Source of the DNA: Patescibacteria group bacterium
GTDB taxonomy: Bacteria > Patescibacteriota > Patescibacteriia > Buchananbacterales > GWA2-38-13
DNA: 45,735 nucleotides
NCBI GenBank assembly: GCA_028712155.1
Contig: JAQTQO010000007.1
Coordinates: 1 to 45,735, forward strand
Reading direction: 5' to 3'
In this document: one piece after another, positions 1-45,735 of the stretch
Position numbering within the stretch: the first letter of the stretch is position 1
Layout: each line of letters opens with the position of its first letter
Position numbers and translations under genes: made by a program
The notes under the pieces: generated by a model
The model's database searches: none
What the model was told of the DNA's origin: nothing
Seen by the model: only the letters and a program-made list of their open reading frames with translations

Positions 1-951
1 CAGCTGGTCGACACGCTCGGCGGCATCACCGTGGATGTCGAGCGCACCCTGGATGACCCGTACTATCCGGTCGCCGGCAAAGAGAACGCCCCCGATACGG
101 AACGCTACGAGCACCTGTACATACCGGCCGGCCGGCAGCGATTCGACGGCGAGCTCGCCCTCAAGTACGTCCGTTCGCGCAAGGCCAAGGGAGCGGAAGG
201 ATCGGATTTCGCGCGCAGCCACCGCCAGCAGCAGGTCATGGCGGCCATCCGCGATGCGGCCATCTCCATGAACATCCTGCGCCCGGGCCGGCTCAGCGAT
301 CTGCTCCGGCTCGTCAACGAGCACCTCGATACCAACCTCCAGGTATGGGAAATGCTGCGGCTGTACAACATCAGCCGGGACATCAGCCCCGGCACCGTGG
401 TCCGCCACGTCCTCGACGACCGGCCGGACGGACTGCTCGTGGCCCAAATCGTTGACGGCGCCTACGTCCTGGTCCCCCGCGCCAGAAATTTCCAAGCGTT
501 GCAGCAGATCGCCGCCGATCCCTTCACGGCCCTCCCGATCACCCAACCGCTGCCGGAAGCCGCCTACACGGGGGCAACGTCCACCCCGACGACCGCCCTG
601 CCGCCGCCGGTCACCGGCGTGCGGTTGCAGATCCAAAACGGCACGGAAATCGCGGGCCTGGCGGCGCGCGCCGAGCAGTATTTCAAAAGCAAAGATTACG
701 CCATCGTCAGCGTCGGCAATGCGCCGATCCAGACGTACTTGCGCACGGTCATCTACGATTTAAAACCGCCGGCCAACGCCGCACACGTCCGCGCACTGGG
801 CGAAACCCTCGATGCCGTGACGTTTGATTCGGGCGGCCCGCCGCCGATTACCACCAACGGCGAAGCGCTCCCCTACCCTGTGCACGCCAAAGCCGACATT
901 CTTGTCATCCTGGGGCAGAACGCGGCGGAACGGATCCCGGAGAATTTCTAA
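1..951 (+). CDS. LytR-CpsA-Psr (LCP) family protein, 5' partial
   Basis: The frame is open from base 1, so the gene starts upstream of the window; a GTG at 31 is internal. The visible part is the second half of an LCP catalytic domain: a VDxxxDDPYYP-type segment, then LYIPAGRQRFDGELALKYVRSRK followed by the DFARSHRQQQV block, both typical of LytR-CpsA-Psr proteins. These enzymes move undecaprenyl-linked glycopolymers onto the cell wall on the outer face of the membrane. The last third (about residues 200-300 of the visible part) looks like a LytR C-terminal domain, with VRLQIQNGTEIAGLAARAEQ and a closing DILVILGQNA. The N-terminal membrane anchor is outside the window. The family call is secure; the exact substrate is unknown. 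Confidence 0.9.
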   Translation, partial: QLVDTLGGITVDVERTLDDPYYPVAGKENAPDTERYEHLYIPAGRQRFDGELALKYVRSRKAKGAEGSDFARSHRQQQVMAAIRDAAISMNILRPGRLSDLLRLVNEHLDTNLQVWEMLRLYNISRDISPGTVVRHVLDDRPDGLLVAQIVDGAYVLVPRARNFQALQQIAADPFTALPITQPLPEAAYTGATSTPTTALPPPVTGVRLQIQNGTEIAGLAARAEQYFKSKDYAIVSVGNAPIQTYLRTVIYDLKPPANAAHVRALGETLDAVTFDSGGPPPITTNGEALPYPVHAKADILVILGQNAAERIPENF

Positions 952-1058
952 TTTCAAAATCCTCATTTCTCAATAAATCCCAAACCCCAATGTATAAAAA
1001 TTTACGCATTCGGGCATTGGTCATTGTTTAGGAATTGGAAATTAGCAATTAGGAATTA
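943..1058. repeat. Interspersed AT-rich inverted-repeat element, copy 1
   Basis: AATTTCTAATTTC at 943-955 overlaps the stop of the LCP gene and is partly complementary to GGAAATTAGCAATT near 1037-1050. A closely similar pair of arms occurs at 33748-33817. It separates the LCP gene from der. Its role is unknown; it may be a small dispersed repeat or a weak bidirectional terminator. Confidence 0.4.
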
Positions 1059-1112
1059 CTCCATGGTATCGGATACCGCCGACGGCGTCTCCAATGAGGC
1101 TTCCCCTCAATT

Positions 1113-2576
1113 ATGTCAACACCATCTACTCCCCATCTCCCCACCATCGCCCTGATCGGCCGCACCAACGTCGGCAAATCCAGTTTGTTCAACCGGCTGA
1201 TCGAAAGCCGCCGCGCGATCGTGTCGCCCATCGCCAATACCACCCGCGACCGCACCTACGGCACGTGCCGATGGCGCGGCCGGGAAATCCGCCTCATCGA
1301 CACGGGTGGCGCCGACATCCCGACCCTTCGCGACAGCATCCACCTGCTCGAGCGCCGTTCGCCGCAAAGCGAGAACGACCCGCTCGGCGCCGGCATCATC
1401 CGCCAGACGCAGGCGGCTATTCGCGAAGCCGACGTGCTGTTACTGGTGGTGGACGGGAAAGCCGGCGTGCTGCCGGCCGACCGCGACCTCGCCCGCCTGC
1501 TGCAGCGCCTCACCGCGGCCGACGACCGCTGGGGCGGTCCCAAGAAAATTTTTGCCGTCTGCAATAAAATCGACCGCGCGGCCGACGTTGAGCGCGTGGC
1601 CGAATTTTTCGGCCTCGGCCTGGGCGAGCCGCTGCCGGTCTCGGCCAAAAACGGCCGGGCCACGGGCGAGCTCCTCGATGACGTGCTGCGCGCGCTTCCC
1701 GCCGGAGGCGAAACGCCCGCCGATGCGCCCGGCCCGCGGGCAATCCGCGTCGGGTTGATCGGCAAACCCAACGTCGGAAAATCCAGCCTGATGAATAAAA
1801 TTTCCGGCACCGAACGGGCGATCGTCACCCCGCAACCGCTCACCACGCGCGAAACGCAAGAGCTGGAGCTTGAGCACCGCGGCCACACCATCAAACTCTT
1901 CGACACCGCCGGCATCAAGCCCTGGAGAAAAACCGTCGCGGGCATCGAGACGGCGGCCACCGCCCAGAGTCTTGCCGCACTCAAAGAGATCGACATTGCG
2001 CTGTTCACCGTAGAAGCCCAGGAACTTATCAGCCACCAGGACCAGGCGCTCGCGGCGCTGATCCAGCAAAGCCACGCCGGCGCGATCATCGTCGTCAATA
2101 AGTGGGACCTGGTGGCCGCGCTCAACCAGCCCGAACTGAAAAATATCGCCGCCCACTACCACAACCGCCTGCCCGCCCTGTCCTTTGCACCGGTGCGCAC
2201 GATCTCGGCCCTGACTGGCCAAAACGTGCAAAAACTCTTAGACTTAATCGTGGATATTTGGGAACGCCGCCACATTGAGATTGCGCCGGACCAGCTGACG
2301 GATTTCATCCGCTACGCTTCGCACCGCCACCGGCCGAGCGGCACCGGCAAGGGCAAGGCCGGAGAACCCGGCGCGGAACGCCCGCGGTTAACCGCGCTCG
2401 AGCAAGTCGGCATCAATCCGCCGGCGTTCACGCTCTGGATCAAACCGCGGCAGTCACTCGACGACACGTACCGGCGATTCCTCGAACACCTGCTTTCCGA
2501 AAAATTCGAACTCGAAGGAACTAACGCTAAACTCTATGTCAAACAACGCCGTCCGGCTCATCGTCGGCCTGGGTAA
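1113..2576 (+). CDS. der: Ribosome biogenesis GTPase Der (EngA)
   Basis: This is a 487-residue double GTPase that binds the 50S subunit late in assembly. The first G domain has the P-loop GRTNVGKSS (residues 16-24), NTTRDRTYG, DTGGAD and NKID. The second has GKPNVGKSS (about 216-224), TTRETQ, DTAGIKPWRK and NKWD. A KH-like C-terminal domain follows (about 385-487). The length matches the usual 440-490 residues. ATG 1113 places the P-loop at the normal distance from the N-terminus; no clear Shine-Dalgarno sequence was seen. The first G domain carries an insertion between DTGGAD and the region before G4 (LLERRSPQSENDPLGAG). The 3' end overlaps pth by 41 bases in another frame, which suggests co-transcription and coupled translation. 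Confidence 0.97.
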   Translation: MSTPSTPHLPTIALIGRTNVGKSSLFNRLIESRRAIVSPIANTTRDRTYGTCRWRGREIRLIDTGGADIPTLRDSIHLLERRSPQSENDPLGAGIIRQTQAAIREADVLLLVVDGKAGVLPADRDLARLLQRLTAADDRWGGPKKIFAVCNKIDRAADVERVAEFFGLGLGEPLPVSAKNGRATGELLDDVLRALPAGGETPADAPGPRAIRVGLIGKPNVGKSSLMNKISGTERAIVTPQPLTTRETQELELEHRGHTIKLFDTAGIKPWRKTVAGIETAATAQSLAALKEIDIALFTVEAQELISHQDQALAALIQQSHAGAIIVVNKWDLVAALNQPELKNIAAHYHNRLPALSFAPVRTISALTGQNVQKLLDLIVDIWERRHIEIAPDQLTDFIRYASHRHRPSGTGKGKAGEPGAERPRLTALEQVGINPPAFTLWIKPRQSLDDTYRRFLEHLLSEKFELEGTNAKLYVKQRRPAHRRPG

Positions 2577-3123
2577 CCCCGGCGAGCAATACGAACGCAC
2601 CTGGCACAATATCGGGTTTTTGGTCCTCAACGCCCTGCGGGAAGCGGATGACTACCGCTACGGGGAATGGATCCTGGAAAAAAAATACAACGCCGAGATC
2701 GCCGCGGGGACGCTGCCCGACATCCGCCTGATGCTCGCCAAACCCATGACCATGATGAATAACTCGGGGTCGGCGGTATCCGCGCTCATGCAGTTTTATC
2801 ACCTCCGGCCCGACGACCTGTGGGTGGTCCACGATGAGATCGACTTACCGCTCGGCGAAATGCGCATCAGCCGCAACGCGTCGGCGGCCGGCCACAAAGG
2901 CGTGCAATCGATTATGGACGCCCTGGGGAAAAATACGTTCACCCGATTTCGCGTCGGCATCGGAACTGCGGAACGCGGCGAATTGCCGGCCGAAGACTAC
3001 GTGCTGCGGCCATTCCCGGAAACCGCAGCGGCGGCCGTGGCGGCCGCGGTTGAGCGGGCGGTTGAAGCCATCACGCTGGCGCAAATGGCGGGGGTCACCG
3101 AAGCCATGAACCAGTACAACTGA
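2536..3123 (+). CDS. pth: Peptidyl-tRNA hydrolase
   Basis: This 195-residue enzyme cleaves peptidyl-tRNAs released early from ribosomes, recycling tRNA in the cytoplasm. The family signature is complete: GLGNPGEQYERTWHNIGF near the N-terminus (Asn14 and His24 as the usual substrate-binding and catalytic residues), KPMTMMNNSG at about 73-82, and the VHDEIDLPLG block with the catalytic-dyad Asp near 100, followed by GHKGVQSI. The start lies inside the der reading frame, so the two genes form one transcript. A strong hairpin follows 10 bases after the stop codon, ending the LCP-der-pth block. Confidence 0.97.
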   Translation: MSNNAVRLIVGLGNPGEQYERTWHNIGFLVLNALREADDYRYGEWILEKKYNAEIAAGTLPDIRLMLAKPMTMMNNSGSAVSALMQFYHLRPDDLWVVHDEIDLPLGEMRISRNASAAGHKGVQSIMDALGKNTFTRFRVGIGTAERGELPAEDYVLRPFPETAAAAVAAAVERAVEAITLAQMAGVTEAMNQYN

Positions 3124-3133
3124 ACCATCACAA

Positions 3134-3157
3134 AAAGCCCGCCAACTGGCGGGCTTT
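3134..3157 (+). terminator. Hairpin terminator after pth
   Basis: A perfect 10-bp stem, AAAGCCCGCC paired with GGCGGGCTTT, closes a 4-base loop and ends in TTT. It sits directly downstream of the pth stop codon. The T-tract is short. Confidence 0.75.
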
Positions 3158-3176
3158 CGATTATCCCGATCGATAA

Positions 3177-3316
3177 CTTTCCCTTCGGTAACCTGCTTGC
3201 CTGCTTCAGGAGGAACCGTTGCCGATTCACCCTGCACTAGAGGCAACGCACCAGAGTTTAGGAGGGATACTCGGTACGCCACCTGAGGCAAGCAGATTAC
3301 CGTCGGTAAAGGAAAG
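3177..3316 (+). ncRNA. Candidate structured RNA between pth and dprA
   Basis: The ends of this segment pair in three consecutive helices: CTTTCC with GGAAAG (3177-3182/3311-3316), CGGTAA with TTACCG (3186-3191/3297-3302), and a perfect 10-bp CTGCTTGCCT with AGGCAAGCAG (3193-3202/3286-3295). Inside lie a 7-bp hairpin (3217-3223/3242-3248) and a smaller hairpin CC-GAGT/ACTC-GG (3251-3274). AGGAGG occurs twice, at 3208 and 3260, the second time in a hairpin loop. A long closing stem with an open centre and a short apical hairpin recalls 6S-like RNA, but it is short for that family and no conserved motif was recognised. It could instead be a leader of dprA. The strand is uncertain because most of the fold exists on both strands. 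Confidence 0.5.
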
Positions 3317-3368
3317 GACGTCCTGCGGCACGCCGCAAAACAATAAACCTTAGCACAGGCGGGTTTCC

Positions 3369-4523
3369 ATGTCAACACCTTCTTTGGCGGCAACCGCCGA
3401 TGCCGTACCACGCGCCACCCCCGCACCTCTCCTGCCGGCCGAGCGGCCTTTTTGCATCGGCTGGACGTTGCTGCCGATTACCGCCGCCCAGCGCTGGAGG
3501 CTGCGCGAAATTTTCGGAACGTTTCAGACGGCCTGGGAGGCCGACGAAGAGCAACTCCGGGCGGCCGGCTTAGGCCCGGCAACCACCACGGCATTTTTGG
3601 GCCTCCGCGCACGGACGGACGCCGAAGATGTGGCCCGACACATTCAAGCCGCAGGGATTTCCTGCTGTTTCTTTGGCGCGACCGACTATCCCTTGCTTTT
3701 ACAGCGCATCCACGATCCCCCGCCGGTGCTGTTTTACCGCGGGAATTTGGGCAATCTCGGACCGACCCTGGCGGTCGTCGGCACCCGCCGTGCGTCGGAT
3801 TATGGCCTTCAGGTAACCTGGGATTTGAGCCGCCCGCTGGCCGCCGCCGGCGTCACGATTGTTTCGGGATTGGCGCTGGGCATTGACACCGAAGCGCATC
3901 GCGCGGCGCTCGACGCCCGCGGCAGAACGATCGCGGTGCTCGGCTGCGGGATTGACGACCGGACCATCTATCCGCCCGCCAACCGCCGGCTCGCCAACAC
4001 GATTGCCGTGAGCGGCGGCGCGGTCATCTCCGAATACCCACCCCAAACGGTGCCGCTCCCATTCCGCTTCCCGCAGCGCAACCGCATCATCGCCGGTCTG
4101 AGCCTGGGAACGCTGGTGGTCGAAGCCCCGGAAAGATCCGGCGCGCTGATTACGGCGCGCGCCGCCGCCGAAGAGAACCGCGAAGTGCTCGCGGTGCCCG
4201 GACGCATCACCGATGTCAACGCCGCCGGCCCGCTGAAACTGATCGCGGCCGGCGCCACGCCCGTGTACCGCTACACCGATATTGCCGCGGCGCTCAACCT
4301 CGAATATCTCGCACCGCCGGCATCGCACCCGGCGGATGCCGCCCCGGCCACGCCCGAAGACACGGTGCTTATGCAGCTGCGGGAACCGCACAGCCGGCAG
4401 GAACTGCAGCGGCAGTGCGATCTCACCCCGGCAACACTGGCGACCGCGCTGACCATGCTGGAGGTGCAGGGAAAAATCCGCCGCCTGCCGAGCGGAAAAT
4501 TCTACCGCGCCGACGGATTATAA
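3369..4523 (+). CDS. dprA: DNA-processing protein DprA
   Basis: DprA binds incoming single-stranded DNA during natural transformation and loads RecA. The 384-residue protein has an N-terminal helical region (about 30-100), then the Rossmann-like DprA core with VVGTRRASDYG (about 135-145), IVSGLALGIDTEAHRAAL, TIAVLGCGID and the RFPQRNRIIAGLS block, and a C-terminal winged-helix domain (about 325-384). Length and order are normal for the family. ATG 3369 follows GGCGGGTTTCC and no strong Shine-Dalgarno sequence is visible. The gene sits between pth and topA. Its presence fits a cell that relies on DNA uptake, but no competence pilus genes are visible here. Confidence 0.96.
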   Translation: MSTPSLAATADAVPRATPAPLLPAERPFCIGWTLLPITAAQRWRLREIFGTFQTAWEADEEQLRAAGLGPATTTAFLGLRARTDAEDVARHIQAAGISCCFFGATDYPLLLQRIHDPPPVLFYRGNLGNLGPTLAVVGTRRASDYGLQVTWDLSRPLAAAGVTIVSGLALGIDTEAHRAALDARGRTIAVLGCGIDDRTIYPPANRRLANTIAVSGGAVISEYPPQTVPLPFRFPQRNRIIAGLSLGTLVVEAPERSGALITARAAAEENREVLAVPGRITDVNAAGPLKLIAAGATPVYRYTDIAAALNLEYLAPPASHPADAAPATPEDTVLMQLREPHSRQELQRQCDLTPATLATALTMLEVQGKIRRLPSGKFYRADGL

Positions 4524-4581
4524 AGTGCGAAGTCTAACAGAAAAATCCACCCGATTTTCGTCTCCATTTTAACGTTTGAAC

Positions 4582-4611
4582 TTGACAAAACCGGCCATTC
4601 TCCCCTATCTT
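4582..4611 (+). promoter_or_regulatory. Putative topA promoter
   Basis: TTGACA at 4582-4587 is followed after 18 bases by TATCTT at 4606-4611. This leaves a leader of about 35-40 bases before the topA start at 4655. Confidence 0.55.
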
Positions 4612-4654
4612 TACAATCAACCCGCAAATACAAACCAAAATTTTTTTCACGCCA

Positions 4655-6877
4655 ATGCCAAAAACGAGGAAAACTGCGAAAAATAATCTGGTCATCGTCG
4701 AAAGTCCGACGAAGGCAAAGACCATCGGCCGGTTCCTGGGAACCGGTTTTCAGGTTGAGTCTTCGTACGGCCATATCCGCGACCTGCCCAAGAGCAAACT
4801 CGGCGTCGACACCGAGCATGATTTTGTGCCGACCTACGTGGTCCCCCTCAAGGCCAAAAGCCGCGTGGCCGAACTCAAAAAACTGGCCGCCAAAGCCGGC
4901 ATGATCTACTTCGCGACTGATGAAGACCGGGAAGGCGAAGCCATTTCCTGGCATTTGAGCGAGCTGCTGAAACCGACGCCGGAAAAAGTGAAACGCATCG
5001 TTTTCCACGAGATCACCGACGAAGCCATCCGCGAGGCCATCGCCAATCCGCGCGCGATCGACCTGCGGCTGGTCGACGCCCAGCAGGCGCGCCGCATCCT
5101 CGACCGGCTCGTCGGGTATAAACTGTCACCGCTGTTGTGGTCGAAGGTCGCGCGCGGGCTGTCCGCCGGCCGGGTGCAGTCGGTCGCCGTGCGGCTGATT
5201 GTCGAGCGGGAACGCGAAATCACGGCGTTCAAACCGCAGGAATACTGGACCATCGACGCCATCTTTGCCCACGGGACGGACCGCTTCCCCGCCGTGCTCG
5301 CGAAACTCAACGGCAAGCCGATCGGCAAGTTCGGCATCGGCAGTACGCAGCAGGCCGAAGAGATCCGCCAAAGCCTGAACGGCAAAACCTGGGCCGTGGC
5401 CAAAGTGGACGAGAAAAAGATCACCCGCCGGCCCCAGCCGCCGTTCACCACCAGCACGCTGCAGCAGGCGGGCAACAAACGGCTGGGGTATTCGTCGAGC
5501 CAAACCATGGTGCTCGCCCAGCAGCTCTACGAAGGCATTGAACTCGGGGGCGCGGGCGCCGTCGGTTTGATTACCTACATGCGCACCGACTCGGTGAACC
5601 TGGCGCAAAAATTCCTGGGTGAAGCCCAGGCCTATATCACGGACGCTTTCGGGAAATCGTACGCGACCGGCGCGCGCGCCTACCAGACCAAAAGCAAAGG
5701 CGCGCAGGAGGCCCACGAGGCCATTCGCCCGACGGACGTGTCCCGCACGCCGGAGTCGGTCAAACCCTACCTGTCCGGCACCCAGTTCCGCCTGTACCAG
5801 CTCATCTGGCAGCGCGCCGTCTCCTCGCAAATGGCCGACGCGGAATTGAGCTCGAGCGCCGTGGACCTTGCCGACCCGGGGAACGCGGCGACGTTCCGCG
5901 CGACCGGATCGGTGGTGTCGTTCGACGGCTGGCTCAAGGTTTACCCGACCGGCCTGCAGGAAACGGTGCTGCCCAAACTCGCCGTCGGCACCGCGGTGGA
6001 TCTGGCCGAATTTTCCCCCAACCAGCATTTCACCGAACCGCCGGCGCGCTACTCGGAAGCAACGCTCGTCAAAACGCTCGAGGAACTCGGCATCGGCCGG
6101 CCTTCGACGTATGCGCCGACCATTGCGACGGTGGTCAGCCGCGGCTATGTGGAAAAAGTCGAGAAACGCCTCAAACCCACTGACATCGGCGAGCTGGTCA
6201 ACGACCTCCTGGTCAAGCACTTCCCCAACATCGTGGATTACCAGTTCACCGCGACCATCGAAGACGACCTCGACGCCATTGCCGAAGGCAAACACCCGTG
6301 GCAAAACACGGTGCGGGAATTCTATGTCCCGTTCGCGAAACTTTTGGAAACCAAGGAGCAGGAACTCTCAAAAAAAGAATTGACGGAAACGGCGTCGGGT
6401 GCCGTCTGCGTCAAATGCGGGAAACCCATGGTCATTAAAATCGGCCGCTTCGGCAGATTTTTGGCCTGCAGCGGATTCCCCGAATGCACCAACAAGGCGC
6501 CGCTCGACAAGAACGGCGCGGCCCAACCGCTGCAGCTCCTCGACGAGAAATGCCCGCAGTGCGGCAAGCCCCTGACCCAGCGCATCGGCCGCTTCGGACC
6601 GTTCGTCGGCTGCTCGGGATACCCGGCCTGCAAGTACATCAAGAAAACGCCCGCCAAAGAGTATGCTCCCTGCCCGAAGTGTGGCAAAGGAAAAATCGTG
6701 GCCAAACGGTCGCGGCGCGGGGTGTTTTACGCCTGCAACGCGTACCCCGATTGCAAGAACGCCTACAACACCGAACCGACCGGGGAGAAATGCCAGACCT
6801 GCGGCGACCTGATGATCGCGGGGAAGGAAGAACCGCGCTGCGGCAATAAGGAATGCCCCACACGGAAGAAGAGCTAG
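4655..6877 (+). CDS. topA: DNA topoisomerase I (type IA)
   Basis: TopA relaxes negative supercoils by a single-strand passage mechanism. The 740-residue protein opens with the Toprim domain (VIVESPTKAKTIGRFLG, later ATDEDREGEAISWHL with the acidic metal ligands). The active-site tyrosine lies in GLITYMRTDSVNL (about Tyr308), and the GIGRPSTYAPTI block follows. From about residue 584 there is a series of four-cysteine zinc ribbons beginning CVKCGKP, CPQCGKP, CPKCGKG and CQTCGDL, which bind single-stranded DNA in related enzymes. A terminator hairpin follows 39 bases after the stop. It probably has its own promoter. Confidence 0.98.
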   Translation: MPKTRKTAKNNLVIVESPTKAKTIGRFLGTGFQVESSYGHIRDLPKSKLGVDTEHDFVPTYVVPLKAKSRVAELKKLAAKAGMIYFATDEDREGEAISWHLSELLKPTPEKVKRIVFHEITDEAIREAIANPRAIDLRLVDAQQARRILDRLVGYKLSPLLWSKVARGLSAGRVQSVAVRLIVEREREITAFKPQEYWTIDAIFAHGTDRFPAVLAKLNGKPIGKFGIGSTQQAEEIRQSLNGKTWAVAKVDEKKITRRPQPPFTTSTLQQAGNKRLGYSSSQTMVLAQQLYEGIELGGAGAVGLITYMRTDSVNLAQKFLGEAQAYITDAFGKSYATGARAYQTKSKGAQEAHEAIRPTDVSRTPESVKPYLSGTQFRLYQLIWQRAVSSQMADAELSSSAVDLADPGNAATFRATGSVVSFDGWLKVYPTGLQETVLPKLAVGTAVDLAEFSPNQHFTEPPARYSEATLVKTLEELGIGRPSTYAPTIATVVSRGYVEKVEKRLKPTDIGELVNDLLVKHFPNIVDYQFTATIEDDLDAIAEGKHPWQNTVREFYVPFAKLLETKEQELSKKELTETASGAVCVKCGKPMVIKIGRFGRFLACSGFPECTNKAPLDKNGAAQPLQLLDEKCPQCGKPLTQRIGRFGPFVGCSGYPACKYIKKTPAKEYAPCPKCGKGKIVAKRSRRGVFYACNAYPDCKNAYNTEPTGEKCQTCGDLMIAGKEEPRCGNKECPTRKKS

Positions 6878-6915
6878 CTATGAAATTCTAGGTGCAAAAA
6901 ACCGGGAATAACATA

Positions 6916-6944
6916 AAAACTACAGCCGACGGCAGTAGTTTTTT
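6916..6944 (+). terminator. Terminator after topA
   Basis: AAAACTAC (6916-6923) pairs with GTAGTTTT (6935-6942), with a smaller GCC/GGC pairing inside the loop. The T-run ends at 6944. Confidence 0.8.
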
Positions 6945-7001
6945 GTATGGATAATTTTTCCCCACTTCCTGCTTTCTCGTTCCTACTGAGCAAAAAACCT
7001 A

Positions 7002-7065
7002 TGCGGCGGCGAGGAAGCAAAACCCCAAAACAAAGTTGATACTAGGGTGCTCCTCAGCCGCCGCA
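7002..7065. other. Long GC hairpin in the topA-dockerin gap
   Basis: TGCGGCGGCGAGG (7002-7014) pairs with CCTC-A-GCCGCCGCA (7052-7065); AGC/GCT and ACCC/GGGT extend the rod inward. Twelve loop bases, GTTGATACTAGG (7035-7046), are exactly complementary to CCTAGTATCAAC at 7264-7275, more than 200 bases away. No ORF fits. The 6945-7315 gap therefore holds this structure, the 7217-7248 hairpin and little else. A small RNA is possible, but its strand and function are unknown. Confidence 0.45.
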
Positions 7066-7216
7066 CGGGCAGTATAACAGAAGCGTAAAGCAGGATGCAA
7101 GAAGTACCCAAAGGATCAAAACTCTTCGCCAGTCCAAAACATTCTTGCGTGATTAGCGAACCGGCTGTTCATTTTTTCCCGTCTCCGCTCAGAAAAAATT
7201 AACATTTTCCATATAT

Positions 7217-7248
7217 AAGAACTCCCCGAGTTGCCACGGGGAGTTCTT
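7217..7248 (-). terminator. Strong hairpin terminator for the minus-strand dockerin gene
   Basis: A perfect 12-bp stem AAGAACTCCCCG/CGGGGAGTTCTT encloses an 8-base loop. It lies 68 bases beyond the stop codon of the 7316-7834 gene. A short T-run (TTTT at 7251-7254) on the plus strand means it may also stop plus-strand transcripts. Confidence 0.65.
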
Positions 7249-7315
7249 CGTTTTGCGGTCTATCCTAGTATCAACAATGGATAGCGTAGCACGTCGCACG
7301 ATTGCTGTCAAGGGA

Positions 7316-7834
7316 TTATCGCGGTGATGGTGATGGCGACGGCCTGGGCGTCGGCGACGGACTCGGCGCCGGCAGCGGGGCCGCTTGCACGCAGGTCAGC
7401 GTACTGGGGGACCGCACCGGTGCCGACCCGCCGGCAAAAGCGTAATTGATCAAGTAGATCGCATCGGTCACGTTCACCGCACCGTCGCCGTTGACATTGG
7501 CGGCCCGCAGGCAACCAAGCGTCAGGGTGGGATTTTTCCCAACGGTACAGCGCGTGCAATACTGGCTGCGGAGCAATGTTTGAACGTCCGCGAGAGTCTC
7601 TGAGTAATTGGCCGGACCGCCAACTACCCCATTTCCGTTCGCATCGCCGGCCAGTACCGTGCCACCCTTTTGGGCAGGATACGTAACGGGTTGCGACATA
7701 TTCGTATTGGCGTTTTTATTTCCGCTGTTTGTGTTACCGTTGTTAACCGCCCACACGAGCGTCGTACCAAGGCTTAATGCCACGCCGAGGCTTAACGCCG
7801 TAATGCCCGCGCGAAAGAGGGTTTTCTTCGTCAT
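7316..7834 (-). CDS. Secreted dockerin-like repeat protein
   Basis: This 172-residue protein has a clear signal sequence or membrane anchor (about residues 8-30, ending LVWA) followed by an Asn-rich linker. Two calcium-loop repeats of dockerin type follow: GDANGNGVVGG (about 63-73, with helix LADVQTLLR) and ANVNGDGAVNVTDAIYLINYAFAGG (about 111-135). The tail is a Pro-Ser repeat (PSPSPTPRPSPSPSP). Four cysteines lie in and around the repeat region. Dockerins bind cohesin domains in cellulosomes; outside that system the same EF-hand-like repeats often act as calcium-stabilised surface modules, and no cohesin is visible here. The gene lies downstream of a larger gene with the same type of dockerin and may share its transcript. 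Confidence 0.75.
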   Translation of the reverse strand: MTKKTLFRAGITALSLGVALSLGTTLVWAVNNGNTNSGNKNANTNMSQPVTYPAQKGGTVLAGDANGNGVVGGPANYSETLADVQTLLRSQYCTRCTVGKNPTLTLGCLRAANVNGDGAVNVTDAIYLINYAFAGGSAPVRSPSTLTCVQAAPLPAPSPSPTPRPSPSPSPR

Positions 7835-7907
7835 AGAGCAAAGGTTTAAAGAGTAGGTATTGGTTAATGTTAATCGTACCAGATTTCACGCAAGAAATCT
7901 ACCTTGC

Positions 7908-10856
7908 TCACTGCTGTGGCGTCGCGCAGTACAGGGCATCGTCCGGCGGCGGATCGAGTCCGGGACTGAACGGACCGGGATCCGAAGTCACGGGACCGCC
8001 CAAGAACAGCCACGAGAGCGTATAGATGGGATCTTTGTCGCCTTCAAGTTGGCCGTTGTTGTCGGCATCCGCCGCATCATTACAGGTCAGGGCGGGCCCC
8101 CAGCCATACAATGCACCCAGCGTGGTAACGGCATCGGTGAGGTCCACCCAGCCGTCGCCGTTGGCATCGCCGCGGCGGAACGTACAGACTTCGTCCATCC
8201 TGTTGTTGCAGTTATTGTCCACCCCATCGCAAAGCTCGGCGGCACCCGGCCGCACGGCCGCCATAGCGTCATTGCAGTCGTTGCCCGCCGTCGCCGCCGT
8301 CGGCGTCGCCGTGCACGTGTTCACCCTCACGCCGGCGGCTTTCGCCATCGTGGCGTCGCAATAGTTGTCATTATCGTCGTCGCAGCCTTCATCGGTGGAA
8401 CCATCGCAGTCGTTGTTCACGTTGTCGCAGATCTCCACCGCATCGGGGTTAACGGTCGCCTTTGCGTCATCACAGTCATCGCCCACGACCGCTGCCGCCG
8501 GAGTTCTGGAACACGCCGTCACTATGACGGCGGCCTTGGCCATCCGGGCATCACACCGGCCGTCTCTATCGTCGTCGCAGCCTTCATCGGTGGAACCGTC
8601 GCAGTCGTTGTCCACGTTGTCGCAAATTTCTACCGTGTTGCCGGTAGTATCCGAACACGTCAGTGCCCCGCCGGTACAGACCATGACGCCTTCTTTGCAC
8701 CGGTCGGCATCAGGGCCGTCGCAGGACACACCCACCCCAGGGTCGTTCGAACCGTCCGGTGTGGCTACATTGCAGTCCTCCGTGGAGACGTTGTTGACGC
8801 CGTTGCACAGATCAACCCCGGAAACGGCGTTGTCGTTGCAAGCCAGGACGCCGGCAACGCAAGCCTGGATACCGTCCTTGCATAAATCAGCATCGGTACC
8901 GTCGCACGCTGCACCCACCCCGGGGTCGCTCGAACCGTCCGGTGTGGCTACGTTACAGTCCTCCGTGGAGACGTTGTTGACGCCGTTGCACAGGTCACGG
9001 TCGACATCATTGGCATCATTGCAGGTGAGCGCCCCGCCGGTACAGGCGATGGTGCCTTCTTTGCACAAATCGGCGTCGGCACCGTCGCAGGCTGCGCCAA
9101 GCGATGGATCACCGGATCCGTCAAGCGTAACTACGTTGCAGTCCTCGGTGGTGGCATCGTTGACGCCGTTGCACAGGTCAACCCCCGAAGCGGCGTCGTC
9201 CACGCACACCAGCATCCCTCCAACGCAAGCTTTCGCCCCGTCCAAGCATAGATCGGCGTCGGTACCGTCGCACCCTTCACCGATCCGGGGGTCGCTTGCA
9301 CCGTCCGGCGTCGCCGCGCTGCAGTCATCCATGGTGTCGCCGTTGCACATTTCGACGGCGCCCGGATGGACGGCCGGATCCCCATCATTGCAGTCGCCGC
9401 TATTGCGCGTATAACCGACCGTGGCGGAACAGCTGAATATGGTCGTTTCCGGACTCCCATACCCGTCGCTATCCGCATCGCGGAACCACAGGAAACCGCC
9501 ATCATCGACGATTTTATTGCAATCATTATCTTTCCCGTCGCACTGCTCCCCCGCGCCCGGGTACACTGCCGGATCCGCATCATTGCAGTCGCCGGACAGA
9601 ACTGCATATCCGTCCGCAGGCAAACCACCTTCGCACGTCCACGAAATTCCAACGTCGGGATCGCCCCACGCGTCCTTGTCGACGTCCGCAAAACCACTCA
9701 GTTCATCCACGAGACCGTTGCAATTATTATCCTTCCCGTCGCAAACTTCGATAGGAACCCAGGGACGGACATTAAAATCATTATCGTCACAATCAGTGAA
9801 TCCACCCCAGGTGCACAGTCCGCTGCCCGGGTTACCAAAACCATCCTTATCATTATCCACACAGGGCGCAAAGCCCGCGTTGAAATTTACCGTCATCAGG
9901 TTAACCGGCAGCGGATCCTTGTAGATTGCGGCCAAATATACTTTGCCGATCCAGCGCGTGCCAGGACCGGGGCCGGCCAACACCGCCGAGGAATTTTCCC
10001 AATTGGCCAGCGTCGGGACCGGATCGGTCCAGCGGTGGATGCTCACCGACTGGTTGACCCATACGGTCAACTCCCGGTCCGTTCCGAAGTTCGACAAGGT
10101 CGCGATAATATGATTGGGCGCATTGGCAACCAGTTTTCCGACTACCACGACGGTAGTCGCCGCCGGATTTCTGTCGTTGTCCTGGCTGTTGCGAAGGCCG
10201 ACACGAACGTCGGCGCCATCCTGGAGAATGTAAAAATTGTTTTCTACCCGGCCGTCTGCGGTTGGCGTACACCCGACCGAACATCCGATGGCAAATAGGG
10301 TCGCCTGCTGGGTGATATTGGCCGGTGCCGCCCAGAGCTCGAAGGTGAACGTATTTTTTTCACGCATGGCGGCATTCAGGCCGACGGTATCGGCATCCGG
10401 CACCAAATCCACCCGGGCACCTTGGACTGGATTGAGAAATTCCAGCCCGCCTTCCGCCGCCGGCAGCCACCGGACATTGCCGCCAAGGTCAGCGGGTTGA
10501 ATCGCAAAGTTGAGATGCTGCGGCCCGGGAAGGGTTGCCACATTTTGCATCACCGTTCCCTGATCTTCATCCATCGGCCAGAACGCCAGTTCCCCAGACG
10601 TTCCCATCGCCCGCGGCGGTGAAGCTTTCGTCGGCGCGACAGGACCGGCCGCCATCTGCATCCGTACCACCTGCACGGCGAAATTTTTTGCCGGCAACGC
10701 TGCGGCGATCATGGCCACGGCCAAAACCCCGCCGGCCGTACACAGCGCTACGACAGACACCGCCACCATGGCTGCCGCTGACACGGTCGTCGCCGACTCG
10801 GTAACAGCGGTTTTCGTAGCCGGAGGTGCAAAAACCCGACGGTTATTCTTGCCCAT
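7908..10856 (-). CDS. Large surface protein with LamG, MopE-type and dockerin repeats
   Basis: The protein is about 982 residues long. ATG 10856 is preferred; a TTG two codons upstream is possible. A hydrophobic segment near residues 27-55 is a membrane anchor or signal sequence. Next comes a LamG/concanavalin-like sugar-binding domain (about 85-310, from GELAFWPMDEDQG). Repeats of the MopE-like pattern DCxDxxxxxxPxxxExCDGxDNNCxGxxDE occur on both sides of a block of four or five repeats of the form CNGVNNxSTEDCNVxTPDGSxDP with CDGxDADLCxxG. A C-terminal dockerin (GDANGDGWVDLTDAV) ends the protein. The many Cys and Asp residues suggest a disulfide-rich, calcium-binding exported protein, possibly for attachment to a host cell or polysaccharide. 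The specific function is unknown. Confidence 0.8.
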   Translation of the reverse strand: MGKNNRRVFAPPATKTAVTESATTVSAAAMVAVSVVALCTAGGVLAVAMIAAALPAKNFAVQVVRMQMAAGPVAPTKASPPRAMGTSGELAFWPMDEDQGTVMQNVATLPGPQHLNFAIQPADLGGNVRWLPAAEGGLEFLNPVQGARVDLVPDADTVGLNAAMREKNTFTFELWAAPANITQQATLFAIGCSVGCTPTADGRVENNFYILQDGADVRVGLRNSQDNDRNPAATTVVVVGKLVANAPNHIIATLSNFGTDRELTVWVNQSVSIHRWTDPVPTLANWENSSAVLAGPGPGTRWIGKVYLAAIYKDPLPVNLMTVNFNAGFAPCVDNDKDGFGNPGSGLCTWGGFTDCDDNDFNVRPWVPIEVCDGKDNNCNGLVDELSGFADVDKDAWGDPDVGISWTCEGGLPADGYAVLSGDCNDADPAVYPGAGEQCDGKDNDCNKIVDDGGFLWFRDADSDGYGSPETTIFSCSATVGYTRNSGDCNDGDPAVHPGAVEMCNGDTMDDCSAATPDGASDPRIGEGCDGTDADLCLDGAKACVGGMLVCVDDAASGVDLCNGVNDATTEDCNVVTLDGSGDPSLGAACDGADADLCKEGTIACTGGALTCNDANDVDRDLCNGVNNVSTEDCNVATPDGSSDPGVGAACDGTDADLCKDGIQACVAGVLACNDNAVSGVDLCNGVNNVSTEDCNVATPDGSNDPGVGVSCDGPDADRCKEGVMVCTGGALTCSDTTGNTVEICDNVDNDCDGSTDEGCDDDRDGRCDARMAKAAVIVTACSRTPAAAVVGDDCDDAKATVNPDAVEICDNVNNDCDGSTDEGCDDDNDNYCDATMAKAAGVRVNTCTATPTAATAGNDCNDAMAAVRPGAAELCDGVDNNCNNRMDEVCTFRRGDANGDGWVDLTDAVTTLGALYGWGPALTCNDAADADNNGQLEGDKDPIYTLSWLFLGGPVTSDPGPFSPGLDPPPDDALYCATPQQ

Positions 10857-10900
10857 ACGCAAAAAAATTTACGATTTATATACCAGCTCAATTATACCAC

Positions 10901-10922
10901 AAAAACGGCCTTCGCGGGCCGT
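10901..10922 (-). terminator. Terminator of the Clp-like ATPase gene
   Basis: Read on the minus strand, ACGGCC pairs with GGCCGT (10922-10917/10910-10905) and is followed by TTTTT. It lies about 100 bases after the stop of the 11023-11973 gene. A TGGTATAAT extended -10 for the large surface protein gene overlaps the region just downstream (about 10890-10898). Confidence 0.6.
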
Positions 10923-11022
10923 CTTGTGGATAATTATCAAAATGAATTTTCGGATTGCACTCCCATGCTTACAGAACCGGCATTACCCTCTTGACTACGG
11001 TAAATAAACGACGAAAAAATCG

Positions 11023-11973
11023 CTAAATCTTTTCGTGCTGGATTTCCGCCAGGACCGCCAGAACGTCTTTTGCGGTCACCTCGGGCACAGGCGCGGACAC
11101 CTCGCCGGAAACTTTGCGCAATGAGACGCGCGACGATGCCTCGTCAATGAGATCAATGGCTTTGTCCGGGAACGATTTGTCTGTCAGCTTCTTGGCAGCG
11201 ACATCCACAGCCGTGGTCAGCGCGGCATCGTTGATGGTGACTCCGTGATGGCGCTCGTAGCGATCCTTCACCCCGCGCAGAATCGCGAGTGTCTGCTCGG
11301 CGGTCGGTTCATCCACCATAATGGGGTGCAACCGCCGGTCGAGTGTGGCGTCTTTCTTGATGAATTTTTCGTACTCGTCGCGGGTGGTCGCGCCCACCAC
11401 CTGCAGGTCGCCGCGCGCCAGCGCCGGTTTCAAAATATCATCGGCGCCGATCGCGCCGGTCGCTTCCCCGGCTTCCGCCAACGTGTGGATTTCGTCAATG
11501 AAGAGAATGATGTGGCGCTGCGACGCGATGATCTCGTCGGCGATGCGTTTCAACCGCTGCTCGAATTCGCCGCGGTACTTGGTGCCGGCGACGATGTTGG
11601 CAAGATCCAGGGCGAGCACCCGCTTGCCGTACAGCGCCGGCGGAACTTTTTTGGCGACGATCGCTTCCGCCAGGCCTTCGGCAATGGCGGTCTTGCCCAC
11701 GCCGGATTTACCCACCAGCACGGGGTTGTTCTTGCTGCGGCGCGTCAGCACTTCGATCACCCGCCCAATTTCGTGTTCGCGTCCGATGACCGGATCGAGT
11801 TTATTCAGGGCGGCCAAGGCCGTCAGATCGCGCGAGTACAGTGCGAGCGTCGGCGCCAGCGGCCGGCGGTTCACGCCGCGCGCCCAGGCGAACACCACCA
11901 CCAGCACGACCAGCACCACGCCGAGAAAAATGAGCTCCGGTTTTAAAATGAAATATTGGATGATCGCCGGCAT
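11023..11973 (-). CDS. Membrane-anchored, single-AAA ClpC/ClpB-like ATPase
   Basis: The 316-residue protein starts with one transmembrane helix (about 10-31, [18 protein letters not shown]) and then carries a single AAA+ module that reads like the first ATPase domain (D1) of ClpA/B/C. Visible motifs are [20 protein letters not shown], Walker [16 protein letters not shown], pore-loop region [14 protein letters not shown], Walker [11 protein letters not shown], sensor 1 GATTRDEY, and the C-terminal [12 protein letters not shown]-like box ([14 protein letters not shown]). The usual N-terminal Clp repeat domain, the second ATPase domain and a ClpP-binding loop are absent. All catalytic motifs look intact, so it is probably an active unfoldase or remodeller at the membrane rather than a broken ClpC. 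Its substrate and partner are unknown. Confidence 0.85.
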
Positions 11974-12031
11974 AGGTTTTAGTTTTTACCCCGCCCGGGT
12001 AACCCAATCCTCTTTTGGGCTCTGTACGGGG

Positions 12032-12060
12032 TTGACAGAACGGCTCTGTTTCATTAATAT
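12032..12060 (+). promoter_or_regulatory. rel promoter
   Basis: TTGACA (12032-12037), a 17-base spacer and TAATAT (12055-12060) form a near-consensus sigma-70 promoter, 67 bases before the rel start codon. Confidence 0.75.
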
Positions 12061-12126
12061 AAGGGCGCACCCGGCGGTAGGAAGTACCTATACCATCCAC
12101 AGAAATTACCGCCTCCGCCTTTCATT

Positions 12127-13650
12127 ATGCCACAAATTCCTTCCCAAGACCAACGTCGCGAGCTCACGCTCGATGACCTCAACAAAGCCATAAAAAACAG
12201 CGGGCTTAAAATTGATTTGGCCGTCGTTGCGCAGGCGTATGAACTCGCCGCCCTGGCCCACCGCGGGCAGCTGCGCTCGTCGGGTGAACCGTTCCTGCAG
12301 CACCCGCTGTGGACTGCCCTGACGCTGGTGGAAATGAAACTCGACCAACCGACGATTGTCGCCGGGTTACTCCATGACGTGCCGGAGGATACCACCTACA
12401 ACCTGGTGGAAATTGAAAAACGTTTCGGGACGGAAGTGGGGCAGCTGGTCACCGGCATTACGAAACTTCGCAAGCTCCACTACCAAGGGGTGGAACGCTA
12501 TGCCGAAAACCTGCGCAAAATGTTCATTTCGATGGCCACCGACGTGCGCGTCGTGCTGATCAAAATGGCCGACCGCCTGCATAATCTGAAAACCATCGGC
12601 TCACTGCCGCCGGAAAAACAGCAACGCATCGCGTTAGAGGTGCTCGACATCTACGCACCGATCGCCAACCGCCTGGGCATGGGTCAGCTGAAAGGTGAAC
12701 TGGAAGACCTCGCCTTTCCGCTCGCCTACCCCGAAGACTGGAAATGGTTCCGCCAGAAGATTCTGCCCCAGTACCAGGTCAAAGTCGAAGAGGTGAACGC
12801 CGTCATCAAGGAAATCCGGAAAATCCTGACGAACAATAAAGTCAAAGTGCTGGACATCCACGGCCGCGCCAAGCACCACTACAGTCTCTACCGCAAGCTC
12901 CTGCAGCCGCAGTACGGCAAAAACCTCAACCTCATCTACGATCTGGTGGCCATCCGCGTCATCGTGTCCAACGCCGACGAATGCTACCAGGCCATGGGCG
13001 CCATCCACACGCGCTTCACGCCCCTGCCCGGCCGCATCAAGGACTATATCGCCCAGCCCAAGCCCAACCACTACCAATCCCTGCACACCACGGTGTTCGC
13101 TGACGGCGGAAAAATCATCGAAGTGCAGCTCCGCGATTCGCGGATGCACCAGCAGGCGGAGTACGGCATCGCCGCCCACTGGCAGTACAAGGAGCTCGGC
13201 AAGCATTTCTTCGCCCGCCTCAAAAAACTGCCGGGATTCCACGCGCACGGCTACATCGTGCCGCGCAAGCTCAAATGGATCGAAGAGCTCGCCACCTGGC
13301 AGCAGGAAGTTTCCGATACCCGGCAGTTCCTGCGGCGCTTAAAGATCGACGCGTTCCGCGACCGCATTTTTGTCTTCACCCCGACCGGCGACGTCATCGA
13401 CCTCCCCGACGAAGCCACCCCGATCGACTACGCCTACTACATCCACACCGACATCGGCAATACCTGCGCGGGAGTCAAAATCAACGGCAAAATGGAAGCT
13501 TTGGACACCAAACTAAAAAACGGCGACGTCGTCGAGATCATCACCGATAAATCGCGCAAATTTCCCAACCGCGACTGGCTGCGATTCGCCAAAACCGCCC
13601 AGGCGCGCAGCAAAATTCGTTCCACCCTCCGGCGACAGCGGCCGGCGTAA
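12127..13650 (+). CDS. rel: RelA/SpoT-type (p)ppGpp synthetase/hydrolase, short form
   Basis: The enzyme makes and degrades the stringent-response alarmone (p)ppGpp. The 507-residue protein has an HD hydrolase domain with [18 protein letters not shown], the HDVPEDT metal-binding motif (His83-Asp84) and [17 protein letters not shown]. The synthetase domain carries [32 protein letters not shown] and [25 protein letters not shown] domain (about 411-470, [16 protein letters not shown]) follows. The protein stops shortly after TGS, so the helical, zinc-finger and ACT domains of full-length Rel (about 700+ residues) are missing. Both active sites look complete. The stop is one base from the convergent parB stop. 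Confidence 0.93.
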
Positions 13651-13651
13651 T

Positions 13652-14518
13652 TCACCCGTTGCGGCAAATTTTTTCCACCAGTCCGGCGAGGTCCTCGTCG
13701 GAAAAGAAATCCACTTCGATGCGGCCGGTCGGGCCGGTTTTTTTTACGCGCACTTTGGTGCCGAGCGCCTGTTCCAGTTGCCCCTGGTATGCGAGCGCCT
13801 GCGGGTCAACGCCATGGCGCCGGTGCCGGCGGACGGTGACGACGCGGGCCGCCGCTTCCAGCGCGCGCACGGTCCAATTCTCGCGCAGCGCGCGGCGGAA
13901 AAGTTTGCCCTGATTGTCTTCGGGCACGCCCGCGATGACGCGGGCCGCGCCGGCGGTAATTTTTCCGGCGACCACCGCCTGCTGGATGTCTTCGGGCAGC
14001 GTCAGCAGCCGCAGGGTATTGGTAATGAGGGAACGGCTCTTCCCGACCCGTTCGGCCAGATTTTCCTGCGTGCAATTGAACTCGGAAATGAGGCGCTGGT
14101 AAGCGGTTGCCTCCTCAATCGGATTGAGGCTCTGGCGCTGGATGTTCTCGATCAGCGACAGTTCCAGCTGCTGCTGGCGCTTGACGTCGCGCACCAAAAC
14201 GGGGACCGTTTCGAGCTGCAGAATTTTTGCCGCCCGCAGCCGGCGTTCGCCGGCGATCAGTTGAAACCCGCCGCCCGCCCGCGTCGCTACCAGCGGCTGC
14301 AAAATTCCGTATTGCTTGATCGAGGCGATGAGATCCTCCAACCCTTCGTGATCAAAATCCTTGCGCGGCTGCTCCGGGTTGGGCGCGATCGATTCCGGCG
14401 GTACGCGATGAATTTGATCCGCCGGCACGGCGACCGGCGACGACGGCGGCACGACTTTCGGACTGGCAATTTTTGGGATGAGCGAACTCAACCCCCGACC
14501 AAGACCGCGATGAGCCAT
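13652..14518 (-). CDS. parB: Chromosome-partitioning protein ParB
   Basis: ParB binds parS sites and spreads as a CTP-dependent clamp to segregate the chromosome. The 288-residue protein has the usual N-terminal LGRGLSSLIP box, NPEQPRKDF (about 47-55), GERRLRAA (about 90-97) of the nuclease-like CTP-binding core, the helix-turn-helix ENLAERVGKSRSLITNTLRLL, and a C-terminal region ending FFSDEDLAGLVEKI, which is the usual dimerisation segment. It lies 41 bases downstream of parA in the classical parA-parB order. No parS palindrome was noticed in the window by eye. Confidence 0.96.
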   Translation of the reverse strand: MAHRGLGRGLSSLIPKIASPKVVPPSSPVAVPADQIHRVPPESIAPNPEQPRKDFDHEGLEDLIASIKQYGILQPLVATRAGGGFQLIAGERRLRAAKILQLETVPVLVRDVKRQQQLELSLIENIQRQSLNPIEEATAYQRLISEFNCTQENLAERVGKSRSLITNTLRLLTLPEDIQQAVVAGKITAGAARVIAGVPEDNQGKLFRRALRENWTVRALEAAARVVTVRRHRRHGVDPQALAYQGQLEQALGTKVRVKKTGPTGRIEVDFFSDEDLAGLVEKICRNG

Positions 14519-14559
14519 AGAGCAAGTTTAAAATCAAAAAATGACAATTGAGAATGAGA

Positions 14560-15387
14560 TTACGCCGCGTCTGTTGTTGGCGGTATGGGACCAGCCGGCG
14601 GGGCGTAGTTCTGCGCTTCCGCCTGCTGCAGCATCTGCAGCACTTCCTGCGCGAGCTGCTGGTACGCGCGGCCGCCGCGGGATCCCGGATCGTACTGCAA
14701 AATCGTCTGGCCGTAGCTGGGCGACTCCGACAGCCGGACATTGCGCGGCACGATGGATTGGAAAATGGGATACGGAAAATGCGCCTTCAGCTCGTCGAGC
14801 ACCTGCTGCGAGAGCTTGTTGCGCGCGTCAAACATCGTCACCAATCCGCCGAGCACCGACAGCTCGGGTTTCAGCCGCTCGCGCACCAGGTCAATGGTCT
14901 GCAGCAGCTGCCCCAAACCTTCCAGCGCGTAATACTCCGACTGGATAGGGATCAACAGATGATCGGCGGCCACCAGGCCGTTGACCGTGAGCAGGTCCAG
15001 CGACGGCGGACAATCTATGAGTACGATATCAAAGTCAGATTTCACTTCCAGCAGCGCCTGCTGCAGTTTGTATTCGCGGTCGGTGATATTCACCAGTTCC
15101 ACACGCGCGCCTGCGAGCTCGGCCGATGCCGGCGCAATCCGGTAGCCTTCGTGCGGCGTGGGCTTGAGAATCTGCCGCAATCCGGTTTGACCGGTGAGTA
15201 CGTGATAAATGCTGGAAGTCAGCTCCTGGTGCACCACGCCGACGCCCGAAGTGGCGTTCGCCTGCGGATCCAAGTCGACGAGCAGCACGAATTTTCCCGC
15301 CTGCGCCAGGTACGCGCCCAAGGAAACGGCGCTGGTGGTCTTCCCCACCCCGCCTTTCTGGTTCACCACGGCAATAACCTTGGCCAT
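14560..15387 (-). CDS. parA: Chromosome-partitioning ATPase ParA (Soj)
   Basis: ParA is a Walker-type ATPase that binds the nucleoid and moves ParB-parS complexes. In the 275-residue sequence the deviant Walker A KGGVGKTTSA occupies residues 11-20, followed by LLVDLDPQANATSG (Walker A' region) and LIDCPPSLDLLT (Walker B). Length and motif order match Soj-type ParA. It starts just inside the tRNA-Leu side of the window and is co-oriented with parB. An AT-rich stretch with TATACT and TATAAT at 15395-15412 (read on the minus strand) lies just upstream and probably contains the promoter. Confidence 0.96.
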   Translation of the reverse strand: MAKVIAVVNQKGGVGKTTSAVSLGAYLAQAGKFVLLVDLDPQANATSGVGVVHQELTSSIYHVLTGQTGLRQILKPTPHEGYRIAPASAELAGARVELVNITDREYKLQQALLEVKSDFDIVLIDCPPSLDLLTVNGLVAADHLLIPIQSEYYALEGLGQLLQTIDLVRERLKPELSVLGGLVTMFDARNKLSQQVLDELKAHFPYPIFQSIVPRNVRLSESPSYGQTILQYDPGSRGGRAYQQLAQEVLQMLQQAEAQNYAPPAGPIPPTTDAA

Positions 15388-15452
15388 AGATACCTATTAT
15401 ATGATAAGTATAGCAAACTTCCAGGTAAACAAGTAAAAATTTTTCATGCGGT

Positions 15453-15481
15453 TTGACAATACCGTTCGTTTATTGCACAAT
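15453..15481 (+). promoter_or_regulatory. Putative tRNA-Leu promoter
   Basis: TTGACA (15453-15458), a 17-base spacer and CACAAT (15476-15481) lie 12 bases before the tRNA-Leu 5' end, consistent with transcription starting very near the mature end. Confidence 0.6.
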
Positions 15482-15493
15482 CAACGTACTCAC

Positions 15494-15580
15494 GCCGCGG
15501 TGGCGGAATAGGCAGACGCACGGGACTCAAAATCCCGCGAGGGCAACCTCATGAGAGTTCGATTCTCTCCCGCGGCACCA
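15494..15580 (+). tRNA. tRNA-Leu (CAA)
   Basis: The acceptor stem is GCCGCGG/CCGCGGC with encoded CCA. The anticodon loop CTCAAAA is closed by CGGGA/TCCCG and gives anticodon CAA. A long variable arm (class II) and the T-loop TTCGATT are present. All arms pair. Confidence 0.95.
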
Positions 15581-15624
15581 TTTTGGCGCAGAGAAAAAAT
15601 GCGCACCGAATTTTTTGCATACCC

Positions 15625-15653
15625 TTGCGCAGAATCGCAATCACCGCTACAAT
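15625..15653 (+). promoter_or_regulatory. Putative tRNA-fMet promoter
   Basis: TTGCGC (15625-15630) and TACAAT (15648-15653) are separated by 17 bases and lie about 60 bases upstream of the initiator tRNA. Confidence 0.5.
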
Positions 15654-15713
15654 ACCGAAGCGGACTACCTCGCGGTTGTGCGGGGCATACACGCAGAGGA
15701 AAATTACGGTTGA

Positions 15714-15790
15714 CGCGGGGTAGAGCAGCCCGGCAGCTCGCCAGGCCCATAACCTGGAGGTCGTGGGTTCAAATCCCACCCCCGCAACCA
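15714..15790 (+). tRNA. Initiator tRNA-Met (CAT) with unusual anticodon arm
   Basis: The sequence begins CGCGGGGTAGAGCAGCC and ends CCCCGCAACCA. C1 is unpaired with A72, A11 pairs with T24, and CCA is encoded, all marks of a bacterial initiator. The anticodon arm is CCAGG-CCCATAA-CCTGG. Only two of the three conserved G-C pairs are present (position 29-41 is A-T), and the near-universal U33 before the anticodon is C33. The rest of the molecule looks normal. Confidence 0.95.
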
Positions 15791-15849
15791 AATTCTTCAA
15801 CAGGCGGGGCAACACGCCCCGCCTGAATGGTAAAAAAATTCAACAGCAT

Positions 15850-15882
15850 GGCTGGGTAGCTCAGCGGTAGAGCAATGCCTTT
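15850..15882 (+). pseudogene. 5' half of a degenerate tRNA-Met copy
   Basis: Positions 15850-15881 match the first 32 bases of the intact CAT tRNA at 15908, with a single change (A4 to T). The match breaks off in the anticodon loop, right after TT, where the left arm of a 19-bp inverted repeat begins a few bases later. Confidence 0.8.
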
Positions 15883-15885
15883 TCA

Positions 15886-16010
15886 CCCCACACCTTTCAA
15901 CGTTCGCGGCAGGGTAGCTCAGCGGTAGAGCAATGCCTTCATAAGGCAGTGGTCGCGGGTTCGAATCCCGCCCCTGCTACCAAGAATTTCCAACGTTGAA
16001 AGGTGTGGGG
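15886..16010. repeat. 19-bp perfect inverted repeat flanking tRNA-Met
   Basis: CCCCACACCTTTCAACGTT at 15886-15904 is exactly complementary to 15992-16010. The arms enclose the complete CAT tRNA (15908-15982) and are themselves flanked by the two halves of a second tRNA copy (15850-15882 and 16015-16052). The whole insert sits in the anticodon loop of the outer copy. Confidence 0.85.
15908..15982 (+). tRNA. tRNA-Met (CAT), probably elongator
   Basis: The acceptor GGCAGGG pairs with CCCTGCT (first pair G-T), the D-arm is GCTC/GAGC, the anticodon loop is TTCATAA, the T-arm GCGGG-TTCGAAT-CCCGC is canonical, and CCA is encoded. Pair 27-43 is an A-G mismatch. CAT could also be read by lysidine-modified tRNA-Ile2; the elongator-Met assignment is by overall resemblance only. 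The gene lies inside a 19-bp inverted repeat nested in another copy of itself. Confidence 0.85.
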
Positions 16011-16014
16011 CAAG

Positions 16015-16052
16015 TAAGGCAGTGGTCGCGGGTCCGAATCCCGCCCCTGGTA
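16015..16052 (+). pseudogene. 3' half of a degenerate tRNA-Met copy
   Basis: The segment repeats the 3' half of the intact tRNA from the T of the anticodon onward with two changes: the T-loop reads TCCGAAT instead of TTCGAAT, and the acceptor 3' strand reads CCCTGGT. No CCA follows. Joined to the 5' half it would give an acceptor stem with mismatches at two positions, so the outer copy is probably not functional as it stands. Confidence 0.8.
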
Positions 16053-16115
16053 ATAAAAACTGGATAAGCAAAAGATGACCCCCGCCCCAGCTATTTTTTA
16101 TAAAATCTACCTCGT

Positions 16116-16892
16116 ATGCCAAACCGCGATTACTCCGTCACCGTCCTCATCCCCTGCCGTAACGAGGCCGGCAACATCGAAGCCGCCGTCGCCCGCGTGC
16201 CCAACCTCGGCACGCACACCGAAATTATTTTCATTGAGGGCGGATCCAAGGACAACACGCAAGAAAAAATCCGCGAGGTGATCGCCAAAAATGCCGGCAA
16301 ACGCGATATCAAACTTTTGATCGAGACGGCGGATAAAGCGTCGAAACGATCTTCGAAAGGCGACGCGGTGCGCCAGGGGTTTGCCGCCGCCACCGGCGAG
16401 GTGCTGATGATTTTGGATGCCGACCTGACGGTGCCGCCGGAGGATTTAACGAAATTCTACGCCGCCATCGCTTCCGGACAGGGACAGTTCATCAACGGCA
16501 CGCGCCTGATACTTTCCATGGAACGCGGCGCCATGCAATTCATCAACCGCATCGCCAACTGGTGCTTTGGAAAAATTTTTAGCTTTTTGCTCCGCCAAAA
16601 GCTCACGGACACGCTCTGTGGTACGAAAGTTTTACTCAAAAAAGACTACGAGCGCATCACCGCTAACCGCCATTTGTTCGGCGATTTCGATCCGTTTGGC
16701 GACTTCGACCTGCTGTTCGGCGCCGCTCACCTGGGCTTGAGGATCGTTGAGGTGCCCGTTTCCTATCGTGCGCGCACCTACGGCAAAACCAACATCCACC
16801 GCTGGCGTCACGGGGTGTTGCTGGCCAACATGTGCTGGTTCGCGTTCAAAAAACGGAAACTTTTTCAAAAACCGGCCCCGGCAACCGGCTAG
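16116..16892 (+). CDS. Family 2 glycosyltransferase (dolichyl/polyprenyl-phosphate sugar synthase type)
   Basis: The 258-residue GT-A fold protein has the N-terminal VTVLIPCRNEAGNIEAAV, IEGGSKDNTQE for nucleotide binding, the metal-binding LDADLTVPPEDL (about 99-110), and a conserved C-terminal region with VPVSYRARTYGKTNIHRWRHG (about 214-234) typical of polyprenyl-phosphate mannose or glucose synthases. No C-terminal transmembrane pair is present, so it is a soluble or peripheral enzyme. It probably moves a sugar from a nucleotide donor to a lipid carrier for surface glycans, but donor and acceptor cannot be read from sequence. The next gene starts 3 bases after its stop, indicating an operon. 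Confidence 0.9.
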   Translation: MPNRDYSVTVLIPCRNEAGNIEAAVARVPNLGTHTEIIFIEGGSKDNTQEKIREVIAKNAGKRDIKLLIETADKASKRSSKGDAVRQGFAAATGEVLMILDADLTVPPEDLTKFYAAIASGQGQFINGTRLILSMERGAMQFINRIANWCFGKIFSFLLRQKLTDTLCGTKVLLKKDYERITANRHLFGDFDPFGDFDLLFGAAHLGLRIVEVPVSYRARTYGKTNIHRWRHGVLLANMCWFAFKKRKLFQKPAPATG

Positions 16893-16894
16893 AT

Positions 16895-17371
16895 ATGTAC
16901 TCGACGGTCCACGTCGCCACCGGCGCGGCGCTGGGTTCGTTCACCTCGAACGCACCGCTGGCGTTTGGTATCGGAATGCTCTCCCATTTCCTGCTCGATC
17001 GCATCCCGCACAATGACCCGGATTTCCCAAAGGGCAAAACGCGGCGCGAACTCCTCGTACACCCGGCCGTCCACCGGTTCCTCGTGATTGCCGCCATCGA
17101 TATGGCGATCACCGTCCTCATGATGACCTGGATTCTCACGACGTTGCCGCATTTTCCCAGGCTGCCGCTGATCAGCGGCGCTATCGGCGGCATGCTGCCC
17201 GACGTACTATTCGTCATCTCTTTTGCGGTTTCCCATCCATGGTTGAAATGGTACAATCGCTTCCACGAGAATATCCATTTTGATGAGAAAAAAATTCGGA
17301 TGTCGCTGATCACCGGATTTGCGACGCAAATTTTTGTTCTTGCACTCGCCCTGCGTACGTTGTTCCGATAA
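16895..17371 (+). CDS. Small membrane protein, metal-dependent-hydrolase-like, copy 1
   Basis: The 158-residue protein starts at ATG 16895, three bases after the glycosyltransferase stop. The same frame is open further upstream but there it overlaps the transferase. It has three or four hydrophobic segments and a set of polar motifs inside them: HVATGAALG near the start, LSHFLLDRIPHNDPDF (about 30-45), MLPD (about 105) and NRFHENIHFDEK. The His/Asp pattern recurs in the next gene and resembles membrane-bound metal-dependent hydrolases of the YdjM/DUF457 kind. That assignment is an inference from the motif pattern. The substrate is unknown; the glycosyltransferase upstream suggests a role in lipid or glycan metabolism. 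Confidence 0.7.
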   Translation: MYSTVHVATGAALGSFTSNAPLAFGIGMLSHFLLDRIPHNDPDFPKGKTRRELLVHPAVHRFLVIAAIDMAITVLMMTWILTTLPHFPRLPLISGAIGGMLPDVLFVISFAVSHPWLKWYNRFHENIHFDEKKIRMSLITGFATQIFVLALALRTLFR

Positions 17372-17442
17372 CCAGACAATATTTTACACAAACGTCTGTA
17401 CCTTGACCTCGACGCCCTGACCATTCCTGACGAGGAGGACGC

Positions 17443-17952
17443 ATGCACTGGTTTCTTCACGGCGCAACCGGCGTACTGGCGGCCAACGCCTTACCGCAGC
17501 ATCCGGAGCTCGCCCTTTCCGCCAGCTTCATCTCACACTACGCGCTCGACCACGTCCCGCACTGGGACCCCGGCATCGCCGATGCTACGGCCAAATGGAG
17601 ATCACCCGAAGTGCGCGAATTCCTGCTCATCTCGCTGCCGGACGGCGTGCTCACGGTCACCTTCGCGCTGCTGCTGCCGTTGCTGGTTCCCTCCATGCCG
17701 ATGTGGCTGACCTGGGGCTGTGTGGCAGCCGCGATCCTGCCCGACATCATTGACGGGGCGGCCAAGCTCAGCAATTGGCCGCCACTGCAGGCGCATCGGC
17801 GGCTCCACGACGCCACCCACTTCAACCACTACCTGATGCCGGTACCCTGGGGTTGGAACCTCGTCATCCACGTCGCGATGTTTACGGCGATGATCGTGGC
17901 GACGTACCTCGCCATCAACGCCAACGCGCACGGCAGTCTCCTGGCGTACTGA
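17443..17952 (+). CDS. Small membrane protein, metal-dependent-hydrolase-like, copy 2
   Basis: This 169-residue protein is a divergent paralogue of the preceding gene. It shares HGATGVLA at the N-terminus, FISHYALDHVPHWDPGI, AAILPDIIDG and HRRLHDATHFNHYL at matching positions, again with three or four hydrophobic segments. The shared His and Asp residues suggest a metal site in the membrane. A clear Shine-Dalgarno sequence GAGGAGG sits 6 bases before ATG 17443. A strong terminator follows, closing the three-gene unit that starts with the glycosyltransferase. Confidence 0.72.
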   Translation: MHWFLHGATGVLAANALPQHPELALSASFISHYALDHVPHWDPGIADATAKWRSPEVREFLLISLPDGVLTVTFALLLPLLVPSMPMWLTWGCVAAAILPDIIDGAAKLSNWPPLQAHRRLHDATHFNHYLMPVPWGWNLVIHVAMFTAMIVATYLAINANAHGSLLAY

Positions 17953-17973
17953 ACGCCAACCTGTTCCTTGTGA

Positions 17974-18000
17974 CACACCGGTTTCCCGGTGTGTTTTTTT
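17974..18000 (+). terminator. Terminator after the 17443 gene
   Basis: CACACCGG (17974-17981) pairs with CCGGTGTG (17986-17993) and is followed by seven T. Confidence 0.9.
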
Positions 18001-18053
18001 ACTTTCCGACCTCCAAAATACCCGCCCGCTTGCGGGCGCGGAATGAAAAGAAG

Positions 18054-18259
18054 GGTACGGAAAGTACCCCGCGCCAATTTTGCCGTTCCCAGTCGCACCT
18101 TACGTATCCTGCAGTAGACGTTGGCGTCGGTCGCGGAGCGCCCGCCTTCGCCGCAGCTTCGGCGGGCAGGCGCGGGTCAAAACGTCTCCCCGCAGCGCGG
18201 AGTTTACCCCGCCGTATGGCGGGGCCGCTGCCTGCGGGCAAAATTGGCGCTGGGGTTAC
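18054..18259. other. Structured GC-rich element closed by a long-range stem
   Basis: GCGCCAATTTTGCC (18071-18084) pairs perfectly with 18237-18250, and CCCC (18067-18070) with GGGG (18252-18255) extends the helix past a single-base bulge. Enclosed hairpins include GCCCGCC/GGCGGGC (about 18139-18166), AGACGTT/AACGTCT arms, and CCCCGCC/GGCGGGG (about 18207-18223). A small GGGTAC/GTACCC hairpin sits at the left edge. No ORF is convincing. It may be a non-coding RNA upstream of guaA or a small non-autonomous mobile element with terminal inverted repeats. Confidence 0.5.
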
Positions 18260-18381
18260 AAAATGGAGATTCATTTAAATAAAATTTTTCCAACCTACAA
18301 AAAGGTACAAAAAAACCGGCTACGATTTTTGACGATTACGGCGCATTGCGATAGAATAAATCTTTCACCCTCATAATTCCT

Positions 18382-19926
18382 ATGCCGAAATCCGCCGTAG
18401 ATTTCCCGCAGCTGGTCATCGTTGACTTGGGCTCGCAGTACTCGCACGTCATCGTGAGAACTTTGCGCGAAATGGGCTACCGCAGCGCGCTCCTGTCGCC
18501 GTCGAAAGCGGAAAAATTGCTGTCGCAGTACCGGCCGAAAGGCATCATCTGGTCGGGCGGCGCGGCGTGCGTCAGCGACCCGGGCGCGCCGGTACCGCCA
18601 AAAAATTACCTCGGCGAAATCCCGGTGCTTGGCATCTGCCTGGGCATGCAGTACCTGGCGACGTGGCTTGGCGGAAAGCTTTCAAAAGAAATCAACCGCA
18701 AGGAATACGGTCCGCGGGAAGCAAAGATTATTGCCCGCACAAGTCCCCTGTTCAAAAACATTCCCGACGGCCCGGTGCTGTGCAGCCACGGCGATTCGGT
18801 ACAGAAGGTCCCGCCGAAATTCCACATCACGGCGGTCACCGATGACTGCCCCATCCTGGCGATGGAAGCCGCTGACGGCCGGCCGATCTATGGCGTGCAG
18901 TTTCACCCGGAAGTGACCGTTACGACGCACGGAAAGCTCCTGCTGGAAAATTTCGTCAAAGTCATCTGCGGCTGTAAAAAAGACTGGCAGCCCGCCAACC
19001 TGATTGCTTCCATCCGCGAGGAAATCTTGGAGACCCTGCCGAAGAACGCCAAAGTGCTGCACGGATTTTCCGGCGGCGTGGATTCGACGGTCATCGCGGC
19101 GCTGCTTTCCCCGGTGCTGGGCAACCGGTTGATCGGCTTGACCATTGACGGCTGCCAATTCCGCGCCGGAGAGCTTGACCACATCGAGGCGGCGGCAAAA
19201 TCCGCCGGGCTTAAAAATCATCGTACCGTCAAAGTGTGCGAAGAACTCATCACGGCGCTCGGGCTCACCACGGACGCCGAAGCCAAACGTCGGACGTTCA
19301 AATCCGTCTACAGCCACACGATCGAACGCGTTGGTGAAGAAACCGGTGCCACGTATTTTCTCCAGGGAACGCTCGCCACCGACCTGATTGAAGCGGGGCA
19401 GCTGGGCGGTGCCAGCCTGATCAAGTCCCACCACAACGTCGGCCTACCGCTCAACCTGACGCAGCTGCACCCGCTGCGCCAACTGTTCAAGCATGAAGTG
19501 CGCGACCTGGCGCGCGCGCTCAAACTGCCGCCGTCGGTTTCCGAACGCATGCCGTTCCCCGGGCCGGGGCTGCTGGTCCGCATCTTCGGCGTTCCGGTCA
19601 CACAGGAACGCCTGGAACTTTTGCGCCGCGCGGACGCCATTGCCGAGCGCATTCTCAAAGATAACGGCGCGCTGGCCGGTTTATCGCAGCTGGTGGTCGC
19701 CCTGTGCGGCGCCCCCACCGTCGGCGTCAAAGGCGATGAACGGGAGTACGGCCATCCGGTGGTGGTGCGCGCGGTCAAAACCGTGGACTTCATGACGGCT
19801 GAAACCATTGAACTGCCGCCAACGGTCCGCCGCGCACTGACCGAAGCGCTGACCCAAATCCCAAAAATCACCCGCGTCTTTTTCGACGAAACCCCCAAAC
19901 CCCCCGCGACCATCGAAATGGAATAA
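18382..19926 (+). CDS. guaA: GMP synthase (glutamine-hydrolysing)
   Basis: GuaA converts XMP to GMP using ATP and glutamine-derived ammonia. The 514-residue protein has an N-terminal class I glutamine amidotransferase domain (VIVDLGSQYSHVIVR, nucleophile in GICLGMQY at Cys86, catalytic His-Glu in VQFHPEVT). The ATP pyrophosphatase domain follows with the P-loop FSGGVDSTV (SGGVDS at 230-235). The C-terminal dimerisation/XMP domain has RMPFPGPGLLVRIFG and KITRVFFDETPKPPATIEME. The length is normal. It is preceded by the structured element at 18054-18259 and followed by a bidirectional terminator shared with the convergent DUF401-like gene. Confidence 0.97.
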   Translation: MPKSAVDFPQLVIVDLGSQYSHVIVRTLREMGYRSALLSPSKAEKLLSQYRPKGIIWSGGAACVSDPGAPVPPKNYLGEIPVLGICLGMQYLATWLGGKLSKEINRKEYGPREAKIIARTSPLFKNIPDGPVLCSHGDSVQKVPPKFHITAVTDDCPILAMEAADGRPIYGVQFHPEVTVTTHGKLLLENFVKVICGCKKDWQPANLIASIREEILETLPKNAKVLHGFSGGVDSTVIAALLSPVLGNRLIGLTIDGCQFRAGELDHIEAAAKSAGLKNHRTVKVCEELITALGLTTDAEAKRRTFKSVYSHTIERVGEETGATYFLQGTLATDLIEAGQLGGASLIKSHHNVGLPLNLTQLHPLRQLFKHEVRDLARALKLPPSVSERMPFPGPGLLVRIFGVPVTQERLELLRRADAIAERILKDNGALAGLSQLVVALCGAPTVGVKGDEREYGHPVVVRAVKTVDFMTAETIELPPTVRRALTEALTQIPKITRVFFDETPKPPATIEME

Positions 19927-19938
19927 GCAAAGGACTAA

Positions 19939-19968
19939 AAAACCTCGACCGGATACGGCCGAGGTTTT
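19939..19968. terminator. Bidirectional terminator between guaA and the DUF401-like gene
   Basis: AAAACCTCG (19939-19947) pairs with CGAGGTTTT (19960-19968), with CCG/CGG inside. T-runs follow on both strands. Confidence 0.85.
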
Positions 19969-19986
19969 CAGGCTAAAAAATTTCCA

Positions 19987-21192
19987 CTACCCGCGCACGA
20001 GGGCGACCGCGATAATGCATCCACTGGCTCCCAACGCGCACATGGCCACACGGGACCACACCTTGAGGTACGGCGTATCGAAGTAGGACGCCGCGTAATG
20101 GCAGCATGGGTGCGCCGGACTGGCCACGTAGCCCGCGTACATCGCCGCGTACGTGATGGCGATAATTTGAAAGGCGTTGGGCGCCGCCTGGATCAGCGGG
20201 AAAAGCAGCGGGAAAATCAGGGTCGCCATTCCGCTCGATGAACCAAGAATAAAACCCGCCAGGTAGCCCACGATAATCAGCGCCGGAATGGTATACCCGC
20301 TGGTCACTACCTCGGATGCCAGCTGTTTGATCCACGGCAGCTGGCTCACGGTTGCCGCAAACAGAAAAATCAGCCCGAGCGTCAGGATGAGCTGCTTGTC
20401 CATGGTCTTGACGGCATTCCACGTTTGCTGTGGCGTGGGCTTAAGAATTGCCAGCGATAACCCGACAAAGACGGTAGTCCCGATGATTATGGCATAGGTC
20501 ACGTCCCGCATCTCATAGAGATACAACGATGCCATCAGCAGCAGGAGCGGAAGCGTAACCTTGACCGCCCGTGGGAACGTCACATTCGTGCGGGGCAATT
20601 CCAGCGTTGTCCCGCGGCTCGTTTTCCATGAATAGTAGGTCACCACACCGACCAAAAAGACGATGCCCGGCAGCATGTAGCTGATGAAGGTGCCGAGATG
20701 AAAGCCCAGCACCGCGAACGTCGTGAGCACAACGATGACGCTGCCTTCGATCGGCAGCACGAGGTATACGATGTGGGTGGAGACAAAATCAACCATAGCC
20801 GCCGAAAATTTGTTCAACCGGTGCTTCTCGGCGATCTGACCGATGATCGGAGCCGAAATGATGGTGCGGCCCTTGACCGGCATGATGGCTAAAATCAGCG
20901 AGGTGAAAACCAGCGCGAGGCGCGGGTTCGGGATGAAGCGCGTCCAGTACAGGAGGTAATCGGCAATGTTGCCGATTTGTTTATACACATTAACCACAAA
21001 CAGTACGCCGATAAACAGGTAGAGCACTTGGATATTTTCCAGCTTGAGAAACCCTTTTACCAGCACTTTGCCGGGCTCCAGCACCTGCGGCAATGCGACG
21101 GCGATAATCGCCATTAACATGGCATTGAACACCAGGTTGAGTTTCTTGGTGTAATCGGAATGTTTTAACCGAGCGGCGATAACTTCCGCCAT
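19987..21192 (-). CDS. DUF401-like integral membrane protein
   Basis: The protein has about 401 residues starting MAEVIAARLKHSDYTKK and about ten hydrophobic segments. The PVKGRTIISAPIIGQIAEKHRLN region and the paired half-repeats (one near the start, one with TPQQTWNAVKTMDKQL) resemble the DUF401 family of predicted transporters. The frame stays open much further upstream (to 22317), but that part is the reverse of the MFS gene and reads as a low-complexity His/Gln/Arg/Gly string, so ATG 21192 is taken as the start. It faces the MFS gene divergently. The substrate is unknown. Confidence 0.75.
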   Translation of the reverse strand: MAEVIAARLKHSDYTKKLNLVFNAMLMAIIAVALPQVLEPGKVLVKGFLKLENIQVLYLFIGVLFVVNVYKQIGNIADYLLYWTRFIPNPRLALVFTSLILAIMPVKGRTIISAPIIGQIAEKHRLNKFSAAMVDFVSTHIVYLVLPIEGSVIVVLTTFAVLGFHLGTFISYMLPGIVFLVGVVTYYSWKTSRGTTLELPRTNVTFPRAVKVTLPLLLLMASLYLYEMRDVTYAIIIGTTVFVGLSLAILKPTPQQTWNAVKTMDKQLILTLGLIFLFAATVSQLPWIKQLASEVVTSGYTIPALIIVGYLAGFILGSSSGMATLIFPLLFPLIQAAPNAFQIIAITYAAMYAGYVASPAHPCCHYAASYFDTPYLKVWSRVAMCALGASGCIIAVALVRG

Positions 21193-21276
21193 AATGATTG
21201 CATTAATGAATGATGCATCCGTCGCAAAAATGGTGGTATACTGTACCTGCGACAAACGGTACAAAATGGTATCCCC

Positions 21277-22461
21277 ATGATACCAAAACCCCCCGCGCAT
21301 GTAAAAAATATTATGGGCAATATCTTCATCCTCGGCCTCGTTTCGCTGCTGACCGATGTCAGCACGGCCATGGTGTCGCCGCTGCTGCCGCTGTTTCTTA
21401 TCTCCACGCTCGGCGCCACCCCCCTGGCCCTCGGGACCATCGAAGGCATTGCGGAAAGCGCTTCGAGCGTTTTTAAAGTAATTTTCGGCTTTGCTTCCGA
21501 CCGCATCCGCAATCGCAAAGGATTTGCCACACTGGGCTACGGCATCTCGGCACTCGGCAAACTGCTGCTGGCCGTCTCCGGCGGATGGATGGCCGTGCTC
21601 AACGCGCGCCTGACGGATCGCTTCGGCAAGGTCGTGCGCACCGCACCGCGCGACGCGCTCATCGTGGAGAGCACCGGAGCGGAAAAAAAAGGCGCGGCCT
21701 TCGGTCTTCAGCGCGCGATGGACGCCTCCGGCTCGGTGCTGGGCGCGGGTATTGCATTCCTGGTAATCCTGCGCGCGCCCGATCAGGTCCAGCGCGTGTT
21801 CTGGTGGGCGATACTGCCGGCGGCGATCTCCGTGGTGGTGATGCTTTTGTTCGTCCGCGACCCCAAGCGCGCTCCCCGGCCCGCCGGGAACACGGCGGCG
21901 CCACTGCGCTTCAAGTGGTCGGCTTTTCCGCCCAAACTCAAACGCTTCTACGGCATCAGCGCATTGTTCGCGCTCGGCAACGCCTCCAGCCTGTTCCTCC
22001 TCTTGAAATCCCAGGCCGCGGGATTTACGGCGACTTCCATGATCCTGCTGTACCTGGTATTCAACCTGGTGCACGCGCTCACCATCTACCCCGTGACGAA
22101 ACTCTCCGACCGATTCGGCCGCCGCAACCTCCTGGTCGCCGGCTACCTGCTGTTCGGGCTGGTGTACCTGGGCTTTGCCGCCCTGTCGCTTCCGGCCTGG
22201 TACTGGCTGCTGTTTGCCGGCTACGGCCTGTACCTCGGAGCCACGGAAGGGGTGGAAAAAGCGCTGGTCGCAGATGTTGCTCCGCCGGAACTGAAAGCCA
22301 CGGCGCTGGGGCTCCACGCCACCATCGTCGGCATCATGGTCCTGCCGGCCTCACTGCTGGCCGGTACGGTCTGGCAGATCATGGGAGCGAGCGCCCCGTT
22401 CTCTTTCAGCGCCATCACCGGATTTTCCGCCACGATGCTGGCGCTCATCTACCTCCGCTGA
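21277..22461 (+). CDS. MFS transporter
   Basis: This 394-residue protein has about 11-12 transmembrane segments. The N-terminal half has LTDVSTAMVSPLLPLFL and the cytoplasmic loop GFASDRIRNRKGF; the second half repeats the loop as KLSDRFGRRNLL, the classical major-facilitator duplication. RLTDRFGKVVRTAPRDALI after helix 4 is typical of a subgroup of bacterial MFS proteins of unknown substrate. ATG 21277 is the first start, and an internal ATG at 21313 (MGNIFILGLV) is also possible because it begins at the first helix. A TGGTATACT extended -10 lies at about 21234-21242. The small gene downstream starts 4 bases after the stop. Confidence 0.88.
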   Translation: MIPKPPAHVKNIMGNIFILGLVSLLTDVSTAMVSPLLPLFLISTLGATPLALGTIEGIAESASSVFKVIFGFASDRIRNRKGFATLGYGISALGKLLLAVSGGWMAVLNARLTDRFGKVVRTAPRDALIVESTGAEKKGAAFGLQRAMDASGSVLGAGIAFLVILRAPDQVQRVFWWAILPAAISVVVMLLFVRDPKRAPRPAGNTAAPLRFKWSAFPPKLKRFYGISALFALGNASSLFLLLKSQAAGFTATSMILLYLVFNLVHALTIYPVTKLSDRFGRRNLLVAGYLLFGLVYLGFAALSLPAWYWLLFAGYGLYLGATEGVEKALVADVAPPELKATALGLHATIVGIMVLPASLLAGTVWQIMGASAPFSFSAITGFSATMLALIYLR

Positions 22462-22465
22462 AGGT

Positions 22466-22747
22466 ATGAAAATTTTTCGCATCACGCGGGGGTTTACCAC
22501 CAATTCATCCGGCAGCTACGAATGGCTGCCCGGGGGCATGTACGCCAGCTCCACCGCCACCGGCACACCGCCGGTTTCCAACACCTTGCCCACCACCAGC
22601 ATCCCGACCCTCCCGCTGAGCCAATACCGCTTCTCCCCTGCCGGACAAAAAATCGGGGGCATCCTGCTGATCCTGGTCGGCCTGGTTTCCGGCGTGGCCA
22701 CGGCCATCATGGTGATGCGGGAATTTTGGGGCAAGAAAAAACGGTAA
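22466..22747 (+). CDS. Small single-pass membrane peptide next to a radical SAM enzyme
   Basis: The 93-residue protein opens MKIFRITRGFTTNSSGSYEW, continues with a Thr/Ser/Pro-rich middle (TATGTPPVSNTLPTTSIPT), and ends in one transmembrane helix (about 64-85) followed by a short FWGKKKR tail. It starts 4 bases after the MFS stop and ends 10 bases before a PqqD-like/radical SAM/SPASM gene. This context suggests that it could be the peptide the enzyme modifies, with the N-terminal Gly/Asn/Ser/Tyr/Trp region as the likely modified part. No known precursor family was recognised, and a plain small membrane protein is the alternative. Confidence 0.7.
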   Translation: MKIFRITRGFTTNSSGSYEWLPGGMYASSTATGTPPVSNTLPTTSIPTLPLSQYRFSPAGQKIGGILLILVGLVSGVATAIMVMREFWGKKKR

Positions 22748-22757
22748 CATATTCCCG

Positions 22758-23960
22758 ATGCTCATCCTGAGGCCGGAAACCTTCGGCGGGTTCGTATTCA
22801 ATACGAAAAACGGCACGCGGCTGTGGCTCGACCGTGCCGGCTATGACGCATGGGTGAAATTTCTCACCGGGGGCCAAATGCTTCCGGCGGCCGAATCCAC
22901 GCTGCGCGACGCATGCCAACAGCTGGAATTGCAGCGGCATGAAGAATACCTGGTGCGCCCGGGATGCCCGCAACCGGCGGCGCACCCGTTCACGGTCCTC
23001 ACCGCGCCGACCCTGGTGGACCTGCAGATCACCGGTCAATGCAACCTCGCTTGCCCGCACTGCTATGCGCAAAGTTCCCCGGCCGGACACCACGTCCCGC
23101 TCGCCGACATTCTCTTAGTACTTGACCGTTGTATGGAGGCAGGCGTTTTTGAAGTCGCACTCGGCGGCGGCGAACCGACCCTGCACCCGCAGCTGGAAAA
23201 AATTCTTGCGGCAGCCGCCCGGCGCCACCTGGTCTGCAACCTCGCCACCAACGGCAAGGCGATGGATAAACGCCTGGCGAAACTGCTGAAACGGTACTGC
23301 GGCGCGGTGGCCTTGAGCATCGAATTCACCGGCAATGATTTTGAAAAGCGCCGCGGCTACCCCTGGAAAAAATTTCTCGCAAGCGCCCAACTGCTCCAAA
23401 CAGCAGGCGTGCGGCTGGTGTTTCAAATTACCGTCAGCCGCATCAACCTTGCTACATTGCACAACACCGTCGCGACCCTCGCCGAACTCAAACCGTACGG
23501 CGTGGTGTTTCTGACTTACAAACCCGTCGGCCGCGCCCAGTCCTTCGATTCGCCGCTCACGGATGTACCCGCGCCCGAACTATTGGAAAATTTTTCCGCC
23601 AGTTTCCGCTTGCTCGAAAAGCGCGGCATCAAAATCGGGTACGACTGCTGCATGGGAAATCTCCTCACCGGCTTGCCGTCCGCGCCGACGGGAGAAATCC
23701 ACGGCTGCAGCGCCTTGCGCGAGAGCGTGGCGGTCAACTGCGACCTCGAGGTCTTGCCGTGCAGTTTTGCCACGCAACTGCCGCTGGGCAATTTGCGCGC
23801 AAGCTCCCTGTCGGAAATTTGGCGCAGCGAGCCGGCCGAAAACTTCCGGCAGCGCTTTGCGCGCGCAATTGGTCAGGCACCCTGCGCCGCGTGTCGCCAT
23901 CGGCTCACGTGCCTTGGCGGCTGCCCGGCCTTTGATCTGGTCAAATGTCAGGCGGTTTAA
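22758..23960 (+). CDS. Radical SAM/SPASM peptide-modifying enzyme with PqqD-like N-terminus
   Basis: The 400-residue protein has three parts. Residues 1-75 start MLILRPETFGGFVFNTKNGTR, which looks like a PqqD-type RiPP recognition element. The radical SAM core has the CxxxCxxC cluster motif CNLACPHC (Cys95, Cys99, Cys102) and the GGGEPTLHP motif. The C-terminal SPASM region is cysteine-rich (DCCMGN, HGCSAL, NCDLEVLPCSF, then CAACRHRLTCLGGCPAF) and should hold auxiliary iron-sulfur clusters. Such enzymes crosslink or epimerise peptides bound through their recognition domain. The gene immediately upstream encodes a 93-residue candidate substrate. The chemistry cannot be predicted from sequence alone. 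Confidence 0.9.
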   Translation: MLILRPETFGGFVFNTKNGTRLWLDRAGYDAWVKFLTGGQMLPAAESTLRDACQQLELQRHEEYLVRPGCPQPAAHPFTVLTAPTLVDLQITGQCNLACPHCYAQSSPAGHHVPLADILLVLDRCMEAGVFEVALGGGEPTLHPQLEKILAAAARRHLVCNLATNGKAMDKRLAKLLKRYCGAVALSIEFTGNDFEKRRGYPWKKFLASAQLLQTAGVRLVFQITVSRINLATLHNTVATLAELKPYGVVFLTYKPVGRAQSFDSPLTDVPAPELLENFSASFRLLEKRGIKIGYDCCMGNLLTGLPSAPTGEIHGCSALRESVAVNCDLEVLPCSFATQLPLGNLRASSLSEIWRSEPAENFRQRFARAIGQAPCAACRHRLTCLGGCPAFDLVKCQAV

Positions 23961-23987
23961 TCCCAAACCACCTGGTCACAACGGAGG

Positions 23988-24021
23988 AAAAAAATACCGC
24001 ACGGAAGTGCGGTATTTTTTT
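23988..24021. terminator. Bidirectional terminator, radical SAM gene / M16 gene
   Basis: A 15-bp stem pairs 23988-24002 (AAAAAAATACCGCAC) with 24007-24021 around a GGAA tetraloop. It lies between two convergent genes. Confidence 0.9.
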
Positions 24022-24043
24022 GTAACAAAATTACTGTTGTGTA

Positions 24044-25312
24044 TCACTGGAGCAATTTAAGAAACGGTGTTTCATCTTTGTACGGCCCAATCAGCGCGAG
24101 GTTCATCCGCGACGGGTTAAACACATCGGCGGCGACTTTCTGTACCTGCGGCACGGTCACCTTTTTCAGCAGCGCCAGCCGCTGCTGCGGCGTTTCCATT
24201 TTTCCGGTCAGCACCTGCTGCTTGCCGTACCATTCCGCCAGCTGCGCTGAATCCTCAAATTCTAGCACGATCTTCCCTTCCAAAAAATCCTTGGCCCCGG
24301 TGAGCTCTTTCTCGGTCACGCCGGCGGCAACCACCATCCGCAGCTCTTCAATGATGAGCTTGATCGCCTGGTCGAGCCGCGCCTTGTCCAGACCGGCTTG
24401 CACCACAAATGTTCCCGTATCCTGGTAGGGCGACGTGGACGCCTTAATGAAGTAGGCCAGCCCGTGCTTTTCGCGGACGCTGGTGAACAGCCGCGAGCTC
24501 ATGTTGCCGCCAAGAATTATGGACAGCAGCGTGAGCGCCGGCAGATTCTTGTGCCCGTACGCGTAGGCCGGATAGCCCAGGCAAAGCTGCACCTGCTCGG
24601 TTTCCTTAAACCACACTTTGAGATGCGGTTTGGTTTGTTTGGCGGTAAACGGCGGGAATTTACCAACCTGCGGCTTAGGCGAATCAACCGTGAAATGGCG
24701 TTTCATTAATTCCTGCACCTGCGTCTGTTTGAATTTTCCCGCCACAGCAACCACCATCCGGCGCGGGTGGTAGTAGGTCTGGAAATACTCGTAGAGACGG
24801 TCGCGCGGAACCTCGCGGATGACTTCGCGCGGCCCGGCGATGTTCCAACCCATCGGGTGCTCGAGACCAAACACCGCTTCCTCGAAAAGATTTTCCACGT
24901 GCATCAAGGGATTGTCTTCATACATGTTGATCTCCTCGATGATGACCCCGCGTTCTTTCTGGACTTCCGCCGGATCGAACTTGGAATTTCTCACCATGTC
25001 CGAGAGAATGTCGAACGCCAGCTCAAGATGATTGGACGCCGCCTTAATGTAGTAGCCGGTATGGTCTTTGCTGGTGAATGCGTTGTATTCGGCACCCACC
25101 GCATCCAGCTCTTTGGTCAAATCCAAACTGGTCGGCCGCTTCTGCGTACCCTTGAACATCAAATGCTCCACGAAATGGGAGCTGCCGTTGATATTTTTCT
25201 GTTCATAGCGCGAACCAACCGGAATGAGCACCAGCAATGTTATCGCGCTGGTTCCCTCCCGCGGCGCGGTGATGAGCAACGGTCCGTTGGGAATTTGGAT
25301 TTTTTTGTACAT
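24044..25312 (-). CDS. M16 family zinc metallopeptidase
   Basis: This 422-residue insulinase/processing-peptidase-like protein has the inverted zinc motif HxxEH in SSHFVEHLMFKGT (His46, Glu49, His50) and the third ligand Glu in ERGVIIEEINMYEDNP (about 120). The second half, from about residue 165 onward (HPRRMVVAVAGKF, GLAYFIKASTSPYQDTG), is the inactive-type partner domain. Length and spacing fit the single-chain bacterial M16B form, which works as a dimer. No signal peptide is seen, so it is probably cytoplasmic. The gene is first downstream of a small Cys-containing membrane protein gene on the same strand. Confidence 0.93.
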   Translation of the reverse strand: MYKKIQIPNGPLLITAPREGTSAITLLVLIPVGSRYEQKNINGSSHFVEHLMFKGTQKRPTSLDLTKELDAVGAEYNAFTSKDHTGYYIKAASNHLELAFDILSDMVRNSKFDPAEVQKERGVIIEEINMYEDNPLMHVENLFEEAVFGLEHPMGWNIAGPREVIREVPRDRLYEYFQTYYHPRRMVVAVAGKFKQTQVQELMKRHFTVDSPKPQVGKFPPFTAKQTKPHLKVWFKETEQVQLCLGYPAYAYGHKNLPALTLLSIILGGNMSSRLFTSVREKHGLAYFIKASTSPYQDTGTFVVQAGLDKARLDQAIKLIIEELRMVVAAGVTEKELTGAKDFLEGKIVLEFEDSAQLAEWYGKQQVLTGKMETPQQRLALLKKVTVPQVQKVAADVFNPSRMNLALIGPYKDETPFLKLLQ

Positions 25313-25320
25313 GTTATTAA

Positions 25321-25686
25321 TTAATCAACACTGGTTATATAAATCAAGCCGTTATCAACCGAGTACCAAGTTGGTCTGTAAGGTGAATCCTCCTTATATC
25401 TACTACAAACTCCCTCAACTCTTCCAGTAGTAGCCGATTTGTCACCGCCGCGAATTCTTTGAATCACGTCATCGGGCAACGTGCAATATCCGCTGCATTC
25501 GTTTTTTGAAGTACAGGGCTTACCGGCATCCATTGTCAAATCCTTACGTCCGGTGGAAAATAACATCGGAAGGGTGACGGCCAGGACCGCAATAGAAATA
25601 ATAAAAAATGCAAAAATCATAACGAACGAAAATTTCCTAGTAAAAATCCCTTTCTTGTTTTTTCCTTGGATATTCTCGTTCTCCAT
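25321..25686 (-). CDS. Hypothetical single-pass membrane protein with Cys motif
   Basis: The 121-residue protein has a short basic N-terminus, one transmembrane helix (about 20-43, FVMIFAFFIISIAVLAVTLPML) and an outer part with CTSKNECSGYC (about 58-68) and a later VCSR. The four cysteines may form disulfides outside the cell. No family was recognised. The gene is visibly more AT-rich than glyS upstream and the M16 gene downstream, which may reflect later acquisition. Its stop lies 8 bases before the M16 start, so the two are probably co-transcribed. Confidence 0.7.
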   Translation of the reverse strand: MENENIQGKNKKGIFTRKFSFVMIFAFFIISIAVLAVTLPMLFSTGRKDLTMDAGKPCTSKNECSGYCTLPDDVIQRIRGGDKSATTGRVEGVCSRYKEDSPYRPTWYSVDNGLIYITSVD

Positions 25687-25740
25687 AATATTAAAAAATC
25701 ATTAATAGTTTCTTTGCATATTTTTTTGGTTACGCTTCGA

Positions 25741-27090
25741 TTATTTATCGTTCCCTAAATATTGCATCAGTTCCCCAATCTTCACCCGCTCCTGCTTCAT
25801 CGTGTCGCGGTCGCGGACGGTGACGGCGTTATCGTTAAGAGAATCGAAATCCACCGTGATGCACGCCGGCGTGCCGATCTCATCCTGCGAGAAGTAGCGC
25901 TTGCCGATATTGCCGCGGTCGTCCCAGGCAACGGGGAAATGCTTTCGCAGATCATCGTAAACTGACCGCGCCAGTTTTACCAAGTCAGGTTTATTAGCCA
26001 GTAACGGGAACACGGCGGCCTTGAACGGCGCCAGTTGCCGCGGGAGTTTCAACACCACGTGCTTTTGTTTGGCCTCTCCTACTTCAGTATACGCCGCGCA
26101 CAACACCGCCAGCACCGAACGGTCCACACCCCAAGTCGGTTCGATCACGTGCGGGATATATTTTTCGTTCGTTTCCGGATCCATATACCGCAAATCATGG
26201 CCGGACACTTCCGCGTGCCGCGTCAAATCATAGTTGGTCCGGTACGCCAGGCCGTAGAGCTCCATCTGTCCGAACGGGAATTGGTAATCAATGTCAATGG
26301 TGCGCTTGGAATAGTGCGCGCGCTCTTCGGCTGAAATCTCGCGATACACGATATCTTTTTCCGGAATGCCCAGAAACTTCAGCCACCCTTTCATCTCGCC
26401 AAGCCAATGCTCAAACCACTTCTCCCACTCCCCTTCTTTGATAAAATATTCGATCTCCATTTGTTCGAACTCGCGCGTGCGGAAAATGAAATTGCCCGGC
26501 GTCACTTCGTTGCGAAACGCCTTGCCGACCTGCGCGATGCCAAACGGAATGCGCTTGCGCGTTGAACCCTGGATCTGTTTGAAATCCACAAACATTGCCT
26601 GCGCGGTTTCCGGCCGGAAGTACACGACCGCGGTCGCATCCTCCACCGGACCCAGAAAAGTTTTCAGCATCAAATTAAACTTGCGCACTTCGGTCAGTTC
26701 ACCCCCGCAGTTGGGGCAGACTGGTTTTTCTGGCGGCGGGGTCTTCATCCGGCCCAGTTCGGGTTTGGCCTGCGTCGGCGGACACAAGTGATCCGCGCGA
26801 AATCGCTGTTTGCATTTTTTACAGTCCACTAACGGGTCAGTAAAATTCGCCAAATGTCCGGAAGCTTCCCAGACTTTCGGGTTCATCAAGAGCGCCGCGT
26901 CCAGCCCGACCACGTCATCGCGCTGGTGCACAAACCGCTGCCACCATGCCTGCTTGATATTATTTTTCAACTCCACGCCGAGCGGGCCGTAGTCCCAGGC
27001 GTTGGCAAGCCCGCCGTAAATTTCCGACGACGGGAACACAAACCCCCGGCGCTTGCAGAGAGAAACGATGGTTTCCATTTTATCAGCCAT
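25741..27090 (-). CDS. glyS: Glycyl-tRNA synthetase (dimeric, eukaryote/archaeal type)
   Basis: This 449-residue class II synthetase charges tRNA-Gly. Visible marks are the N-terminal KRRGFVFPSSEIYGGLANAWDYGPLGVELKNN, a zinc-ribbon insert with CKKCKQRF and CPNCGG, class II motif 2 in RIPFGIAQVGKAFRNEVTPGNFIFRTREFEQMEIE, and motif 3 in PHVIEPTWGVDRSVLAVL. A C-terminal anticodon-binding domain (about 345-449, LAPFKAAVFPLL) follows. This is the alpha2 form, not the alpha2-beta2 form of Escherichia coli. It precedes the Cys-containing membrane protein and M16 genes. Confidence 0.97.
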   Translation of the reverse strand: MADKMETIVSLCKRRGFVFPSSEIYGGLANAWDYGPLGVELKNNIKQAWWQRFVHQRDDVVGLDAALLMNPKVWEASGHLANFTDPLVDCKKCKQRFRADHLCPPTQAKPELGRMKTPPPEKPVCPNCGGELTEVRKFNLMLKTFLGPVEDATAVVYFRPETAQAMFVDFKQIQGSTRKRIPFGIAQVGKAFRNEVTPGNFIFRTREFEQMEIEYFIKEGEWEKWFEHWLGEMKGWLKFLGIPEKDIVYREISAEERAHYSKRTIDIDYQFPFGQMELYGLAYRTNYDLTRHAEVSGHDLRYMDPETNEKYIPHVIEPTWGVDRSVLAVLCAAYTEVGEAKQKHVVLKLPRQLAPFKAAVFPLLANKPDLVKLARSVYDDLRKHFPVAWDDRGNIGKRYFSQDEIGTPACITVDFDSLNDNAVTVRDRDTMKQERVKIGELMQYLGNDK

Positions 27091-27111
27091 ACCGTAACAA
27101 AGTAATAATAA

Positions 27112-27528
27112 TTATTGATGCGGATGTTCGCAGCGCCGAATATATTCCTCCGCCTTGTCTTTACCGAAATAATTGCCTATCCGCTGAATTTTTCCAGGAC
27201 GATGGTCGAAAAAATGCTTTGCGAATTCATTTAACTTAGCCTTGACGACCGCATCGATAGGTACGGGCTCGTTTTCCAACGCTGACAGAACCTTATGATC
27301 TTCCTTGCCATCCTCAAAGTACTCCATGAAACCGATTGGTTCGGCGTCGACGATGGAACCGATGTCAAGTTTTTTCTGGGTGATAATGTAACAATCTACA
27401 TTTTTTCCATCGCCGCTCGTAGTATCCAGAATATAGCCGTAGGGATAGGGGTAGTCGCGCATGACCTTCGTCTCCCCGTCACTTGTCACTTGATTCAACC
27501 CAGCCATCTTTTCAATAAAAACTTTCAT
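27112..27528 (-). CDS. Inorganic-pyrophosphatase-like protein
   Basis: This protein of about 138 residues (ATG 27528 chosen; an in-frame TTG at 27546 adds six residues) resembles soluble family I inorganic pyrophosphatase. It contains YPYPYGYILDTTSGDGKNVDCYII, corresponding to the family's YGFIPxT and DxDPxD region, then IGFMEYFEDGKEDHKVLS. The central acidic cluster differs: GDGKNVD stands where DGDPLD is usual, so some metal ligands are not obvious. It is shorter than the typical 170-180 residues. Activity on pyrophosphate is likely but not certain. The gene lies between glyS and an MBL-fold hydrolase on the minus strand. Confidence 0.7.
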   Translation of the reverse strand: MKVFIEKMAGLNQVTSDGETKVMRDYPYPYGYILDTTSGDGKNVDCYIITQKKLDIGSIVDAEPIGFMEYFEDGKEDHKVLSALENEPVPIDAVVKAKLNEFAKHFFDHRPGKIQRIGNYFGKDKAEEYIRRCEHPHQ

Positions 27529-27549
27529 GGCCCGACGATAAATCAACTG

Positions 27550-28374
27550 CTACACTTTTATCTCCTGAAAATCTTTCGCAATGATAATTTTCCCCTTGAA
27601 CCCGGACTTCCGGCAATCGGCGACCATCGCTTTATTACTGTCAAGCCCGTAGTAATGGGTCAGCACTAATTGTTTCACCCGTGCGGCCGCAGCCACGGCG
27701 CCCGCCTGCTGCGGGGTGAGGTGAACGGAAAATTCCGATCCGGCGGGCGAACCGACCGGTGCCGAGGCTTCACACAGGAAAAGGTCGGCATCTTTGGCCA
27801 CCGCCCGAATCCCCGGGCAGTCCGCAGTATCCCCGGAATACGCCACGACCCCCTCGGGCGTTTCCAAACGATACGCCACGGCTTCACACCGGCCAAACCC
27901 GTGGTTTACGTTTTGCGCGGAAAGCGTTGCATCGCCCTGCTTGACCGTTTTTCCACCCGACATTTTGTGCCAGGTTAATTTCGGCCACAGGTACCCTTCC
28001 TCGGTGCAGTGCGTATCCGGCGACGGAGCTTCCGGCACAAAGGCCTTGAACAGCGCCGGCCAGCCATCCACGATGGAATCGGGCGCGTAGACATCCATCA
28101 TCTCGGCTTTCACGCCCCCGAATACCTTGTGGCAGTACACAGCTTCCAAAAAATGCGGCAGGGCGTAGTGGTCAGGGTGCGCGTGCGTGACGGCGATATG
28201 TTTGACCGAAACGTACAGCACACCGATGCGCTGCAGCCGGAATCGAATCCCTTCGCTGACTTCAAACAGCACATGCCCGCCCTTCCAGGTCACCCAATAA
28301 CCGGGCAGCTCGCGATTCCGCAATTTCAAAAGATCAGACACCGGACCGCCGGAACCCAGGATCGTCAGCTGCAT
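27550..28374 (-). CDS. MBL-fold hydrolase, RNase Z-like
   Basis: The 274-residue metallo-beta-lactamase fold protein has TILGSGGP near the N-terminus, the metal-binding HxHxDH in VTHAHPDHYALPHF (His64, His66, Asp68, His69), a further His in QNVNHGFG, Asp in YSGDTADCP and His in LTHYYGL. The arrangement is that of the RNase Z/AtsA-like branch. It lacks a clear RNase Z exosite arm, so it may be either a tRNA 3' processing enzyme or another MBL hydrolase. Three of the four tRNAs in this window encode CCA, one does not. The start at 28374 follows a short gap from the phosphatase gene. Confidence 0.8.
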   Translation of the reverse strand: MQLTILGSGGPVSDLLKLRNRELPGYWVTWKGGHVLFEVSEGIRFRLQRIGVLYVSVKHIAVTHAHPDHYALPHFLEAVYCHKVFGGVKAEMMDVYAPDSIVDGWPALFKAFVPEAPSPDTHCTEEGYLWPKLTWHKMSGGKTVKQGDATLSAQNVNHGFGRCEAVAYRLETPEGVVAYSGDTADCPGIRAVAKDADLFLCEASAPVGSPAGSEFSVHLTPQQAGAVAAAARVKQLVLTHYYGLDSNKAMVADCRKSGFKGKIIIAKDFQEIKV

Positions 28375-28443
28375 AAAAAATGGCTTATGATGCCATTTAT
28401 CCTAACGGTCGGAAACGGTTTTGTCCAGCCGATGTCGGGAGGT

Positions 28444-29430
28444 TTACCGCTTGAGCTCCCACGTATCCACCACGGTACCGTCTTTGGTAATGACTTGAGC
28501 GGAGAATTTTTCTGGTGTGGCAACCACGTATAAAAATGCCTGGCTTTTGTCCCAAATGAACGCGGAGCAAGGCCCCGGAGTTTTGACGTCGCCCGGCCGT
28601 AAATCCGGCGCGCCGATGACGATATACTGCACGCCGTCGCCGCACTCGGGAGTCGTCTTGGTACGCTCGTAAATGTGATCATGGCCGTTCAATACCGCGT
28701 CGACGCCCAGCGTTGTAAGGACCGACTTGTATTGGTCAACGATTTTCTGGACCCCGCCGTGGGTTTGCGCCGATGAGAACGGCGGATGGTGGAATGCGAG
28801 CACCTGCCACGGTTCGCCGGCCGCGTTGGATGCCATCAGCTCCTGCACGGCCCAGCCGTACTGGTCGGTATCGCCGGCAAGCATCAAATTGGAATCCAGC
28901 ATCAGGAACCGGACCGGGGCCCGATAAAAAGAGTAGTACCGGTTACCTGACGACGCCGGCCGCGGGCGCAAACACTCGCGGCAATCCCATTCACCCCACG
29001 CCGGGGTGTTCACTTCCTGTTGCCACTTTTTGGCCGTTTCCACATCGTGGTTGCCCAAACTGAAATGCAGCTTGACGCCGTCCGCCAGTAACCGCCCAAA
29101 TTCGGTCTGCACGAAAGCCGGAAACGTATCCGCCGAACCGTAGTTATTGTCGCCGTTTGTCACGATGTCGGAAAACCCCAACGTATCGTGCGTGCGCTCC
29201 AGCTGCCGGAACGTCTCCCGATCGATGCTCGCCTTATTTCCCCAATCGCCGAAGTTGACAAACCGCAGCGTCGGGGTCGGCGTTACCGCCCGAACCGGCG
29301 CCGGACTTGAGACGAGCGCGGGCGAAAATGCCGGGAACTGCCGCACAGGCGCCGGCACCAGCACGATGATAACGATCGCCAGTGCGACCGTCGTTATGCC
29401 AGCCGCAATCGCGAGAGTGGTACGGGACAT
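28444..29430 (-). CDS. Anchored calcineurin-like (purple acid phosphatase-like) metallophosphoesterase
   Basis: This 328-residue protein has an N-terminal membrane anchor (about 5-27) and a Pro/Ala/Ser/Thr spacer, then a metallophosphoesterase domain facing out of the cell. The ligand motifs are FVNFGDWG (Asp), TNGDNNYGS (Asp-Asn), SLGNHDVE (Asn-His), LAFHHPPF (His) and LNGHDHIYERT (His-x-His). The pattern matches tartrate-resistant acid phosphatase-like enzymes. The substrate is unknown; scavenging phosphate from outside nucleotides or phosphoesters is a reasonable inference. It is co-oriented with the AI-2E family gene, 18 bases downstream of its stop. Confidence 0.88.
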   Translation of the reverse strand: MSRTTLAIAAGITTVALAIVIIVLVPAPVRQFPAFSPALVSSPAPVRAVTPTPTLRFVNFGDWGNKASIDRETFRQLERTHDTLGFSDIVTNGDNNYGSADTFPAFVQTEFGRLLADGVKLHFSLGNHDVETAKKWQQEVNTPAWGEWDCRECLRPRPASSGNRYYSFYRAPVRFLMLDSNLMLAGDTDQYGWAVQELMASNAAGEPWQVLAFHHPPFSSAQTHGGVQKIVDQYKSVLTTLGVDAVLNGHDHIYERTKTTPECGDGVQYIVIGAPDLRPGDVKTPGPCSAFIWDKSQAFLYVVATPEKFSAQVITKDGTVVDTWELKR

Positions 29431-29448
29431 GCAGACAAAACGATACGG

Positions 29449-30552
29449 TCACTCGCCGTTATCTTTCGACACAGCCGCCGGGGCAGGCGCATCCGCGTGC
29501 GGAAAAGCAGCCCGACCGCGGCGCCGGTCGTCCAAATCTTTCAGCCACACGCTGACAGCGGCCGCCGTCGGCACGGCCACCAGAATTCCGGCGACCCGCG
29601 ACAGGCCGGAGAACTCCGCCAGCTTAGCGCCGATCAGAATGGAAATGATGATCACCACGGGATTCAAGCCGATGGCCCGCTGCATCACCTTGGGGACGAT
29701 CAAATGGTTTTCCATTTGCTGGATGAGCCAGTACAACACCAGCACCGCCAGTCCTTTCCAGGGCGAATCGGTCGCGGCGAAAAATATCGCCGGGATCGCG
29801 GAGAGCACCGGCCCCACGTACGGGATGAGCTCAAAGATCCCGGCCACCAGCGCAAGCACCAGATAGTAGCGGACGTTCAAAATCTTGAGCCCCACCAGCA
29901 CCAGTCCGCCGACAATCAGCCCCAGCAGCAGCACACCCCGCAGCCACGCCCCCAGACGCAGCTGCATGCGGGAGATCAGATCCGCGACGTACGCCTGGTA
30001 CCTTTCCGGCGCGAATGCGCTCGCGGCCCGCTTCACCACGTTCTCCTGCACCAGCAAGTAGAACGTCAGCACCAGCACCAGGATGAACGACACGAAATTG
30101 CCGAACAAGAAACCGATCAACCCAAAAATATTTCCCGTTGCCGCGCCGAAAGTCGTGCGCAGAGTATCGAGCGCTCCCTGAACGGTTTGGTGGAACTGCG
30201 GATCCACCTGCCCCCAACCGGCGGTCAGCCGCTCCCAGTAGCTCGGGAAATTCTGGCTGATACTGCCGATCTCCTCCACCACAATAGGGATCAACAGGAC
30301 CACGGCCAGGCTCAGGACGAAAAATATCGTCAGGTAAATGAGCGCTGCGCCCACCGCCCGCGGAATGTGCCACCGCTGCAGGAATGTCACCGTCGGATCC
30401 AGCGCCATCGCCAGCAGCAGCGCGAGAAATACCACCACGACGATATCGCGGATCAAATAGAGAAACCCGACCGCCACCAACACCCCCACCACTTTCAGGA
30501 TGGAAGTGGTGGAAAAATGCATGGTGACCTGTTGCGTTCTGTGATCCGTCAT
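29449..30552 (-). CDS. AI-2E family permease-like membrane protein (GC-rich copy)
   Basis: The 367-residue protein has about eight transmembrane segments in the AI-2E transporter family pattern. There is an N-terminal pair, a long central soluble stretch (about 85-150, QNFPSYWERLTAGWG), then the conserved block with IFELIPYVGPVLSAIPAIFFA and LYWLIQQMENHLIVPKVMQRAIGLNPVVIIISILIGAKLAEFSG. Despite the family name, members export diverse solutes or act as ion antiporters, so the substrate is unknown. A second, AT-rich member is at 36698-37690. A charged C-terminal tail (DDRRRGRAAFPHADAP) is present. The gene runs into the phosphatase gene. Confidence 0.9.
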   Translation of the reverse strand: MTDHRTQQVTMHFSTTSILKVVGVLVAVGFLYLIRDIVVVVFLALLLAMALDPTVTFLQRWHIPRAVGAALIYLTIFFVLSLAVVLLIPIVVEEIGSISQNFPSYWERLTAGWGQVDPQFHQTVQGALDTLRTTFGAATGNIFGLIGFLFGNFVSFILVLVLTFYLLVQENVVKRAASAFAPERYQAYVADLISRMQLRLGAWLRGVLLLGLIVGGLVLVGLKILNVRYYLVLALVAGIFELIPYVGPVLSAIPAIFFAATDSPWKGLAVLVLYWLIQQMENHLIVPKVMQRAIGLNPVVIIISILIGAKLAEFSGLSRVAGILVAVPTAAAVSVWLKDLDDRRRGRAAFPHADAPAPAAVSKDNGE

Positions 30553-30648
30553 GTGATGCGAAACGTCAAATCATTGTATTCAGTATACCGGTGAAAGAGA
30601 GCGGCTGGCAAATGCAGGGCCGGCTTAGAACGCCTGCCCAACCGGTAG

Positions 30649-30677
30649 AAAAAAATCTCAACGCCGGAGCGTTGAGA
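30649..30677 (-). terminator. Terminator of the 30711-31255 operon
   Basis: On the minus strand TCTCAACGC pairs with GCGTTGAGA around TCCG and runs into seven T (plus-strand A 30649-30655). Confidence 0.9.
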
Positions 30678-30710
30678 CACGCGATGCCTGAAGGAGACGC
30701 GGACAGAGAG

Positions 30711-31073
30711 CTATTTTGGACGGTGATGGACCCACAGACCGTAGAGGTGGCTATTCATCCCATCTTGCCGGGATTCATCATCGAAAATGCCAACCACCAG
30801 TTCCGCATGTGCTTGCTCAAAGGCGTCTACGACGCCGAGAATTTCCTTGACGTGTACCGCGGCAGGGCCCGAAAGATTGAGCGGGATGTAGCTGTGATTG
30901 CCCACGGTAGTCACCGCGGACAGGTCGTAGCGGTACTCCTCGCTACCGGGCTCGGGCTGAATGACCGCGGTCACCGGAGATGGAAAATTCTTCCGGAAGT
31001 TGGCCTTTTGCATCAGCACATACGCGGCCGCCGCCACAAATATCGCCAGCACGACGACGCCCAGCCGCTTCAT
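30711..31073 (-). CDS. Hypothetical anchored protein
   Basis: The 120-residue protein has one N-terminal transmembrane segment (about 4-22, LGVVVLAIFVAAAAYVLM) and an outer domain of about 95 residues with no recognised family (EEYRYDLSAVTTVGNHSYIPLNLSG, then DAFEQAHAELVVGIFDDESRQDG). A strong Shine-Dalgarno GGGAGGAGC precedes ATG 31073. The same Shine-Dalgarno block stands before the small gene upstream (31094-31255), so the pair forms an operon with its own promoter and terminator. The function is unknown. Confidence 0.75.
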   Translation of the reverse strand: MKRLGVVVLAIFVAAAAYVLMQKANFRKNFPSPVTAVIQPEPGSEEYRYDLSAVTTVGNHSYIPLNLSGPAAVHVKEILGVVDAFEQAHAELVVGIFDDESRQDGMNSHLYGLWVHHRPK

Positions 31074-31093
31074 TGTGAAGCTCCTCCCTTCTG

Positions 31094-31255
31094 CTAAAGT
31101 GCCACGAGTTCAACGACCGTTGCCGTCCCGGGAGATTTCGCCTCCCCACGGCCGATTTCCTTGTAGTAGCCGAACACCCCGAACACCACGAACGCCAGGG
31201 CCGCCACCATCGCCAACACGAACGCCAACATGATGTAAGGTCGCCACGACACCAT
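31094..31255 (-). CDS. Small membrane protein, 53 residues
   Basis: The protein starts MVSWRPYIMLAFVLAMVAAL and has one long hydrophobic segment (about 7-29), then a short polar tail with KEIGRGEAKSPGTA. GGGAGGAGC lies just before ATG 31255, the same Shine-Dalgarno block as in the next gene, which begins 20 bases downstream of this stop. A promoter is visible upstream. Because the frame is short it is easily missed. No family was recognised. It may work with the anchored protein encoded next to it. Confidence 0.75.
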   Translation of the reverse strand: MVSWRPYIMLAFVLAMVAALAFVVFGVFGYYKEIGRGEAKSPGTATVVELVAL

Positions 31256-31312
31256 GCCGCTCCTCCCTTCTCTGGTAAAAGCACCGATTCCCCGTCTCTG
31301 ACGGTTGACCTT

Positions 31313-31342
31313 ACCCTACCCTCCGGGTTAAGCAAGCGTCAA
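31313..31342 (-). promoter_or_regulatory. Promoter of the small membrane-protein operon
   Basis: On the minus strand TTGACG (31342-31337) and TAGGGT (31318-31313) are separated by 18 bases, about 58 bases upstream of ATG 31255. Confidence 0.5.
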
Positions 31343-31417
31343 GGAAAACTAGACCAATTCGGCACAACCATCTACACTAAACCCATAAGCCATGAGCGAA
31401 GAATCCGTCGATCCAAC

Positions 31418-31870
31418 ATGCCTACCCTGGCCCAAAATCGCCACGCCCGGCACGATTACGCCATCCTGGAAACTCTGGAGGCGGGCATCGCGCTGACCGG
31501 CCCCGAAGTGAAATCGGCCAAATCCGGCCGCATCACGCTGCAGGGGTCCTATGTTCGGGTTGACCGCGCCGGTCAGGCGTGGCTGATTGGCTGCCACATC
31601 GCGCCCTACCCGCCAGCCGGGAATCTCCGGCAGGATCCGCTGCGGGAACGCCGGCTCCTGTTGCGGCGCCCCCAGCTCAAATCGCTGGTGGGGACCCTCA
31701 AACAGCCAGGCTTGACTTTTCTGCCGCTTTCCGTCTATACTAAGGGAAGTCTCATTAAGCTGGAATTGGCCGTCGCTCGCGGAAAACGCGAGTACGATAA
31801 GCGCGCCACCATCAAAAAACGTGAGGTGGAGCGCGAAATCCGTTCCCGCATGAGACGGGCGGTCCGATGA
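31418..31870 (+). CDS. smpB: SsrA-binding protein SmpB
   Basis: SmpB binds tmRNA and delivers it to stalled ribosomes. The 150-residue protein has the family's N-terminal NRHARHDYAILETLEAGIALTGPEVKSAKSGR, the central GCHIAPYPPAG (where the usual family sequence is close to HIxPYxxG), and the basic C-terminal tail GKREYDKRATIKKREVEREIRSRMRRAVR that inserts in the mRNA channel. The length is typical. Its partner tmRNA gene begins 19 bases after the stop, an arrangement seen in many bacteria. Confidence 0.97.
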   Translation: MPTLAQNRHARHDYAILETLEAGIALTGPEVKSAKSGRITLQGSYVRVDRAGQAWLIGCHIAPYPPAGNLRQDPLRERRLLLRRPQLKSLVGTLKQPGLTFLPLSVYTKGSLIKLELAVARGKREYDKRATIKKREVEREIRSRMRRAVR

Positions 31871-31888
31871 CCATCGGACGGAATATTT

Positions 31889-32276
31889 GGGGATGTTTTA
31901 CAATCGACAGTGTCGTGCAACACCGAATGCAGGCTGAGCATGGTCGCTCGCTCATCAAACGCGCGGCCAATCGATAAGTGCCAACTCGCTTATCTCCAAA
32001 GTAAAGACGGCATTTGCCCGCCTTTCTTTGGTGCCTGCGGTTGCCTAACTAGGTGATCGCCATCGGCCCGATTTTGCCCAAGGGTCGGGTACCGGTGTCA
32101 GAGTTTGGGCTCGGGTCGGGTGGTATTCCGGCATCCGGCCTTAAACTTTCCGGAACGTACGTTCGCGCGGTCTTGTCTGTTTCTTACGCGCGAACGGAAA
32201 TTGGAAACAGTCTACGCCTGGAGAAGTTCGGTCGCGCACGTCCTGGACGGGGGTGAAATTCCCCCCATCTCCACCA
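31889..32276 (+). ncRNA. ssrA: tmRNA (transfer-messenger RNA)
   Basis: The 5' end GGGGATG pairs with the 3' CATCTCC before ACCA (one G-T pair), giving a 388-base RNA with encoded CCA. ATCGACA near the 5' end matches the conserved region after the acceptor. A tag frame can be read from GCC-AAC at about 32000 (AAGT just before it) through about 22 codons ending LVPAVA-stop at about 32044-32049, before the pseudoknot region. The T-arm is GGGGG-TGAAATT-CCCCC, so the usual TTCGAAT-type T-loop is altered. It lies directly downstream of smpB. The call is firm; the exact tag start is an inference. Confidence 0.85.
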
Positions 32277-32416
32277 AAAGGAATTTCACGAGGGGGCTGC
32301 GGGGGAGGTACTCCCCCGATTGCCGGGGGTGACAGTCCCGCCAACGGCGGGACGCCAGAGGGGCAAAAACCCCTATGGGGAGCGAAGCGACGAAATTCCC
32401 CCCATCTCCACCAAAA
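32255..32416. repeat. 25-bp direct repeat of the tmRNA 3' end with hairpin array
   Basis: The 25 bases 32255-32279 (end of tmRNA, including CCA) recur exactly at 32392-32416. Between them lie three perfect GC hairpins: CGGGGGAG/CTCCCCCG (32300-32318), GTCCCGCC/GGCGGGAC (32335-32353) and AGGGG/CCCCT (32359-32374). GTGAAATTCC at 32253-32262 is also complementary to 32280-32289. It resembles the footprint of a tiny insertion at the tmRNA 3' end. Confidence 0.8.
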
Positions 32417-32463
32417 TTAAGTCTGCCAAATTTAAGCACACGGTACTTCAGTACCGTTTCCTA

Positions 32464-33033
32464 ATTGCCAAAACCTTGCGCATCTCACGTCGACGCTTCT
32501 ACCGCCGGGTCATCAAAGTTGAACCGCAGCGTTACCGGGTCAACGAATGGATCCGCGTACCCGAGGTTCGCCTGATTGACGAAACCGGCGCGCATGTTGG
32601 CGTTGTCCCGACCGCCCAAGCGATCGCCCGCGCCCGCGAGCACGAACTGGACCTGGTTGAAGTGCAACCACTGGCCAATCCGCCGGTGGCAAAAATTCTG
32701 AGCTTCAGCAAACTCAAGTACGAAGAAGACAAGGAACGCAAACGCGAGAAGGCCAGACAAAAGAAAGTGGAGATCAAGGGCGTGCGGCTCAGCCTACGCA
32801 TCGGCCAGCATGACCGGGAAGTCCGCCTCACCCAGGCGCAGCAGTTCCTCGGCAACGACGACAAAGTACGGATCGAACTGATCCTGCGGGGCCGTGAACG
32901 CCAGCACAAAGATCTGGCGGAAAAAATTATCCAGGATTTCATCAGCACCATCCACCAGACGATCCCCGTCAAGGTTGAGCAAGGGATTTCGGCCCAGGGC
33001 GGGAAGCTCTCGACGATTATCGCGAAAGAATAA
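32464..33033 (+). CDS. infC: Translation initiation factor IF-3
   Basis: IF-3 checks initiator tRNA-AUG pairing on the 30S subunit. The clear domain starts RYRVNEWIRVPEVRLIDETGAHVGVV, continues with LDLVEVQPLANPPVAKILSFSKLKYEEDKE, the lysine-rich linker, the C-terminal domain (VRLSLRIGQHDREVRLTQAQQFLGNDDKVRIELILRGRERQH), and ends STIIAKE. There is no in-frame AUG between position 32320 and the conserved region. Possible starts are ATT 32464, TTG 32476 or ATC 32482; ATT is given here because infC in other bacteria often starts with AUU or AUC. A small ACGGTAC/GTACCGT hairpin (about 32440-32457) sits just upstream. It heads the infC-rpmI-rplT cluster. Confidence 0.9.
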   Translation: MAKTLRISRRRFYRRVIKVEPQRYRVNEWIRVPEVRLIDETGAHVGVVPTAQAIARAREHELDLVEVQPLANPPVAKILSFSKLKYEEDKERKREKARQKKVEIKGVRLSLRIGQHDREVRLTQAQQFLGNDDKVRIELILRGRERQHKDLAEKIIQDFISTIHQTIPVKVEQGISAQGGKLSTIIAKE

Positions 33034-33128
33034 TTAAAAATTGGGTAAGGATTCGGAACCAGGGAAACGATTTTTTTATTTTACCCTGCCACCGGATTCC
33101 TTATTCCCGACTATCAGATGCACGCACT

Positions 33129-33326
33129 ATGGGAAAACTCAAGACCTACCAGGCAGCGAACAAACGGTTCAAATTCAGCAAATCCGGCACGATCATGAAG
33201 AAACATGCCGGACAGGACCACTTCAACGCGCGCGAGCCCGGCAAGGTGACCCGCGCCAAGCGCCGGCGAAACCGGGTTGCCAACGTCGACCTCCGCAAAA
33301 TCCGCTCGATGCTCCCGTACGCCTAA
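33129..33326 (+). CDS. rpmI: 50S ribosomal protein bL35
   Basis: The 65-residue basic protein begins MGKLKTYQAANKRFKFSKSG and has KHAGQDHFN followed by KRRRN, the pattern of bL35 (usual length 60-66). It lies in the conserved order infC-rpmI-rplT, 95 bases after infC. In other bacteria this operon is controlled by bL20 binding to the mRNA; the 95-base gap could hold such a leader, but no clear structure was seen. Confidence 0.95.
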   Translation: MGKLKTYQAANKRFKFSKSGTIMKKHAGQDHFNAREPGKVTRAKRRRNRVANVDLRKIRSMLPYA

Positions 33327-33355
33327 CCGAATTTTTTCATTTTGATTTTTCTTCT

Positions 33356-33700
33356 ATGCCTCGAGTCAAACGTGCCGTCATTCATCTCAAGAAACGCCGC
33401 GCCCTGATGCGGGCGGTCAAAGGGTACCGCTGGGGACGCAAGAACATCATCCGCCTCGCCCGCCCCGCCATGCTGAAAGCGGGAGCCTACGCATACCGTG
33501 ACCGCCGCAACAAGAAACGCGCCGCCCGCGCCCTCTGGCAGATTAAAATCAACGCCGCGTGCCGGGCAAACGGCCTGTCATACTCCGCGTTCATGGGAAA
33601 ACTTGGAAAGCAAAAAATCGCACTGGACCGAAAAATTCTCGCACTGCTGGCGGAACATCACCCCGCGGTGTTTGCCAAGATCGTGGAAAAAGTAAAATAA
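33356..33700 (+). CDS. rplT: 50S ribosomal protein bL20
   Basis: The 114-residue protein starts MPRVKRAVIHLKKRRALMRAVKGYRWGRKN and contains AYAYRDRRNKKRAARALWQIKINAACRANGLSYSAFMG, the standard bL20 sequence. The frame is open back to 33041, but the family N-terminus fixes ATG 33356. It starts 29 bases after rpmI. bL20 is needed for early assembly of the large subunit. No strong terminator was found right after the stop; the dispersed repeat at 33748-33817 follows. Confidence 0.97.
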   Translation: MPRVKRAVIHLKKRRALMRAVKGYRWGRKNIIRLARPAMLKAGAYAYRDRRNKKRAARALWQIKINAACRANGLSYSAFMGKLGKQKIALDRKILALLAEHHPAVFAKIVEKVK

Positions 33701-33747
33701 TTAAGACTACACTTTCGACTTCCAACCACGATAGGGGTAAAAAATTC

Positions 33748-33817
33748 AAATTTCTAATTCCCGGATCCTGAATCGAAATTTCCTAGGTTTTTGGCAATTG
33801 GAAATTAGGAATTGAGG
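33748..33817. repeat. Interspersed AT-rich inverted-repeat element, copy 2
   Basis: AAATTTCTAATTCC (33748-33761) and GGAAATTAGGAATT (about 33800-33813) are near-complementary arms and match the arms of the element at 943-1058. It follows rplT, as the first copy follows the LCP gene. Confidence 0.4.
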
Positions 33818-33835
33818 CATTTTCTGCTTATCCAC

Positions 33836-33864
33836 TTGACGGTTTAGGCCGACTCCGCTACCAT
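33836..33864 (+). promoter_or_regulatory. Promoter of leader unit A
   Basis: TTGACG (33836-33841), a 17-base spacer and TACCAT (33859-33864). The expected start of transcription (about 33871) is only a few bases before the leader ATG at 33877. Confidence 0.7.
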
Positions 33865-33876
33865 ACGGGTAACACT

Positions 33877-33951
33877 ATGCAATTCCAGCTGAACACCACG
33901 ACCAAGACCATGAAGATGACTGACCTCAAGAGATCAGCTGCTTTGCCGTAG
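33877..33951 (+). CDS. Leader peptide A (24 residues, ends TDLKRSAALP-stop)
   Basis: A 24-codon frame starts at ATG 33877, about 6 bases after the predicted transcription start, so it is nearly leaderless. It begins MQFQLNTTTKTMKM and ends TDLKRSAALP followed by TAG (33949-33951). The 5' arm of the terminator hairpin (33920-33938) lies inside the coding sequence, so a ribosome on the last codons would keep the terminator from forming. A second leader at 34969 has the same C-terminus (TDLQRSANLP-stop) in the same position relative to an equivalent hairpin. The terminal Pro followed by a stop recalls TnaC, which stalls at Pro-stop; the Thr-rich middle recalls classical amino-acid attenuators. 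That it is translated is an inference. Confidence 0.65.
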   Translation: MQFQLNTTTKTMKMTDLKRSAALP

Positions 33952-34009
33952 ACCCACCCATAACACGAAACACTCGAAAAAAGCTGATCTCACCAAGGTC
34001 AGTTTTTTT
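33920..34009 (+). promoter_or_regulatory. Attenuator A (terminator overlapping the leader ORF)
   Basis: CTGACCT (33920-33926) pairs with AGGTCAG (33996-34002) and GAGATCAGC (33930-33938) with GCTGATCTC (33983-33991), followed by seven T. The 44-base loop contains TTTGCCGTAG, which is also present in attenuator B. The regulated gene starts 45 bases after the T-run. Confidence 0.8.
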
Positions 34010-34053
34010 GGACTGTTTCACCCGGAATTTGAAAATCTAGTTTGGAGAATACC

Positions 34054-34587
34054 ATGGGTACGCTCTTTATCGTCAACACCGGGAACGGCGCAACCCCGCC
34101 GCGTTCGGCGCGGGAACTCGGCCTACTGGCTGCAACCTGCGGCCATGAACCGATCGAGGTGGTGGTCGGCGTCATCGGCACCAGGTCATTCGCGATGGCC
34201 GGGGAATTCCTGGCGGGCTACAGCGGCGGAAGCCAGGCACGGCTGACCTACCACACCACGCCGGACGTTGTCTGTGGCGCCCTGCTGGAGGGATTGCGCA
34301 GCGATCGGGAGGCGCCGCGCACCGCGGCGTGGAGTATTGGGAGCTTGTGCTCCCAGCAGGACATCGTCCGCCGCCTGCAGTACGCGGGCTCGTCGCCCGA
34401 ATCCATCCTGGCCATCCTCTCCCCCGGAGAGCTGCCGCTAGTGCTCGACCACCTGCAGACGCTGCGCCGCGACGCGCCGACCGTTCCGCTGGACCCCGGC
34501 AACGTCACCGTCGTCCACATCGACGGCGACACCATCTGGTGCGAACAGCCCCGCCTCGCCGCGCCCGCGGCAACGCCGGCGGCTTGA
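34054..34587 (+). CDS. Hypothetical protein behind attenuator A, possible degenerate histidine-phosphatase relative
   Basis: The 177-residue protein starts at ATG 34054, 5 bases after GGAGA. It opens MGTLFIVNTGNG, continues PPRSARELGLLAATCG and VVGVIGTRSFAMAGEFL, and ends with DPGNVTVVHIDGDTIWCEQP and an Ala/Pro tail. This order recalls the histidine phosphatase (SixA/phosphoglycerate mutase) fold: LFIV at the RHG strand, RSFAMAGEFL at the RAxxTAE helix, and a final VTVVxxDG strand. The catalytic RHG and second His are absent, so it would be a non-enzymatic relative. This is a weak, motif-level inference. The gene is controlled by an attenuator and closed by a terminator. The second such gene is at 35441. 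Confidence 0.7.
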   Translation: MGTLFIVNTGNGATPPRSARELGLLAATCGHEPIEVVVGVIGTRSFAMAGEFLAGYSGGSQARLTYHTTPDVVCGALLEGLRSDREAPRTAAWSIGSLCSQQDIVRRLQYAGSSPESILAILSPGELPLVLDHLQTLRRDAPTVPLDPGNVTVVHIDGDTIWCEQPRLAAPAATPAA

Positions 34588-34630
34588 ACGCCACCCTCCC
34601 CTGCCCTTTCCCGCCCAGCCCTTTCGTTTC

Positions 34631-34667
34631 GCCCGTCCATCACCGCTGATGCGACGGGCTTTTTTTA
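34631..34667 (+). terminator. Terminator of unit A
   Basis: GCCCGTC (34631-34637) pairs with GACGGGC (34653-34659), followed by eight T-rich bases. The preceding sequence CCCTGCCCTTTC and TCGCCCG recurs before the terminator of unit B. Confidence 0.85.
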
Positions 34668-34729
34668 TTGGCGGGCGCTCATTATCGTAGCAGCCAACAG
34701 CATACCCGTGGTGGGGTGTGGCCGTACCC

Positions 34730-34758
34730 TTGACACACAAACGCCCACGCCCTATCAT
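34730..34758 (+). promoter_or_regulatory. Promoter of a candidate small RNA
   Basis: TTGACA (34730-34735), 17 bases, TATCAT (34753-34758). It has the same spacing and TAnCAT-type -10 as the promoters of leader units A and B. Confidence 0.65.
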
Positions 34759-34764
34759 CACCAC

Positions 34765-34900
34765 ATTATCAATTTGCCCTTTCTGGTTTTACACGAATAT
34801 AAGTGTAAGGCTGCCATCAATTCTCCCCCTACGAGACCGGATTCAATCCGGTCGTCCCAAAACGAGAGCCCGGACTGCTCATCCCAGTCCGGGCTCCATC
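34765..34900 (+). ncRNA. Candidate small RNA with three hairpins
   Basis: From the expected start at about 34765 the transcript would contain ACAC/GTGT (about 34791-34806), the 8-bp GACCGGAT/ATCCGGTC hairpin (34835-34853) and a 12-bp GAGCCCGGACTG/CAGTCCGGGCTC hairpin (34866-34896). The tail after the last stem is only moderately T-rich (CCATCTTATAT). No ATG-initiated frame fits. It lies between the two attenuator-controlled units. Confidence 0.55.
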
Positions 34901-34924
34901 TTATATATGGTAATTTCCCGCCTA

Positions 34925-34953
34925 TTGACTTTCCCCCGCCGATGCGCTAACAT
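34925..34953 (+). promoter_or_regulatory. Promoter of leader unit B
   Basis: TTGACT (34925-34930), 17 bases, TAACAT (34948-34953). The expected transcription start, about 34960, is about 9 bases before the leader ATG. Confidence 0.7.
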
Positions 34954-34968
34954 ACATCCAACATCGCT

Positions 34969-35040
34969 ATGCTACGGCTCAATTTCAGCTTTTTCTTTAC
35001 GTTTTTTACTGACCTTCAGAGATCAGCCAATTTGCCGTAG
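34969..35040 (+). CDS. Leader peptide B (23 residues, Phe-rich, ends TDLQRSANLP-stop)
   Basis: A 23-codon frame runs from ATG 34969 to TAG 35038-35040. It reads MLRLNFSFFFTFF, then TDLQRSANLP-stop. The last ten residues match leader A except for two substitutions (K/Q and A/N), and synonymous third-base changes (CTC/CTT, GCT/GCC) also occur. The Phe run resembles the PheL leader and leader A has a Thr run, so each might sense a different aminoacyl-tRNA, while the shared C-terminus suggests stalling at the final Pro-stop. The 5' arm of the terminator (35009-35026) lies within the coding sequence. Translation is inferred. Confidence 0.65.
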   Translation: MLRLNFSFFFTFFTDLQRSANLP

Positions 35041-35096
35041 CCACCATTCCTGATACCCCAAGCAAACTGATCTCTGAAACATGAGGTCAGTTTTTT
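35009..35096 (+). promoter_or_regulatory. Attenuator B (terminator overlapping the leader ORF)
   Basis: CTGACCT (35009-35015) pairs with AGGTCAG (35084-35090) and CAGAGATCAG (35017-35026) with CTGATCTCTG (35067-35076), followed by six T. The loop contains TTTGCCGTAG as in attenuator A. The next gene starts about 345 bases downstream. Confidence 0.8.
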
Positions 35097-35343
35097 AATA
35101 GTTTACCCAAATTTTGCGCCAAAATTTGGCTGGAAACTATTAATCCGCCGAAAGTCCTTTTGCAGAATGGTAACAACATTCAGATAAGCCGCAGGCGGCT
35201 TCCGCGCCATTGCTCATTGGCCTTTCACAATTCCCACCCCGCGGACTGAAGGCGGATTGGTACCTATATTACTTGTCCGCGAGCTGTGGTGCCGGGGTCA
35301 ACCCAAAATTTTTGCTACTAAATTTGGTGGAAACTATTAATCC
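35095..35343. repeat. Hairpin and partial direct repeat between attenuator B and its gene
   Basis: TTAATAGTTT (35095-35104) pairs with AAACTATTAA (35134-35143), and inside it CCAAATTTT pairs with AAAATTTGG (35107-35129). A second, partial copy at 35302-35343 keeps the CCAAAATTT/AAATTTGG hairpin and the same AAACTATTAA (35331-35340) but not the left arm, so the left arm at 35095 could pair with either copy. The rest of the 345-base gap shows no gene. Confidence 0.6.
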
Positions 35344-35440
35344 CGCACCGAACTTTTATGTAACCCCCACGATATCAATAAAGTCTACTGTATCGCCCTT
35401 TCCACAACCGAATATACGGAAAAAGAAAAGGATGTGACTC

Positions 35441-36001
35441 ATGGGAAAAATCTTTCTCGTTGGCGCGTCTACGCCCGCGGATCTTGCCCTGCCGAAAGGA
35501 CAAGAAACCACGGCACTCTCGACGACTGGACGGCTGGGTCGTACCATCGCCACGCGTACCAAGGCGCGATTGGTGCTCACCATCTGCACGTTCGGAAAGC
35601 TCGCGCTGGAATCGCTCCATCATTTTATCCGCGGCCACGGTACGCGGACGACCTACGTCCGCCTCGAGGACGAGGAACTGACCACAGTGCTCTCCGGCCT
35701 GCTCGGATGCGAGCCGGAATGCAAGATGGAGCCGGATGGCCTGTGCGGCGGCGAAGCCAAAAAGGCGATTGCGTGCGTCAGCACGGAGCCGGATTCGGCC
35801 GTCGTGGTGTTCGCATCACCAGCCATGCTCCAACCGATGGTCGAGCTCGTGTACACCCGATGCTCCGACAAAAACGGAACCACGCCCAAGGCGTTCGGCC
35901 GCTGCCGCGCCTGCAGCGTGGACCTCCGTATGGAAAACGGAAGCCAGCCGCCGAAGGTCACCCTGAGTGGCTTCCAGATCTTCTCTCCCGACGAGAAGTA
36001 A
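35441..36001 (+). CDS. Hypothetical protein behind attenuator B, possible degenerate histidine-phosphatase relative
   Basis: The 186-residue protein starts MGKIFLVGASTPADLALP; GGATG lies just before the start region (AAAAGGATGTGACTC-ATG). The order TTGRLGRTIATRTKARLVLTICTFGKLALESLHHFI followed by VVVFASPAMLQPMVELVY again recalls the histidine phosphatase fold, without the RHG motif and without a catalytic His. Ten cysteines are spread over CEPECKMEPDGLCGG, IACVS, TRCSD and GRCRACSVD, and might bind metal. Similarity to the 34054 protein is limited to the MG-x-[LI]-F-[IL]-V start and overall layout, but promoter, leader peptide, attenuator and 3' region are shared. The function is unknown. Confidence 0.7.
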   Translation: MGKIFLVGASTPADLALPKGQETTALSTTGRLGRTIATRTKARLVLTICTFGKLALESLHHFIRGHGTRTTYVRLEDEELTTVLSGLLGCEPECKMEPDGLCGGEAKKAIACVSTEPDSAVVVFASPAMLQPMVELVYTRCSDKNGTTPKAFGRCRACSVDLRMENGSQPPKVTLSGFQIFSPDEK

Positions 36002-36028
36002 AACCAGCGCCCCCTGCCCTTTCGTCTC

Positions 36029-36062
36029 GCCCGCCAAGTTCACAGAACTGGCGGGCTTTTTT
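36029..36062 (+). terminator. Terminator of unit B
   Basis: GCCCGCCA (36029-36036) pairs with TGGCGGGC (36049-36056) and runs into six T. Confidence 0.9.
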
Positions 36063-36070
36063 ATTCAGAC

Positions 36071-36099
36071 TTGATTCCTTCTGACGTTTATGCTAAGAT
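36071..36099 (+). promoter_or_regulatory. Promoter upstream of tRNA-Asp
   Basis: TTGATT (36071-36076), 17 bases, TAAGAT (36094-36099). Transcription would start near 36106, about 180 bases before the tRNA. Confidence 0.55.
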
Positions 36100-36105
36100 T
36101 TTGCA

Positions 36106-36280
36106 CGTGACGTAGTTACACGTTTGGTGACAGCAAACGCCACACTACGTTATTTTATTACCACACCCCCACAGTAAGGGACTCCGACGCAGGTCGGAGG
36201 ACCGCCAACGAGGAGGGTGTGGGAATAACCCCGCACCTCCGCCCTGGGCGGATGGGGTAGGGTTTGTACAAATTAATATT
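36106..36280 (+). ncRNA. Candidate structured RNA ahead of tRNA-Asp
   Basis: The segment between promoter and tRNA has no ORF but several stems: ACGTAG/CTACGT with CGTTTG/CAAACG inside (about 36110-36150), CCACACCC/GGGTGTGG enclosing CTCCGAC/GTCGGAG (about 36160-36228), and CCGCCC/GGGCGG (about 36239-36251). It might be a separate RNA released by tRNA processing. No known family was recognised. Confidence 0.45.
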
Positions 36281-36283
36281 CTT

Positions 36284-36357
36284 GGGCTGGTAGTGTAGTG
36301 GCCTAACACGTCGCCCTGTCACGGCGAAGACCGCGGGTTCGAATCCCGTCCAGCCCG
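36284..36357 (+). tRNA. tRNA-Asp (GTC)
   Basis: The acceptor GGGCTGG pairs with CCAGCCC, the anticodon loop is CTGTCAC (GTC), the T-arm has TTCGAAT, and the discriminator is G. CCA is not encoded (CCCGTTTG follows), unlike the other three tRNAs here. Confidence 0.95.
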
Positions 36358-36409
36358 TTTGCTGTCAGCATCCCAACATCGGTTGGGGTGGTGACAGCAA
36401 ATTTGTTTT
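36358..36409 (+). terminator. Terminator of the tRNA-Asp transcript
   Basis: A perfect 10-bp stem TTTGCTGTCA/TGACAGCAAA (36358-36367/36392-36401) has a further CCCAAC/GTTGGG pairing inside and is followed by TTTGTTTT. Confidence 0.85.
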
Positions 36410-36513
36410 GGGAGGGATTCGAACGAATCCCGCATGCCCTTCCGTCTTGTCCACCGAAAGTTTACTGAAGGTGGAAGTCCCGCGGCCCCCGGACGAAGGA
36501 GGGTCCAGCCCGT
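36410..36513. other. Possible tRNA-related remnant after tRNA-Asp
   Basis: GGGATTCG/CGAATCCC (36414-36431) forms a hairpin resembling a T-arm, and GTCCAGCCCGT at 36503-36513 repeats the tRNA-Asp 3' end (36348-36358). This could be the trace of an integration at the tRNA or of a decayed tRNA copy. Weak evidence. Confidence 0.3.
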
Positions 36514-36533
36514 CATCTAGACGAATCATTGAG

Positions 36534-36561
36534 AAAAACCGTTTTAAAAGAACGGTTTTTT
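36534..36561. terminator. Hairpin terminator before the AI-2E gene
   Basis: AAAAACCGTT (36534-36543) pairs with AACGGTTTTT (36551-36560), and another T follows. Confidence 0.8.
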
Positions 36562-36658
36562 GTTGGCATTCTACATAAAACAAAATTTCACTATTGTAGA
36601 GGTAGCGGTACTCTTGATGTGTTTATAAAAATGATGCCATGAACAATCCTCCAACGGA

Positions 36659-36687
36659 TTGAAGAGAACGGATTTTTGTACTATAAT
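36659..36687 (+). promoter_or_regulatory. Promoter of the AT-rich AI-2E gene
   Basis: TTGAAG (36659-36664), 17 bases, consensus TATAAT (36682-36687). The start codon at 36698 is only 11 bases beyond the -10, which predicts an mRNA with almost no leader. Confidence 0.7.
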
Positions 36688-36697
36688 TTTGATTGGT

Positions 36698-37690
36698 ATG
36701 GAACCACACGAACACCCGTTAAGCTGGGAGGCGTTAAGCCGAATCGTCCTGATGGGCATTGCCCTTCTTTTGATTTGGAAAGCGCTTGGGGCTGTTGTCG
36801 ATGTTGTCATTGCTTTGGCGCTGACCGCCTCTTTACATCCACTCGTGCACACGCTGCACAATAAAACCAAACTACCGATGTTAATTTCTGCACTGATTGT
36901 TCTTCTTCTCATCGCCATTCCTTTTTTCATCATCGGTTTTTCTATCATACCTCAAATTCCTCAATTATTATCAAGTATTGATGCTACCGTAAATCAGTTA
37001 CCTTTCATTGGGCAGATGTTTAACAATTTCAGTATCGTCCAATATATGGAATCTCGTTCAGGCGATATTGTCGCTTCTTCGGGAAATATCTTACTCATCA
37101 TTTCCTCCGTCATCGCAACACTCGTACTCACATTTTATTTTGTATACGACTATGAACGTTTGCTGAAACTCTTTTTAAATATTTTCCCATACAAGGAAAA
37201 AGCAAAATTGAAAGGTCTCCTGGAAGAGATCGCGAGGGTCACCGGACAATTTATTCGAGGCAACGTGATTATTTCTTGTATTTCATTTATTGTTATTTTT
37301 ATCGGCCTTTTGATCCTCAAGATTCCTTTAGCTATGCCGCTTGCTCTGATTGCGGGTGTCTTCGATCTCCTGCCCTTAGTGGGGTCTACCTTAGGCGCGA
37401 TCCCTGCTTTATTAGTGGCTTTTAGTCTCTCGCCCGTACAAGGATTCTCCGTGCTTATTTTGTTTATTATCTATCAGCAAGTAGAAAATATATATATTTG
37501 TCCCGCAATCTACAATAAAGCCCTGAATCTCTATCCCGCACTGGGATTTCTCGCTGTTCTGGTTGGAGCCAGTCTCTTTGGAATCTTAGGAGCATTTCTC
37601 GCCCTGCCCGTAGCCGCGAGCATTCCGGTCGTAGTGGAATATCATGAAAATTACAAGGAGCGGCATCAAACTCCGAGCGAGATACCGTAG
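36698..37690 (+). CDS. AI-2E family permease-like membrane protein (AT-rich copy)
   Basis: This protein of about 330 residues starts MEPHEHPLSWEALSRIV. It has about eight transmembrane segments and the family block FDLLPLVGSTLGAIPALLVAF, then IIYQQVENIYICPAIYNKALNLYPALGFLAVLVGASLFGILGAFLALPVAASIPVVVEY. The frame is open to 36659, but the promoter TATAAT lies inside that extension, so ATG 36698 is the start. The gene is markedly more AT-rich than its neighbours and than the other AI-2E family gene at 29449, and its codon use differs. Horizontal transfer is plausible. The substrate is unknown. Confidence 0.9.
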   Translation: MEPHEHPLSWEALSRIVLMGIALLLIWKALGAVVDVVIALALTASLHPLVHTLHNKTKLPMLISALIVLLLIAIPFFIIGFSIIPQIPQLLSSIDATVNQLPFIGQMFNNFSIVQYMESRSGDIVASSGNILLIISSVIATLVLTFYFVYDYERLLKLFLNIFPYKEKAKLKGLLEEIARVTGQFIRGNVIISCISFIVIFIGLLILKIPLAMPLALIAGVFDLLPLVGSTLGAIPALLVAFSLSPVQGFSVLILFIIYQQVENIYICPAIYNKALNLYPALGFLAVLVGASLFGILGAFLALPVAASIPVVVEYHENYKERHQTPSEIP

Positions 37691-37799
37691 CGATACAGAT
37701 GTCTTTTGCCATATCAGGGTAGATTCTTCGTACACGGGACACAAATTTATGGGCTCTAAAATTGAGCGCATATTTTGCGTTTAAGTATCTAGCGTAGGT

Positions 37800-39206
37800 A
37801 TGCGAATAACTTTTTTCGGCGCGGCCCAAAACGTTACGGGTTCAAAGCATCTCATCGAATCCGGGGGGTTCAGGCTTTTGCTGGATTGCGGATTGCACCA
37901 GGGGAAGCGCTTTGACGCGGACGCCCTTAACCGGACACTCCCCTTCAGCGCCGGCGATGTTTCCGCGACAATTCTTTCCCATGCGCATGCGGATCATTGC
38001 GGCATGCTGCCGCTCCTGGTCAAGAACGGTTATCGCAATAAAATTTTTGCCACGCCCGCGACGGCTGCCATCGCCCGCCTCATCATGCTGGATTCGGCAA
38101 AAATCCAGCTGCATGATTACCTGAACATGCAAAAACGCGCGGTCGCCGATACGAAGATTTTGCCGCCGCTCTATTCTGCCGAGGACGCGGAAGAAGCCGC
38201 CAGGTATTTTGCGCCCCTTCCCTATGCCCACGCGACGCATGCCTGGCAACCGCTCGACCAGCGTTGCCGGTTTAAATTCTACGATGCCGGACACATTCTT
38301 GGTTCCGCGGTAACCGTCGTTCAGTGCGATGAACCCGGCGGCACCACAACCTTGGCGTACACCGGCGACTTAGGGAATACGCATGTGCCGCTGCTCCATG
38401 AACCGGAAATTATCGCCGAACCGGTCGACACGCTGATCATCGAGTGCACCTACGGCAATAAAAATCACCGTCCAATAGCTGAAATCGCGGATCACCTGAA
38501 AGAAATCATTCGCGATGCCGTGCAAAACAAGCGCAAGATCATCATCCCGGCTTTCGCGCTGGGACGGACCCAGGAGCTTATCTATATCCTGCACAAACTC
38601 TATCATCAAGGCGAAATCCCGGTCATACCCATCTACCTCGATAGCCCGCTGGCGAGCGACATCACGAACGTCTATGCCAGCCACCAGGAAGATTTTGACC
38701 AGGACACTTGGACAGATTTCATCAGCCGCAATGAATCACCGTTTTCTTTCCAGAATCTGCGCACGCTCCAAACCGTTGAAGAGTCAAAAGCATTGGTTGC
38801 GGCGTCCGGTCCGTTCATGGTTATCGCCTCATCCGGCATGGCCGAAGGAGGGCGCATCGTAGACCATCTTGAACGCGGTGTGAGCGATCCCAATACAATT
38901 ATCATGATAACCGGCTACCAGGCGGAGAATACCTTGGGCAGAAAATTGCAGGATGGCATCACACCCGTGCGCATTTACGACCGTACGTATGACGTCCGCG
39001 CACGCGTCGTGATCGTCGATGAGTTAAGCGCCCACGCGGATCAACGCGGACTCCTGGCATATGTTTCCCGAACAAAAAATCTGCAGAAAATTTTTCTCGT
39101 GCATTCCGAGCTGCCCCAGGCGATGGCGTTTAAAGAAATTCTCACACAACATTTTCCAGCCCTTGATATAACCATCCCCGCCGTCGGTCAAAGTTTTGAG
39201 GTATAA
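37800..39206 (+). CDS. MBL-fold/beta-CASP ribonuclease
   Basis: The 468-residue protein begins with FFGAAQNVTGSKHLIE and carries the metal-binding SHAHADHCG (His61, His63, Asp65, His66), GHILGSA, YTGDLGN, and IIECTYGNKNH. The beta-CASP insert has PAFALGRTQELIYILH (motif A region) and ASSGMAEGGRIVDHL. The C-terminal part has ELSAHADQRGLL and FLVHSE with the closing motif His residues. This is the bacterial relative of CPSF73/Ysh1, expected to cut RNA internally or from the 5' end. No KH domain is fused. ATG 37800 is preceded by AGGT. A double hairpin follows the gene. Confidence 0.93.
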   Translation: MRITFFGAAQNVTGSKHLIESGGFRLLLDCGLHQGKRFDADALNRTLPFSAGDVSATILSHAHADHCGMLPLLVKNGYRNKIFATPATAAIARLIMLDSAKIQLHDYLNMQKRAVADTKILPPLYSAEDAEEAARYFAPLPYAHATHAWQPLDQRCRFKFYDAGHILGSAVTVVQCDEPGGTTTLAYTGDLGNTHVPLLHEPEIIAEPVDTLIIECTYGNKNHRPIAEIADHLKEIIRDAVQNKRKIIIPAFALGRTQELIYILHKLYHQGEIPVIPIYLDSPLASDITNVYASHQEDFDQDTWTDFISRNESPFSFQNLRTLQTVEESKALVAASGPFMVIASSGMAEGGRIVDHLERGVSDPNTIIMITGYQAENTLGRKLQDGITPVRIYDRTYDVRARVVIVDELSAHADQRGLLAYVSRTKNLQKIFLVHSELPQAMAFKEILTQHFPALDITIPAVGQSFEV

Positions 39207-39251
39207 AAAAATTCAACCAACCGGAGTGGCAAATTTGAGGATGATTATGCT

Positions 39252-39301
39252 GGCGGGTAACGGCACCCGCCAAAGAACCCTTTCTTTCTGAAAGGGTTCT
39301 T
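39252..39301 (+). terminator. Double hairpin terminator after the beta-CASP gene
   Basis: GGCGGGT/ACCCGCC (39252-39271) is followed at once by a 12-bp AAGAACCCTTTC/GAAAGGGTTCTT hairpin (39273-39301). The T-tract is weak. It may also serve the convergent small gene at 39358. Confidence 0.7.
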
Positions 39302-39357
39302 GCAATTGCCTTGTTCAAAACAATCCCAACTTCTGAACCAACGGCTTGGCGTGCGCC

Positions 39358-39507
39358 CTAGAGCACCTTTTTCCCCTTGATGAACCGTAGCAAGATCATG
39401 ATAATCGCGATGACAAGAAGAATGTGGATGAACCCGCCAATGGTGTAAGAACTGACTAAGCCGAGGAGCCAGAGGACGATTAAAACGACTGCAATGGTGG
39501 TGAGCAT
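39358..39507 (-). CDS. lmo0937-like small membrane protein
   Basis: The 49-residue protein begins MLTTIAVVLIVLWLLGLVSS and continues YTIGGFIHILLVIAIIMILLRF with a basic tail IKGKKVL. Two hydrophobic segments are separated by a Gly-Gly turn. This is the pattern of the lmo0937 family (DUF5670), small membrane proteins of unknown function found widely in bacteria and often stress-associated. ATG 39507 is preceded by AGGTAAG. The frame is under 60 codons and easily overlooked. A minus-strand TATACT/TATATT-rich promoter region lies around 39555-39575. Confidence 0.85.
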   Translation of the reverse strand: MLTTIAVVLIVLWLLGLVSSYTIGGFIHILLVIAIIMILLRFIKGKKVL

Positions 39508-39757
39508 AAACTTACCTGGTTAAAATAAATACGGCTACCTGTTGCTTGCATGAGATTCAATATAATAAAAGTATAGCATAGTTTGATTACGTCGTCGATA
39601 TTGTGAGGTGGGCCGGAATACAGAATATTATATCGATGCTCACGTCACCCCTTCTCTTAAGAGAGGTTGCCACATCCTCTACAACGCCCCGCCAGAAAAA
39701 ATTGCCATATTAGACAATTTTGGTACACTTAATATAATTATAGATTAAATTGAATGT

Positions 39758-40063
39758 ATGCCTCTGAAACAATTACGGGTCATAGAAAAAATTAAATTTC
39801 TTGTATCTAATAGTATGCTGTCAAAAAAACAAATAGTAGCGGAGGTGGAGGGAAATGCTGAAGAACATCGTCAGCTTAATCAAAGGCAGGAGAGAGAAGA
39901 TGACGCCCGCGTTGACCACGCCCGGAAGGAACTTGATGAAGAAAATGAAGCGGCAAACTATGCCCATGCTCGTATATTCAAAGCATTAGTAATAAGCATT
40001 GCGATTAATTTTATTTTATTAGTAGCTTTTGCGCTGGCTTGGTATTTTCTTTTTTATAAATAG
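39758..40063 (+). CDS. Small coiled-coil membrane protein
   Basis: The 101-residue protein has a charged, probably helical or coiled-coil N-terminal part (about 30-70, EVEGNAEEHRQLNQRQEREDDARVDHARKELDEENEAAN) and one C-terminal transmembrane helix (about 76-99). It is AT-rich compared with most of the window. A TATAAT-like -10 (TTAATATAATT at about 39729-39739) lies just upstream of ATG 39758. No family was recognised. The cytoplasmic helix and tail anchor suggest a partner-binding membrane protein, but this is only a description. Confidence 0.65.
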   Translation: MPLKQLRVIEKIKFLVSNSMLSKKQIVAEVEGNAEEHRQLNQRQEREDDARVDHARKELDEENEAANYAHARIFKALVISIAINFILLVAFALAWYFLFYK

Positions 40064-40313
40064 GAGAAAAAATATTGTGAACGATACAATGGGACAAATG
40101 ACACTTGCTTAGAGTGCCAATAGACTCCCCTTCTCCAGAAAATACGTTCTCACATTCTACGATACCCCGTTTTCTAAATCCGGCCTGGTTGGACCGATTT
40201 TTTGGTGAGAAAATTTTGCTTGCGCCCGCAAAGCCGGCGAATGTGCATAACCGACTTCTGAAAATCGTGGTACAATTCATCCGTCGTTTAATTAATTACC
40301 AAACAGTACGTTT

Positions 40314-42683
40314 ATGAAAAAATCCCTACTGTTCGTAGCTGTTATTTTTGCCGGCTCCTTAATTCTCAGTTTAACGGTTCGCGCTGCCACGACTATTTCG
40401 GTGCCGCCGGATACGCTGATCAAAGGCGAAAGTTTCCCCACAATTTACTACTACGCTTCCGACGGCGGAAGATACGTTTTCCCCAATGGCCAAACCTACG
40501 GCAGCTGGTTTTCCGATTACAATAAAGTCGTAACCATTTCGGACGCCGAGCTCGCGCAAATTCCCTTGGTGGGCAACATCACGTACCGCCCCGGCGTCAG
40601 AATGATCAAAATCCAGACGAGTCCGAAAGTTTACGTGGTGGAAAAAGGCGGCGTATTGAAGTGGGTGGAGAACGAAGATATCGCCAAAAAACTCTACGGC
40701 AACGATTGGAATCAAATGATTGATGACGTGCCGGACGTATTTTTTGTGAACTACAAGACAGAAGGTTCGGTGAAAGATTCGGTGGAATACCAGCCGACGA
40801 CGGTCGCTTCCTCGGCACCAACCATCAACGACGACAAAGGCTTAATCAGGGGCGCGGGTGCTCCTGCGGCTGATACCACGGTCGGGAGTTCAACGACCAT
40901 CCCGGCAACTCCGGCCACCCCGCATCCCGGCTCCGGCACGCCCGCAACTCCCGCGTCTCCAGCGCAGCCCGGCCAAGCGACCTCCACACCCCCCATGACC
41001 GATACGCCGACCTCAACACCGTCGGGCGCAATCCCCGCGACCCCGGCTACGCCCGCCACGCCATCGAGCGGCGGCGGGGGCGGTGCGGCCACGCCCGCAA
41101 CGCCGGCCACACCCGCCACCCCACCATCAGGAGGAGCGGGTACCGTGCCAGGGCCGGATACGTTTCCGCCGATTATCACCAACGTTCAAGCGACGAGCAC
41201 GGAAACAACGGCAACCATCACCTGGCAAACGAGCGAAATGTCAAATAGCGTCGTCATCTACGCACTCGCCTCGATCAGCACGGCCTCGACCACCGTCCGC
41301 CTGTCCAGCGCCGAGAACGTCCTCTCACATGCGATGACCCTGTCTGCTCTCAGCGCTTCCACAACGTACTACTATCTGGTTGTTTCAAGTGACGCCGCCG
41401 GGAATACGGCAACGAGCACGCAATCAAGTTTCGCCACACTGGCTCCGCCGCCACCCCCGCCTCCGCCCCCGCCGCAACAAGAGTACGTGCTCCATAAATT
41501 TTATGGCGAGGGCAGCTCGGTATTCTTCGGTTCAGCCATCGCCTACGCCGATGTCAACGGCGACGGCAGAGACGACGTCATCATCGGCTCTCCGTCATTG
41601 ACGTCAAGCGCATACCGCTCGGGCAGCGTCTACGTCTACTCCGGCGCGGATTATAATTTACTGCACCGCTTTGACGGTGAAAATGCCAGTGACCGGCTGG
41701 GATTTCGCATCGCTGCCGGTGACGTAAACGGCGACGGCAAGGCCGATATCATCGCGACCGGAGCTAATAAAGTCTACATCTACTCCGGCGCGGATTACTC
41801 CCTGCTCCACCGCTTTGACAGCATCACTTCAGGCGATGGTTTTGGGTCCGCCATTGCCGCCGGCGATGTGAATGGTGACGGTAAAAAAGATATTGCGGTA
41901 ACGGCGTTCACCGGCCAAACGAACGCCGTCATCAAAATATACGTCTACTCCGGCGCAGATTACTCCCTGCTGCATACGTTCGATGCATCGGTGATGAGCG
42001 GATGGTTCGGCGAAATAATCGCCTTCGGGAATATCAACGGCGACGGGAAAGCCGACCTCATCATCAGCGCGCGCAACCGGGGCGGCAGCGCTGGCGCCAC
42101 CTGCTCAAACGGCGGGGCGACCTCGGATAGCGTGTACGTCTTTTCCGGCGCTGACTTTAGCCTCATCCGCCGCATCGACGATTCGACCACGGGCGAGAAC
42201 TTTGGCGTTTCCCTCGCGTCAGCCGGGGATGTGAATGGTGATGGGTTAGACGACATCGTGGTCGGCGCCGCCACTGCGTCATGGACCGGGTGCGAGACGG
42301 GCAGTGTCTATGTCTACTCGGGGGCTACCGGCGAGCAACTGTACCGTTTTGACGGCAATGCCCCCCCGGAAACGTTTGGCGCCTCGGTGGCTTCAGCCGG
42401 CGATGTCAATCGCGACGGCAGGTCCGATATTATCATCGGCGCCCGCGACAAAGACATCAATACCTTCACCGATATGGGCAGCGCGTATATTTATTCCGGC
42501 GCTACCGGCATCGCGCTGTTTCAATTGAACGGCGAAGCGGCCAACGATCATTTTGGCGATGTCGTCCTGGGCGGCGCCAGCTTCGATAGCCTTGACAAGG
42601 CTGATGTTATGGTCGGTACGATGTTCGCGTCACCGGGCGGCACCCATTCAAAAGGAGGCGTCTACCTCTTCTCTCTGCCGTAA
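40314..42683 (+). CDS. Secreted FG-GAP repeat (integrin-like) surface protein
   Basis: The 789-residue protein has a signal sequence (about 1-24, ending VRA). The N-terminal domain (about 25-155) contains DTLIKGESFPTIYYYASDGGRYVFPNG and MIKIQTSPKVYVVEKGGVLKWVENE. A long Thr/Pro/Ala linker with TPATPATPA repeats (about 190-275) leads to a fibronectin type III-like domain (PIITNVQATSTETTATITWQT, about 283-375). After a poly-Pro spacer come seven FG-GAP/VCBS repeats with calcium loops of the form DVNGDGKxD and the phrase VYVYSGADYxLLHRFD. This is an exported, calcium-binding beta-propeller. Adhesion to another cell is the likely role. Confidence 0.88.
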   Translation: MKKSLLFVAVIFAGSLILSLTVRAATTISVPPDTLIKGESFPTIYYYASDGGRYVFPNGQTYGSWFSDYNKVVTISDAELAQIPLVGNITYRPGVRMIKIQTSPKVYVVEKGGVLKWVENEDIAKKLYGNDWNQMIDDVPDVFFVNYKTEGSVKDSVEYQPTTVASSAPTINDDKGLIRGAGAPAADTTVGSSTTIPATPATPHPGSGTPATPASPAQPGQATSTPPMTDTPTSTPSGAIPATPATPATPSSGGGGGAATPATPATPATPPSGGAGTVPGPDTFPPIITNVQATSTETTATITWQTSEMSNSVVIYALASISTASTTVRLSSAENVLSHAMTLSALSASTTYYYLVVSSDAAGNTATSTQSSFATLAPPPPPPPPPPQQEYVLHKFYGEGSSVFFGSAIAYADVNGDGRDDVIIGSPSLTSSAYRSGSVYVYSGADYNLLHRFDGENASDRLGFRIAAGDVNGDGKADIIATGANKVYIYSGADYSLLHRFDSITSGDGFGSAIAAGDVNGDGKKDIAVTAFTGQTNAVIKIYVYSGADYSLLHTFDASVMSGWFGEIIAFGNINGDGKADLIISARNRGGSAGATCSNGGATSDSVYVFSGADFSLIRRIDDSTTGENFGVSLASAGDVNGDGLDDIVVGAATASWTGCETGSVYVYSGATGEQLYRFDGNAPPETFGASVASAGDVNRDGRSDIIIGARDKDINTFTDMGSAYIYSGATGIALFQLNGEAANDHFGDVVLGGASFDSLDKADVMVGTMFASPGGTHSKGGVYLFSLP

Positions 42684-42715
42684 ACAACCTCAAGAGATTG
42701 ATTTACCCCATCTCC

Positions 42716-42747
42716 AAAAAACCGGCCCCAGCGGGCCGGTTTTTTTG
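42716..42747 (+). terminator. Terminator after the FG-GAP gene
   Basis: AAAAAACCGGCCC pairs with GGGCCGGTTTTTT around a CAGC loop, with seven T. Confidence 0.9.
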
Positions 42748-42823
42748 TGTGTGCAAATACAATGTGAAAGTTATGGTATGATTGAAGAGTGAATATACTA
42801 ACGATCGAAATAATTCGAAACAA

Positions 42824-43201
42824 ATGACCTTATCGAACTACTTAGCGGAATTGTGGGGAATCACTATCGTAGTGGTTGCACTTACCCTGCTGATAAAACC
42901 AAAACTTCTGAAAAAGCTATTTGCCGAGGTGGAAAACGAAGCCACCATGTTTTTCTGGGGAGTGGTTACTTTCATCATCGGTGTCGCCATGGTACTGGCA
43001 CATAATGTATGGGTGCCAGATTGGCGAGTCGCCATCACCATCCTGGGATGGCTTTCGATGTTCGAGGGATTAGATGTTCTATTCTTGCCGGAACGCATGA
43101 AAAAAAGGTGGTCAAAAATGGAAAACTGGCAATGGGTAACGATATTCATGTTTCTACTTATTGTTGGCTTGATACTCACCTACTTGGGATTTACCGCATA
43201 G
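42824..43201 (+). CDS. Hypothetical four-helix membrane protein
   Basis: The 125-residue protein starts MTLSNYLAELWG. Four hydrophobic segments are visible: about 10-24 (ITIVVVALTLLI), 40-58 (FFWGVVTFIIGVAMVLAHNV), 64-82 (WRVAITILGWLSMFEGLDVLF) and 100-122. Pro and charged residues between the last two (PERMKKRWSKMENWQW) form a loop. The frame is open to a TTG at 42782, but ATG 42824 gives a normal N-terminus. The gene is AT-rich relative to its upstream neighbour. No family was recognised. Confidence 0.7.
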   Translation: MTLSNYLAELWGITIVVVALTLLIKPKLLKKLFAEVENEATMFFWGVVTFIIGVAMVLAHNVWVPDWRVAITILGWLSMFEGLDVLFLPERMKKRWSKMENWQWVTIFMFLLIVGLILTYLGFTA

Positions 43202-43304
43202 CTTTTCAGTATGAGATGGAGTAGCTAGCACGGCAGGGTAAATCTTAAACGAACTGGCTTCCTTTCTTCAAAAAATCGGGTGTCGCGCGATCGGCCCCTA
43301 TTTC

Positions 43305-43335
43305 AAAAATCCGGCCCAATGAGGCCGGATTTTTT
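43305..43335. terminator. Bidirectional terminator
   Basis: AAAAATCCGGCC (43305-43316) pairs with GGCCGGATTTTT (43323-43334) between two convergent genes. Confidence 0.9.
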
Positions 43336-43349
43336 GTACGGATGTGATG

Positions 43350-44075
43350 TTACAGTTGTTGATAGAGAGTCATAAAAATTTTCCGCTGCATAGCGGCGAA
43401 GGTCGGGCTCTCAATGATGACTCCCGTTTCATTGATGGCATCGCCGAATGCAACTTTGTCGGCGTAAATGGCCATGAGAATGTTCTCGCGCAGCAGATCG
43501 GATCCGGCCGGGACCACTTTATAGGAGCGATTCATGTTGGACGTTTTCTGCCAATCAGCAAGCGCATCGGTGATGACGAAGCGCTGAATATGATTGGTCG
43601 TCTGCCAATGCTGAAAATCGGTAACCAGGTGACGGCCCATCGCCGCAATTGCTTGCTGTGAACAGTAGCGGTAGTACGTGTCGCCGGATTTCAGCGTGTG
43701 CTGGATATCCTCGAGCACCCCGCGCATACCATTCCGGCCTTCCCAGAATCTCACCATCGGCCGACGGCCTTGGTGTTGGTGCATTGCTTTGAGTACCGGG
43801 AGCAACTTTTCATACTCCGCCTTCAATGTGCCAAAGATGAACTGTAACTTTTCCGGCGATTCGGCATGATAAAATTTTTGCCTCCCCTTCGGCGCCACCG
43901 TCACGAGGTTTTTCTTTCGTAAGCCGGAAAGGGCGGTGTAGACGGTAGGGCGATGGAGGCCGGTATCCCTGCCGAGGTGGGAAACTAGTAATGAGCCCCG
44001 TTCAAGCAACGAAAGGTACACTTGTGTTTCCTGCTGGGTTAAACCAAGGTTTCCCAACAATTCTACCGTGTCCAT
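43350..44075 (-). CDS. TrmB-like transcriptional regulator
   Basis: This 241-residue protein has an N-terminal winged helix of TrmB type (about 5-70, NLGLTQQETQVYLSLLERGSLLVSHLGRDTGLHRPTVYTALSGLRKKNLV) and a C-terminal domain of unknown ligand (about 100-241) with a phospholipase-D-like layout around RFWEGRNGMRGVLEDIQ. TrmB-type regulators usually sense sugars or other metabolites. The gene is divergent from the RiPP precursor operon. TTACACAAAAGTGTAA in the shared region and an AAAAGTGTAAAA half-site near its own start are the obvious operators, so it probably controls both itself and that operon. Confidence 0.85.
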   Translation of the reverse strand: MDTVELLGNLGLTQQETQVYLSLLERGSLLVSHLGRDTGLHRPTVYTALSGLRKKNLVTVAPKGRQKFYHAESPEKLQFIFGTLKAEYEKLLPVLKAMHQHQGRRPMVRFWEGRNGMRGVLEDIQHTLKSGDTYYRYCSQQAIAAMGRHLVTDFQHWQTTNHIQRFVITDALADWQKTSNMNRSYKVVPAGSDLLRENILMAIYADKVAFGDAINETGVIIESPTFAAMQRKIFMTLYQQL

Positions 44076-44077
44076 AT

Positions 44078-44213
44078 AAAAGTGTAAAAATTAATTACAA
44101 TAATGAAAAGTATACATTATCTGCTAAAAAAAGCAATTTTTAGCATTTTCACCATAAGAAAATTACACAAAAGTGTAAACTTGCTTGACGAATTTTACTA
44201 TCAAGCTTAGATT
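44078..44213. promoter_or_regulatory. Divergent promoters and palindromic operator of the RiPP locus
   Basis: Rightward promoter: TTGACG (44185-44190), 17 bases, TAGATT (44208-44213). A perfect palindrome TTACAC-AAAA-GTGTAA lies at 44163-44178, 6 bases before the -35. Leftward, TTGCTT-N16-TATACT (about 44142-44115) serves the TrmB-like gene, and the half-site AAAAGTGTAAAA (44078-44089) lies between that -10 and its start codon. Confidence 0.7.
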
Positions 44214-44282
44214 AACATCCAGTTTGTTTACGCGGCTCTTTGACAATGGCGCCAAGACGCCACCTTTTGGGAGAAAACCATC

Positions 44283-44333
44283 TTGCCCCGCCCCTACCCC
44301 AAACCGCCCGAACCGGATGACCCGGAAGCCTAG
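44283..44333 (+). CDS. Possible 16-residue Pro-rich leader ORF
   Basis: A TTG-started frame with GGGAGA about 7 bases upstream encodes MPRPYPKPPEPDDPEA and ends at TAG 44331. It lies between the promoter and the first precursor gene. The start is weak and translation unproven, so it is listed only as a possibility. Confidence 0.25.
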   Translation: MPRPYPKPPEPDDPEA

Positions 44334-44403
44334 AGGCCTTTCACGCGCGCCCCACCGACTTCGACGAGTCGTTGTGACTCGTCACGCTTCCCTCATGTTG
44401 TTC

Positions 44404-44416
44404 GCGCCATAGGCGC
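44404..44416 (+). promoter_or_regulatory. Hairpin before the Shine-Dalgarno of precursor A
   Basis: GCGCC-ATA-GGCGC is followed by AAGGAGA and, after a 4-base gap, ATG 44428. The same block precedes precursor B. Confidence 0.7.
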
Positions 44417-44427
44417 AAGGAGAAGTC

Positions 44428-44619
44428 ATGCACCCCACGTCCGACTCCGTCCTGATGGGCGACCACATCGCCGTGAGCCAGCCTGCGGTCTGTGTCGAGT
44501 TCGACGCCGCCGGCAACCCCACCGCCACGCTCGACGAGGAGTTCGTCGCGGCCAACTGCGAGTGCTCCGGCTGCGAGAACAACACCGGCGACGACGGCAT
44601 CTGCGGCAACGATTGGTAG
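44428..44619 (+). CDS. Putative RiPP precursor peptide A, Cys-rich core
   Basis: The 63-residue peptide has a variable N-terminus, a conserved leader stretch (VEFDxAGNPTATLDEEFVAA, residues 23-42) and a core NCECSGCENN with TGDDGICGNDW at the very end. Core cysteines are 44, 46, 49 and 59, with a terminal Trp63. Gene B, 49 bases downstream, is nearly identical over the last 40 residues while the N-terminus differs. A short acidic peptide with a Cys-rich end, followed by a radical SAM gene, is the typical layout of a modified-peptide precursor. AAGGAGA precedes the start. The core chemistry (thioether, Trp link or other) cannot be told from sequence. Confidence 0.8.
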   Translation: MHPTSDSVLMGDHIAVSQPAVCVEFDAAGNPTATLDEEFVAANCECSGCENNTGDDGICGNDW

Positions 44620-44642
44620 TCTCCGTTCCTTCCCCACACGGT

Positions 44643-44659
44643 TTGCGCCCTCGGCGCAA
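44643..44659 (+). promoter_or_regulatory. Hairpin before the Shine-Dalgarno of precursor B
   Basis: TTGCGCC-CTC-GGCGCAA is followed by GGAGA and ATG 44669. It matches the hairpin before precursor A. Confidence 0.7.
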
Positions 44660-44668
44660 GGAGAAATT

Positions 44669-44866
44669 ATGCGTGACCGTCCGTCCGATTTCATCGCCTG
44701 TCTGAACCCCCGCCTCTCCGTGAGCCTGCCCGGTGTCCGTGTCGAGTTCGACGACGCCGGCAACCCCACCGCCACGCTCGACGAGGAGTTCGTCGCGGCC
44801 AACTGCGAGTGCTCCAGCTGCGAGAATAATCCCGGCGACGACGGCGTCTGCGGCAACGAGTGGTAG
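44669..44866 (+). CDS. Putative RiPP precursor peptide B, Cys-rich core
   Basis: The 65-residue peptide has an N-terminus that differs from precursor A (MRDRPSDFIACLNPRLSVSL) but shares VEFDDAGNPTATLDEEFVAA and the core NCECSSCENN with PGDDGVCGNEW. Core cysteines are 46, 48, 51 and 61, with Trp65 last. Between the copies the leader stretch has one change and the core only a few conservative ones (G/S, T/P, I/V, D/E). Such a pattern points to selection on the leader and on the spacing of Cys, Asn, Gly and Trp. The frame is open further upstream (to 44492), but Shine-Dalgarno and hairpin fix ATG 44669. The radical SAM gene starts 20 bases after the stop. Confidence 0.82.
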   Translation: MRDRPSDFIACLNPRLSVSLPGVRVEFDDAGNPTATLDEEFVAANCECSSCENNPGDDGVCGNEW

Positions 44867-44886
44867 ATACCGAGGAGAAAACTCCG

Positions 44887-45735
44887 ATGACGGAGTTGCA
44901 CTACAAGACGGCCCAACACTCGTACCTGTTCGAGTGGCCTGACGCGATCGTGGTCGTTTCCGGCCTGACGGGTTACATCGGCGCCTACCCTACCGGCACC
45001 TCCTCCCAGCTGAACGCGGTTTACCGTGATCCCTCGCAAATCACCCCGGCTTTTCGGGAGCGCTTCCCCGAGCTCTTCGAGCAGCTCGTGTTTCTGCCCG
45101 TCAACGTTGATGAGCGCCGCGTTGTCGCCGAGATCCTCCGGAAGTCCCGCTGCAAGCACAAGAAGCCGGCCTTTGTCCTGCAGCTCACCGAGCTGTGCAA
45201 CCTGTACTGCAAGTACTGCTACCAGGAAAAGCATCCGAAGTTCATGTCGGCGGCAATGGCCGAGCGCGCCATCGCGTACATCTTGGGTCACGCGGATGCA
45301 GCGGACCATCTCACGGTCACCTACTTCGGCGGCGAACCGCTGCTCGCGTTCGAGCGCATCCGCCAGATCCACACGGCGGTTCTCTCCGCCCGGCCTTCCG
45401 CACGGTTCACGATCATCACCAACGGCACGCTGTTCGATGATGCCATGGCTTCTTTCTTCCAGTCGACCAAGAAGCTCGGCAGCGTTCAGCTCACCATTGA
45501 CGGCGACCGTGTGCATCACGACGCCCTCCGGTGCCACCGCAACGGTACCGGCTCATACGACGAGATCCGGCGCGCCCTCCCCGCCTTGGCCCGGTCGTGC
45601 GAGAACCTCTCCGTTCGCGTCAACGTCACGGCCGACAACCGCGATTCGATTCCGAATCTGCTGTGCGACCTCGACGCGATTTCCACCCACCGCGGCCTCG
45701 AAAACATCCACGTGTATCTCGCGCGGGCCACTCCG
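44887..45735 (+). CDS. Radical SAM maturase of the RiPP locus, 3' partial
   Basis: The frame is open from ATG 44887 (AGGAGAAAACTCCG just before it) to the end of the window: 283 residues so far, no stop reached. Residues 1-90 are an N-terminal region (MTELHYKTAQHSYLFEWPDA) that may be a recognition domain. The radical SAM cluster motif CNLYCKYCYQ has Cys104, Cys108 and Cys111. TYFGGEPLL (about 144-152) is the SAM-binding GGE motif, and ITNGTL and QLTIDGD follow, as in anSME/SPASM-type peptide maturases. The SPASM part would be beyond the window. Position after the two precursor genes makes it the likely modifying enzyme. Confidence 0.88.
   Translation, partial: MTELHYKTAQHSYLFEWPDAIVVVSGLTGYIGAYPTGTSSQLNAVYRDPSQITPAFRERFPELFEQLVFLPVNVDERRVVAEILRKSRCKHKKPAFVLQLTELCNLYCKYCYQEKHPKFMSAAMAERAIAYILGHADAADHLTVTYFGGEPLLAFERIRQIHTAVLSARPSARFTIITNGTLFDDAMASFFQSTKKLGSVQLTIDGDRVHHDALRCHRNGTGSYDEIRRALPALARSCENLSVRVNVTADNRDSIPNLLCDLDAISTHRGLENIHVYLARATP

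Follow-up and report, generated by a model that had tools for sequence, protein, structure and literature searches.

A compact operon of two paralogous Cys-rich precursor peptides and one radical SAM/SPASM enzyme in a Patescibacteria group bacterium, a highly probable RiPP locus

Among the radical SAM/SPASM enzymes, QhpD makes thioethers between Cys and Asp or Glu. The RiPP maturase PapB joins Cys to the beta carbon of Asp or to the gamma carbon of Glu in CXnD/E motifs with n = 0–6, and it requires mainly the leader and the two residues to be linked (PMC9413430). In the Candidate Phyla Radiation, graspetides were presented as a RiPP type new to that group (PMC8939145), and one survey states that its Patescibacteria genomes held no biosynthetic clusters (PMC11613949). 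Reduced small-genome bacteria have been reported with few or zero biosynthetic clusters, and radical-SAM-modified peptides are barely documented in the group to which the present host belongs.

In the current study, we analyzed what is very probably a previously uncatalogued compact operon belonging to the known class of radical-SAM-modified peptides. The window, meaning the whole stretch of DNA that was analyzed (45,735 nucleotides), is an entire contig (C16) and terminates inside the radical SAM gene, the 3' half of which was found on a second contig (C27). The features are as follows, with window positions for all except the last.

43350–44075, minus strand: TrmB-like winged-helix regulator of 241 aa (PF01978), divergent from the operon
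44122–44145, no strand: perfect inverted repeat with 9-bp arms, TGCTAAAAA-N6-TTTTTAGCA, in the regulator–operon intergenic region, found by script
44163–44178, no strand: palindrome TTACAC-AAAA-GTGTAA, candidate operator, single occurrence in the genome
44185–44213, plus strand: promoter-like site TTGACG-17-TAGATT of the peptide operon, from a consensus scan
44404–44424, plus strand: hairpin GCGCC-ATA-GGCGC with Shine-Dalgarno AAGGAGAA before precursor 1; folds, one of two such blocks in the genome
44428–44619, plus strand: precursor peptide 1, 63 aa (leader block 44494–44556, core 44557–44616)
44645–44665, plus strand: hairpin GCGCC-CTC-GGCGC with Shine-Dalgarno AAGGAGAA before precursor 2; folds, the other such block
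44669–44866, plus strand: precursor peptide 2, 65 aa (leader block 44741–44803, core 44804–44863)
44887–45735, plus strand: probable radical SAM/SPASM RiPP maturase, first 283 of 476 aa (RRE-like aa 1–92, CX3CX2C aa 104–111)
Contig C27, L003:8719–9480, minus strand: 3' half of the maturase with the SPASM domain, overlapping the window end

The initial annotation had described two Cys-rich peptides with a shared leader and core and differing N-termini, the same hairpin and Shine-Dalgarno block before each, a radical SAM gene within 20 bases, and a palindrome at the promoter, and this layout was confirmed. Both ORFs are present, with 42 of 65 alignment columns invariant, mostly within VEFDxAGNPTATLDEEFVAANCECSxCENNxGDDGxCGNxW. 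The pattern GCGCC-N3-GGCGC-AAGGAG occurs in exactly two copies in the 1.44-Mb genome, one ahead of each precursor; the enzyme ATG at 44887 lies 20 bases past the stop codon of precursor 2; and the palindrome was found at its single genomic position.

The leader block common to both precursors, VEFDxAGNPTATLDEEFVAAN, is near-identical, and it is followed by the core C-E-C-S-x-C-E-N-N-x-G-D-D-G-x-C-G-N-[DE]-W, which holds four Cys in 20 residues and an invariant C-terminal Trp. The two modules can be aligned from the hairpin through the stop codon, with more divergence in the N-terminal ~20 residues. Between VEFD and the stop, the copies differ at 7 of 126 bases, distributed as 6/60 in the core versus 1/63 in the leader stretch (P = 0.06). 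Two of the six core changes are silent (the Asn pair) and four alter the amino acid (G/S, T/P, I/V, D/E), with none at Cys. On sequence comparison, the pair appears to have arisen by a recent duplication, after which the leader was conserved while the core drifted, as is usual in RiPPs; since the leader stretch has no silent differences between the copies, recency or gene conversion accounts for its identity as much as selection does. The codon-position GC of the precursors (0.60/0.48/0.95 and 0.63/0.49/0.88) is coding-like and agrees with that of the enzyme gene. Neither peptide matched any Pfam or NCBIfam model.

Concerning translation, precursor 1 ends in a stop codon immediately followed by TCTCC, a sequence able to pair with the ribosome site GGAGA ahead of precursor 2 (window 44619–44663), and this pairing, if formed, would couple translation of both peptides. 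The enzyme's own ribosome site forms the fold GGAG-AAAA-CTCC, which, speculatively, could reduce enzyme output relative to the precursors. An Rfam search of the 5' region found no known RNA, and the 5' leader as a whole is not unusually structured (z −0.44), in contrast to the local hairpins.

The palindrome overlaps the −35 element in the leftward promoter-like site, and 6 bp separate its end from the −35 element in the rightward one. Because the window holds 28 perfect 6-4-6 inverted repeats, the palindrome is notable only by its position between divergent promoter-like sites. The 9-bp repeat TGCTAAAAA-N6-TTTTTAGCA, absent from the initial annotation, might serve as a second operator or form a structure on the side of the regulator; it is less GC-rich than the remaining 9-6-9 repeats of the window, some of which resemble terminators. 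The regulator gene itself sits just outside the interval annotated initially. Its product scores 51.9 bits on PF01978 (TrmB; cut-off 25.6) and falls below every TrmB/TrmBL1 equivalog cut-off; it has many distant homologues, the best at 37% identity, and no orthologue was found in related genomes. TrmB-like proteins are abundant in the host's group (58 of 74 genomes). Control of the operon by this regulator, or its membership in the locus, is plausible from the divergent adjacency and the palindrome. The 789-aa protein encoded near the regulator (window 40314–42683) is probably secreted; it contains FG-GAP repeats and a linker rich in Pro, Thr and Ala.

The joined enzyme of 476 aa was obtained from two contigs. 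The last 180 bases of the window match the end of C27 at 175 positions, with 5 mismatches, the final 92 bases being perfect and the overlap in frame. A contig break within a gene, the differing overlap bases and the failure to find orthologues might suggest that the halves belong to different genes or that the locus is a degraded island; such an artifact or remnant is nevertheless very unlikely, since each half is present once in the genome, the reading frames are intact with coding-like codon composition, and the joined protein has all the expected motifs. The radical SAM motif CX3CX2C is present as CNLYCKYC at aa 104–111 (PF04055, 52.4 bits versus 29.5). The seven-Cys SPASM motif is complete (C331-x13-G-x4-C350, CX2CX5CX3C at 388–401, and C415), and the joined enzyme scores 30.9 on the TIGR04085 SPASM model, for which the cut-off is 27.

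AlphaFold models were made of enzyme aa 1–283 (pLDDT 88.6) and aa 1–92 (pLDDT 92.6). In these models, the N-terminal domain consists of an antiparallel beta-sheet and then a helical bundle, as reported for the RRE of SkfB (PMC6231123). In a Foldseek comparison of the 92-aa model with the PDB, the top matches were mostly RREs (TigE, TbiB1 with leader, PbtF), with CteB, SuiB, MccB and lasso B1 lower; the E-values are modest, ~0.03 and above, and the evidence lies in how consistent the matches are. These data indicate that the N-terminal 92 aa resemble a leader-binding RRE-type domain in the model, the binding being predicted.

A hairpin and T-run lie directly 3' of the enzyme stop codon, and the operon ends there; the next C27 genes include those encoding an unassigned protein of 212 aa, an LpxC-like protein and a methyltransferase. 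It had been proposed initially to extend the contig past 45735 for the SPASM domain, a transporter and a peptidase. The full SPASM domain was indeed found on C27, and no transporter or peptidase was recognized in the next 8.7 kb among the genes read or scanned. With the complete SPASM domain from the missing 3' half and the RRE-like N-terminal domain, the original reading as a RiPP locus gained support, and we hold with high confidence that this is a RiPP maturase operon. The annotation had also considered that the downstream region might reveal an anaerobic sulfatase activator; this identity was rejected, as the enzyme scores 76.1 bits on sulfatase maturase TIGR03942 (cut-off 349), its N-terminal domain is RRE-like, and no sulfatase was recognized in the flanking genes examined. 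A foreign origin of the operon was likewise not supported, its codon-position GC resembling that of a purL-like gene on C27. The LpxC-like domain on C27 (L003:6943–7791; 38.3 versus 27 bits) is a separate observation, lipid A enzymes being unexpected in a small-genome bacterium.

The peptides might instead give rise to a cofactor or act as small structural subunits; precedents are quinohemoprotein amine dehydrogenase, with its thioether-bridged gamma subunit, and PQQ/mycofactocin. The quinohemoprotein amine dehydrogenase maturase model TIGR03906 gives 82 bits (cut-off 453), and the lack of a recognized nearby transporter or peptidase would suit such a role; however, no partner dehydrogenase was recognized on either side of the operon, and two diverging copies fit peptide products better than a cofactor source, so that we consider this reading quite improbable.

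Scoring of the joined enzyme against NCBIfam missed all curated family cut-offs by far. The best family was PapB (NF047865), at 146.6 bits and E 1e-42, which is under half its cut-off of 340. It was followed by the geopeptide maturase (101.8; cut-off 400), Nif11 (98.0; 518.7), CcpM (96.2; 500) and SCIFF TIGR03974 (95.6; 425), and the RumMC sactipeptide maturase gave 70 bits. From these sequence scores, the enzyme fits the broad radical SAM/SPASM RiPP maturase kind and lies outside every curated family. The initial annotation had stated that the core matches none of SCIFF/ranthipeptide, sactipeptide, streptide, PQQ and mycofactocin. The exclusion of ranthipeptides is uncertain, since the ranthipeptide maturase PapB is the nearest family and the core contains a CX3E motif, a type that PapB crosslinks. 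The repeated CX3D/E motif of the PapB family is absent, with one CX3E per core and the other Cys–acid spacings at 0, 2, 5 and 6.

These comparisons bear on the chemistry. In a sactipeptide-type product, the Cys thiols would be linked to the alpha-carbons of other core residues and not to Asp/Glu side chains. The nearest PDB structure is CteB by sequence, by profile and by fold, SkfB is also among the nearest structures, each core has four Cys, and the SPASM enzymes of both chemistries have the same fold. In typical sactipeptides, the hairpin has its donor Cys N-terminal and its hydrophobic acceptors C-terminal. The core here lacks that arrangement, and PapB leads widely (146.6 versus the next 101.8 bits, with RumMC at its 70), so sactipeptide-type linkage seems unlikely. 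A different modification, such as a cyclophane, an epimerization or a single C-C link at the C-terminal Trp, might leave the Cys free for metal or disulfides: the terminal Trp is invariant, the cyclophane maturases YhhB and FxsB score 65 and 61.6 bits, and CxCx2C with the fourth Cys could bind metal. The usual cyclophane spans three residues. The terminal Trp lacks the two following residues that a three-residue cyclophane needs, and the cyclophane families reach less than half of the PapB score; only a low probability is given to this option.

Cys thioether formation by the enzyme is the preferred reading, and we regard it as likely. Every core Cys has an acid within n = 0–6 downstream, and the acid near the last Cys differs between the copies (D or E). 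Acids make up 25% of the core, so that one close to each Cys is expected by chance, and among the Cys-to-acid offsets of 12 precursors only +3 was mildly enriched (P = 0.02, uncorrected over seven offsets). Because this is weak evidence, confidence in thioethers stays at that level, and Asp/Glu as the acceptors is proposed tentatively, at somewhat below even chances.

The explanation that we consider best, and on the whole probable, is a compact operon with an RRE-guided maturase that forms Cys thioether rings, most likely to Asp/Glu. The two paralogous precursors would be translated from the hairpin-flanked ribosome sites, followed by the one radical SAM/SPASM maturase, whose N-terminal RRE would bind the leader block. 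A SAM-derived radical would then take hydrogen from a core residue that serves as the acceptor, where ring closure by a Cys thiol would yield a thioether; each ring would lower the mass by 2 Da, and a peptide could hold as many as four. As with PapB, the acceptors would most likely be the side chains of the conserved Asp/Glu located after each Cys; in precursor 1, C46-x3-E50 and C59-x2-D62 are examples. Leader removal and export would be carried out by enzymes encoded elsewhere, and the product would most likely serve as a secreted or surface peptide for cell–cell interaction.

Relatives of the peptides were searched in samples of 143, 380 and 381 own-phylum genomes (partly overlapping), IMG/VR and plasmids, and precursor orthologues were found only in the own genome. 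No enzyme orthologue was found in the same own-phylum samples or among the top relatives that the genome collection yielded, and within these samples conservation of the peptide and enzyme pair was seen only as the two internal peptide copies. A scan of the collection with the enzyme N-terminal half, limited by exact short patterns, confirmed no relatives; with alignment A3, under the same restriction, 432 relatives were collected, of which the best 80 are ~22–36% identical in their best segments, with no orthologues. The peptide profile found nothing convincing in the flanks of the collected loci beyond the own locus, and plasmids and phages yielded distant radical SAM proteins only, with no plasmid peptide match. 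Two matches to the peptides were attributed to chance: L007 in IMG/VR, antisense within a phage portal-like gene, and G281 (E 0.005), located within a frame of 1111 codons and weaker when scored a second way. No matching description of the operon was found in the literature; the term "undescribed" used initially thus holds for the databases, genomes and literature searched, which gave no peptide match, orthologue or matching paper.

Related radical SAM enzymes occur in 41 of the 380 own-phylum genomes (E 1e-7, own included), or ~1 in 9, and many adjoin Cys- and Asp-rich peptides unrelated to these precursors. A separate candidate RiPP family comprises peptides of 52–61 aa at L039:1688–1846, L040:4819–4977, L066:4295–4453 and L070:4056–4241; their leader stretch has the pattern E-x-[LM]-P-x-G-x4-[KR], their core reads CCGxx[YF], and they are encoded immediately 3' of radical SAM/SPASM maturases. 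L066 and L070 are from Saccharibacteria and carry enzymes and peptides resembling those of L039 and L040. Other short ORFs rich in Cys and Asp, unrelated to these and having ribosome sites, abut radical SAM/SPASM genes in the same phylum (L041:3415–3540, L047:3443–3568, L049:1063–1218, L055:4925–5044, L057:3361–3558, L058:5158–5346, L167:2142–2267).

The operon, together with several unrelated pairs of radical SAM enzymes and Cys-rich peptides in the sampled genomes of the same phylum, suggests that thioether-type RiPPs have been overlooked there, because the precursors are tiny, fast-evolving and under every curated model. The operon might even represent a new radical SAM peptide subclass of the small-genome bacteria in this phylum, with a four-Cys, acid-flanked core and a ring pattern unlike PapA or SCIFF, as one of many unrelated Cys/Asp-rich loci kept for contact with hosts or rivals, although we consider this rather doubtful. 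The interest of the locus is moderate and comes chiefly from the host group; being compact, with two peptides and one enzyme, it is easy to test by co-expression.

In comparison with known systems, the graspetide clusters (PMC8939145) are RiPPs predicted in the same broad small-genome group, but they use ATP-grasp ligases and form lactone/lactam rings, in contrast to the radical SAM chemistry proposed here. QhpD is likewise a radical SAM/SPASM enzyme, whereas the score obtained lies far below the cut-off of its model (82 versus 453 bits) and dehydrogenase subunits were not recognized near the operon. The maturases of geopeptides, CcpM, TIGR04463 and Nif11 Cys-rich peptides resemble the present enzyme in standing beside short, often Cys-rich peptides and in scoring 92–102 bits; all these scores are far under the cut-offs of 400–525, and the precursors belong to none of these families. 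CteB/CteA (SCIFF) shares the RRE, radical SAM barrel and SPASM domains and the Cys thioether formation proposed here, and it provides the nearest solved structure, whereas SCIFF precursors have six Cys in ~45 residues, compared with four in 20 here, and the present precursors have no SCIFF match. The closest likeness by score is to PapB/PapA, of the freyrasin-type ranthipeptides, which also combines radical SAM and SPASM domains with a Cys/acid core; PapA, however, has six CX3D/E motifs, whereas each core here has one exact CX3E, the leaders are unrelated, and two precursors accompany the enzyme.
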